Assembly: GCA_025450635.1 (NCBI GenBank)
Contig: JANWHA010000093.1
Span: 1 to 39,180, forward strand
Reading direction: 5' to 3'
Length of the DNA: 39,180 nucleotides
Origin: Croceibacterium sp.
Lineage (GTDB): Bacteria > Pseudomonadota > Alphaproteobacteria > Sphingomonadales > Sphingomonadaceae
Shown: positions 1 to 39,180 of the stretch, one piece after another
How positions within the stretch are numbered: the first letter of the stretch is position 1
How the letters are laid out: every line of letters begins with the position of its first letter
Translations under genes and position numbers: made by a program
The notes under the pieces: generated by a model
Told to the model about the DNA's origin: nothing
Databases searched by the model: none
Seen by the model: the letters and a program-made list of their open reading frames with translations, nothing else

Positions 1-1065
1 CTGACGCCGGAGAGCGCGAAGGAGCTGGTCAAGCACGGCCACGAGGTGTGGGTCGAGACCGAGGCCGGCACCGGCATCGGCGCCAGCGACCAGGAATACG
101 AGGCGGCGGGGGCGAAGATCCATCCCGACCCGGCGATCCTGTTCGCCGAGTGCGAGATGATCGTGAAGGTCAAGGAGCCGCAGCCGGACGAGCGGGCGAT
201 GCTGCGCGAGGGGCAGATCCTCTACACCTACCTCCACCTGGCGCCCGATCCCGAGCAGACCGCCGACCTCGTCAAGTCGGGCGTCACCGCGATCGCCTAC
301 GAGACCGTGACCGGCGAAGGCGGCACGCTGCCGCTGCTCAAGCCGATGAGCCAGGTCGCCGGACGGATGAGCATCCAGGCCGGCGCCACCGCGCTGGAGA
401 AGGCGCACGGCGGGCGCGGCGTGCTGCTCGGCGGGGTGCCGGGGGTGATGCCGGGCAAGGTGATCGTCATCGGCGGCGGCGTGGTCGGCTTCAACGCCGC
501 GCAGATGGCTTCGGGCCTCGGCGCCGACGTGACCATCCTCGACCGCAATCCCGATGTGCTCGAGCGGGTCGGCACGCATTTCGAATCGCGCGCCAAGACC
601 CGCTTCTCCAACCACGCCAACCTCGAGGAATCGGTCTGCGAGGCCGACCTGATCATCGGCGCGGTGCTGATCCCCGGCGCCGCCGCGCCCAAGCTCGTCA
701 CCCGCGACATGCTGCGCTGCATGAAGCCCGGCGCCGTGCTGGTCGACGTGGCGATCGACCAGGGCGGCTGCTTCGAAACCAGCCACCCGACGACCCACGA
801 CAACCCGACCTTCGTGGTCGACGGCATCGTCCATTACTGCGTCGCCAACATGCCCGGCGCGGTCAGCCGCACGAGCACCTATGCGCTCAACAACGTGACC
901 CTGCCGCATGCGCTGCGGATCGCCGATCTCGGCTGGAAGCAGGCGATGCGGACCGATCCGCACCTCGCCCAGGGCCTCAACGTCTACGACCAGCGGGTGA
1001 CCTACCCGGCGGTGGCCGAGGAGCTGGGCTACGACCTGCTGCCTTTGGAGCAGGTGCTGGCCTAA
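1..1065 (+). CDS. ald: Alanine dehydrogenase, 5'-truncated by the window edge
   Basis: NAD-dependent alanine dehydrogenase interconverts L-alanine and pyruvate plus ammonia in the cytoplasm. The frame is open from base 1 (reading [16 protein letters not shown]), so the true start lies upstream and probably only about 20 residues are missing. Visible family features are the substrate-site lysine in [10 protein letters not shown], the histidine in YTYLHLAP, a glycine-rich Rossmann motif [12 protein letters not shown] with an acidic residue ending the second strand (ILDRN), and the closing [15 protein letters not shown] region. About 355 codons are present; the family is near 370. The TAA stop is followed by two hairpins before the next gene, so co-transcription with the GGDEF gene is doubtful. 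The internal GTG at 46 is not the start. Confidence 0.95.
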
Positions 1066-1077
1066 CTTTCGATGGAG

Positions 1078-1130
1078 CGGGGGTCCGCCTAACCCCCGGT
1101 AAAGGCGTCTTAACCGCGGCGAAACGCCTT
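1078..1130 (+). terminator. Two hairpins downstream of ald, possible weak terminator
   Basis: CGGGGGT (1078-1084) pairs perfectly with ACCCCCG (1092-1098) across a 7-base loop. AAGGCGT (1102-1108) pairs perfectly with ACGCCTT (1124-1130). Neither is followed by a T-run, so intrinsic termination is uncertain. They may instead stabilise the 3' end of the ald message or structure the leader of the next gene, whose start lies 20 bases on. Confidence 0.35.
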
Positions 1131-1149
1131 GCCGGTATTAACATGGGTG

Positions 1150-2868
1150 ATGATCCGGAAAACCGTGACGACCGCCCTCCTGTGGCTGCTTGCGCTGACG
1201 GCGATGGACGTCGCTTCGCCGGCGGCGGCGAGCGGCCCCGTCGGCGATTACGGCGTCGCCTACAGCCGCTGCTTCGCCGACGGCACGCCGGGCGAGGCCG
1301 CGCCGGCTGCCGGCAGCTGGACCTGCGGCGAGGCCACCCATTCGATCGCCGCGCAACGGGTCTTCGTCCGCTTCGACCTGCGCCGGGGAAGCGAGCAGCC
1401 GCGCTATTTCGAAACGCGCCGCGCGGCCCTGGCGGGGGTGGACGTGACCTCGATCGCCGCCGATGGCCTGACCCGGTCGGTCCATTTCGCGCCGGGCCAG
1501 CTACAGACCTCGCGCCGGGGCGGTTACGTCCGCGTGCCGGTGCCGACGCTGCAAGCGCCGGTCAGCCGGGTGATCGTCGCGCTCGACCAGCCGACGCACC
1601 GGATGGCGCTGGAGCAGGCGCAGCTCGTGCCCGCAGAGGCCCACGACCGCATGGCCGGCCGCCGCATCCTGCTTGTCCTCGCCGGGCTGTGCGGCATGTT
1701 GCTGCTGCCGCTGATGTTCAACATCGCGTTCTACCGCATCCTGCGCGAGACATTCGTGCTGTGGCACTCGGCGCTGGCCGTGTCGCTGCTGGCGACGGTG
1801 CTGGTCAGTTCCGGCCTGGCATTCTACCTCGGCGAGCTGCCGGTGATGGCGCTGAGCGCGGCCAACACGCTGCTGTTCGGCCTGTCGGTCGGCGCCGCCG
1901 GGATGTTCGCCCGCACCTTCATCGAGCCAGGCAAGCTGCACCCGCGCCTGCGCCAGGCATTGCCGTTCGCCAGCGCCTGGGCGGTCACGGCGAGCCTCCT
2001 TCACGCCGTCTTCCCATTCGCGCTGCGGGCGGTGCAGTCCGATCTGTACTACCTGGCCTACGTCCCGGTTCTGGCGCTCTACATATGGGTACTCGTCAAC
2101 TCGCTGCGCCGCGGCAGCCGCGCGGCCCGCTATCAGGCGGTCGGGTGGGGACCGCTGACAGTCGTGTGCATCGTTCGGCTAGTCAGCGGGTTGATCCCTT
2201 CGATCCCGTCCCATGACGCGATGACGCTGTTCTACGCCGGCTGCGTGGTCGAGGTGCTGGCGACCACCCTCGGCGTCGCCGACCGGTTCATGGCGATGAA
2301 GGACGAGCGCAACCGCGCGCGGCTCGAAGCACGGGTGCTCGGCGAGTTGTCCGAGCGCGACCCGCTGACCGGCCTGATGAACCGCCGCGCGATCGAGCGC
2401 CGCTTCCGCACGCTGCACCGCGAAGGATTCGACACCGTGGCGGCGCTCGACCTCGATCACTTCAAGGCCGTCAACGACCGCTACGGTCACGCGGTCGGCG
2501 ATGAAGTGCTGAAGGCTTGCGCCGGCTCACTCGGCGGCGTGACGGATCAGCTGGCGATCCGCATGGGCGGAGAAGAGTTCCTCCTGCTCCTGCGCGGAAA
2601 GGCGGCGCTCGCTCGGGCGGAAGAGATCCGCCGATTGCTGTCCGTGCATATCGCCAACGAGGTTCCAATCCTGGAAACGCCCGTCACCGCGAGCATGGGG
2701 GTCGTCCAGCTTCCCCGCTCGTTCAGCTCTTCGGCGAGCTTCGACATGATCTATGAACGGGCCGACAAGCTGCTCTATGAAGCCAAGGCCGCCGGCCGCA
2801 ACCGCATCATGAGCGAGAAGCTGAGCCTGTTCACGGCGCCCCCGGAACGTCGCAAGGCCGCGGCCTAG
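1150..2868 (+). CDS. 7TM-DISM sensor diguanylate cyclase (GGDEF)
   Basis: Membrane sensor that should make cyclic di-GMP from two GTP. From the ATG at 1150 it has a signal peptide (RKTVTTALLWLLALTAMDVASPAAA), an extracytoplasmic region of about 150 residues, roughly seven hydrophobic helices from about residue 175 to 380 (7TMR-DISM type), a short coiled linker (RNRARLEARVLGELSERDPLTGL) and a GGDEF domain. The active-site motif is GGEEF in RMGGEEFLLLL, and the nucleotide/metal segment DLDHFKAVNDRYGHAVGDE is intact, so the cyclase looks active. The usual inhibitory RxxD site nine residues before the motif reads VTDQ, so product inhibition at this site is not expected. TTG at 1129 and GTG at 1147 are alternative starts. 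Its TAG stop overlaps the convergent thioesterase stop in CTAG. Confidence 0.9.
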   Translation: MIRKTVTTALLWLLALTAMDVASPAAASGPVGDYGVAYSRCFADGTPGEAAPAAGSWTCGEATHSIAAQRVFVRFDLRRGSEQPRYFETRRAALAGVDVTSIAADGLTRSVHFAPGQLQTSRRGGYVRVPVPTLQAPVSRVIVALDQPTHRMALEQAQLVPAEAHDRMAGRRILLVLAGLCGMLLLPLMFNIAFYRILRETFVLWHSALAVSLLATVLVSSGLAFYLGELPVMALSAANTLLFGLSVGAAGMFARTFIEPGKLHPRLRQALPFASAWAVTASLLHAVFPFALRAVQSDLYYLAYVPVLALYIWVLVNSLRRGSRAARYQAVGWGPLTVVCIVRLVSGLIPSIPSHDAMTLFYAGCVVEVLATTLGVADRFMAMKDERNRARLEARVLGELSERDPLTGLMNRRAIERRFRTLHREGFDTVAALDLDHFKAVNDRYGHAVGDEVLKACAGSLGGVTDQLAIRMGGEEFLLLLRGKAALARAEEIRRLLSVHIANEVPILETPVTASMGVVQLPRSFSSSASFDMIYERADKLLYEAKAAGRNRIMSEKLSLFTAPPERRKAAA

Positions 2869-3272
2869 GCGCCATCGGGAAGGAACTGCGCCGCCACCTC
2901 GCGCGGCACCCGCATGATCTTGCCGCTTGCCCTGTCGATCATCGCCCAGCTGGTGACGGCGTTGACCAGCATCTTGCCCTCCATGTCGCGGAAGGTCGTG
3001 CGCCGCTCGAACCGCGCGCCCGTCGGCGCCTTGCCGATCTCGGTCGTCGCCTGGCAGCTTTCCCCCTCGCGGATGTTGCCGCGATAATCGATCTCGTGGC
3101 GGGTGACGAACCAGGCGTAGGCGTCCTGGTGCTCCTTCGGCGCGATCAGGTTCCAGTGCGCGGTCGCCACGTCCTCCATCCACCGCACCCACACCGCGTT
3201 GTTGACGTGGCCGTAGACGTCGATGTCCTCCGGCCGGACGGTGAAGGGCATCGTGTAGGCGTGTGAACTCAC
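2865..3272 (-). CDS. Acyl-CoA thioesterase, 4HBT (hotdog) family
   Basis: A 135-residue single hotdog-fold protein of the YbgC/FadM-like 4-hydroxybenzoyl-CoA thioesterase group, expected to hydrolyse acyl-CoA thioesters in the cytoplasm. The N-terminal signature EDIDVYGHVNNAVWVRWME contains the catalytic aspartate and the His-Val-Asn-Asn pair of the family. The GTG start at 3272 overlaps the TGA stop of oligopeptidase B in the four bases GTGA, the usual mark of translational coupling. The longer frame upstream runs inside the peptidase gene and is not credible. The stop shares CTAG with the convergent GGDEF gene. The actual substrate cannot be read from the sequence. Confidence 0.88.
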   Translation of the reverse strand: MSSHAYTMPFTVRPEDIDVYGHVNNAVWVRWMEDVATAHWNLIAPKEHQDAYAWFVTRHEIDYRGNIREGESCQATTEIGKAPTGARFERRTTFRDMEGKMLVNAVTSWAMIDRASGKIMRVPREVAAQFLPDGA

Positions 3273-5344
3273 GCCTTCACGCCCATTTGCCACAGGATGA
3301 AGGCGAACTCTTCGGCGGTTTCCTTCAGGCTCTCGAACCGGCCCGACTTGCCGCCGTGCCCGGCGCCCATGTTGGTCTTGAGCAACAGCTCGTTGTCGTT
3401 GGTCTTGAGCTCGCGCAGCCTGGCGACCCACTTGGCCGGCTCCCAGTAGGTCACGCGCGGATCGTTGAGCCCGGCGGTGACCAACAGCGGCGGATAGGCG
3501 TGGCGGCCGACGTTATCGTACGGCGAATAGGAGCGGATCAGCTCGAACGCCTTGGCATCCTCGATCGGGTTGCCCCATTCGGGCCATTCGCCCGGCGTCA
3601 GCGGCAGCGAGGCGTCGAGCATCGTCGCCAGCACGTCGACGAAGGGCACATGCGCGACGACCGCGCCCCACAGCTCGGGGTTTGAGTTGACCACGGCCCC
3701 CATGAGCTCGCCGCCGGCCGAGCCGCCGGAAATGCTGATCCGCCCGGCCTCGGTATATCCCTTGGTGATCAGCCCTTTGGCCACGTCGACGAAATCGGTG
3801 AACGCGTTGGTGCGGCTCTCCAGCTTGCCCGCCTTGTACCACGCCCGCCCGAGGTCGTCCCCGCCGCGGATGTGGGCGATGGCGTAGGCGAAGCCGCGGT
3901 CGACGAGCGACAGGCGCGTGGTCGAGAAGCCCGGCGGGATGGCGATGCCGTAAGCGCCGTAACCATATAGGTGCAACGGACCGGGCGATTGGCGGTCCTT
4001 ACGGTACATGACGCTGACCGGGATCATGGTCCCGTCGCGCGCAGCGATCTCCAGCCGCTCGGTGGTGTAGAGCGCGCGATCGTAACCCGACGGGATTTCC
4101 TGGACCTTGAGCAGCTTCAGCTCGCGCCTGGCCACGTCGAAGTCGTAGGTGCTCGCCGGGCTGACCATGCTCTCGTAACTCATCCGGAGCACGGCCTGGT
4201 CGAATTCGGGGTTGTTGCCGAGCGAGGCGGTGTAGCTGGCCTCGGGGAACTCGACCGGCTCGATCCGGGCGGGATCGTCGTAATAGCGGATTTCCAGCCG
4301 ATCGAGGCCGCGAACCCGGCCATCCACCACGTAAAAGTCTTTGAACAGCTCGAAGCCGGTCAGGTAGAACTGGTCCGAGCCAACGATCAGCGTCTGCCAC
4401 TTGTCGGGATGCTCGAGCGGCGCCGTGGCGAGGCGGAAGTTTTCGTGGGTGTCATTGGCGTGGACGAACAACGTCCCGCCGCCCTCGCCGGGCCGCACAT
4501 CGACATCGTACTCGACGCCCTTCTGCCGCGCCCGCACAAGCTTCGGCGGCGTCAGCGGCGCGTCGGCCGGGACCAGCCAGGCCTCGCTCGTCTCGTGATC
4601 GCCGGTGCCGATGACGATCCAGTCCTCGGCAGCCGAAAGCCCGGCAGAGACGCGAAAGCCCTCGTCGGCCTCGTGGAACAGTTCGACGTCTTCGGACATG
4701 GGCTTGCCCAGCCAGTGCAGCCGCGCGTTGTCGGTGCGCCAGTTCTCGTTGGCCAGCGAATAGACCAGGCCCTTGTCGCCCGCGACCCACAGCAGGGCCG
4801 AGAGCGTGCCGGTGATCTCGTCGGGCAAGTGCTCGCCGGTCGCCAGGCCCTTGATCTTCGCGGTATAGCGCTCCGAGCCGTTGTCATCGGTCGAATAAGC
4901 GAGCAGCCTGCCATCCTTGCTGACCGAGATCGCGCCGAGGCGGAAATATTCCTTGCCCGCGGCCAGCGTCGGTTCGTCGAGGATCAGCTCGTCCGGCCCG
5001 CCGGCCACGGGCTTGCGCCACCACTTCTTGTACTCGGCGCCTTCCTCGAACTCGATCCAGTAGAGATAATCGCCGTCCTTCTGCGGCACCGACTGGTCGG
5101 CTTCCTTGATCCGCGCGCGCATCTCCTTGAACAGCGCCTCGACCGTCCCAGTGTGCGGCTTCATGCGCGCTTCGAACCAGGCGTTCTCTGCGGCGAGGTG
5201 GGCGAGGATCTTCTTGTCCTTGACCTTCGGGTACTTCGGATCGCGCAGCCAGGCGTAATCGTCGGTGACGGTGACACCGTGATGGGTAACCTTGCTGGGC
5301 TTTTTCGCCGCGACAGGGGGCGCTAGGGGTGTGGTATGAGCCAT
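3269..5344 (-). CDS. ptrB: Oligopeptidase B (S9A prolyl oligopeptidase family)
   Basis: A 691-residue cytoplasmic serine peptidase that in this family cleaves short peptides after Arg or Lys. An N-terminal beta-propeller (about residues 70-400) precedes a C-terminal alpha/beta-hydrolase domain. The triad is visible: Ser542 in SGGSAGGEL, Asp628 in GLNDPRV and His663 in GAGHGGKSGR. The segment VNSNPELWGAVVAHVPFVDVL and the C-terminal wording match oligopeptidase B rather than true prolyl oligopeptidase. There is no signal peptide. The ATG at 5344 lies 40 bases from the divergent Xaa-Pro aminopeptidase start, so the two peptidase genes share a very short promoter region. The downstream thioesterase is coupled by a 4-base overlap. 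Confidence 0.93.
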   Translation of the reverse strand: MAHTTPLAPPVAAKKPSKVTHHGVTVTDDYAWLRDPKYPKVKDKKILAHLAAENAWFEARMKPHTGTVEALFKEMRARIKEADQSVPQKDGDYLYWIEFEEGAEYKKWWRKPVAGGPDELILDEPTLAAGKEYFRLGAISVSKDGRLLAYSTDDNGSERYTAKIKGLATGEHLPDEITGTLSALLWVAGDKGLVYSLANENWRTDNARLHWLGKPMSEDVELFHEADEGFRVSAGLSAAEDWIVIGTGDHETSEAWLVPADAPLTPPKLVRARQKGVEYDVDVRPGEGGGTLFVHANDTHENFRLATAPLEHPDKWQTLIVGSDQFYLTGFELFKDFYVVDGRVRGLDRLEIRYYDDPARIEPVEFPEASYTASLGNNPEFDQAVLRMSYESMVSPASTYDFDVARRELKLLKVQEIPSGYDRALYTTERLEIAARDGTMIPVSVMYRKDRQSPGPLHLYGYGAYGIAIPPGFSTTRLSLVDRGFAYAIAHIRGGDDLGRAWYKAGKLESRTNAFTDFVDVAKGLITKGYTEAGRISISGGSAGGELMGAVVNSNPELWGAVVAHVPFVDVLATMLDASLPLTPGEWPEWGNPIEDAKAFELIRSYSPYDNVGRHAYPPLLVTAGLNDPRVTYWEPAKWVARLRELKTNDNELLLKTNMGAGHGGKSGRFESLKETAEEFAFILWQMGVKA

Positions 5345-5383
5345 CCCGCGGCCCTATGGTGCCGCCGAAAGGACCGCAAGACC

Positions 5384-7189
5384 ATGCTGATGCAGACCCA
5401 CGAAGCGCGCCTCGACGCACTGCGGAAGGAATTGGCGCGCCGCGGCCTCGACGGCTTCGTCGTGCCGATCTCCGACGAGCACATGAGCGAATACGTCGGT
5501 GATTACGCCAAGCGGCTCGCCTGGCTGACCGGCTTCGGCGGCTCGGCCGGGACCGCGGTGGTCCTGAAAGACCGCGCGGCGATCTTCATCGATGGCCGCT
5601 ACACCGTTCAAGTGCGCGAGCAGGTCGACGGCAGGCTGTTCGAATACCAATCGGTGCCGCAGACCAGTCCGGCAAAATGGCTGAAGGAGAATGCTCCGGA
5701 TGGGGCAAAGGTGGGCTACGATCCGTGGCTGCATTCGAAGGGTTGGGCGGACGCGGTTGCCAAGGCGCTCGAAGCCAACCATGGCGAGCTTGTCGCCGTC
5801 GACAGCAACCCGGTCGATGCCGTGTGGGCCGAGCAGCCCGCGCCCTCGCCCGCTCCGGCCGTCGTCCAGTCCGACGAGTTCGCCGGTCGATCGAGCGCCG
5901 ACAAGCGCGCCGAAGTGGCCGACTGGCTCAAGCGAGAGCGCTACGACGCCGCGGTGATCAGCGCGCTCGATTCGATCGCCTGGCTGCTCAACATTCGCGG
6001 CGCCGACGTCGACCGCACGCCGGTCGCGCTCAGCTACGTCATCGCTCACGACAACGGCACCGCCGAGCTGTTCATCGCACCCGAAAAGGTGACGCCCGAG
6101 CTCGCCCACCATCTCGGCAACGCGGTGACGATTCGCGCGCGGTCCGAGTTCGAGAACGCGCTCGGCGAGCTTGCCGGGAAGCGCGTCGCGGTCGATCCCA
6201 ACTTTGGCGTGGCGGCGATCTTCAACGCGCTCGCCAAGGCGGGCGCCAAGCCGATCGCCGTGCGCGACCCGACGATCCTGCCCAAGGCGATGAAGAACCC
6301 GCGCGAGCAACAAGGGCAGCGGGATGCCCAGGCGCGGGACGGCGCGGCCGAGGTCAAGTTCCTTCGCTGGCTTGAGGACGCAGCGCCGAAGGGCGAGGAA
6401 ACCGAGCTTAGCGCGGCGGCCATGCTGCAGGGTTTCCGCGAACAGACCGGGCTGCTGCGCGACCTGTCGTTCGATACGATCTCCGCCGCCGGCCCGCACG
6501 CGGCGATCCCGCACTATCGGGTCGACGAGGACAGCAACCTGCCGATCACGCCGGGCAGCATCTACCTGGTCGATTCAGGCGCGCAGTACGCCGATGGGAC
6601 CACCGACATCACCCGCACCGTGTGGATCGGCCCGGGCGAGCCGAGCCAAGAGCAGAAGGACCGCTTCACCCGCGTGCTCAAGGGCCACATCGCCCTCGCG
6701 ATGCAGACCATCCCGCAAGGCACCATCGGCGCCCAGCTCGATACGCTGGCGCGGCAGTTCCTGTGGCAGGCGGGCGTCGATTACGCGCACGGCACCGGAC
6801 ATGGCGTCGGCAGCTTCCTCGCGGTCCACGAAGGGCCGCAGCGGATCGCCAAGCCGCGCGGTGGGCAGGCCGGCACCGACCAGGAGCTGATGGCCGGCAT
6901 GATCCTTTCGAACGAGCCCGGCTACTACAAGCCCGGCGAGTTCGGCATCCGCATCGAGAACCTCGTGTTGGTCGAGAGGCGCGAGATTCCCGGCATGGAA
7001 GGCGAATGGCTCGGCTTCGAGACGCTGACGCTGGTGCCGATCGACAAGACGCTGGTCGACCGCGACATGCTCAGCGGGGCCGAGATCGAATGGTGCAACG
7101 CCTACCACGCCCGTGTGCTCGAAGTGCTCGCCCCGCAACTCGATGGCGAGGACCTGGCTTGGCTGGAGGACGCCTGCACTCCGCTGTAA
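5384..7189 (+). CDS. pepP: Xaa-Pro aminopeptidase (M24B, aminopeptidase P type)
   Basis: Cytoplasmic metallopeptidase removing N-terminal residues preceding proline. From ATG 5384 it is 601 residues, the long three-domain form: two creatinase-like N-terminal domains, then the pita-bread catalytic domain. The five dinuclear metal ligands are present: Asp397 (VDSGAQY), Asp408 (TTDITRT), His473 (GTGHGVGSF), Glu511 (SNEPGYY) and Glu525 (RIENLVL). A start at 5336 would overlap the divergent oligopeptidase B gene and adds an unconvincing arginine-rich tail, so 5384 is preferred; ATG 5390 is a close alternative. The residue usually found as His in the NxxE..GxRxAHxRDGAA segment is Gln here (RDAQARDGAA), which is outside the metal site. 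Confidence 0.93.
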   Translation: MLMQTHEARLDALRKELARRGLDGFVVPISDEHMSEYVGDYAKRLAWLTGFGGSAGTAVVLKDRAAIFIDGRYTVQVREQVDGRLFEYQSVPQTSPAKWLKENAPDGAKVGYDPWLHSKGWADAVAKALEANHGELVAVDSNPVDAVWAEQPAPSPAPAVVQSDEFAGRSSADKRAEVADWLKRERYDAAVISALDSIAWLLNIRGADVDRTPVALSYVIAHDNGTAELFIAPEKVTPELAHHLGNAVTIRARSEFENALGELAGKRVAVDPNFGVAAIFNALAKAGAKPIAVRDPTILPKAMKNPREQQGQRDAQARDGAAEVKFLRWLEDAAPKGEETELSAAAMLQGFREQTGLLRDLSFDTISAAGPHAAIPHYRVDEDSNLPITPGSIYLVDSGAQYADGTTDITRTVWIGPGEPSQEQKDRFTRVLKGHIALAMQTIPQGTIGAQLDTLARQFLWQAGVDYAHGTGHGVGSFLAVHEGPQRIAKPRGGQAGTDQELMAGMILSNEPGYYKPGEFGIRIENLVLVERREIPGMEGEWLGFETLTLVPIDKTLVDRDMLSGAEIEWCNAYHARVLEVLAPQLDGEDLAWLEDACTPL

Positions 7190-7220
7190 TTCAACCTGCA
7201 CTCTGATTGGGGGAATGAGG

Positions 7221-7628
7221 ATGACCGCCCGCTCGCTTGAAAAATTCCCGATCCACCTCGGCAAGGGCCCGACCGCCGTGCCGCAGCCGGAGTTCCCGCG
7301 GGACGAGCGGGCGATGGACTGGTACATGGACTACGGCCGCCGCCACGCCGCCGACGGCACCGATGGCCGACTGGTCTCGCAGTTCCGTTTCACCGAGGAC
7401 TGGCCCGGCTGGGAGATGCATCCGGCCGGCGACGAGGTCGTCTTGTGCCTTTCCGGCGAGATGCATCTGACGCAGGAATTCCCCGACGGCCACGCCGAAA
7501 GGCTCACGCTTCGCCCAGGCGAATACGCCATCAACCCGCCTGGCGTATGGCACACCGCCGACATTCCCGACGAAGCGACCGGCCTGTTCGTCACCGCCGG
7601 CGTCGGCACGCAAAACCGCCCGCGCTGA
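7221..7628 (+). CDS. Small cupin-domain protein
   Basis: A 135-residue soluble protein with one cupin barrel. Visible features are GWEMHPAGDEVVLCLSGEM (the G-x5-H-x3-E-x6-G type motif 1, slightly altered) and LRPGEYAINPPGVWHTADIP (the G-x5-P-x4-H motif 2), giving a probable metal site of His, Glu and His. Function within the cupin superfamily cannot be told; anti-sigma-like, isomerase and dioxygenase roles are all possible. The start at 7221 has a G-run (7209-7213) at suitable distance; ATG 7215 is the alternative. It lies 31 bases after pepP on the same strand and may be co-transcribed with it. Confidence 0.8.
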   Translation: MTARSLEKFPIHLGKGPTAVPQPEFPRDERAMDWYMDYGRRHAADGTDGRLVSQFRFTEDWPGWEMHPAGDEVVLCLSGEMHLTQEFPDGHAERLTLRPGEYAINPPGVWHTADIPDEATGLFVTAGVGTQNRPR

Positions 7629-7658
7629 TTTCAGGCGGCTGAACCGCGCGTCCGCGGC

Positions 7659-7706
7659 GCGACAAAGTGCGACACTTTTGCCGCGCCCGGGCAAACCCCT
7701 GCGACA
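7659..7706 (+). promoter_or_regulatory. Phased GCGACA direct repeats, candidate OmpR-type operator
   Basis: GCGACA occurs at 7659-7664, 7669-7674 and 7701-7706. The first two are exactly 10 bases apart and the third is 42 from the first, so all three lie close to one face of the helix. Superimposed is an inverted repeat, AAAGTG (7664-7669) and CACTTT (7673-7678). Tandem hexamers with a 10-11 base period are typical of OmpR/PhoB-family binding sites. The operon that follows encodes such a regulator, so autoregulation is a reasonable inference, not shown. Confidence 0.35.
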
Positions 7707-7730
7707 TTGCGCCTGTAAGCCCGGTTCAGT

Positions 7731-7785
7731 GAGCAGCGGGGTGGCCACGGACCTTCTCCCCTTTCGCCGCGGCGTCCCGCTGCTC
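7731..7785 (+). promoter_or_regulatory. Leader hairpin ahead of the EF-hand gene
   Basis: GAGCAGCGGG (7731-7740) and CCCGCTGCTC (7776-7785) form a perfect 10-base-pair stem. The 35-base loop contains a further self-complementary segment, CGCCGCGGCG. The stem ends 15 bases before the GGAG ribosome-binding site and 27 before the TTG start. It is probably a structured 5' untranslated region; whether it regulates anything is unknown. Confidence 0.4.
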
Positions 7786-7812
7786 TGTCTACCCCCAGAT
7801 GGAGTACTGAAA

Positions 7813-8361
7813 TTGCGTAAACTGACCCTCTCCCTGATCGCCGGCACGGCCGCGGTCGCCTTCGGCGGTGGTGCCTATGCCCAAGAGGCGCCGGCGCCGC
7901 AGCGTGAAATGACCCGCGCTGCGGCCGAACAGCGCGCCGACCAGATATTCGACCGGCTCGACGCTAACCATGACGGCAAGCTCGACCAGGCCGACCGCGA
8001 AGCGCGTCAAAGAATCCGCTTCGATCGGGTCGACGCGAACCACGACGGCCAGGTGAGCTATGCCGAGTTCACAGCTGCACGCGCCCGGTTTGCCCAGGCT
8101 CGCAAGGATCACCCGGCCCAGCACAGCGGACGGTTCGGCCAACATGGCCGTGGCTTCGCCGGGCGCGGCGGGATGGTCCGTTTGGCCGACGCCGATAAGG
8201 ACGGCGTCATCACCAAGGCCGAGTTCGAGGGCGCCGCGTTGCAACGCTTTGACCGGCTCGACGCCAATCACGACGGCACTGTCACTCGCGACGAAGCGAA
8301 GGCCGCGCGTGACAACATGCGGCAGCAGTGGCAGTCCCGCCATGAGGCTGGCGACAGCTAG
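7813..8361 (+). CDS. Secreted EF-hand calcium-binding protein
   Basis: A 182-residue exported protein. The chosen TTG start at 7813 has GGAG (7801-7804) eight bases upstream and begins a clean signal peptide, RKLTLSLIAGTAAVAFGGGAYA, with cleavage predicted before Gln24. Four EF-hand loops follow, at about residues 50-61 (DANHDGKLDQAD), 74-85 (DANHDGQVSYAE), 126-137 (DADKDGVITKAE) and 150-161 (DANHDGTVTRDE), so periplasmic calcium binding is likely. A Gly/His/Arg-rich linker separates the two pairs. It is 23 bases upstream of the response regulator gene and probably the first gene of that operon. The longer frame from 7678 gives no signal peptide and crosses the leader hairpin, so it is rejected. 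Confidence 0.85.
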   Translation: MRKLTLSLIAGTAAVAFGGGAYAQEAPAPQREMTRAAAEQRADQIFDRLDANHDGKLDQADREARQRIRFDRVDANHDGQVSYAEFTAARARFAQARKDHPAQHSGRFGQHGRGFAGRGGMVRLADADKDGVITKAEFEGAALQRFDRLDANHDGTVTRDEAKAARDNMRQQWQSRHEAGDS

Positions 8362-8384
8362 GCCGGCAAAGGGGGCGCGACAGC

Positions 8385-9119
8385 ATGACCGAAGGAGCGT
8401 CGACCCGTTTGCTCCTCGTCGACGACGAGGCGAGCTTGCGCGAACCCCTGGCCGAGTATCTCGCTCGCCAGGGGTTCGTGGTGCGTCAGGCCGAGGACGC
8501 CGCCAAGGCGCGCTCGGCCCTGCTCGAGGAGACGCCCGACCTCGTCCTGCTCGATATCATGATGCCGGGCGAGGACGGGCTTTCGCTGTGCCGTCACCTC
8601 AGCGAGTCCAAGAACCTGCCGGTGATCATGCTCACCGCCAAGGGCGAGTCGATGGACCGCATTGTCGGGCTCGAGATCGGAGCGGACGATTACGTCGCCA
8701 AGCCCTTCGAACCGCGCGAGCTCGTCGCACGCATCCGTTCGGTCCTTCGACGAGCGTCGAAGGCGTCCAGTCCCACCGACGAAGACGCGCTGTATGAATT
8801 CGACGGCTGGAAGCTCGATCCGCTGAAGCGCAAGCTGACCGATCCCGAAGGCACCATCGTGCCAGTCTCCTCGGCCGAATTCCGCTTGCTGGTGGCGTTC
8901 CTGAACCATCCCCGGCAAGTTCTCGACCGCGACCGTCTGCTCGACATGGTCCAGGGCCGCGAGGCGCACCTGTTCGACCGCGCGGTCGACAACCAGGTCA
9001 GCCGCCTGCGTCGCAAGATGGAACACGACAGCCGCGATCCGAAGCTGATCCAGACGGTATGGGGCGGGGGCTACCGCCTCGCCGCCGACGTCCGGCGCCG
9101 TCCGGCCGACAAAGACTGA
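8385..9119 (+). CDS. OmpR/PhoB-family response regulator
   Basis: A 244-residue two-component transcription factor. The receiver domain (about residues 8-122) shows the acidic pair DDE at its start, phospho-acceptor Asp57 in LLDIMMPGEDG, the Thr in MLTAKG and Lys106 in VAKPFEP. A winged-helix DNA-binding domain follows (about 135-235), with SSAEFRLLVAFLNHP and the closing VDNQVSRLRRKME..IQTVWGGGYRLA typical of the OmpR class. Only 4 bases separate it from the histidine kinase gene, so the two form a cognate pair. The phased repeats upstream of the EF-hand gene are a candidate target. Confidence 0.93.
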   Translation: MTEGASTRLLLVDDEASLREPLAEYLARQGFVVRQAEDAAKARSALLEETPDLVLLDIMMPGEDGLSLCRHLSESKNLPVIMLTAKGESMDRIVGLEIGADDYVAKPFEPRELVARIRSVLRRASKASSPTDEDALYEFDGWKLDPLKRKLTDPEGTIVPVSSAEFRLLVAFLNHPRQVLDRDRLLDMVQGREAHLFDRAVDNQVSRLRRKMEHDSRDPKLIQTVWGGGYRLAADVRRRPADKD

Positions 9120-9123
9120 AATC

Positions 9124-10494
9124 ATGCGCCGCGTGCTGCCTAAGAGCCTCCTCGGGCAAGTTCTGCTGGCGGTGGCTCTCGCGCTGCTGGTCGCGCAAGG
9201 CATTTCGGCCGTCTTGCTTTATCGCGCCAGCGAGCAGCGCCGCGAAATGGGTTACGCGAATTTCCTCGCATTCCAGCTGGTGGCCCAGCCGCAGATCGAC
9301 ATTCGCCAGAACACGCGCAACGGTGGGCAACAGTCGCGCCAGCTGCGCGTAGAGCACACGCCGAACTACCCGCTCCGGCCTGGAGAGACGATCGACACGC
9401 ACCGCGTCGCGCTGCTGCGCTCGGTGCTGACGGAGCAAGGGGTGGTTCCGGCGAAGCTTGTCGTCGCCCAGCGCAAAGTGGCCGATGACCCTTACGTCAG
9501 CGAGCGCATGCGCCAGCGGCCGGATCTCCAGCAGCAACCGGACTGGAGTCAGGACGAAGTCGTTGCCGGCTTGATGCGTCCGGGCGAGAAGGAATGGACC
9601 GTCGCCCGCTTTCCGCTGAACGGCAGCGAGCCGCGCTCAGTTCGAAATTTGATCGCCCAGACCGCGCTCCTCTTCCTGGTCCTGGTCGGCCTGCTCGCGC
9701 TGCTGCTGCGACGAATCACACATCCGCTCGCCGCTCTCACCCGTCGCCTCGAGACCTTCGCCCAGACGCGCGAGACCGACGGCCAGCTCGAGCCGAGCGG
9801 CCCCGAAGACACGCGCCGGCTGATCGCCGCGCACAACGCCATGGAAGGGCGCATTGCCGCCCTGCTCGACGAAAAGGACGTGATGCTGGGCGCGATCGGG
9901 CACGACCTCAAGACCCCGCTGGCGGCGTTGCGCGTGCGCATTGAATCGGTTGAGGACCGGGTCGAGCGCGAACGCATGGCAGCGACGATCGAAGACATCG
10001 CGCGCACACTCGACGACATCCTTTCGCTAGCCCGCGTCGGGCGTCCGACGGACCCGCTCGAAATCACTGACCTCACCGCCCTGGTAGCTTCGGTCGTCGA
10101 GGAGTTCGAGGACATGAACCAGCCGGTGACGTTCGAACGCGGCCAACGCATTGCCTTGCCGATGCGAGCGACCTGGCTGCGGCGGGCGCTGCGCAACCTG
10201 ATCGGCAACGCCGTTCGCTACGGCGGCAAGGCGGACGTGTCGCTGCGCCGCGAGGGCGATGACGCGGTGATCGCAGTCGAAGACCAAGGCCCCGGGATCG
10301 CCCCGGCCGAACTCGCTCGCATGGTCGAGCCGTTCACGCGCGGCGAGGGTTCGCGCAACCGCGCGACCGGGGGCGCCGGACTTGGCCTCGCCATCGCTCG
10401 CGCCATTGCCGAGCAGCACGGCGGACGGCTGATACTGGCGAACCGACCGCAAGGCGGCCTGAGGGCGGAACTTCGGCTGCCGACGAAGCGTTGA
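9124..10494 (+). CDS. Sensor histidine kinase, EnvZ/RstB-like
   Basis: A 456-residue inner-membrane kinase and partner of the preceding regulator. It has two membrane helices (about residues 10-33 and 176-197) flanking a periplasmic sensor of roughly 140 residues without a recognisable fold, a HAMP linker (RRITHPLAALTRRLETF), a dimerisation/phosphotransfer domain with the phosphorylated His260 in AIGHDLKTPLAALR, and an ATPase domain with N-box LRNLIGNAVRYGG, G1 box DQGPGIAP and G2 box GAGLGLAIARAIAEQHGG. All catalytic boxes are intact. The co-transcribed EF-hand protein suggests a calcium or cation link to envelope sensing; that is inference. Confidence 0.93.
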   Translation: MRRVLPKSLLGQVLLAVALALLVAQGISAVLLYRASEQRREMGYANFLAFQLVAQPQIDIRQNTRNGGQQSRQLRVEHTPNYPLRPGETIDTHRVALLRSVLTEQGVVPAKLVVAQRKVADDPYVSERMRQRPDLQQQPDWSQDEVVAGLMRPGEKEWTVARFPLNGSEPRSVRNLIAQTALLFLVLVGLLALLLRRITHPLAALTRRLETFAQTRETDGQLEPSGPEDTRRLIAAHNAMEGRIAALLDEKDVMLGAIGHDLKTPLAALRVRIESVEDRVERERMAATIEDIARTLDDILSLARVGRPTDPLEITDLTALVASVVEEFEDMNQPVTFERGQRIALPMRATWLRRALRNLIGNAVRYGGKADVSLRREGDDAVIAVEDQGPGIAPAELARMVEPFTRGEGSRNRATGGAGLGLAIARAIAEQHGGRLILANRPQGGLRAELRLPTKR

Positions 10495-10571
10495 CCAGCT
10501 TCGACAAGCGCCGTCGCCAAGCCAGAAGCTCCTTGCTAGGCGGTTCCGATAAAAGCATCGGGTCTCGATAT

Positions 10572-13235
10572 ATGCGCACCACGTTCTCCGCCACCGCGGC
10601 GCTTTTGCTCGCGTCCTGCGCCAGCGCCGTCGCAGCGCAACGGGCGCCTTCCCGAACCACCGAGGGGCCGCTTCCGGCCTCGATCACCAGCAACCTGCCG
10701 CGCAACGCTCGTCCACTTCATTACCGCATCGACGTGCATCCCGACGCGCAGACGCTGACCTTTACCGGCACCGAGAGCGTAACGCTGCGGGTGTACGAGC
10801 CAGCCGATGCGCTGACCCTCAACGCCAACGAGCTGACCATCGCTTCCGCCAAGCTCACGCCGCTGGGCCGCGAGGGAGCGGTGGTGGACCTGAGGGCGAC
10901 CATCGACCCCGCCGCCCAGCAAGTCCGCTTTGCTGCCGCGCGAACGATCGCGCCCGGCACCTACCGGCTCGACGTCGTCTACAGCGGCAAGATCAATACG
11001 CAGGCGAATGGCCTGTTCGCGCTCGATTATCCTGACAAGCGCACCGGCAAGACCGTGCGCAGCCTGTTCACCCAGTTCGAGGCGCCCGACGGCCGCCGCT
11101 TCGCGCCCGAATTCGACGAGCCGGCCTACAAGGCCACCTTCGAGCTGTCGGCTGTGGTCCCGGCAGACCAGATGGCGATCAGCAACACCCCGATTGCCAA
11201 ATCCGTGTCCGCAGGGGCGGGCTTGAAGCACGTCTATTTCGGCGAGACGCCGAAAATGTCGTCGTACCTGCTGTTTTTGGCCACCGGCTATTTCGACCGC
11301 ATCGCCAAGCAGGCGCCGGACGGCGTCGAGGCGGGAATCGTCACGCCCGCCGGCAGCGGCGAGGAGGGCCGCTTCGCGCTCGATTCGATGGCGCAGATCC
11401 TGCCTTACTACGAGGACTATTTCGGGCAGAAATACCCCCTTCCCAAGCTCGACAACGTCGCCGGCCCAGGCCAGTCGCAGTTCTTCAGCGCGATGGAGAA
11501 CTGGGGCGCGATCTTCACCTTCAACCGCGAGCTGCTGGTCGATCCGGCGATCACCAGCCCGCTGCAGAAGCAGCGGATCTACGAAGACCAGGCGCACGAA
11601 ATGGCGCACCAGTGGTTCGGCGACCTGGTGACGATGGCCTGGTGGGACGACATCTGGCTCAACGAAGGTTTCGCCAGCTGGATGGAGACCAAGGCAACCG
11701 ACCACTTCCATCCCGAGTGGTATCCGTTGCTGGGCCGCGTCGACGGGCGCGAACGGGCGATGGAGTTGGATAGCTTCAAGACCACCCATCCCGTCGTACA
11801 GCCGGTCCGCACCGTCGAAGAGATCGACCAGGCGTTCGACGCGATCGCCTACCAGAAGGGCGAGGCGGTGCTGGCGATGCTCGAGGCGTACGCCGGCGCC
11901 GACACCTGGCGCGACGGCATCCGCGCCTACATCGCCGCGCACAAATACGGCAGCGCCACGACCGACGACCTGTGGCAAGCGGTCGAATCGGCAGGCGTCC
12001 CAGGCTTGACCGCAATCGCCCACGACTTCACCCGGCAGCCGGGCATTCCGCTGGTTCGCGCGGATGTGTCGTGCGCCGGCGGCCGGGCCAGCCTGTCGCT
12101 GACGCAAGGGGAGTTCAGCCTCGACCGCACGAAAGCCGTGGCCGCCGACCCGCAACACTGGCGGGTACCGCTGTTGATCGAGGCGGGCGAGGCGCACCCG
12201 GTGCGCACCGTCCTCGACGGCTCGGCCTTGCTCACGCTGCCGGGATGCGGACCGGTGATCGTCAACGGTGGCCAGCTCGGCTACTTCCGCACCCTCTATT
12301 CGCCGGCGATGCTGCGGCAGCTTGCCACGGCCATGCCGCACCTGCAGCCGATCGACCAGATCGGGCTGGTCCGCGACAACATCGCGCTGGCGACGGCAGG
12401 GTATGAGCCTGCGGTGCCGGCCCTCGACCTGCTCGCAGCGATCCCCGCCGACGCCAATCCGCGGGTGGCCCGGAACGCCCTCGACCAATGGAACGGCCTG
12501 TACGGTATGCTGCAGAGCAACGACGACCGGGCCGCCTTCGCCGCGAAGCTGCGCGAACTGTGGCAGCCGCGGCTGCAGGCTCTCGGCTATGAACCGCGGG
12601 CCGACGAGCCGCCCGTCGACGCCAACCTGAGGGCGACGCTCATCGCCACGCTCGGCAATATCGGCGATGCGACGGTGCTCGTAGAGGCGCGGACCCGCTT
12701 CGCCCGGCTCGCGGGCGACCCGCACGCGCTCGACGGGGAGCTCAAGACGACCTGGCTCGACATCGCCGCACGCAACGCCACGGCGAAGGACTGGCAACTG
12801 CTCAAGCATCTTGCCGAGCACACGAAGAGCCCCGCCGAACGCGCCACCTATTACGAGCTGCTCGGTGCCGCCAGCGACAAGCGGCTGGCCCGTAAGGCCC
12901 TTGCTCTCGCGCTTTCCGGGAAAGCCGGCACGACCAGCGCCGCAATCATCTCCCGCGTTGCCGGAGCCAATCCGCAGCTCGCCTACGATTTCACGATCGC
13001 ACACCGCGCCCAGGTCGAATCGTTGATCGACGATTCCGGCCGCTCGGCATTCTATCGCCGCCTCGCCGGCAGCTCGATGGATCCGGCGATGGTGGGCAAG
13101 CTCGAGGCGCTGCGCGACAGCTTGGCGGCCGACCGGCGCAAGCCGATCGACCAGGCGATCGTCGCGCTCGAACAACGGCTGGAAAGCTACCCGCGAATGC
13201 GCTCGGCGCTGCACGACTGGCTGGCCGCGGGGTGA
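10572..13235 (+). CDS. Exported M1-family zinc aminopeptidase
   Basis: An 887-residue gluzincin aminopeptidase of the PepN/ERAP superfamily. The exopeptidase motif SAMEN (Ser306-Asn310) and the zinc site HEMAH (342-346) with Glu365 in NEGFASW are intact. A C-terminal helical repeat domain of about 350 residues follows, as in the four-domain M1 enzymes. ATG 10572 is chosen because it starts directly with an export signal (RTTFSATAALLLASCASAVAA). The signal contains LASC, which fits a lipobox, and also a signal-peptidase-I site AVAAQ, so it is either an anchored lipoprotein or a soluble periplasmic enzyme. The frame is open back to 10491, overlapping the kinase stop, but that segment is Arg/Ser-rich and lacks export features. 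Confidence 0.92.
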   Translation: MRTTFSATAALLLASCASAVAAQRAPSRTTEGPLPASITSNLPRNARPLHYRIDVHPDAQTLTFTGTESVTLRVYEPADALTLNANELTIASAKLTPLGREGAVVDLRATIDPAAQQVRFAAARTIAPGTYRLDVVYSGKINTQANGLFALDYPDKRTGKTVRSLFTQFEAPDGRRFAPEFDEPAYKATFELSAVVPADQMAISNTPIAKSVSAGAGLKHVYFGETPKMSSYLLFLATGYFDRIAKQAPDGVEAGIVTPAGSGEEGRFALDSMAQILPYYEDYFGQKYPLPKLDNVAGPGQSQFFSAMENWGAIFTFNRELLVDPAITSPLQKQRIYEDQAHEMAHQWFGDLVTMAWWDDIWLNEGFASWMETKATDHFHPEWYPLLGRVDGRERAMELDSFKTTHPVVQPVRTVEEIDQAFDAIAYQKGEAVLAMLEAYAGADTWRDGIRAYIAAHKYGSATTDDLWQAVESAGVPGLTAIAHDFTRQPGIPLVRADVSCAGGRASLSLTQGEFSLDRTKAVAADPQHWRVPLLIEAGEAHPVRTVLDGSALLTLPGCGPVIVNGGQLGYFRTLYSPAMLRQLATAMPHLQPIDQIGLVRDNIALATAGYEPAVPALDLLAAIPADANPRVARNALDQWNGLYGMLQSNDDRAAFAAKLRELWQPRLQALGYEPRADEPPVDANLRATLIATLGNIGDATVLVEARTRFARLAGDPHALDGELKTTWLDIAARNATAKDWQLLKHLAEHTKSPAERATYYELLGAASDKRLARKALALALSGKAGTTSAAIISRVAGANPQLAYDFTIAHRAQVESLIDDSGRSAFYRRLAGSSMDPAMVGKLEALRDSLAADRRKPIDQAIVALEQRLESYPRMRSALHDWLAAG

Positions 13236-13303
13236 GGCGCCGCTAGCGTATCAGGCCCCCCGATCACATCGCGCACGGCAAGGCCAATGAAAGTCTCGCT
13301 CAC

Positions 13304-13349
13304 GCGCGCTCCCTCCGCAAGCGCGGCTTTGGCGTAACGCGGAGCGCGC
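13304..13349. repeat. Inverted repeat in the gap before pabBC
   Basis: GCGCGCTCC (13304-13312) is the exact reverse complement of GGAGCGCGC (13341-13349). A smaller CCGC/GCGG hairpin lies inside the loop. It sits 69 bases after the M1 aminopeptidase stop and 48 before pabBC. No T-run follows, so it may be a 3'-end stabiliser or a weak terminator. The rest of the 160-base gap shows no gene. Confidence 0.35.
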
Positions 13350-13396
13350 GGTCAGGCGATAGACTTCGCGCGAATTGAAGCTAGAGCGAGAGCCTC

Positions 13397-15196
13397 ATGG
13401 CCGCGGGCGAGCCCTTCATCCTTCTCGACGACGCGCGCAGCGAAGACGCGGTCGACGCGCACCTGTTCGAGCGGCCGCGCGCCCTGTTCGTCGCCCGCAC
13501 GTCCGACGAGGTGGGCGAGACGCTCGCCGAGGCCGACGCGGCGCGGCGCGAGAGCGGCGGCACCCTTGCCGGCTACATCGCTTACGAGGCGGGCCTCGCG
13601 CTGGAGCCGCGGTTGCAGCCGCTCGCTGCCGAACGCACCGGGGCCGACGGCCCGCTGGTGTGGTTCGGGCTGTTCGATGCGCCCCGAACCATTCCTGCCG
13701 GGGAGGTGCCGGACTGGCTCGCGGAGAAGTCACGAGGGGGCCGCGCGTCGATCGGTCCGCTCGATCCGCAGATTTCGACCGGCGCCTACCTGGAGGCATT
13801 TGACCGGCTTCAGGAATCGATCCGCGCCGGCGATATCTATCAGGCGAACCTGACTTTCCGCCTCGCCGGCGCCGCGCGGGGCGATCCGGTGGCGCTTTAC
13901 GCCGCCATTCGCCCGGCCGCGCAGGCGGGCTATGGCGGACTGGTTTTCGACGGCAGCCACTGGCTCCTGTCGTTCAGCCCCGAGTTGTTTTTCGCGCTCA
14001 AGGGCGGCTTAGCGAAGGCCAAGCCAATGAAGGGCACCCGTCCCCGCGGCCGCAGCCCTTCGGAGGACGCCGCCCTCGCAACCGAGCTCGCCCAGTCGGT
14101 CAAGGACAAGGCCGAGAACCTGATGATCGTCGATCTGCTGCGCAACGACCTGAGCCGCGTGGCCGAGGCCGGAAGCGTGCGGGTCGAGAAGCCGTTCGAA
14201 GTCGAAAGCTATCCCACCGTGCACACGATGGTCTCGACGGTGCACGCCACGCTGCGTGAAGGACAGGGCGCGATCGACATGGTCCGCGCGCTGTTCCCGT
14301 GCGGCTCGATCACCGGCGCGCCGAAGATCCGCGCGATGGAGCTGATCGACCAGGTCGAGCGCGATGCGCGCGGGCCCTATTGCGGGGCGATAGGCCGGAT
14401 AGGTCCGGGCAACGACGCCGCCTTCAACGTCGCCATTCGCACGATCCGCCTAACCCCCGGCGAAAACGACAAGCACCAGGCGGTGCTCGGGGTCGGCGGA
14501 GCGATCGTCGCCGACAGCGACGGGATGGGCGAATGGCGCGAATGCCTGATCAAGGCCGGCTTCGTGCGCGAGGCGGCGGGCGGGCACGACCTGGTCGAGA
14601 CGATGCGGTTCGATCCCGAAAGCGGCATCGCGCTGCTCGAGCTTCACCTTGAACGGATGAAAGCCAGCGCCGCCGAGCTCGGCTTTTCGTTCGATCGGCA
14701 CGAAGCGCGCAACCGGATCCACGCGCTGTGTTTCGAGCTGGACCGGCCGGCCAGGGTGCGTTTGCTACTCGCCCGCAGCGGCGAGACCTCGCTGGAGACG
14801 ATGCCGTTGCCGCCGCCCGCGGAGGGGCGGGTCCGGTGCATCGCCCTACCCCTGCCGGTCGTGCCCAGCGACTGGCGGCTGCGCCACAAGTCCACCGACC
14901 GCGGCTTCTATGAGGCCGCCTTGGCCGCGGCGAAGGAGCAGGAAGCGTACGAGGCCTTGTTCGTGCGCGAAGACGGGCTGGTTACCGAGGGCAGCTTCAC
15001 CAATCTGTTCGTCGAACGCCACGGTAAGCTCCTCACGCCGGCCGTGTCCCTCGGCCTGCTGCCGGGCGTGCTGCGCCGCCAACTGCTCGACGAAGGCCGC
15101 GCCGAGGAAGCCGAGCTGACGCTCGACGACCTCACCGGCGGCTTCCTGATCGGCAATGCGACGCGCGGGCTGATCCCGGCAAGGCTGCTGCCGTGA
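13397..15196 (+). CDS. pabBC: Fused aminodeoxychorismate synthase (PabB) / aminodeoxychorismate lyase (PabC)
   Basis: A 599-residue bifunctional enzyme of p-aminobenzoate (folate precursor) synthesis. Residues about 1-385 form the chorismate-binding synthase domain; the diagnostic CGSITGAPKIRAMELI lies near residues 301-316, with MKGTRPRGRS earlier. From about residue 390 (LVETMRFDPESGIALLELHLERM) it continues as a class-IV aminotransferase-fold lyase with the PLP lysine Lys498 in RLRHKSTDRGFYEAAL and the VTEGSFTNLFVE motif. It should turn chorismate and ammonia into p-aminobenzoate and pyruvate; the glutaminase PabA is not in this window. The first gene of a tightly packed run; its stop overlaps the next start in GTGA. 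Confidence 0.93.
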   Translation: MAAGEPFILLDDARSEDAVDAHLFERPRALFVARTSDEVGETLAEADAARRESGGTLAGYIAYEAGLALEPRLQPLAAERTGADGPLVWFGLFDAPRTIPAGEVPDWLAEKSRGGRASIGPLDPQISTGAYLEAFDRLQESIRAGDIYQANLTFRLAGAARGDPVALYAAIRPAAQAGYGGLVFDGSHWLLSFSPELFFALKGGLAKAKPMKGTRPRGRSPSEDAALATELAQSVKDKAENLMIVDLLRNDLSRVAEAGSVRVEKPFEVESYPTVHTMVSTVHATLREGQGAIDMVRALFPCGSITGAPKIRAMELIDQVERDARGPYCGAIGRIGPGNDAAFNVAIRTIRLTPGENDKHQAVLGVGGAIVADSDGMGEWRECLIKAGFVREAAGGHDLVETMRFDPESGIALLELHLERMKASAAELGFSFDRHEARNRIHALCFELDRPARVRLLLARSGETSLETMPLPPPAEGRVRCIALPLPVVPSDWRLRHKSTDRGFYEAALAAAKEQEAYEALFVREDGLVTEGSFTNLFVERHGKLLTPAVSLGLLPGVLRRQLLDEGRAEEAELTLDDLTGGFLIGNATRGLIPARLLP

Positions 15197-16371
15197 GCAC
15201 GCCCAACCTCTCGGCCGCGCTCGAGCGCATTGAGGCTTCACCGACCACCGCGATGACCGACCGCGCGTCCGAATTGCGAGAGCAGGGCCGCGACATCATT
15301 TCGCTCTCGGTCGGCGAGCCGGATTTCGCCACCCCCTCGCATGTGATCGACGCCGCCAAGGCGGCGCTCGACGCCGGCGACACCAAGTACACGCCGGTGA
15401 CCGGCACCGCCCCCCTCAAACGCGCCGCCGCGCTCCATTTCCAGCGCGACCTCGGCATCGCCACCGACCCGAAGAGCGTGATCGTCACCGCAGGCGGCAA
15501 GCAGGCGATATTCGAAGCGCTGGCGGCGACGGTGAGCGGCGGCGACGAAGTGATCGTCCCCGTGCCGTGGTGGGTGAGCTACCCGCAAATGGTCCGCTTC
15601 TGCGGCGGTACCGTGGTGCCATTGGACAGCCATGCAAGAGACGGATTCCGGTTCGATCCCAGCGCGCTCAAGGCTCTGATTACGTCACGCACCAAGTGGC
15701 TGCTGCTCAACAGCCCGGGCAATCCGACGGGTGCGGTCTTTACGGCCGAGATGCTGCGCGGGATCGCCGAGATCCTTCGCGCCCATCCGCATGTCATGGT
15801 GCTGAGCGACGACATCTACGCGCCGCTGATCTACACCGGCGCGCCGCACGCCACGCTGGCTGCGCTATGCCCTGGTCTCGCCGATCGCGTGTGCACGGTC
15901 TCGGGGGTCTCGAAGAGCCACGCGATGACCGGCTTCCGGATCGGCGTCGCGACCGGCCCGGCGTGGCTGATCGAAGCGATGGGGCGACTGCAAAGCAACT
16001 CCACCGGCAACCCGGCCTCGATCAGCCAGGCCGCCGCCGCAGCCGCCTTCGAGGGACCGCAGGATTTCCTCGTGGGCTGGCGGGAGCGCTTTCGGGAGCG
16101 ACGCGACCTCGTCGTCGCCGCGATCAACGCCATCCCCGGCCTCTCGACGCCGGTTCCGGAGGGCGCGTTCTACTGCTTCGTCGGCGCCGCGCCGCTGATG
16201 GACCGCTTCGCGGACGACACGGCGCTGGCGCTGCACCTGCTGCAACATGGCGTCGCCGTCGTCGCGGCCAGCGCGTTCGGCGGCAAGGACGGCTTTCGCA
16301 TCAGCTTCGCGGCCGACGAGGCGGTGCTCGAAGAGGCGATGCGGCGGATCGCCGCGGCGCTTCAGGAATAG
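15193..16371 (+). CDS. Class I PLP aminotransferase, aspartate aminotransferase-like
   Basis: A 392-residue fold-type-I aminotransferase of the AspC/AAT-Ib group. Markers are ISLSVGEPDFATP at the N-terminus, the pyridoxal-phosphate contacts TAGGKQAIFEAL and LLNSPGNPTGAVF, the Schiff-base Lys241 in VSGVSKSHAMTGFRIG and the C-terminal arginine in DGFRISFA. This group commonly uses aspartate or prephenate with 2-oxoglutarate; the precise substrate is not decidable by eye. The GTG start at 15193 overlaps the pabBC stop by four bases, so the two are probably translationally coupled. The link to chorismate-derived metabolism hints at an aromatic amino acid role, which is inference. Confidence 0.9.
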   Translation: MSTPNLSAALERIEASPTTAMTDRASELREQGRDIISLSVGEPDFATPSHVIDAAKAALDAGDTKYTPVTGTAPLKRAAALHFQRDLGIATDPKSVIVTAGGKQAIFEALAATVSGGDEVIVPVPWWVSYPQMVRFCGGTVVPLDSHARDGFRFDPSALKALITSRTKWLLLNSPGNPTGAVFTAEMLRGIAEILRAHPHVMVLSDDIYAPLIYTGAPHATLAALCPGLADRVCTVSGVSKSHAMTGFRIGVATGPAWLIEAMGRLQSNSTGNPASISQAAAAAAFEGPQDFLVGWRERFRERRDLVVAAINAIPGLSTPVPEGAFYCFVGAAPLMDRFADDTALALHLLQHGVAVVAASAFGGKDGFRISFAADEAVLEEAMRRIAAALQE

Positions 16372-16378
16372 CGAAGCC

Positions 16379-17032
16379 ATGCAGATCCCGATCCTGTTCG
16401 AAGACGCCGAAGCGCTGGTGATCGACAAGCCCGCGGGGCTGCCGATCGACCGCCCGCGCGCCGGCGGCGCCTCGCTGGCGGACCATCTCGACGAGTTGAG
16501 GCTCGGATTCCAGCGTCCGCCGGTGGCGGTCCACCGCCTCGATACCGACACCTCCGGCTGCCTGCTGCTCGCTCGCAATCCCAAGGCGCTGAAGCGGTTC
16601 GCAGCCGCTTTCGAGAAGAGGCTGGTCGGAAAGCGCTATCTCGCGATCCTCGCCGGTGTTCCGGAGGTCAAGGAGGGCACCGTCGAGCTGGCGCTCAGCA
16701 AGATCAGCAGCCCCGTGAAGGGCTGGCGGATCATTCCGGCGCGCAAGGGCAAGCCGGCGGTGAGCCACTGGCGCGTGCTGGCCGAGCACGGTGGCCGGGC
16801 TCTCGTCGAATTTCGCCCCGAAACCGGCCGCACGCACCAGCTGCGCGTCCACGCCGCGAGCGGCCTCGGCGTGCCGTTGCTCGGCGACCCGGTCTACGGC
16901 GAAGCCAAGGGCGCGCAGCGAACGATGCTTCACGCCGTCGACATCGAGGTTGCGCGCGAGGGCAAAGGGGCGATTGTCGCCATGGCGCCGTTGCCGGCCG
17001 ACTTCATTGCCCTCGGGTTCGGCCATGGATGA
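16379..17032 (+). CDS. RluA-family pseudouridine synthase
   Basis: A 217-residue RNA pseudouridine synthase. The catalytic aspartate is Asp55 in VAVHRLDTDTSGCLLLAR, and the family signature FRPETGRTHQLRVHAASGLGVPLLGDPVYG is complete. It opens directly with the catalytic domain (LFEDAEALVIDKPAGLPID), without an S4 RNA-binding domain, resembling RluA (23S rRNA/tRNA) or TruC more than RluC/D. The target uridine is unknown. ATG 16379 lies 7 bases after the aminotransferase stop and is preferred over the upstream in-frame start, which would overlap that gene widely. The stop overlaps the arfB start by 8 bases. Confidence 0.9.
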   Translation: MQIPILFEDAEALVIDKPAGLPIDRPRAGGASLADHLDELRLGFQRPPVAVHRLDTDTSGCLLLARNPKALKRFAAAFEKRLVGKRYLAILAGVPEVKEGTVELALSKISSPVKGWRIIPARKGKPAVSHWRVLAEHGGRALVEFRPETGRTHQLRVHAASGLGVPLLGDPVYGEAKGAQRTMLHAVDIEVAREGKGAIVAMAPLPADFIALGFGHG

Positions 17033-17432
17033 CGAGGCCGTGGGTCGCGCACTGGAGCTGGCCGAGGAGAGCTTCATCGCCTCGTGCGGCCCCGGCGGGC
17101 AGAACGTCAACAAGGTCGCGACCGCGGTCCAGCTGCGGCTGGACGTGTTCGCCCTGCGCCTCGAGCCGGCGGTGTTCCAGCGACTCAAGACGCTCGCCGG
17201 GAGCCGCATGACGGCCAGCGGCGAGATCGTCCTCACGGCGCGCAAGTTCCGCACCCAGGAGGCCAACCGCGAGGACGCCCGCGCCCGCCTCGCCGAGCTG
17301 ATCGAGCAGGCGCTGGTCGAGCCGAAGAAGAGGGCCAAAACGCGCCTCAACCGCGTCGGCAAGGTCGAACGGCTCAAGTCGAAGAAAGCCCGCGGCGCAG
17401 TGAAAGCGACCCGCGGCAGGGTGGAATGGTAG
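17025..17432 (+). CDS. arfB: Peptidyl-tRNA hydrolase ArfB (ribosome rescue)
   Basis: A 135-residue YaeJ/ICT1-type rescue factor that releases nascent chains from ribosomes stalled without a stop codon. The catalytic GGQ motif (residues 24-26, in CGPGGQNVNKVAT) is close to the N-terminus, the codon-recognition domain of RF1/RF2 is absent, and the C-terminal tail is strongly basic (KKRAKTRLNRVGKVERLKSKKARG), which in the family enters the empty mRNA channel. ATG 17025 overlaps the pseudouridine synthase stop by 8 bases. The location between an RNA-modifying enzyme and ribosomal protein L33 fits a translation-related group. Confidence 0.93.
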   Translation: MDDEAVGRALELAEESFIASCGPGGQNVNKVATAVQLRLDVFALRLEPAVFQRLKTLAGSRMTASGEIVLTARKFRTQEANREDARARLAELIEQALVEPKKRAKTRLNRVGKVERLKSKKARGAVKATRGRVEW

Positions 17433-17638
17433 TGTCGGAGGACGAGCAACCGTCGATGCGGGATCAGCTTGTGGTGGCCCGTGAAAAGATCGGCCGGCAG
17501 CTCCAGGTATTGTATGCAAGAACGAGAGGACGAACCTACCTATTTCGGCCGGACTTCAGGGAGAACATCGCCGAGCTTGAGGCGGAACTGCGCGAGATCG
17601 ACGCTTTGCTGGCCAAGGGCGGCCAGGACCAATCCTGA
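17426..17638 (+). CDS. Small helical protein of unknown function
   Basis: A 70-residue reading frame beginning at ATG 17426 and overlapping the arfB stop by 7 bases; GTG 17432 and ATG 17456 are other possible starts. The sequence is charged and helical, with RDQLVVAREKIGRQLQVLYAR followed by a second helix ENIAELEAELREIDALLAKG, and no membrane segment or signal peptide. The overlap continues the compact arrangement of the genes before it, which supports a real coupled gene. I do not recognise a family. A role tied to the ribosome is only suggested by its neighbours. Confidence 0.55.
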   Translation: MVVSEDEQPSMRDQLVVAREKIGRQLQVLYARTRGRTYLFRPDFRENIAELEAELREIDALLAKGGQDQS

Positions 17639-17762
17639 GCCCGCTCTCGCTTGACTTTTCGCCTCTCCTGCCGCAGAGGCGCGCCCGGATGGGGCGGCGC
17701 CGTGCGCGTCGCCCCAACTGTTTCGGGCCTTACGCGCCCTCAGCGAATCTGGGACAAAGACC

Positions 17763-17930
17763 ATGGCGAAGCCCGCAACCATCAAGATCCGCCTCAACTC
17801 GACGGCCGACACCGGCTTCTTCTACGTGACCAAGAAGAACCCTCGCAACACGACCGAGAAGATGAGCTTCCGCAAATACGACCCGGTGGCCAAGAAGCAC
17901 GTCGAGTTCAAGGAAGGCAAGATCAAGTAA
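17763..17930 (+). CDS. rpmG: 50S ribosomal protein L33
   Basis: A 55-residue protein with the L33 pattern: [24 protein letters not shown], then [22 protein letters not shown]. It lacks the zinc-ribbon cysteines, so it is the zinc-independent (C-) form, as is usual in alphaproteobacteria. ATG 17763 and TAA 17928-17930 bound it. The 124-base gap before it contains a good -35-like TTGACT at 17651-17656 and a 6-base-pair hairpin (17661-17666 with 17675-17680), but no convincing -10 at standard distance, so the promoter is not fixed. Confidence 0.95.
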
Positions 17931-17956
17931 GGGCGGCCCGAACCGGCCCTGCCAAC

Positions 17957-17993
17957 CTGAACCGCCGGAACCATCCGGGTTCAGAGGCGGTTC
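17957..17993 (+). terminator. Alternative hairpins after rpmG
   Basis: CTGAACC (17957-17963) pairs with GGTTCAG (17978-17984). The overlapping GAACCGCC (17959-17966) pairs with GGCGGTTC (17986-17993). The two stems share bases and cannot form together. An inner CCGG/CCGG pairing is also possible. There is no T-run. Lying 26 bases after rpmG and 25 before lolA, the element may terminate or attenuate read-through. Confidence 0.35.
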
Positions 17994-18018
17994 AATGCCC
18001 CGTACCTAGCCCGGGAGC

Positions 18019-18663
18019 ATGACCCACTTGACCTATTTTCGTAACAAGCCGCTGCGCGCCGCCCTCGGCGGCGCGCTTTCCTTCGCGTTGCCGGTAGCGC
18101 TCGTCGCGCCGACGGCGGCCGCCGCCCAGAACGCCGATGCCGAGCTCGACCAGGTGGTCGGCGCGTTGCGCGCGATCGGCACGATGACAGCCGACTTCAC
18201 CCAAACCGATCGCAAGGGCCAGACGGTCCGCGGCAAATTGACCATCAAGCGCCCCGGCAAGATCCGCTTCGATTACGAGAAGGGCGTCAACATGCTAGTC
18301 GTCTCGGACGGCAAGGCACTGACGTTCGTCGACTACGACGTTAACTCGAAGCCGAAGCGCTGGCCGATCGGCAACTCCCCGCTCGGCGCGCTGCTCGATC
18401 CCAGCCGCGACGTGAAGAAGTACGGCACCGTCGCTCCGACTGGCAATCCGAATGTTTACAGCGTGATGGTCAAGGATTCGAAGCGTCCGGAGTACGGCGT
18501 GATCACGCTCATCTTCATCAAGGACGCGGGCTCGCCCGGCGGGCTCAAGCTGACCAGCTGGGTAGCGCTCGACGCGCAGAACCAGCGCACGACCGTGCGG
18601 CTATCGAACCAGCGATACGGGATGGCCGTGCCGGATAGCCTGTTCGATTACCATAAGCGCTAA
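18019..18663 (+). CDS. lolA: LolA-like outer-membrane lipoprotein carrier protein
   Basis: A 214-residue periplasmic protein of the LolA superfamily, expected to carry lipoproteins from the LolCDE complex to the outer membrane. A signal peptide ends near residue 36 (ALVAPTAAAAQ). The mature part shows the family opening GTMTADFTQTDRKGQTVRGKLTIKRPGKIRFDYEKG and the strand LVVSDGKALTFVDYDVNSK, followed by an unclosed-barrel pattern ending in VALDAQNQRTTVRLSNQRYG. The ATG at 18019 has GGGAG immediately before it, which is close; TTG 18028 is an alternative. It stands alone, with structured RNA on both sides. Confidence 0.87.
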   Translation: MTHLTYFRNKPLRAALGGALSFALPVALVAPTAAAAQNADAELDQVVGALRAIGTMTADFTQTDRKGQTVRGKLTIKRPGKIRFDYEKGVNMLVVSDGKALTFVDYDVNSKPKRWPIGNSPLGALLDPSRDVKKYGTVAPTGNPNVYSVMVKDSKRPEYGVITLIFIKDAGSPGGLKLTSWVALDAQNQRTTVRLSNQRYGMAVPDSLFDYHKR

Positions 18664-18780
18664 AGACGACTCGTCTCACCGTCCGCGCCGAACGCTTCAT
18701 CCCCCAATCGCCCCTCACCTGCGGCCAATTGCGACAGTCTATTCATTGCGCAGAAAGCCGGATGGACGTAATCAATGATC

Positions 18781-18905
18781 ACAAGTCGGGCGGAGGCGGG
18801 TTTCCCCCCTGTTGCCCTTGCCTCGACAAGACGCCCGGCTTGTAAAGCGTGACGAACGCTCAAGACGAACCCCCGTCGCATTGCCCCCGCGACGGGGGTT
18901 TTCTC
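18781..18905 (+). ncRNA. Candidate structured small RNA between lolA and xth
   Basis: The 394-base gap 18664-19057 holds no convincing gene. Inside it, ACAAGTCGGGCG (18781-18792) pairs along 12 positions, one of them G-U, with CGCCCGGCTTGT (18832-18843). The stem continues through GAGGC (18793-18797) with GCCTC (18820-18824) and GGG with CCC. A small hairpin AGCGT/ACGCT (18846-18850, 18856-18860) and a strong intrinsic terminator follow. A weak promoter-like pair, TTGCGC (18746-18751) and TAATCA (18769-18774) with a 17-base spacer, would start transcription at about the first base of the stem. The alternative is that the region is the 3' untranslated end of lolA. No known RNA family was recognised. 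Bases 18906-19057 show nothing further. Confidence 0.45.
18868..18904 (+). terminator. Rho-independent terminator
   Basis: CCCCCGTCGC (18870-18879) pairs perfectly with GCGACGGGGG (18889-18898) across a 9-base loop. AA before the stem and TTTT after it extend the pairing into the T-tract (18899-18902, then CTCGTTCTTATTT). This is the clearest intrinsic terminator in the window. It ends either the lolA message or the candidate small RNA and isolates the xth operon. Confidence 0.8.
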
Positions 18906-19057
18906 GTTCTTATTTGGGCCTCAGGCGCCGGCGCGGGCCATGCGGCCCGCTTGGCTATCGCGCGGCGGCCGTTCGGCCTTGCGGCCCGCTGGTCGCGGAC
19001 CGAAATCGCCCTCCCTCTCGCCTTGCCGCTTTGCCTCGGGCACCCTAATCCGCTCGC

Positions 19058-19849
19058 ATGGTCAAGATCGCCAGCTGGAACATCAACTCGGTGCGGCTGC
19101 GCCTGGCGCAGGTCGAGCGCTTCCTCCGCGAGGAAGCGCCCGACGTGCTGTGCCTGCAGGAGATCAAGTGCCAGGCGCACCAGTTCCCGGCCAAGGCCCT
19201 GGCGGACCTGGGCTACGTCCATCAGGCGGTGCACGGGCAAAAGGGCTATCACGGCGTCGCCACCGTCAGCCGCATCCCCTTTCGCGAGCTCGAGCGGCAC
19301 GATTGGCAGGACAACGGGGAGGCGCGGCATGTCGGCGTGGAGCTACTCGGCGCCGGCAAGGGGCTGGTGCTGGAGAACGTCTACATCCCCGCAGGCGGCG
19401 ACGTGCCAGACCGCAAGACCAATCCCAAGTTCGCCCAGAAGCTCGAGTTCCTCGGCCGTATGACGCGCTGGGCCGAAAAGCTCGATCGGCCGACGCTGAT
19501 CGTCGGCGACTTCAACGTCGCCCCGCTGGATTGCGATGTCTACGACCACAAGGCGCTCCTGAAGGTGGTCAGCCACACGCCGATCGAGGTCGAGACGCTC
19601 GGCCGCTTCCAGCAGGCACACGGGTGGATCGATATCGCCCGCGAACACATTCCCGCGCCGGGCCGCTGCTACAGCTGGTGGAGCTATCGCGCGTACTGGC
19701 GGCGCAAGGACCAGGGGCGGCGGCTGGATCATATGTGGTGCAGCCCCGCCTTGGCCGCTCACGCCGCCGGCCATCGGGTGATCGAAGAGACCCGCGATTG
19801 GGAGCAGCCGTCGGACCATGTGCCGCTGATCACGGAGTTCTCTCTCTGA
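19058..19849 (+). CDS. xth: Exodeoxyribonuclease III (AP endonuclease)
   Basis: A 263-residue enzyme of base-excision repair that cuts at abasic sites and has 3'-5' exonuclease activity. The exonuclease-endonuclease-phosphatase fold is clear: KIASWNINSVRLRL at the start, the metal glutamate in VLCLQEIKC, the catalytic GDFNVAPLD, the RRLDHMWCSPAL region and the closing SDHVPLITEF with the catalytic histidine. Length and motif order match XthA. ATG 19058 is preferred because the longer upstream frames are low-complexity Arg/Pro-rich sequence. Its TGA stop is overlapped by the ribA start, opening a three-gene coupled unit. Confidence 0.94.
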   Translation: MVKIASWNINSVRLRLAQVERFLREEAPDVLCLQEIKCQAHQFPAKALADLGYVHQAVHGQKGYHGVATVSRIPFRELERHDWQDNGEARHVGVELLGAGKGLVLENVYIPAGGDVPDRKTNPKFAQKLEFLGRMTRWAEKLDRPTLIVGDFNVAPLDCDVYDHKALLKVVSHTPIEVETLGRFQQAHGWIDIAREHIPAPGRCYSWWSYRAYWRRKDQGRRLDHMWCSPALAAHAAGHRVIEETRDWEQPSDHVPLITEFSL

Positions 19850-20910
19850 GCGCCGCGTCGCCCTCGCGACAGGCAGCGCAAGCGGTCGACGCGCTGCGGC
19901 ACGGGTGGCCGCTCAAGATCGGCCAGGCACCGCTGCTGCTGCCGGTCGAGACAGCCCCGGACGGCGACGCATCGTCGCACCTCGCCCTGATTTCGGCCGC
20001 TCGCGCGGCTACGCTCAAGCTCGCCAACCAGCGCGAAGCGGCCGATCCGCACGCTCCGGTGCTGATCCGCGCCGCCGAGCCGCTCGACCTTGCCGCCGCC
20101 CGGCCCATCGCCGATCCGGCGCTCGACCTCGCCGCCCCGCTCAAGGGCCCGTTCCGCGCCGACGCCTTGCCGTGGCGCGCCGAGGCCGAGGCCGCGATGG
20201 AACTGGCGCTGCTGGCCGGCATCCTTCCCGCATTCCTTGTGGCGCCGGAGCCGGTACGCGAGCCGGTGGAAGTGGAACTCGACGCCGTCGCGGCGCTGCG
20301 CGATGTTCGCCGTCTCGAAATCGCCGCGCGCGCGCAACTCCCGATCGGCGCCAACGAAACGTGCGAAATTGTCGCCTTCCGCAGCCCCGACGACATGCGC
20401 GAGCACGTCGCGCTGATCGTCGGCGCGCAACCGGCCGATCGCACGGCGCTCGTCCGCCTCCATTCCGAATGCCTCACCGGGGACATCTTCGGCAGTCTCA
20501 AGTGCGATTGCGGGCCGCAACTCGACGCCGCCCTTGCCGCGATGGCGGACGAAGCGGCGGACGGCGGCTGGGGCGTGCTGCTGTACTTGCGCCAGGAAGG
20601 CCGCGGCATCGGCCTGATCAACAAGCTGCGCGCCTATCGCCTGCAGGACCAGGGCTTCGACACGCTCGAGGCCAACCAGCGCCTCGGCTTGCCCGCCGAA
20701 GCGCGCGACTTTCCCGTCGCCGCGCGCATGCTCGGGCTGCTAGGAATTGGCGAAGTTCGGCTGATGACCAACAACCCGGCGAAGGTTGCCGCGTTCGAGG
20801 CAGCGGGCATCGAAGTCGTCGAGCGCGTGCCGCACCGGCTGCCGGGCAACCCGCACAACACCCGCTACCTCGCCACCAAGCGCGACCGCGCGGGGCACCT
20901 GCTGCCGTGA
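19846..20910 (+). CDS. ribA: GTP cyclohydrolase II, riboflavin synthesis
   Basis: A protein of about 354 residues catalysing the first step of riboflavin synthesis from GTP. The catalytic domain (about residue 160 onward) has the zinc cysteines in HSECLTGDIFGSLKCDCGPQL, the YLRQEGRGIGLINKLRAY segment and the typical end VRLMTNNPAKVAAFEAAGIEVVERVP. The first 155 residues are a non-catalytic N-terminal extension seen in alphaproteobacterial RibA. The start is unusual: no ATG or GTG lies near the N-terminus. CTG 19846 overlaps the xth stop in CTGA, copying the GTGA overlap at the other end. TTG 19798, with GAAGAG upstream, is the alternative. Confidence 0.9.
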   Translation: MSAASPSRQAAQAVDALRHGWPLKIGQAPLLLPVETAPDGDASSHLALISAARAATLKLANQREAADPHAPVLIRAAEPLDLAAARPIADPALDLAAPLKGPFRADALPWRAEAEAAMELALLAGILPAFLVAPEPVREPVEVELDAVAALRDVRRLEIAARAQLPIGANETCEIVAFRSPDDMREHVALIVGAQPADRTALVRLHSECLTGDIFGSLKCDCGPQLDAALAAMADEAADGGWGVLLYLRQEGRGIGLINKLRAYRLQDQGFDTLEANQRLGLPAEARDFPVAARMLGLLGIGEVRLMTNNPAKVAAFEAAGIEVVERVPHRLPGNPHNTRYLATKRDRAGHLLP

Positions 20911-21410
20911 ACGTCTGGGCTGTCCGGCCAGAGCGGATTGGCGACGAGCAGGGTATTGCCTGGGCTATAACGAGCGCCTTTGCCGATGCCGCCTACGCCG
21001 GGGGCAACGAGGCGGAGATCGTCCGCCGCTTGCGCGATGAGCGCGAACTCGAAGCCTCGTATGTCGCCGCGACTCCCGCGGGTGAGATCGTCGGCCACGT
21101 CGCCTTCTCGCCTGTGCTGATCGATGGATCGGAATGCGGCTGGTACGGCCTCGGCCCGCTGGCGGTGCTGCCCGACTGGCAGCGGCGTGGAATCGGCGCG
21201 GCGCTGGTCGAAGCGGGTCTTGAAAGATTGAAGCATATCGATGCCGCCGGCTGCGTGGTGCTCGGCCATCCGCGATATTACGGGCGCTTCGGCTTCGCGC
21301 ACGATCCGGCGTTGAGCTATCCGGGACCTCCGGCCGATCACTTTCAACGGCTGGTGCTCAGTGGCCAGCCGCCGAGCGGTACCGTCGCATACCCAGCCGC
21401 GTTCGGCTGA
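20907..21410 (+). CDS. GNAT-family N-acetyltransferase
   Basis: A 167-residue acetyl-CoA-dependent transferase resembling YhbS. The GNAT core is visible: GEIVGHVAFSPVLID, then GLGPLAVLPDWQRRGIGAALVEAGL containing the acetyl-CoA pyrophosphate loop (Q-R-R-G-I-G-A), then CVVLGHPRYYGRFGF, a motif strongly typical of the YhbS group. The GTG start at 20907 overlaps the ribA stop by four bases. The acceptor is unknown. It is the last gene of the xth-ribA unit and ends 2 bases before the convergent YbiI-like gene. Confidence 0.88.
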   Translation: MNVWAVRPERIGDEQGIAWAITSAFADAAYAGGNEAEIVRRLRDERELEASYVAATPAGEIVGHVAFSPVLIDGSECGWYGLGPLAVLPDWQRRGIGAALVEAGLERLKHIDAAGCVVLGHPRYYGRFGFAHDPALSYPGPPADHFQRLVLSGQPPSGTVAYPAAFG

Positions 21411-21412
21411 GC

Positions 21413-21676
21413 TCAGCGCAGCTGGCTCTCCTTGCTGCCGCGGCGGTTGATCGTCGAGTGACGCACTTCGCGGTCGTGGCCCGACTGGCAGGCGACGCAG
21501 GTGCGCACGCCCGGCACGGCCTTGCGCCGCCCTTCAGGGACCGGCTCGCCGCATTCGTCGCAATGGCTGGCGCTCTCGCCTTTCGGCAAACGCTGGCGCG
21601 CGGCGGCGACCGCGTCCTTCACCGTGTCGTCGATCTGGTCCTGAACCGCGCCGTCGCGCGTCCAACCGCCGGCCAT
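21413..21676 (-). CDS. DksA/TraR-type zinc-finger protein, YbiI-like
   Basis: An 87-residue protein closely following the pattern of E. coli YbiI: MAGGWTRDGAVQDQIDDT at the N-terminus, a C4 zinc finger with Cys39, Cys42, Cys60 and Cys63 (CDECGEPVPEGRRKAVPGVRTCVACQ spans it), and the conserved tail NRRGSKESQLR. The long coiled coil and acidic tip of DksA are missing, so a DksA-like action through the RNA polymerase secondary channel is uncertain. The ATG at 21676 is preceded by a strong GGAGGAG ribosome-binding site that sits in the arm of a perfect hairpin. Probably the last gene of a minus-strand run with recQ and the beta-helix gene. Confidence 0.88.
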   Translation of the reverse strand: MAGGWTRDGAVQDQIDDTVKDAVAAARQRLPKGESASHCDECGEPVPEGRRKAVPGVRTCVACQSGHDREVRHSTINRRGSKESQLR

Positions 21677-21681
21677 GGTGT

Positions 21682-21710
21682 TGCTCCTCCCCGGTGAAAC
21701 GGGAGGAGCA
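21682..21710 (-). promoter_or_regulatory. Hairpin that buries the ribosome-binding site of the YbiI-like gene
   Basis: TGCTCCTCCC and GGGAGGAGCA form a perfect 10-base-pair stem with a 9-base loop. On the minus-strand transcript the 3' arm contains the GGAGGAG ribosome-binding site, five bases before the ATG at 21676. There is no U-run, so a terminator is unlikely. The arrangement suggests translational control, or dependence on ribosomes arriving from the upstream gene. Confidence 0.6.
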
Positions 21711-21726
21711 TAGCACGGGTTCCGGC

Positions 21727-22710
21727 TTAGCGCTCCTCGATGCGCTTGAGGCCGGCGCCGAGCTTGTTGTCGCCGATCGCCAGCTTGTCGCCCGACCAGT
21801 CGGCGACGAACGCGCTGGTCCGGGTCACGCCCGGAGCGAAGCGGGCGTCGTTGCCGACCACCGTCAGCCCGGCGCTCGAATGGTCCTTGTGCTCGGCGGC
21901 GACGGCGATGAAGGCCGAGTAGTTGTCCTTGTCGCGTCCCTGGACGAACCAGTTGTTGCTGATCTGCCCGGTCGCGCCGTCGGGCAGGTCGATCATGTAG
22001 TTGGTGCCCTTGCCGGCGGAATCGTCGAAGCTGCAGCTGGCGACGTCGACCCGCCTGGCGCGGCTCTTGAGGTAGTGCCCGCCGCGGCCTTCCTCGAACC
22101 GGCTACGGGTCACCCGCACCTGGCCGTAATCGCCGGTGTAGATCGAATGCGCGCAGCCGCCCGCACCCTCGCAGGTGCCGAGACGCGTGAAAGTCGATTG
22201 ATCGACTACCACCGTGCCTTTCGGATCGTCGTTGGTCAGGATGCCCTCCTGGCTGTCGCGGAACCAGCTTTGCGCCACGGTCAGGTCGCCGTGCTCCAGG
22301 CGGATGCCGGCGCCGTTGAAGTCCGGCACATGGATGCCCTGGAAGATCAGCCCGGATACTTCGGCCGAGCGCCCGCGCAGCACCAGAGCCGCCTTGCCTT
22401 CGCACGGCACGCCCTCGAATATCGCCGAGCCGGGCTCCGTCGCCAGGTACGAGACATCGCCCGCCTCCTGCACCGCGCACTGGGCATAGCGGCCCGGTGC
22501 GATGGCGATGGTTCCCTTCCCGCCGCCGATTGCGTCGATGGCGGCCTGCAGCTTGTCATAGCCCTTGCCCGTCTCGACGACTGTGAACGGCGCTGGCCCT
22601 TCCTTGGCGAACAGCGCGGCGAGCGGGATGGCGGCGACCGCCAGCGCCGCCAGCGCTCCGGCGAGCATCAGCGACGGGCGAGTGAGCGTTGCGCGGGCGA
22701 ATGTATCCAT
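21727..22710 (-). CDS. Exported parallel beta-helix protein of unknown function
   Basis: A 327-residue protein with an N-terminal hydrophobic segment (RPSLMLAGALAALAVAAIPLAALF, residues 11-34), acting as a signal peptide or membrane anchor. The rest consists of short strand-turn repeats typical of right-handed beta-helices (pectin-lyase-like): GGGKGTIAIAPGRYAQC, VSGLIFQGIHVPDFNGAGIRLEHGDLTVAQSWFRDSQEGILTND, GQVRVTRSRFEE, RVDVASCSFDDS and GQISNNWFVQG. No catalytic motif of a polysaccharide lyase was recognised. Such folds often bind or cut surface polysaccharide. The gene lies 46 bases downstream of recQ on the same strand, but a functional link to the helicase is not expected. Confidence 0.75.
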   Translation of the reverse strand: MDTFARATLTRPSLMLAGALAALAVAAIPLAALFAKEGPAPFTVVETGKGYDKLQAAIDAIGGGKGTIAIAPGRYAQCAVQEAGDVSYLATEPGSAIFEGVPCEGKAALVLRGRSAEVSGLIFQGIHVPDFNGAGIRLEHGDLTVAQSWFRDSQEGILTNDDPKGTVVVDQSTFTRLGTCEGAGGCAHSIYTGDYGQVRVTRSRFEEGRGGHYLKSRARRVDVASCSFDDSAGKGTNYMIDLPDGATGQISNNWFVQGRDKDNYSAFIAVAAEHKDHSSAGLTVVGNDARFAPGVTRTSAFVADWSGDKLAIGDNKLGAGLKRIEER

Positions 22711-22756
22711 GGCGCCCGGCTAATCGAAAAGGGTTAACGGGCGGCAAAGGATTGGC

Positions 22757-24523
22757 TCAGTGGCGCCGAATCACAGCGAGAAACGCGTCGCCGTAAGCCT
22801 CGAGCTTGCGCGAACCGACGCCATTGACGTTGGCCAGTTCGGCGCGGCTCGTGGGCCGCGCCGCGGCCATCTCGCGCAAGGTGACATCGTGGAAGATCAC
22901 GTAGGGCGGCAACTGCGCGTCGGCGGCGAGATCGCGGCGGAGTTCGCGCAACGCCTCGAACAGCGGATCGCCCAGCGGGTTCGCTGCCTGGTTGCTCGCC
23001 CTGCGGCTTTCTCGCTCGCGCTTCGGCGGCTGGACGATGTCGACCCGCTGTTCCCCCTTGAGAATCGCCTTGGCGTCGCCGCCGAGTCCCAGGCCGCCGT
23101 GCTCGTTCGCGACCAGGCTGCCGCGCGCCTGCAATGCCCGGCTGAGCGGTTGCAGCAGCCGCGCTTCGTCCTCGCCGACGATGCCGAACACGCTCAGCGT
23201 GTCGTGCTTGCGCTGGACCACCCGGTCGTCCGCCGCGCCGGTCAGCACTTTCTGCAGGTGGCCGAATCCGAAGCTCTGCCCGGTGCGATAGACCGCGCTG
23301 AGCAGCTTGCGCGCCAGCTCGGTAACGTCAATCACCCCCGGCGCCTCGCGGCAATTGTCGCAATTGCCGCACCTCTCCGGCGGATCCTCGCCAAAGTGCC
23401 TGAGCAGCACCGCGCGGCGACAGCCCGGAGTTTCGACCAGCAAGGCGAGTGCATCCAGCCGGGCGCGTTCGCCGGCTTGCCGCTCCTCGTCGATCTCGCC
23501 AAGTCTCTGCCGGGCCTGGGCGAAGTCGCTGGCGGCCCACAGCATCACGGCCTGGGCGGGATCGCCATCGCGGCCGGCCCGCCCGGTTTCCTGGTAATAG
23601 GCCTCGATCGACTTGGGGATGCCGGCGTGGGCTACGAAGCGCACGTCGGGCTTGTCGATGCCCATGCCGAACGCGACCGTGGCGACGATCACCATGGCTT
23701 CACTGCTGACGAACGCCGCCTGATTGGCCGCGCGAACGGACGGATCGAGGCCAGCGTGATACGGCAGGACCGGCCGCCCCGTACGCCGGGCGAGTTCGTC
23801 GGCGATGCGCTCGGTCTTCGCGCGGGTCGGAGCGTACACGATCCCGGGGCCGGGCTGCTCGGCCATCAGCCGTTCGAGCTGGCGGACGGCATTCTCCCGG
23901 TGGCGGATCGTGTAGCGGATGTTCGGACGGTCGAACCCCGCAACGATCAGACCATCGGCGGAAATGCCGAGTTGCTGCACAATATCCGCGCGCGTTCGTT
24001 CGTCGGCGGTAGCGGTCAACGCCAGTCGAGGCGCATCCGGAAATCCGTCGAGGAGCGGGCGCAACTGGCGATAATCGGGCCTGAAATCATGGCCCCACTC
24101 GGACACGCAATGGGCTTCGTCGACAGCGAACAGCGCGAGCGGCGCGGCGGACAGCAATTCCCGGAAGTGCGGCTGGGTCGCCCGCTCCGGCGCGACGTAC
24201 AGCAAGTCGAGCTCGCCGGCGCGGAAGGCGTCCATCGTCTCGCGCCAGTCGGCGTCGGCGCTGGTCAGCGTCGCGGCGCGGATGCCGTTGGCTCGCGCCG
24301 CGCGCAACTGGTCGTGCATCAGCGCGATCAGGGGCGAGACGACCACGCACGTGCCGCCCAGCATCGTCGCCGGCAACTGGTAGGTCAGCGACTTGCCCGC
24401 CCCGGTCGGCATGACCGCCAGTGTCGATTTGCCCGCCAGCACGCGCTCGACCACGCGCGCCTGAACCCCGCGAAAATCTTCGAAGCCAAACACCCGGCGC
24501 AGCGCCTCGCGCGCGCGATCCAT
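22757..24523 (-). CDS. recQ: ATP-dependent DNA helicase RecQ
   Basis: A superfamily-2 3'-5' DNA helicase of recombination and fork repair, 588 residues from ATG 24523. Motifs in order: Q-like RGVQARVV, Walker A MPTGAGKSLTYQLPA, VVVSPLIALMHDQL, DEAH box VDEAHCVSEWGHDFRPDY with the RecQ aromatic-rich loop, LTATAD, VATVAFGMGIDKPDVRFVAH and YYQETGRAGRDG. A zinc site (CRRAVLLRHFGE, then CGNCDNC), winged-helix RQC domain and a C-terminal HRDC domain ending NVNGVGSRKLEAYG follow. ATG 24523 is preferred over 24544 because GGAAGGGG lies just before it. The opposite strand carries a long open frame that is an artefact of codon composition. Confidence 0.94.
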   Translation of the reverse strand: MDRAREALRRVFGFEDFRGVQARVVERVLAGKSTLAVMPTGAGKSLTYQLPATMLGGTCVVVSPLIALMHDQLRAARANGIRAATLTSADADWRETMDAFRAGELDLLYVAPERATQPHFRELLSAAPLALFAVDEAHCVSEWGHDFRPDYRQLRPLLDGFPDAPRLALTATADERTRADIVQQLGISADGLIVAGFDRPNIRYTIRHRENAVRQLERLMAEQPGPGIVYAPTRAKTERIADELARRTGRPVLPYHAGLDPSVRAANQAAFVSSEAMVIVATVAFGMGIDKPDVRFVAHAGIPKSIEAYYQETGRAGRDGDPAQAVMLWAASDFAQARQRLGEIDEERQAGERARLDALALLVETPGCRRAVLLRHFGEDPPERCGNCDNCREAPGVIDVTELARKLLSAVYRTGQSFGFGHLQKVLTGAADDRVVQRKHDTLSVFGIVGEDEARLLQPLSRALQARGSLVANEHGGLGLGGDAKAILKGEQRVDIVQPPKRERESRRASNQAANPLGDPLFEALRELRRDLAADAQLPPYVIFHDVTLREMAAARPTSRAELANVNGVGSRKLEAYGDAFLAVIRRH

Positions 24524-24697
24524 CCCAACCCCTTCCAGTGCCATGCAAATTGTTGTGGCAGATCGGGCGCTTGCGGGGAACAGCCCGGCGCAAGCTTATT
24601 TGCAGGCTTTGCCTCACGGATAGGGTCGGCTAGCGTTCCTGGTTCGCGGGCCGGCGCTGCCGCGCTCGCAACCCACTCGAGAAAAAGGGATCAGTGC

Positions 24698-25012
24698 ATG
24701 AAGAAAATCGCCCTCATCGCTTTCGCTTCGGCGGCGGCTCTCGGCCTCGCCGCGTGCGGCAGCTCCGACAACGCGTCCGAAGACGCGACGGCCGATAATG
24801 TCGAAATGCCGGCCGATCAGGCGATGGCGACGGCAGACCAGCCGGTGCCAGATGCCAATGCCTCAAGCGATGCCGACGAAGCGGCGAGCGGCGTGCCGCA
24901 GGCGACCGCATCACAGGCCGGCGAAGACGCCGCGGCCGCCGCGGCCGATGCACAGAATGCCGCCGCCGCCGCGGAATCCGCGACGACTCAGGCCGAAAAA
25001 AAGACGCCATAA
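24698..25012 (+). CDS. Small acidic Ala-rich lipoprotein
   Basis: A 104-residue secreted lipoprotein candidate. ATG 24698 is preceded by an AAAAAGGGA ribosome-binding site. The signal MKKIALIAFASAAALGLAAC ends in a lipobox (LAAC) with the modified cysteine at residue 20. The mature chain is low-complexity and acidic, rich in Ala, Asp, Glu, Ser and Thr, with clustered DA and AAA runs and no cysteine, and is probably disordered. I recognise no family. The region before it (24545-24697) is the divergent promoter space with recQ and contains a CTTGCG/CGCAAG hairpin (24570-24592). Confidence 0.75.
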   Translation: MKKIALIAFASAAALGLAACGSSDNASEDATADNVEMPADQAMATADQPVPDANASSDADEAASGVPQATASQAGEDAAAAAADAQNAAAAAESATTQAEKKTP

Positions 25013-25023
25013 AAGGGGAGAAA

Positions 25024-25057
25024 CCGCGGGCGGGGGTTGGTCGTCGCCCGCCCGCGG
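25024..25057 (+). terminator. Strong hairpin between two lipoprotein genes
   Basis: CCGCGGGCGGG (25024-25034) is exactly complementary to CCCGCCCGCGG (25047-25057), giving an 11-base-pair all-GC stem with a 12-base loop. The following CTCGACAATATAAC has no T-run. It starts 11 bases after one lipoprotein stop and ends 16 before the next start, so it may reduce read-through or protect the upstream message end. Confidence 0.5.
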
Positions 25058-25073
25058 CTCGACAATATAACAA

Positions 25074-25307
25074 ATGATGCGTTTTTTGTTCCCAGCATTG
25101 GCAATTTTTTGTCTCGCCGCGTGCGGGCAGAAGGATACCGATCCCGGTCCGGGCGGTGTCAGCGTGGGCGAGGCGCGGGCGCTCGATGAGGCCGCGTCGA
25201 TGCTCGACCAGCAACGCCTGCCGCCGGCTGCGCTCGCGAGCGGCGCGCCATCGCCGCGAGCGCAGGAGAACCCCGCACCGAAGCCCTCGGCCTCGCCTCC
25301 AGGCTAG
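25074..25307 (+). CDS. Small Pro-rich lipoprotein
   Basis: A 77-residue lipoprotein candidate. The signal MMRFLFPALAIFCLAAC carries a lipobox LAAC with the lipidated cysteine at residue 17. The mature chain is short, has a helical middle (GEARALDEAASMLDQQRLPPAAL) and a Pro/Ala/Ser-rich tail that could extend through the periplasm. ATG 25077 directly after 25074 is an equal alternative start. There is no strong ribosome-binding site in view. It follows another small lipoprotein and precedes phenylalanine hydroxylase; no function is recognised. Confidence 0.65.
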   Translation: MMRFLFPALAIFCLAACGQKDTDPGPGGVSVGEARALDEAASMLDQQRLPPAALASGAPSPRAQENPAPKPSASPPG

Positions 25308-25312
25308 CCGGT

Positions 25313-25341
25313 TTGCCCGAAATCCGGCGCCGTGGTAGAAG
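25313..25341 (+). promoter_or_regulatory. Possible sigma-70-type promoter for phhA
   Basis: TTGCCC (25313-25318) and TAGAAG (25336-25341) are separated by 17 bases, each matching the -35 and -10 consensus at four of six positions. Transcription would start near 25348, only about 8 bases before the ATG at 25356, so the message would be nearly leaderless. It is not compatible with use of the GTG at 25332. Confidence 0.3.
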
Positions 25342-25355
25342 TTTCGCCTGAAACG

Positions 25356-26294
25356 ATGGCCACTATCGCCCAGACCTACAGCGACTTTACCGCGCTCCCC
25401 GAAGTGCCGGCGGGTGTTTTCACCGCCCCGCTCAAGCGCCCGGCGAGCGTCGGAGAAGACTGGCTCGAGCCGAGCCAGCGTTCCTATTCGTCGGATGAGG
25501 ATGTCATCTGGAACGACCTCTTCGAACGGCAGATGGACATCCTCCCGGGCCGCGCCTGCGGGGCGTTCCTTGCCGGGCTGCAAAAGCTCCACCTCGGCAG
25601 CGACGGCGTTCCCGATTTCCGACGGATTTCGGAAGAGCTGGGCCGGCTCACGGGCTGGAGCGTGGTGCCGGTGCCGATGCTGATCCCGGACCACGTGTTT
25701 TTCTGGCATCTCGCCAATCGCCGCTTCCCAGCCGGCAACTTCATCCGCACTCGGGAGACGTTCGATTACATCCAGGAACCGGACGTGTTCCACGACGTGT
25801 TCGGCCACGTCCCGCTGCTGACCGACCCGGTGTTCGCCGACTACATGCAGGAATATGGCAAGGCCGGGTGGAAGGCGATGCGCTACAACCGGCTCAAGGC
25901 CCTCGGCGCGCTGTACTGGTACACTGTGGAATTCGGCCTGATCCAGGAGAAGGACGGGCTCAGGATTTACGGCGCCGGTATCCTTTCGGGGCCGCGCGAG
26001 GCGCTGTTCGCGCTCGAAGGGCGCTCACCCAACCGGATCATGCTCAACGTCGACCGGGTTATGCGCACCGACTACGTGATCGACGACCTGCAGCCGACCT
26101 ACTTCGTCATCGAAAGCTTCGCCGACCTCTATCACCAGACCGTCGAGCGGGATTTCGACCGGCTTTACCGCAGCCTCAACCCCGGCTTCACTTATTCCAA
26201 CGCCGCCGTGATCGACGTCGATGACGTGCTCCACCGGGGGAGTCAGGAATACCACCTGCGCGGCGGTCGCGGCTCGAATGCCGAGCCGGCATGA
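25356..26294 (+). CDS. phhA: Phenylalanine 4-monooxygenase
   Basis: A non-heme iron, tetrahydropterin-dependent hydroxylase turning phenylalanine into tyrosine. From ATG 25356 it has 312 residues, the bacterial single-domain form. The iron ligands are visible: His146 and His151 in HDVFGHVPLL and Glu192 in YTVEFGLI, with the 41-residue spacing typical of the family. FIRTRETFDYIQEPDVFHD and LQPTYFVIESF are further signatures. GTG 25332 would add eight residues and is the alternative start. Its pterin partner genes are not in the window. It ends 3 bases before the convergent GlsB-type gene. Confidence 0.94.
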   Translation: MATIAQTYSDFTALPEVPAGVFTAPLKRPASVGEDWLEPSQRSYSSDEDVIWNDLFERQMDILPGRACGAFLAGLQKLHLGSDGVPDFRRISEELGRLTGWSVVPVPMLIPDHVFFWHLANRRFPAGNFIRTRETFDYIQEPDVFHDVFGHVPLLTDPVFADYMQEYGKAGWKAMRYNRLKALGALYWYTVEFGLIQEKDGLRIYGAGILSGPREALFALEGRSPNRIMLNVDRVMRTDYVIDDLQPTYFVIESFADLYHQTVERDFDRLYRSLNPGFTYSNAAVIDVDDVLHRGSQEYHLRGGRGSNAEPA

Positions 26295-26297
26295 GCG

Positions 26298-26567
26298 CTA
26301 GCGAAGCCGCGCCCCATAGAACATGTTCAGAGCCGCGATCACGACAATCGAGCCGACCAGTGAGAGCAGCAACGTGCCGACGCTGTAATTGTCGCCAAGA
26401 AGACTCGCGTTGCCGAACAATGGGGCGATGAACAATCCGGCCAGCAGGGCCCCTGCGATCCCTCCCGCAATGTTGAGCAAGACGCCTCGCGGCGCTTCGA
26501 TACGAAGGATGATTGCGACGAGCCAGCCCAGAATGGCGCCGACTACGATCATGAACAGAAAGCCCAT
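26298..26567 (-). CDS. GlsB/YeaQ/YmgE-family small membrane protein
   Basis: An 89-residue inner-membrane protein with three hydrophobic helices: LFMIVVGAILGWLVAIIL, LLNIAGGIAGALLAGLFIAPLF and VGTLLLSLVGSIVVIAALNMFY. The glycine-rich pattern VGAILGWLVA and NIAGGIAGALLAG is typical of the 'transglycosylase-associated' GlsB/YeaQ/YmgE stress family. Molecular function is unknown in the family, which is often induced by envelope or acid stress. It is convergent with phhA and separated from the upstream uppP gene by a terminator-like hairpin, so it likely has its own promoter. Confidence 0.85.
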   Translation of the reverse strand: MGFLFMIVVGAILGWLVAIILRIEAPRGVLLNIAGGIAGALLAGLFIAPLFGNASLLGDNYSVGTLLLSLVGSIVVIAALNMFYGARLR

Positions 26568-26593
26568 GGCTTCGTCTCACTGAAATTCGTCTT

Positions 26594-26632
26594 CAATAAA
26601 CCGGCTGGGGGCTGCTTGTTCCGGTTTTATTG
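26594..26632 (-). terminator. Terminator-like inverted repeat downstream of uppP
   Basis: CAATAAACCGG (26594-26604) pairs with CCGGTTTTATTG (26621-26632), with one extra T on one side and a 16-base loop. On the minus-strand transcript the stem ends in CCGGUUUAUUG, giving a U-rich 3' arm after a GC core. It sits 34 bases after the uppP stop. Confidence 0.55.
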
Positions 26633-26665
26633 CCGAGATGGCGCCGGAATTCGGCCGCAAGCCGA

Positions 26666-27478
26666 TCAGCGCAACGCGAGCCAGACGATCGCGACCGTGC
26701 CGGCAGCGATGCGGTACCAGCCGAACGGGGCGAAACCGTGCCGGCTGACATAGGCGACGAACGCCTTGATCACCGCCATCGCAACCACGAAAGCGACGAC
26801 GAAGCCGATCGAGATCTCTCCCCAACCGACCGCCATTGCGCCACCGACCAACTCGTGGCGTTTGTCGACGATCTCCAGTGTGGTCGCGCCGAGCATGGTC
26901 GGCACAGCCAGGAAGAACGAGAACTCGGCCGCGGTCTTGCGTCCGACCCCCATGCCGAGCGCCCCCATGATAGTCGCGCCGGAGCGGCTCACGCCGGGGA
27001 CCATCGCGAGGCATTGGGCGATGCCGACGCCGATCACCAGTCCCAACGGCAGCTCGGCGACCGGCACTTCTGGGCCAGGCTTCACGACTCGTTCAATGGC
27101 AATGATCGCTATCCCGCCGACGACCAGCGCCCAGGCGACCACCATCGGACTGCCGAGTAGCACGTCGATAACATGCTTCAGCAGCAAGCCGAGAATAACG
27201 GCCGGGATGAAGGCGACGAGCAGGTTGCGCGCAAAGCGCAGCCCCTGCGGCTCGAGCCGCAGCACGCCGATCCCGGCGTTCCAGAAGGTGCGCCAATAGA
27301 GCACGACGACCGCCAGGATCGCGCCCAGCTGGATGACGATGTTGAACATCGCCCACTGGGCGGCGTTGTAGCCGAACAGCTCGGTCGCGAGGATGAGGTG
27401 GCCGGTGGAGGAAACCGGCAGGAACTCCGTCAGGCCCTCGAGAATGCCGAGCAGAATGGCGGTAACGATCAGTCCCAT
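26666..27478 (-). CDS. uppP: Undecaprenyl-diphosphate phosphatase
   Basis: A 270-residue integral membrane enzyme of the BacA/UppP family. It dephosphorylates undecaprenyl pyrophosphate so that the lipid carrier can be reused for peptidoglycan and surface glycans. The two active-site loops are complete: EGLTEFLPVSSTGHLIL near the N-terminus and GVSRSGATIMGALGMG in the middle, carrying the conserved Glu, Ser/His and Arg. About eight hydrophobic helices are visible. It follows the ABC exporter by 32 bases on the same strand and may share its transcript; both serve envelope biogenesis. Confidence 0.95.
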   Translation of the reverse strand: MGLIVTAILLGILEGLTEFLPVSSTGHLILATELFGYNAAQWAMFNIVIQLGAILAVVVLYWRTFWNAGIGVLRLEPQGLRFARNLLVAFIPAVILGLLLKHVIDVLLGSPMVVAWALVVGGIAIIAIERVVKPGPEVPVAELPLGLVIGVGIAQCLAMVPGVSRSGATIMGALGMGVGRKTAAEFSFFLAVPTMLGATTLEIVDKRHELVGGAMAVGWGEISIGFVVAFVVAMAVIKAFVAYVSRHGFAPFGWYRIAAGTVAIVWLALR

Positions 27479-27510
27479 GCGGCGTGGTCAAGCCGGGCAG
27501 CGCCACCAAG

Positions 27511-29361
27511 TCAAGCGAGCGATGGCGGCGCGATGTGGATTGTGCGGCGGGCCGAACCCGCCGCCGAGGCGCCTTCGCCGTCCTCGAACTGCAACGCCGC
27601 CAGCCGGGCATAGAGTCCGCCGCCCGCCTGGAGCTGAGCATGGGTGCCTTCCTCGACGATGCGGCCTTCGTCCATGACGACGATCCGGTCGGCTGCGCGC
27701 ACAGTCGCCAGCCGATGGGCGATGACCAGCGTCGTGCGGTTCTTCATCAGCCGTTCGAGCGCCTGCTGCACCAGCCGTTCGCTTTCCGCGTCGAGCGCGC
27801 TCGTGGCTTCGTCGAGCAACAGGATCGGCGCGTCGCGCAGCAGCGCGCGGGCAATCGCCACCCGTTGACGCTGGCCGCCCGAAAGGCGCGCCCCGCCCTC
27901 GCCGAGGAAGGTGTCCAGCCCTTGTGGAAGCGTCTTCAAAAACTCCTCGGCATTGGCCGCGCGGGCGGCGTCCCAGATCGCCTCTTCGCTCGCATCCCAG
28001 GCGCCGTAGCGCAGATTGTCCCGCGCACTGGCGGCGAACAGCGTGCCTTCCTGCGGCACCAGGGCCAGGCGGCGGCGGACGTCGGCGGGATCGGCGCTCG
28101 GCAGCGCCACGCCATCGAGCCGAACCGTGCCGAGCTGCGGATCGTAGAACCGCTCGGCGAGCTGGAAGATCGTCGATTTGCCCGCCCCGGAGGGACCGAC
28201 AATGGCCACCGTCTCGCCAGGCTCGACCGTGAGCGTGAAATCGGCGATTGCCGAAACCTCGGGCCGGGTCGGATAGCGAAAGGTGATATGATCGAACGAC
28301 AGGCTGCCGCGTGGCGGCTCCGGCAGCACCACGGGTCGCTCGGGCCGAGCGATATCAGGCTTGGCCCTGAGTAGCTCGTTCAGGCGCTCGGCGGCGCCGG
28401 CCCCTTGATACAGGCTGCCCACAACATCGGACAGCGCGCCGAACGCGCCGGACACCATCACGCCAACGATCACGATCGCGCCTATGGTGCCGCCGGTCAT
28501 GGTGCCCCGAGCGACGCTGAGCGCCCCGTCCCACATCAGCGCGGTAATTGCCCCAAGCACCACCGTAATGAACATGGCGGTCATGAAGGCGCGTAGCAGG
28601 ATGCGCTTCTTGGCCGTATCGAAAGTCGTCTCGACCGCCTCCCTGAAGCGGAGGGACTCACGTTTCTCCTGATTGAAGCCCTGGACGATCTTCATCGCAC
28701 CGAGCACTTCGGCGACCTTCGCGCCGACCTCGGCGATGCGGTCCTGGCTCGAGCGCGCGATGGTCCGCAGCCGGCGTCCGAACAGCCGCATGGTGAGCGC
28801 AATCACTAATGCGCCGCCGACGAGAAACGCCGACTGCCATGGTGCGAGATAGAACAGGATGAAGATGCCGCCGACCCCGGTGATGATATTGCGAAGGGCG
28901 ACAGAAACGGTGGTGCCGACGAGCTGGTCTATGATCGTTGTATCGGCCACCATACGCGAGGAAATCTCCTTCGGACTGTTTTCCTCGAAGAATCCCGGCG
29001 ACAGTCGCAACAGGTTGTCCTGCACCGCGAGGCGAATGTCGGCCACAACTCGCTCGCCCAGCCAGCTAACGAAGTAGAACCGCGTCGCGCTCGCGACGCC
29101 CATAGCTGCCACGATCACCATCAAGGTTTCGAATGAATGGTTGATCACCTGCACGTTGGCGTGCGGGCCGTAGGCGCGGTCGATGATCAGCCGGGCCATG
29201 ATCGGGATCATCAGCGACGCCACGGCACTGGCGATCAATGCCAGTAGGGCTATCGCGACGCGCCCGCGATACTTCAGCGCCTCCTGCCAAATCATCCGCA
29301 GCGGGCCGAGATTTTTGGCCGGCTTGCCTTCGGGCGGAAGCTGTCGCGGAGGGCGGGCCAT
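27511..29361 (-). CDS. ABC exporter, fused permease and ATPase (MsbA-like)
   Basis: A 616-residue half-transporter with six membrane helices (about residues 35-330) and a C-terminal ATPase. Motifs: Walker A VGPSGAGKSTIF, signature LSGGQRQRVAIARALL, Walker B ILLLDEATSALD and the H-loop IAHRLATV. It resembles MsbA/multidrug-type homodimeric exporters. ATG 29361 gives a short charged N-terminus (ARPPRQLPPEGKPAKNLGP) before the first helix. The open frame extends to 29778, but that part is antisense to phaZ and is rejected. The C-terminal tail beyond the ATPase (EDGEGASAAGSARRTIHIAPP) is a small extension. Substrate cannot be inferred; uppP follows. Confidence 0.92.
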   Translation of the reverse strand: MARPPRQLPPEGKPAKNLGPLRMIWQEALKYRGRVAIALLALIASAVASLMIPIMARLIIDRAYGPHANVQVINHSFETLMVIVAAMGVASATRFYFVSWLGERVVADIRLAVQDNLLRLSPGFFEENSPKEISSRMVADTTIIDQLVGTTVSVALRNIITGVGGIFILFYLAPWQSAFLVGGALVIALTMRLFGRRLRTIARSSQDRIAEVGAKVAEVLGAMKIVQGFNQEKRESLRFREAVETTFDTAKKRILLRAFMTAMFITVVLGAITALMWDGALSVARGTMTGGTIGAIVIVGVMVSGAFGALSDVVGSLYQGAGAAERLNELLRAKPDIARPERPVVLPEPPRGSLSFDHITFRYPTRPEVSAIADFTLTVEPGETVAIVGPSGAGKSTIFQLAERFYDPQLGTVRLDGVALPSADPADVRRRLALVPQEGTLFAASARDNLRYGAWDASEEAIWDAARAANAEEFLKTLPQGLDTFLGEGGARLSGGQRQRVAIARALLRDAPILLLDEATSALDAESERLVQQALERLMKNRTTLVIAHRLATVRAADRIVVMDEGRIVEEGTHAQLQAGGGLYARLAALQFEDGEGASAAGSARRTIHIAPPSLA

Positions 29362-29505
29362 GCGGCGGCGCTTACCCCGCGGGCCGGTAACAGGCAATGG
29401 CTCACCCGGGGATGCGCGCCCATACCGCATTGCACAATAGGCCGATTGCCCCCAAATGGGCTTGCCGCCGCGTAGAGGATCGCGCGCCGCCGCAAGGACA
29501 CCGGA

Positions 29506-30729
29506 TTGCTTTACGAGGCCTACGAATTTCAACGCCGGTGGCTTGCCAGCGCCAGCAGCTGGGCGGCAGTCGGGGCAAAGATGCTCAACAATCCGGCTTT
29601 GCCTATCGGCTACCTCGGGATGGGCCCGGTCGTTGCCAGCGCGCTCGAGGTCTTTGCTCACCTTTATGAAGAACGCCGTAAGCCGGAGTTCGGCATCAGC
29701 TCGGTCGATGTTGCCGGTAAGCGCCACCAAGTCCAGGAACAGGTAGTCTTCGAAAAGCCGTTCGGCAGCCTGCGTCATTTCCGGCGCGCCGGACTTCCAC
29801 TTAACGCGCCCAAGCTACTGATCGTCGCCCCAATGAGCGGGCACCACGCAACATTGCTGCGCGGCACGGTGGCACGGTTGGTCGAGAATCAAGAAGTGTG
29901 GATCACCGACTGGGCCGACGCCAAGATGGTACCGCTGTCCATGGGTGAGTTCGATCTCGACGACTACATCGACTATCTGATCGAGTTTCTCCATTACATC
30001 GGCGACAGAGCCCACGTCCTGGCGGTGTGTCAGCCGTCCGTTCCGGCCCTGGCCGCGACAGCGATCATGGGAGCCGCGAACGATCCGCTCGGCCCGGCAA
30101 CGCTCACGATGATGGGCGGCCCGGTCGACACCCGCGCCAGCCCGACCAGCGTCAACGACATCGCCATGGCGCGGCCGCTGTCGTGGTTCCGGTCGCATGT
30201 CACGGCGACAGTGCCGCTCAACTACCCGGGTGCAGGCCGCAAGGTCTACCCTGGGTTCATGCAGCTCGCCGGGTTCATCTCGATGAATCTCGAGACGCAC
30301 ATGATGAGTCACTACGAGATGTTCAAACACCTCACGCGCGGCGATACCGAGAGCGCCGCGGCGACCAAGGCGTTTTACGACGAATATCTGTCAGTGTGCG
30401 ACATGACCGCCGAGTTCTATCTCGCAACGATCGACCAGGTATTCCAGAAGCACGCGCTTCCCAACGGCAAGCTCATTCACCGGGGCAAACCGGTTGATCC
30501 GCGGGCGATCCGCGACACGGCGCTGCTGGCGATAGAAGGAGAGCGCGACGACATCTCCGGCATCGGCCAGACACGCGCTGCGCTCGACCTTGCGACCGCT
30601 CTGCAGCCGTCGCAGAAGAAATATCACCTTGCCCGCGGCGTGGGACACTATGGCATTTTCAACGGCAGCAAATGGCGTTCGCGGATTGCTCCGATGGTCG
30701 AGGGCTGGATCCGGGCCAATCCCTCGTAA
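29506..30729 (+). CDS. phaZ: Intracellular polyhydroxyalkanoate depolymerase
   Basis: A 407-residue cytoplasmic enzyme that degrades native PHA/PHB granules to mobilise stored carbon. The N-terminus LYEAYEFQRRWLASAS and the segment PKLLIVAPMSGHHATLLRGTVARL are typical of the PhaZ1 family. The nucleophile is Cys175 in AVCQPSVPALA, as in cysteine-type PHB depolymerases; the aspartate in EGERDDISG and histidine in GVGHYGIFNG complete the triad. The TTG start at 29506 has AAGGA eight bases upstream. The 144-base gap to the divergent ABC exporter (29362-29505) shows no confident promoter. No PHA synthase gene is in the window. Confidence 0.92.
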   Translation: MLYEAYEFQRRWLASASSWAAVGAKMLNNPALPIGYLGMGPVVASALEVFAHLYEERRKPEFGISSVDVAGKRHQVQEQVVFEKPFGSLRHFRRAGLPLNAPKLLIVAPMSGHHATLLRGTVARLVENQEVWITDWADAKMVPLSMGEFDLDDYIDYLIEFLHYIGDRAHVLAVCQPSVPALAATAIMGAANDPLGPATLTMMGGPVDTRASPTSVNDIAMARPLSWFRSHVTATVPLNYPGAGRKVYPGFMQLAGFISMNLETHMMSHYEMFKHLTRGDTESAAATKAFYDEYLSVCDMTAEFYLATIDQVFQKHALPNGKLIHRGKPVDPRAIRDTALLAIEGERDDISGIGQTRAALDLATALQPSQKKYHLARGVGHYGIFNGSKWRSRIAPMVEGWIRANPS

Positions 30730-30777
30730 CGGCTTCGCGGACCGCCAATTTCAGGCGGGCCTTCGGCTTCGGATCGT

Positions 30778-32712
30778 TTAGCCATAGACCGGAACGTTGC
30801 GCATGCCCGCCTTGTGGCCAGCCATCTTGACCAGCTGGGTGGCGATCAAACCGCTGACATCCGTCCAGATTTCCACGGCCAGCACCAGGCCGTTAAGGTC
30901 GAGGTCCCCGACGCTGATGCGCGTGTCCTTGACCGTCGCCACGGATCCCGCAAACGTCTTGGCGGCTGCGTGTACGACGGTGTTGGCCTGCACTTCGATG
31001 GTCCCCTCCACGGCCCAGCTATCCGCGTTGCCGGTCGTGGTCATGTGAGCGATTTCCACGGCTGTCGCACCGTCAATCTGGCAGGTCACGCGGACATGCC
31101 GGGTGTTCGCTCCGCCACCTCCGGTCGTTCCGGTGAGCCTGAAACGGACCTCGTCGAGGAATTCGAGGTCCCCCGGCGCGATCGCCATGCTGTAGGCAAC
31201 GGTGTTGGCGGCAGTGCTGGCGATCGTCATTTGTTCGGCGTTCACGATTGCCATCGACGCGATCCGGCGCGACGCGTCGCATTCATTGTTGCGGATCGTG
31301 TTGCCGTTGAGCGCAGCTCGCGTCAGCGATTCGAAGCCTCCGGGGAAATAGTTGTTCTCGACGCGCCAGTTCGTGCACGGCTGGATGATCCGAAGCGCAC
31401 CGCTTTCGCACCAGACGTTCTCAACGACGCCTTGGTCACCTTGGATATCGCCCGCCCGCGTTGCCACGGTCCCGAAGCACCTGATGTTCCTGAAATAGGG
31501 CCGCGTCAGGCCGGCGCCGGCATCCCCGGCAGTGAAGAACCTGGCGCCAACCGGAAGATGTAGATCGATGTTCTCATATCCGCAGTCGATATTGGGATTG
31601 CCGACGGTCGGGGTCGATCGAATGACCAGACCGTCTCCAGTATGGGCCGGAAAGCGAAGTGTGCTGTTGCGGATGGCATTGTTATGGCCTCCGCCCAGCT
31701 GGCAGGCCGCGCCGCCGGTCGCATTATTGGGGCCGGAGCTGACGTGAAAATCTTCGTAGACACAATACGCGCTGTTCTCGGCGATGGAGAGAAAGAACGG
31801 GCCGGTGTCATCGCCGCCGCCCAATTTCGTGCGGGCGTCCGCGAGCGACCCCCTTACTGAGCGGAATGTGGTTCCGTACGAGCCTTCGCCGAACTCGGCG
31901 ATCTTGCGCCAGCTGTGGAAATGGATGTTCTCGAACAGGCAATTTTGGGCAGCGTTCAACCCGATGCCGTTGCGCCCGACCATGATCAGGTCGCGGAACG
32001 TGCCGTCGATGACGCCCCCCCACTTGAGCGTTTCGCCGAGATCGGATGCCACGGTCAGGTTCGAGACGTGTGGCGCATAGAGCAGATAGTAATTCGGCAG
32101 GCCCTCGATGGCCGAACTCGCTCCTGCATCGGCATTGGCGATCACGGGCGAATCAGCGAGCAGTTCGTCAGGCAAAATCCTGTCCAGCGTCACGCTGGAC
32201 GCTGTCGCCGCCAGCACCCGGGCACGGGTATAGTGTCGATAGACGTGGTATTCCCCGTTCGAGACGAAATAGCTGGTCGCCCCGTGCACGACGACCAGGT
32301 TGCCGGCGGCAAATTGGTCGCCGTCTCCGGCTGTGAGAGCAAGGACAGTGCCGTCGGCGGACTGCACCGGGTAGTAGGTCAGCCACTCGGTCCCCCACAC
32401 GTTGGATACACCCATCGGCAAGGCGCCGGAGGGCACGTCGTTGGTCGAGAGTGGCGTCGGGTTGACGTTGCGCAGCTCGGCCCCGTTGCCCCTGATCACG
32501 AGTCGCTGGCGCGTGAGATAGGGAGCCGTCTCGACCGTGTGGGATTCGCCGGCAATTCCCAGCAGCGCAGCATAATCCGCCGACAGGGCTTCGAGCGCGG
32601 CAGCAGTCGGTGCCGCACGGCTGGCGATATTCGCGGCGCCCTCGTTCGATAGGACTTCGGTATCGAGCGCGCGCTTGGCGAGACCGCGCGCGGTGACATC
32701 GAGCGCGTTCAC
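30778..32712 (-). CDS. Phage tailspike-like parallel beta-helix protein
   Basis: A 644-residue protein without a signal peptide. The N-terminus (VTARGLAKRALDTEVLSNEGAANIAS) looks like the particle-binding head of tail fibres. From about residue 55 to 510 it is a right-handed beta-helix: LVIRGNGAELRNV, LPNYYLLYAPHVSNLTVAS, GVIDGTFRDLIMVGRNGIGLNAAQNCLFENIHFHSW, GHNNAIRNSTLRF and NWRVENNYFPGG. A C-terminal beta-sandwich-like region of about 120 residues follows. The GTG start overlaps the stop of the preceding gene in GTGA. This architecture fits tailspikes that bind or cleave surface polysaccharide, but no catalytic residues were identified. No capsid, terminase or integrase gene is nearby. Confidence 0.65.
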   Translation of the reverse strand: MNALDVTARGLAKRALDTEVLSNEGAANIASRAAPTAAALEALSADYAALLGIAGESHTVETAPYLTRQRLVIRGNGAELRNVNPTPLSTNDVPSGALPMGVSNVWGTEWLTYYPVQSADGTVLALTAGDGDQFAAGNLVVVHGATSYFVSNGEYHVYRHYTRARVLAATASSVTLDRILPDELLADSPVIANADAGASSAIEGLPNYYLLYAPHVSNLTVASDLGETLKWGGVIDGTFRDLIMVGRNGIGLNAAQNCLFENIHFHSWRKIAEFGEGSYGTTFRSVRGSLADARTKLGGGDDTGPFFLSIAENSAYCVYEDFHVSSGPNNATGGAACQLGGGHNNAIRNSTLRFPAHTGDGLVIRSTPTVGNPNIDCGYENIDLHLPVGARFFTAGDAGAGLTRPYFRNIRCFGTVATRAGDIQGDQGVVENVWCESGALRIIQPCTNWRVENNYFPGGFESLTRAALNGNTIRNNECDASRRIASMAIVNAEQMTIASTAANTVAYSMAIAPGDLEFLDEVRFRLTGTTGGGGANTRHVRVTCQIDGATAVEIAHMTTTGNADSWAVEGTIEVQANTVVHAAAKTFAGSVATVKDTRISVGDLDLNGLVLAVEIWTDVSGLIATQLVKMAGHKAGMRNVPVYG

Positions 32713-33140
32713 TGCGACAGCCGATAAGCAACAGTGCCGGAGTTAAGCGCGATGTCGAGATAGAAGCTCACGCCCTCTTCGGTTTCGGTCCAGGCCTGTT
32801 CGCAACCCGGCTCGGTGTATTGCGCCCACACAGTCCCGCCGACCCGCAACGGAATTTTGGTTGTGCCCCCGTCGGTCGAGCGCAGCAGTTGCACCGTTCC
32901 ATCCCACGCGCCGTCGAGGCTGATAACGATCACGCGCCCGGCGGTCGCGGCGAAGGGGCCGACCGTTTCCGACGCGGCCGCCTCGCCGCTGAGCGCGAGC
33001 GGAGCGGGGGCGGAGGTGGCGACCGGGAGCGGTGCGGCATCGCTGACCAGCGCCAGTAACCCGTTGGCGCCGGAATATCCGACGGCATAGGCCGGCGCGA
33101 AGCCAGCGGGAGTGCTAATGGCGGCTGAGGTTGTGGTCAT
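32709..33140 (-). CDS. Small phage-tail-accessory-like protein
   Basis: A 143-residue protein with no signal peptide. The C-terminal half is a beta-rich domain: GRVIVISLDGAWDGTVQLLRSTD, TVWAQYTEPGCEQAWTETEEGVSFYLDIALNSGTVAYRLSQ. This 'variance-reduced signal plus noise' style repeat ending in GTVAYRLSQ resembles small tail or decoration proteins of phages, from memory of such sequences. ATG 33140 is preferred because GGAG lies 6 bases before it; ATG 33155 is in frame upstream. Its stop overlaps the tailspike-like gene by 4 bases, so the two are coupled and probably made in a set ratio. Confidence 0.55.
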   Translation of the reverse strand: MTTTSAAISTPAGFAPAYAVGYSGANGLLALVSDAAPLPVATSAPAPLALSGEAAASETVGPFAATAGRVIVISLDGAWDGTVQLLRSTDGGTTKIPLRVGGTVWAQYTEPGCEQAWTETEEGVSFYLDIALNSGTVAYRLSQ

Positions 33141-33161
33141 CGCGGTCTCCGGCATTGGAAC

Positions 33162-33190
33162 AAATAAAGAACATAGTTCCGCCTAGACAA
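33162..33190 (-). promoter_or_regulatory. Possible promoter of the tailspike-like pair
   Basis: On the minus strand TTGTCT (33190-33185) is followed, after a 16- or 17-base spacer, by TTTATT or TTATTT (about 33168-33162). The first hexamer matches the -35 consensus at four positions and TTTATT matches the -10 at four. It lies between a terminator and the first gene of the pair, in one of the most AT-rich patches of the window. Confidence 0.3.
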
Positions 33191-33212
33191 CGCGGCGCCT
33201 TGTAGGAAAGTT

Positions 33213-33235
33213 AAAAATCGCCGAGCGGCGATTTT
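33213..33235 (-). terminator. Intrinsic terminator after the O-glycosylation ligase gene
   Basis: AAAATCGCC (33214-33222) pairs perfectly with GGCGATTTT (33227-33235) around a 4-base loop. On the minus strand the stem ends in a run of five T. It lies 15 bases after the ligase stop and separates that operon from the tailspike-like pair. Its symmetry would also allow termination in the other direction. Confidence 0.8.
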
Positions 33236-33249
33236 GTTGGATTTGCCCG

Positions 33250-34617
33250 TCAGGCGCCGGCCGGGACGGCATCGGCGGGCGTCGAACGTCTGAAGCTCGC
33301 CTTTGGAGCTTCCCTGGCGGTGCGCTTGACGTAGCTCCAAAGGCCGCATTGCATACCGACAAGCATGAACATGTACGGCAGGTAAGCGATGCCCACGAAG
33401 GCTGCGCCGAGCAGGTAGATGAGCTGCGCCTGTTGGAGCGCTGTCGCCAGCCCCCATTGCCAACTGCGGGTGCCTTCTTCCGTCCGTTTGAAGCGCCAGC
33501 GGATGCGCTCCATCTGCCATACGCCGAGAAGCTGCAGCGAAATCCACAGGATCAGCCCCGGCCAGCCCTGCTCGCCGAGCATCTCGAAATACGAAGAGTG
33601 ATAGGCACGGGCCTTATCGGTTACCATTTCATAGGTGACTTGCTCGTTGCCGGGCGAGCCGGTGATCTTGGGCATCTTGTAAGTGAAGCTGTTGCTGCGA
33701 TAGGCGTCGAAGCCACCGCCGAACGGATGCATCTTCACGTAATCGAGCGTCCACATCCACACCGCGACCCGGGTCGAGGCGCTTTCGTCCTCCGAATGGC
33801 CCTGGATCGTGTTCATTCGCGCGAGATAGCTTTGCGGCAGGAACGGCACGGCGAGAACGAGCGCGAGCGCGCCAATGCCGGCGTAGAGGACCCTGTGCCT
33901 GGCCGAGCGCAACATGAGCACCGCGAGCAGCGCGGCGCACAGCAGCCCGGTACGCGCCGCCGTGCCGACCGGAATCAACAGGCACGCGAAGATCAGGCCG
34001 GCAACGAAGGTCCACACGCGCCAGTCGGGCTTGAAGATGGTACCGTGCCGGGCGAGCCACAGCGCCAGCGGGATGGTCGCGACTGCGGCGGTAGACAGGA
34101 TCGAGCCCTCGTAAAGCCCGGCGTTCTCGCGCACCAGCAGCGCCAGCGTGCCGTAGCCGCCGCCGCCCAGCGCCGTCTTGACCCCGCCGTTGATCACGAT
34201 CGTCCCCAGGGCCAGCACCATGATCAACGCGGTAGCCTCGAAGCGCAACCGGGTGCGCAGCGTCAGGGGCAGGAAGATCGCGAACAGCAGCGCCTTCCAC
34301 ACCCAGCCCCATTTGGCGAGCGCGTTCACAGGGAAGTCGGCGATGGTCGTGGTATAGGCGCAATAGAGCAGCAGCACGGCAATCATCGCTTGCCGCAAGG
34401 TGAAGCGGGTGCCTTGCTTGCGGTCGAACAACAGCCAGCCGCCGAACGCCGCGACGAACGCAATCAGCGACAGCGGGATCGCCTGGATCAGACCCCAGCC
34501 GATCTTCTGCGGAGCGACGCAGTCGATGTAGATATACGCCAGCACCCAGATGAAGGGACGCTTCAGGCCGAACGCCAGGAACATGGCCACGAAGCCGAGC
34601 AGCCCCAGGTCAAGCAT
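33250..34617 (-). CDS. Exosortase A-associated O-glycosylation ligase (Wzy/WaaL-like)
   Basis: A 455-residue integral membrane protein with about 10-12 hydrophobic helices and a large extracytoplasmic loop in the second half (DYVKMHPFGGGFDAYRSNSF...YHSSYFEMLGEQGWPG), the layout of O-antigen ligase/polymerase enzymes. The opening LGLLGFVAMFLAFGLKRPFIWVLAYIYIDCVAPQKIGWG is characteristic of the family named 'probable O-glycosylation ligase, exosortase A system-associated', recognised from memory. It should transfer lipid-linked glycan to an acceptor at the outer face of the inner membrane. Its ATG shares one base with the stop of a 53-aa frame upstream (TGATG). The exosortase itself is not in the window. 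Confidence 0.85.
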   Translation of the reverse strand: MLDLGLLGFVAMFLAFGLKRPFIWVLAYIYIDCVAPQKIGWGLIQAIPLSLIAFVAAFGGWLLFDRKQGTRFTLRQAMIAVLLLYCAYTTTIADFPVNALAKWGWVWKALLFAIFLPLTLRTRLRFEATALIMVLALGTIVINGGVKTALGGGGYGTLALLVRENAGLYEGSILSTAAVATIPLALWLARHGTIFKPDWRVWTFVAGLIFACLLIPVGTAARTGLLCAALLAVLMLRSARHRVLYAGIGALALVLAVPFLPQSYLARMNTIQGHSEDESASTRVAVWMWTLDYVKMHPFGGGFDAYRSNSFTYKMPKITGSPGNEQVTYEMVTDKARAYHSSYFEMLGEQGWPGLILWISLQLLGVWQMERIRWRFKRTEEGTRSWQWGLATALQQAQLIYLLGAAFVGIAYLPYMFMLVGMQCGLWSYVKRTAREAPKASFRRSTPADAVPAGA

Positions 34618-34778
34618 CAGGCCGCCTCATCCGGGGCGTTCGCGGGCTCGCGCAGCCACGGGCGCCGAGGCGCAGAGATGTCGTCGGGATCGCGTCCGAG
34701 GTCCTCGCGCCACAACAGCCGCCACAACGCGATGGCCATCAGCCCGTGCGTCAGCGCGAGGGTGAGAATGTCGATCAA
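34617..34778 (-). CDS. 53-residue protein coupled to the O-glycosylation ligase
   Basis: A short frame starting at TTG 34778 with GGGAG seven bases upstream, ending in TGA whose last base is the A of the ligase ATG (TGATG). The N-terminal half is hydrophobic and helical (IDILTLALTHGLMAIALWRLLWRED), the C-terminal half is charged and Pro-rich (DPDDISAPRRPWLREPANAP), so it looks like a single-pass membrane microprotein with a soluble tail. Stop-start overlap, a good ribosome-binding site and a sensible helix support it as real. It may be a small subunit or leader for the ligase; I know no family name. Confidence 0.6.
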   Translation of the reverse strand: MIDILTLALTHGLMAIALWRLLWREDLGRDPDDISAPRRPWLREPANAPDEAA

Positions 34779-34875
34779 GGACTCGCTCCCGGCGCGCCCG
34801 CAAGCGCGATCCGAGTCCTCCTACGCCCGCCCGGTTGACGCGCCGTTAAGTTTGTCGTGGCAACCCTCGCGCTCG

Positions 34876-36105
34876 ATGACCCGGGTTCTGCACGTCCTCG
34901 ATCACTCGCTGCCGCTGCACAGCGGCTACACCTTCCGCACGCGCGCCATCATGACCGCGCAACGGGCGCAAGGGCTCGAAGTCCGCGGCATCACCGGTCT
35001 GCGCCACGCCGCCCAAGGTCCGGCGGCCGAAACGGTTGACGGCCTCATCTTCCACCGCACCGACGGCGCGGTAAAAGGGCCGGCCGCAATGCGCGAATGG
35101 CGCGAGATCAATGCTCTCGCCCAGGCGATCGGCCGTCTCGCCAGCGAATGGCGTCCCGATGTGATCCACGCCCACTCGCCGGCGCTCTCCGGCATGGCCG
35201 GGTTGAAGGCAGCGCGCGCCCTCGGCCTGCCGCTGGTCTATGAGATCCGCGCGTTCTGGGAGGATGCAGCGGTCGGCAATCGCACCGGCAGCGAGGGCTC
35301 GGTCCGCTATCGCCTCACTCGCGAGCTCGAGAATCGGGTGATCGCCGGGGCCGACGCGGTCATGACCATCTGCCACGGCTTGCGCGACGATCTGGTCGCG
35401 CGCGGATTTCCGGCCGGCCGCATCGGCGTGATGCCCAACGGCGTCGACCTGACGTTGTTCGGCGATCCGGCGCCCCGGGACCAGGGTTTGGTCGACGAAC
35501 TACGGCTTGGCTCGGGGCCGGTAATCGGCTTCATCGGCAGCTTCTACGACTACGAGGGGCTCGATGACCTCATCGCGGCGATGCCGGACCTATTGTGCGA
35601 ACATCCGGACGCGCGGCTGCTGCTGGTTGGCGGCGGGCCGGTGGAGGCGGCGCTGAAAGCTCAAGCCGAAGCGTCGCCGGTGGCGTTCGCGATCCGCTTC
35701 GTCGGCCGGGTGCCGCACGAGCAGGTGGAGCGCTACTACTCGCTGTGCGACGTAATGACCTATCCGCGCAAGCGCAGCCGACTGACCGATCTTGTCACAC
35801 CGCTCAAGCCGCTCGAAGCGATGGCGCAGGGCCGGATCGTCGCGGCATCGGACGTCGGTGGGCATCGCGAGCTTATCACCGACGGCCTCACCGGCACGCT
35901 GTTCCCGGCGGACGATCCGGCCGCTTGCGCGAAGGAACTCGCCCGCCTGTTGTCGAAGGCTTCCGAATGGCCGGCGATGCGGGACGCCGCGCGCGCGCAC
36001 GTCGCGGCGCATCACGACTGGGCCCGCAACGTGCGTCGTTATCAGGACGTTTACCAAGCGCTGCTAGAACGCTCGACCAAAGGCCGCACCCGCGTCGCCG
36101 CCTAG
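34876..36105 (+). CDS. Exosortase A-associated glycosyltransferase (GT4)
   Basis: A 409-residue GT-B-fold glycosyltransferase. The start VLHVLDHSLPLHSGYTFRT is strongly reminiscent of the 'PEP-CTERM/exosortase A-associated glycosyltransferase' family, recognised from memory. Family-4 features: DVIHAHSPALSGMAGL in the N-domain, IGVMPNGVDLTLF at the domain hinge, GPVIGFIGSFYDYEGLDDLI, LLLVGGGP and the donor-binding PLKPLEAMAQGRIVAASDVGGHRELITDG. It should act at the cytoplasmic face, adding a sugar to a lipid-linked glycan. ATG 34876 is used; the longer open frame upstream is antisense to the ligase. The 97-base divergent gap (34779-34875) carries GGACTCG/CGAGTCC inverted repeats (34779-34785, 34812-34818). 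Confidence 0.88.
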   Translation: MTRVLHVLDHSLPLHSGYTFRTRAIMTAQRAQGLEVRGITGLRHAAQGPAAETVDGLIFHRTDGAVKGPAAMREWREINALAQAIGRLASEWRPDVIHAHSPALSGMAGLKAARALGLPLVYEIRAFWEDAAVGNRTGSEGSVRYRLTRELENRVIAGADAVMTICHGLRDDLVARGFPAGRIGVMPNGVDLTLFGDPAPRDQGLVDELRLGSGPVIGFIGSFYDYEGLDDLIAAMPDLLCEHPDARLLLVGGGPVEAALKAQAEASPVAFAIRFVGRVPHEQVERYYSLCDVMTYPRKRSRLTDLVTPLKPLEAMAQGRIVAASDVGGHRELITDGLTGTLFPADDPAACAKELARLLSKASEWPAMRDAARAHVAAHHDWARNVRRYQDVYQALLERSTKGRTRVAA

Positions 36106-36139
36106 CGTGCGCGAACAAGGCGTTGAACTGGGACCACGA

Positions 36140-37894
36140 GTGGCGACGATTGCACCATCCTCGAGCGCGAGCCGGGCCGCCAAGGCGCCGATCAGCACGC
36201 ACCCCGCCTTCCCGGCGATCGTCGCGCTGTGGTTCGCGGCCTTGCTCGGTCTCGGCAGCCTGGTCCTGCCGGTCGCGCTGATCGAGAAGCTGGTTGTCGT
36301 CACGCGCATTTCCTCGCTGATTTCCGCGGCCGAGCCGCCGCTCGGCTTTACCGCGCGGGCCGGCATCGCGATCGCCGCGTCGTTCGCCGGCGCCGTCATC
36401 GGGCTTTTCCTCGCGCGCAAGGTCGCCAGCTCGTCGGCCGCCGAACCGACGGGCCGGAACTTCGCGCTTGGCGCGGAGCGTCAATGCCGACCGATCTCCG
36501 CCCCCGACGAGCTCGGTGAAGACGGCCTCGATGCTCCTGAGCTGGTGGCGTCGCCGCTGCTGCAGAAGCGGCGCTCGCTGACGATGGCCGAGGACAACCG
36601 CCCCAGCGCCTATCTTCAGGCGGTTCCGATGCCGGGCCAGTCGATTGAGAATCGGGCAGAATTCTCGCTGTCGGATGAGATAAGCCCTCCAGAGCCAGCG
36701 GCGGCCACGGATAGGATCATCGAGGCGAGCTATGAGCCCCTCGAGCTGGGTGCCTTCGTCGCACCCGAAGACGACGAAGAGGAGGAGTCCACCGAAGGCG
36801 ACGATGGACTCGAAGCGCTAAGGCGCCAGATCCATACGCCCGATACTCCCGCGATGCCGCTTTCGCCGATGACGGATGAGACGTTCGACCCTGCCGAGTT
36901 CGAGCGCGAGCCAGCACATGCCGACCCGCTTCCGTTTGCCGCTCCTTCGCTCAGGCGCTCGCTCACGCCTGCTTTGGACCAGGAAGAGCAGGTCGGCGTG
37001 CGGCAAGATTACGATCTGGAGGAAGCCATGGACGAGGAAGCGTTCGTCGACGAACCAGTCCCGCAGCTGTCGATCGTCGAACCGGACGGCGAACCGGACA
37101 CCGACGAGCGCGCGGTGGAGGAGCTTGGCCTCGTGCAGCTCGCCGCTCGCCTCGGCGCCTCGATCGAGAAACGCCGCGCTTGGCTGGCCGAACGACAGAA
37201 GGCCGCTCCTTCTTCGCCGGCACCGTCCGCGCTCGCGCCCTTTGGCGATGCCGCCGATTTCGAAGCCGCGGAGGCCGAAGACGCCGCCCGCGCGATCGCC
37301 GATTTCTTCGGCCCGCCCGAGGCCGAGGAGACGCGAGAGATCGCGAACGATTCCGAGCCTCCTGCCCCGCAATTCGAGCCTGCCTTCTCGCCCGTCGCAC
37401 CGCTTGGAGCGGCGATGCCCGCGCCCTTGCGTGGGGTCCCGCTCGATCAGGACGACGAAGAAGATGAGAGCGCGCTCGCCGCTTCGTTCTCGCTGCCTCT
37501 CGGAGGCTCGATCTCCGAGGCGGAGGTTGCGAGCACTGGCGAAGAGGACGGGTTCGACGAAGAGGAGCCGGAAGACAGCGAATACAGCTCGCTTCTGGCG
37601 ATGAAGAATCCCTTTGTTCGCGAGCAGGAATTCGTTCGCGTCGAGCAACCGGAGGACGAAAGCGGTTCGGTTGAACCGGCCGTCACCTTCCCCGCATCTG
37701 TCCCTTCGGTCCGCGAGAGCGCGGGCCAAGCACAGGTGCCAGCCTCAGGCCCGCGCCCGTTCGACCCACCGACAAAGCCTGTCGAAGGCGCGCTTCGCCC
37801 CGCTCCGGCGTTGGCGCCGCGCGATCCTGACGACGCCGAGCGTAGCTTGCGCGACGCGCTCGCCACGCTACAGCGGATGAGCGGCGCCGCCTGA
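36140..37894 (+). CDS. Large acidic protein with two membrane segments, unknown function
   Basis: A protein of 584 residues from GTG 36140 (GGGA six bases upstream) or 595 from GTG 36107. Two hydrophobic helices lie near the N-terminus (FPAIVALWFAALLGLGSLVL and AGIAIAASFAGAVIGLFLA), followed by about 480 residues that are acidic, Pro/Ala/Ser-rich and probably disordered, with runs such as EDDEEEESTEGDD and DQDDEEDESALA. Order-like islands remain: a helix VEELGLVQLAARLGASIEKRRAWLAERQ, the motif YSSLLAMKNPFVREQEFVRVEQ, and the C-terminal ERSLRDALATLQRMSG. No family recognised. It follows the glycosyltransferase directly and is probably co-transcribed. Topology suggests a membrane-anchored scaffold with a cytoplasmic tail, which is inference. 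Confidence 0.75.
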   Translation: MATIAPSSSASRAAKAPISTHPAFPAIVALWFAALLGLGSLVLPVALIEKLVVVTRISSLISAAEPPLGFTARAGIAIAASFAGAVIGLFLARKVASSSAAEPTGRNFALGAERQCRPISAPDELGEDGLDAPELVASPLLQKRRSLTMAEDNRPSAYLQAVPMPGQSIENRAEFSLSDEISPPEPAAATDRIIEASYEPLELGAFVAPEDDEEEESTEGDDGLEALRRQIHTPDTPAMPLSPMTDETFDPAEFEREPAHADPLPFAAPSLRRSLTPALDQEEQVGVRQDYDLEEAMDEEAFVDEPVPQLSIVEPDGEPDTDERAVEELGLVQLAARLGASIEKRRAWLAERQKAAPSSPAPSALAPFGDAADFEAAEAEDAARAIADFFGPPEAEETREIANDSEPPAPQFEPAFSPVAPLGAAMPAPLRGVPLDQDDEEDESALAASFSLPLGGSISEAEVASTGEEDGFDEEEPEDSEYSSLLAMKNPFVREQEFVRVEQPEDESGSVEPAVTFPASVPSVRESAGQAQVPASGPRPFDPPTKPVEGALRPAPALAPRDPDDAERSLRDALATLQRMSGAA

Positions 37895-37924
37895 CGGCAC
37901 CCAAGCGATTTGCTCCCGCGGGCA

Positions 37925-37950
37925 GCCGAGGCGTCTAGCGGCGCCTCGGC
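37925..37950 (+). terminator. Hairpin between the acidic-protein gene and gltB
   Basis: GCCGAGGCG (37925-37933) pairs with CGCCTCGGC (37942-37950) around an 8-base loop. The following GGTCGTGTTGTTGCGCTT is only moderately T-rich, so this is a probable rather than certain terminator. The remaining 150 bases before gltB hold no gene; no confident promoter was seen. Confidence 0.5.
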
Positions 37951-38103
37951 GGTCGTGTTGTTGCGCTTGCAAAAACACGTTCCTGTCGCCATGGGAAACA
38001 TTCGCGACATTTTCGTAAGCACCCCCGCGGTGTGAGTCGACTTTCGTTGCGGCCTGCGGGCCGCTTCGGAGCCATCTCGCCCCGCAAGACAGGAAGCGAG
38101 TAA

Positions 38104-39180
38104 GTGACCGAATACCCCGCGCCCCAGGGCCTGTACGATTCACGCAACGAGCATGACTCGTGCGGGGTGGGCTTCCTCGCCCATATCCGCGGCGAGAAGT
38201 CGCACGCGATCGTCGCCCAGGCGTTGGAGATTCTCGCCAATCTCGACCATCGCGGCGCGGTCGGGGCCGACCCGCTGCTCGGCGACGGCGCGGGCATCTT
38301 GATGCAAATCCCCGATCCGCTTTACCGCCGCTGGGCGCAGGAGGAGGGTCTGACCTTGCCGCCTCCGGGCGACTACGCGGTGGCGATGTGCTTCCTGCCG
38401 CAGCACGGCCAGGCGCGCGAATTCATTGCCAGCCAGTTCGAGAAGTTCATCGCCAAGGAAGGCCAACACCTGATCGGCTGGCGCGACGTGCCGACGACCC
38501 AGGACGGCCTCGGCAAGGCGGTGCTCGCCTCGATGCCGTGCATCCGCCAGTGCTTCGTCGGCCGCGGCGACAACTGCGCCGACCAGGACGCGTTCGAGCG
38601 CAAGCTGATCGTCATCCGCAAGCAGACCCAGAACCCCCTGAAGGCGCTCGCCGAAAAGCACGGCATGCCCGAGATCACCCACCTTTACCTGCCGAGCTTC
38701 TCGAGCCGCACGGTCGTCTACAAGGGCCTCCTGTTGGCGAACCAGGTCGGCAGTTTTTATGACGACCTGCGCGATCCCGATTGCGTCAGCGCGCTCGGCC
38801 TTGTCCACCAGCGCTTCAGCACCAATACTTTTCCCAGCTGGAAGCTGGCGCATCCCTATCGCCTGATCGCCCACAACGGCGAGATCAACACCGTGCGCGG
38901 CAACGTCAACTGGATGAACGCCCGCCGGCGCACGATGGAATCGCCGTTGCTGGGCGCCGATCTCGACAAGCTGTGGCCGATCATTCCGCACGGCCAGTCG
39001 GATACGGCGTGCCTCGACAACGCGCTCGAGTTGCTGCTGCTCGGCGGCTATTCGCTCGCCCACGCGATGATGATGCTGATCCCGGAGGCGTGGGCCGGCA
39101 ACCCGCTGATGGATCCGGCCCGGCGCGCGTTCTACGAATACCACGCAGCTCTGATGGAGCCTTGGGACGGCCCGGCCGCC
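38104..39180 (+). CDS. gltB: Glutamate synthase large subunit, 3'-truncated by the window edge
   Basis: The first 359 codons of NADPH-type glutamate synthase (about 1,500 residues in full), which turns glutamine and 2-oxoglutarate into two glutamates. The class-II glutamine amidotransferase domain is seen. After a 19-residue propeptide the nucleophile Cys20 stands in HDSCGVGFLAHI, expected to be exposed by cleavage. LDHRGAVGADPLLGDGAGI, SALGLVHQRFSTNTFPSWKLAHPYRLIAHNGEINTVRGN and HGQSDTACLDN are typical. The GTG start at 38104 has AGGA nine bases upstream. The frame is open to the last base; the synthase domain and GltD lie beyond. Confidence 0.95.
   Translation, partial: MTEYPAPQGLYDSRNEHDSCGVGFLAHIRGEKSHAIVAQALEILANLDHRGAVGADPLLGDGAGILMQIPDPLYRRWAQEEGLTLPPPGDYAVAMCFLPQHGQAREFIASQFEKFIAKEGQHLIGWRDVPTTQDGLGKAVLASMPCIRQCFVGRGDNCADQDAFERKLIVIRKQTQNPLKALAEKHGMPEITHLYLPSFSSRTVVYKGLLLANQVGSFYDDLRDPDCVSALGLVHQRFSTNTFPSWKLAHPYRLIAHNGEINTVRGNVNWMNARRRTMESPLLGADLDKLWPIIPHGQSDTACLDNALELLLLGGYSLAHAMMMLIPEAWAGNPLMDPARRAFYEYHAALMEPWDGPAA

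Follow-up and report, generated by a model that had tools for sequence, protein, structure and literature searches.

Gene transfer agents (GTAs) are domesticated viruses by which DNA passes from one bacterium to another. The head spike of RcGTA, GhsA/GhsB, consists in the available descriptions of a base (Rcc01079) and a fibre (Rcc01080), residues 2–10 of which sit in the base pentamer; it binds the host capsule, and its genes lie away from the main cluster and belong to the late GTA regulon (PMC7296036, PMC9638019). The late genes for head spike, tail fibre and lysis are described as co-regulated (PMC9638019). The RcGTA tailspike TspA is reported to be a biofilm depolymerase that according to its authors is missing from non-Rhodobacterales with the GTA megatron (PMC13420450). 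WceF of Pantoea stewartii is a tailspike-like enzyme encoded with the host exopolysaccharide (EPS) genes; it carries a Tat signal peptide and a P22-like head domain, and the available text mentions neither a GTA link nor a small partner gene (PMC7949094).

The window analyzed here is a stretch of 39,180 nucleotides from Croceibacterium sp. (Sphingomonadaceae), in which a first-pass annotation, made from the letters alone, had described an orphan pair of coupled genes. Our reading, to which we assign a probability of roughly 0.6, is that this pair is a spike cassette within a GTA regulon, directed against the polysaccharide of the host itself and released when cells lyse. Like GhsA/GhsB (NF048002/NF048003), as far as that system is described, it would combine a small jelly-roll base gene with an adjoining fibre gene, and it is encoded away from the main cluster. 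The likeness to TspA, judged from the description of that protein, would lie in a beta-helix enzyme for polysaccharides that is encoded elsewhere than the main GTA cluster and regulated together with the GTA; unlike the pair, TspA is described as a single gene with a beta-sandwich fused at its N-terminus, located beside lysS and not at an EPS locus (PMC13420450).

Table 1. Features of the locus, in window coordinates.
Feature	Position	Strand	Remarks
phaZ	29509..30729	+	TIGR01849, E 4.5e-165; convergent with the pair; its position beside the site is conserved within the genus
Large gene	30778..32712	-	644 aa, GTG start; tailspike-like body (low-confidence model); proposed exchangeable fibre/enzyme
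N-terminal tag of large protein, residues 1-15, MNALDVTARGLAKRA	32668..32712	-	Conserved across otherwise unrelated downstream proteins
GTGA stop/start overlap of small and large genes	32709..32712	-	Sequence
Small gene	32709..33140	-	143 aa; AlphaFold2 predicts a jelly roll; proposed base of the spike; homologues in other genomes
Upstream box CTTTCCTACA	33201..33210	-	AACCN5GGTT palindrome not recognisable at the window
Terminator-like hairpin	33214..33235		Between the O-antigen-ligase-like gene and the pair
O-antigen-ligase-like gene	33250..34617	-	Near TIGR03097 (exosortase-A associated)

The annotated interval (30778–33140) proved correct, with open reading frames of 143 and 644 aa coupled by a GTGA overlap of 4 nt (Table 1). 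The small gene could also start at an ATG at 33155, which would extend its product to 148 aa, but GGAGA stands immediately 5' of the ATG at 33140. The annotation had noted no signal peptides, and we likewise saw no hydrophobic N-terminal segment that could serve as an export signal in either protein, by eye and with a crude hydropathy scan. The GC contents of the two genes (0.63 and 0.67), compared with their surroundings as the annotation had proposed, fall inside the range of six neighboring genes (0.62–0.69). The convergence with phaZ was confirmed, and in line with the claim that phage genes are lacking nearby, none of 17 other window ORFs scanned, a subset of those present, matched a phage family. 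The upstream terminator is less certain: the hairpin is perfect but statistically weak, with three terminator-like sites in the stretch against 2.4 expected. Beyond it, the O-antigen-ligase-like gene scores 182.9 bits against TIGR03097, under the cut-off of 188.1.

The small protein is confidently predicted by AlphaFold2 to be a jelly roll (pLDDT 86.2 on average, and at least 94 in the blocks from residue 51 onward). Unlike the RcGTA base, which has 84 aa, it has 143 aa, and the two have no sequence match. Neither protein of the pair matched anything in Pfam or NCBIfam, including NF048002 and NF048003 at E ≤ 0.1, while the same NCBIfam library assigned the phage proteins RcapMu57 and RcapNL_29 to NF048002 and RcapMu58 to NF048003; judged by sequence, the pair does not appear to belong to these known spike-base and fibre families. 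A PDB sequence search with both proteins returned nothing convincing (best E for the small protein 0.0098, to an adhesin fragment). Rcc01079 (6tb9) is absent among the listed structural neighbors of the small protein, an absence that excludes nothing.

Of 199 Sphingomonadaceae genomes, 34 carry a homologue of the small protein. A class-wide profile search found it in one of 289 genomes, its own; at least four of these came from Sphingomonadaceae, and the draw therefore holds few relatives. The label "orphan" thus suits this window, although the cassette recurs across the family. All 33 testable loci (L056, where the contig ends after the small gene, was left out) carry an overlapping or abutting gene after the small gene, at a spacing of -4 (a 4-nt overlap) in 30. 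The downstream products have about 14 N-terminal residues in common, conserved at residues 2–15 in every testable locus as in the layout of the GTA head-spike base and fibre, and their bodies fall into seven BLAST groups. Over 345 pairs, mean best-shift identity is 0.451 at residues 2–15 and falls to 0.158 and 0.139 deeper in the proteins. If the RcGTA head spike is taken as a guide, the first ~14 residues would act as a docking tag by which the large protein, an exchangeable fibre or enzyme, could sit in the small protein as its constant base. The tags themselves differ, with IALGLGLGL in RcGTA and MxALDxxARGLA in the pair family, as do the bodies, which unlike the RcGTA fibre are tailspike-like or SGNH-hydrolase-like among others.

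A comparable arrangement is found in the phage pairs RcapNL_29/30 and RcapMu57/58, in which an NF048002 base gene overlaps the following fibre gene. These lie in phage genomes, with a 1-nt overlap and bases of 85–88 aa, and no sequence similarity to the small protein was found. The start of RcapNL_30, MGLGLGIGLGLSA, resembles in style MSALGLSALGLAS of the pair-family locus L041; that of RcapMu58 differs (MTGLPGCGMGGGG). RcapNL_0008, suspected to be a spike base, is not one. Searching whole genomes with a pattern for the RcGTA docking peptide gave 38 places, of which two were inspected and both dropped.

The large protein matches PHROG 23042, "tail protein" (2.2e-10), and its single-chain model, of low confidence (mean pLDDT 47.7), gave 12 Foldseek matches at E ≤ 0.001, every one a phage tailspike or tail fibre. 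Tailspikes also ranked highest in the comparison in which WceF was matched (Z 10.2). The structure search proposed in the annotation thus favors a tailspike-like fold, at low confidence, and the "beta-helix" assignment gains from these matches as much as the poor model allows. Such a body might come from the receptor-binding part of another particle, an unrelated prophage or tailocin encoded elsewhere in the genome; the SGNH variant at L036, which resembles the phage head-decoration family PHROG 9703 (2.9e-12), and a distant HK97-capsid match on another contig of G191 (1e-11) are in keeping with this. We consider it highly improbable, as tblastn with both proteins found no relative in 50,697 phage records, the large protein had no match in plasmids and only four pattern matches in IMG/VR, none a relative, and the upstream element described below points to a GTA holin.

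A box, [T/G]TCCTACA, lies 53–74 bp (about 60 bp) 5' of the small gene, exact in 32 of 35 loci and as a variant in two; a palindrome within one mismatch of AACCN5GGTT stands near it in 18 of 35. These promoter counts include L181 (from G484, outside the 199-genome draw), which enters no other count. In the window and its two nearest relatives the box stands without a good palindrome. We then looked beyond the pair in seven genomes and examined 40 of 44 non-pair TTTTCCTACA sites, four of the eight box sites of G136 being left out. Box and palindrome occur together at five of them, each in front of a PF11351 GTA holin. By itself the box is not specific to GTAs, since no holin or endolysin was seen after 32 of the 40 sites. 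Among genomes without a GTA tail gene, all nine holins examined have the composite element, exact in six and altered by one or two bases in three; this set includes the window's own genome, where the element is near-intact, and leaves out the holin of G154. Over 30 holin loci the exact box is absent at 17, and one of the 13 matches lies at an implausible 657 bp. Stand-alone NF048002 spike-base genes in Sphingomonadaceae, far from the GTA tail gene, have the same box as the pair in seven of seven genomes examined. Ten main GTA clusters showed no box; in three of these ten regions the palindrome is followed by TTGACATCG, at 0.4 to 3.5 kb ahead of the supposed terminase, weak evidence at near chance level for the palindrome alone. 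From these sequence comparisons, the pair family, the GTA holin and stand-alone spike-base genes have an upstream element in common, represented at the window by the box only.

Glycosyltransferase and nucleotide-sugar genes are common neighbors of the homologous pairs: 30 of 113 neighboring proteins match glycosyltransferase group 1 (20 of 34 loci; a simple gene caller missed six of the 34 small genes). This setting, the WceF match and the missing association with the GTA tail gene (see below) would also suit a purely bacterial EPS-tailoring enzyme, WceF-like, whose tailspike-like fold trims the cell's own polymer with the small protein as partner and without any tie to a GTA. We regard this as unlikely. 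WceF is described with a Tat signal (PMC7949094), whereas the pair has no evident one, and the composite element points to the holin. Moreover, T[T/G]TCCTACA occurs 32 times in 705 kb of fetched loci; each copy precedes the small gene and none a glycan gene, and the box was accordingly rejected as an EPS-regulon mark.

The family GTA_TIM (PF13547) was useless as a GTA marker in Sphingomonadaceae (0/199 over cut-off), and TIGR02217, the GTA tail gene, was used in its place. A GTA tail gene or GTA holin is present in 34/34 pair genomes versus 139/165 others (Fisher p 0.0096, kinship ignored), while the tail gene itself is not associated with the pair (25/34 versus 105/165, p 0.33). Nine of the 34 pair genomes, the window's included, have no tail gene, and an HK97-capsid match is absent in seven, among them the one- or two-contig genomes G078, G189 and G061; the notion that the pair occurs only where the GTA structural cluster does was rejected. 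The window's own genome, 73.8% complete, has the holin and no match to TIGR02217 or PF05065. The first-pass suggestion of a transfer-agent part kept beside glycan genes away from the main cluster therefore stands in part: the glycan neighbors and the element common to the pair, the GTA holin and stand-alone spike-base genes favor it, but the missing tail and capsid matches do not, and attachment to a particle would have to be assumed.

Under the GTA-regulon reading, the pair would be expressed in a few lysing cells, because it has its upstream element in common with a GTA-type holin, and both proteins would be released by lysis, because neither has an evident export signal. Outside the cell the spike could bind or cut the host's own exopolysaccharide and help particles to reach kin; where the particle genes are gone, it might act as a free depolymerase. 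More broadly, and as a possibility we put forward with considerable doubt, sphingomonads may use a "spike cartridge": a constant jelly-roll socket with an interchangeable, tag-docked glycan enzyme (tailspike-like, SGNH hydrolase or other), often encoded near the genes for the polysaccharide it matches and under common control with the GTA lysis genes. GTA release would then be tied to a kin-specific opening of the host's own slime; where GTA structural genes were lost, the cartridge would persist as a depolymerase set free by lysis, a public good that needs no particle. If true, sphingomonad GTAs would have a polysaccharide-targeting arm, of which the parts of the literature available to us describe none; a spike beside EPS genes would suggest how particles could be limited to kin; base and tag would form a scaffold for natural exchange of glycan enzymes; and the element TTTTCCTACA plus AACCN5GGTT, being readable, would make the sphingomonad GTA regulon testable.

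The presence of the pair at the same locus in relatives, a check the annotation had proposed, varies within the genus: one relative has no pair at the site and another has a different body. The empty site, the absence of a GTA tail gene in all four genomes examined of the genus and the unrecognisable palindrome at the window could indicate functionless leftovers of GTA or prophage receptor-binding genes, at least in this genus. We judge this quite improbable, since the window, G191 and G484 all retain intact copies of both ORFs as well as the box, the holin of the window's own genome has its near-intact element, and dN/dS between the window and G191 is about 0.30 for both genes, with dS of the large gene near saturation.

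The two ORFs of the pair and the four bases common to both (GTGA) were located in the sequence as the first-pass annotation had described them, and its flanks agreed as well, with a perfect hairpin upstream and phaZ converging on the pair from the opposite side. No evident export signal was seen in either protein, in line with the reported absence of signal peptides. The adjoining surface-glycan genes were also identified: the O-ligase-like gene is near TIGR03097, under its NCBIfam cut-off, and the second encodes an XrtA-system glycosyltransferase over the cut-off of TIGR04063. Phage families gave no match in the 17 other window ORFs scanned, as had been claimed, and in composition the pair resembles its neighbours. 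The window is an entire contig (C93) of a 2.31-Mb genome that is 73.8% complete.

Features of the pair and its upstream region in the window
Feature	Position	Strand	Basis or location
Small ORF, 143 aa	32709-33140	minus	sequence
Large ORF, 644 aa	30778-32712	minus	sequence
Box	33201-33210		upstream of small gene
Perfect hairpin	33214-33235		between upstream O-ligase-like gene and pair

The description of the pair as an orphan holds for the window and fails across the family, as the small protein was matched in 34 of 199 Sphingomonadaceae genomes and 19 of 96 genera. The cassette is real, recurrent and modular. A downstream ORF overlaps or abuts the small gene in all 33 loci whose contig continues, with an exact 4-nt overlap in 30 and a spacing of +1 in two and +3 in one. 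What stays constant is the small protein; the downstream proteins, compared by BLAST without their first 30 residues, form seven groups (18, 8, 2, 2, 1, 1 and 1 members). The large protein of the window, present in 2 of 199 genomes (its own counted), groups with that of L033, and L034 and L047 form the other group of two, L034 with a sub-threshold Beta_helix match. In the group of 18, three of four members scanned gave weak tail-spike PHROG matches (E 0.001-0.07) and the fourth none, and Pfam matches were found in 0 of 5 members scanned. The group of 8 is SGNH/GDSL hydrolase-like, judged from L036 (Lipase_GDSL_2, 2e-8; PHROG 9703 'head decoration', 2.9e-12) and L061 (Lipase_GDSL_2, 2.5e-5, under the cut-off). 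Residues 2-15 are conserved across groups (mean best-shift identity 0.451, 345 pairs), the same measure falling to 0.158 and 0.139 further into the proteins. This tag usually starts MSALDxxARGLA, or MSALGLSALGLA in one subgroup. Two downstream proteins in the group of 18 are short (L058 in genome G189, 164 aa; L049 in G133, 207 aa). Both have retained the tag, and their C-terminal domains are related to those of the longer proteins.

Whether relatives in the window's genus keep the pair between the O-ligase-like gene and phaZ received a mixed answer: G191 has the same pair (small protein 69%, large 49% identical), in G484 the body that goes with the small gene is an unrelated one of 587 aa, and G136 has approximately 50-70 bp and no pair; G066 is uninformative, its fetched stretch having shown no O-ligase-like gene. 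Within the pair, dN/dS (NG86) was 0.08-0.30 over ten comparisons, with dS near-saturated in several. Twenty of the 34 loci supplied 113 neighbour proteins; in a tally of the 25 most frequent among 89 Pfam families, outside which single phage genes could fall, 30 of these proteins match glycosyltransferase group 1 and 12 match GDP-mannose-dehydratase/epimerase families. Recurrent at E<=1e-20 are WcaI-type and XrtA-system glycosyltransferases and GDP-fucose synthase. One genus (L049, L050, L058) has a different neighbourhood, which from tallies and positions may be an LptA/glycine-dehydrogenase region.

The large protein has no Pfam or NCBIfam match and matches PHROG 23042 'tail protein' (2.2e-10). 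The structure search proposed for it did return phage tailspikes and fibres, from a low-confidence AlphaFold2 model built from two sequences (mean pLDDT 47.7; <50 over residues 1-306). All 12 Foldseek matches with E<=0.001 are of this kind, their low TM-scores (0.11-0.23) being expected of such a poor model. The top VIA-align match is the HK620 tailspike (Z 14.7, rmsd 5.0, 258 residues), followed by Sf6, LKA1, CBA120, P22 and WceF, the last a bacterial tailspike-like enzyme (Z 10.2). The small-protein model is a jelly roll, confident from residue 51 on and less certain in its N-terminal part. In VIA-align the prophage protein YomS ranked highest (Z 10.5), ahead of phage proteins of baseplate-cup and cement type (Z 9.2, 8.7) and of endospore appendage subunits (Z 8.5). 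The Z of 7.5 for a virus turret is a level that can reflect common arrangement. Foldseek found nothing below E 0.02 in the PDB, and three viral models at E<=0.001 (best 1.7e-4).

The box [T/G]TCCTACA lies 53-74 bp (median 60) ahead of the small gene in 32 of 35 loci and as a variant in two; the remaining locus, L052, has only the palindrome AACCGATACGGTT and no box. AACCN5GGTT occurs at <=1 mismatch in 18 of 35 loci (simple shuffles: mean 0.7, maximum 4), in 15 of them 10-11 or 23 bp past the box. Near the box in the window, G191 and G484 no palindrome is recognisable (three, three and two mismatches). T[T/G]TCCTACA occurs 32 times in 705 kb (37 fetched loci), always ahead of the small gene.

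Across 19 genomes, TTTTCCTACA was counted 131 times (2 to 13 each), compared with 45 (0 to 6 each) for the same sequence reversed as a control. Forty of the 44 non-pair sites in seven genomes were fetched. Five also carry the palindrome, and downstream of each of these lies a holin gene of family PF11351 (GTA_holin_3TM, 'for gene-transfer release'), as direct scans showed for L243 and L254; all five sites coincide with PF11351 search positions. Three further sites, without palindrome, precede a lysozyme-type endolysin gene (PF00959 in L255 and L258, by motif in L233); the other 32 were assigned no GTA gene, some being apparently intragenic. Among 30 PF11351 holin loci, the exact box was found at a distance of 48-62 bp in 12; a single locus matched at 657 bp, and the remaining 17 lacked it. 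The composite element of box and palindrome was present at 9/9 holins examined from genomes without the GTA tail gene TIGR02217 (eight from pair-bearing genomes, the window's own included, and G066), exact in six and with a base or two changed in three; the window's own genome has TTTTCCTATA, then AACCGTACTGGTT.

RcGTA-type spike-base genes (NF048002) occur in 37 of 199 genomes. The box is carried by seven of nine examined, these seven all lying far from the GTA tail gene; the two that lack it are that of G081, at a distance of 7.6 kb from its tail gene, and that of G046, a genome in which no tail gene was found. Their adjoining fibres begin MGALGFGFGS, MIGFGFS and similar. In RcGTA, according to excerpts of PMC7296036, an Rcc01079 pentamer grips one Rcc01080 fibre via residues 2-10 (I-A-L-G-L-G-L-G-L); phage RcapNL resembles the RcGTA head spike in its two-gene base/fibre layout, and its fibre begins MGLGLGIGLGLSA. 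Neither pair protein belongs by sequence to NF048002 or NF048003, yet in gene layout, tag and upstream element the pair resembles a base-fibre spike, and its position on a particle is putative. By analogy, the small sphingomonad protein would be the socket and the MxALDxxARGLA tag the plug.

TIGR02217 was found in 130 of 199 genomes and 25 of 34 pair-bearing ones (p 0.33 versus the other genomes), the GTA holin in 147 and 31 (p 0.010), and either or both in 34/34 pair genomes versus 139/165 others (p 0.0096; all Fisher tests ignoring kinship of genomes). An HK97-capsid match is missing in seven pair genomes, including G078, G061 and G189 (one or two contigs), and G191 has one distant match. 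The pair's distribution therefore agrees more closely with the GTA lysis regulon than with the structural genes of the GTA. Excerpts of PMC9638019 state that GafA with CtrA turns on the late genes of RcGTA, those for head spike, tail fibre and lysis.

A transfer-agent part encoded away from the main cluster had been proposed at first pass; the holin-shared element and the glycan neighbours favour it, and the missing tail-gene association and family membership count against it. We put at roughly 60% the probability that the pair encodes a spike aimed at polysaccharides and belonging to the sphingomonad GTA regulon, its particle link being putative. Lysis would free both proteins, the simplest route given the lack of evident export signals and the element shared with the holin, and the target may be the cell's own polymer, as the adjoining glycan genes suggest. 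A polysaccharide-degrading role exists in GTAs, since TspA of RcGTA is a biofilm depolymerase, reported by its authors, in the excerpted text, from Rhodobacterales and not other GTA-bearing Alphaproteobacteria (PMC13420450). Neither cassette nor element was described in the parts of the PMC literature searched, subscription journals lying mostly outside, and an earlier description may exist; we regard the cassette as new as a variant.

PF11351 holins occur without TIGR02217 in 43 of 199 genomes, and neither in 26. It seems that many lineages keep the lysis genes for longer than the particle genes; several lineages are known to have lost GTA clusters (PMC10883770, in excerpt). In G189, a 99% complete genome in one contig, the GTA tail gene is present and an HK97-capsid match is missing, and its GTA cluster looks as if decaying. 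GTA_TIM (PF13547) was over cut-off in 0/199 Sphingomonadaceae genomes, and GTA surveys relying on it would therefore miss this family. The box TTTTCCTACA also stands, without palindrome, ahead of HTH- or small-terminase-like genes (L229, L238, L263 and own-genome L308 and L309), called from sub-cut-off matches in L263 (HTH_28, 5e-4) and L229 (Sf6_terminase, 0.0066) and otherwise by eye. In three of ten GTA regions (L212, L218 and L219, the main clusters of G088, G194 and G054), the palindrome AACCN5GGTT stands with TTGACATCG after it, 0.4 to 3.5 kb ahead of a supposed terminase, and may be the main GTA promoter.
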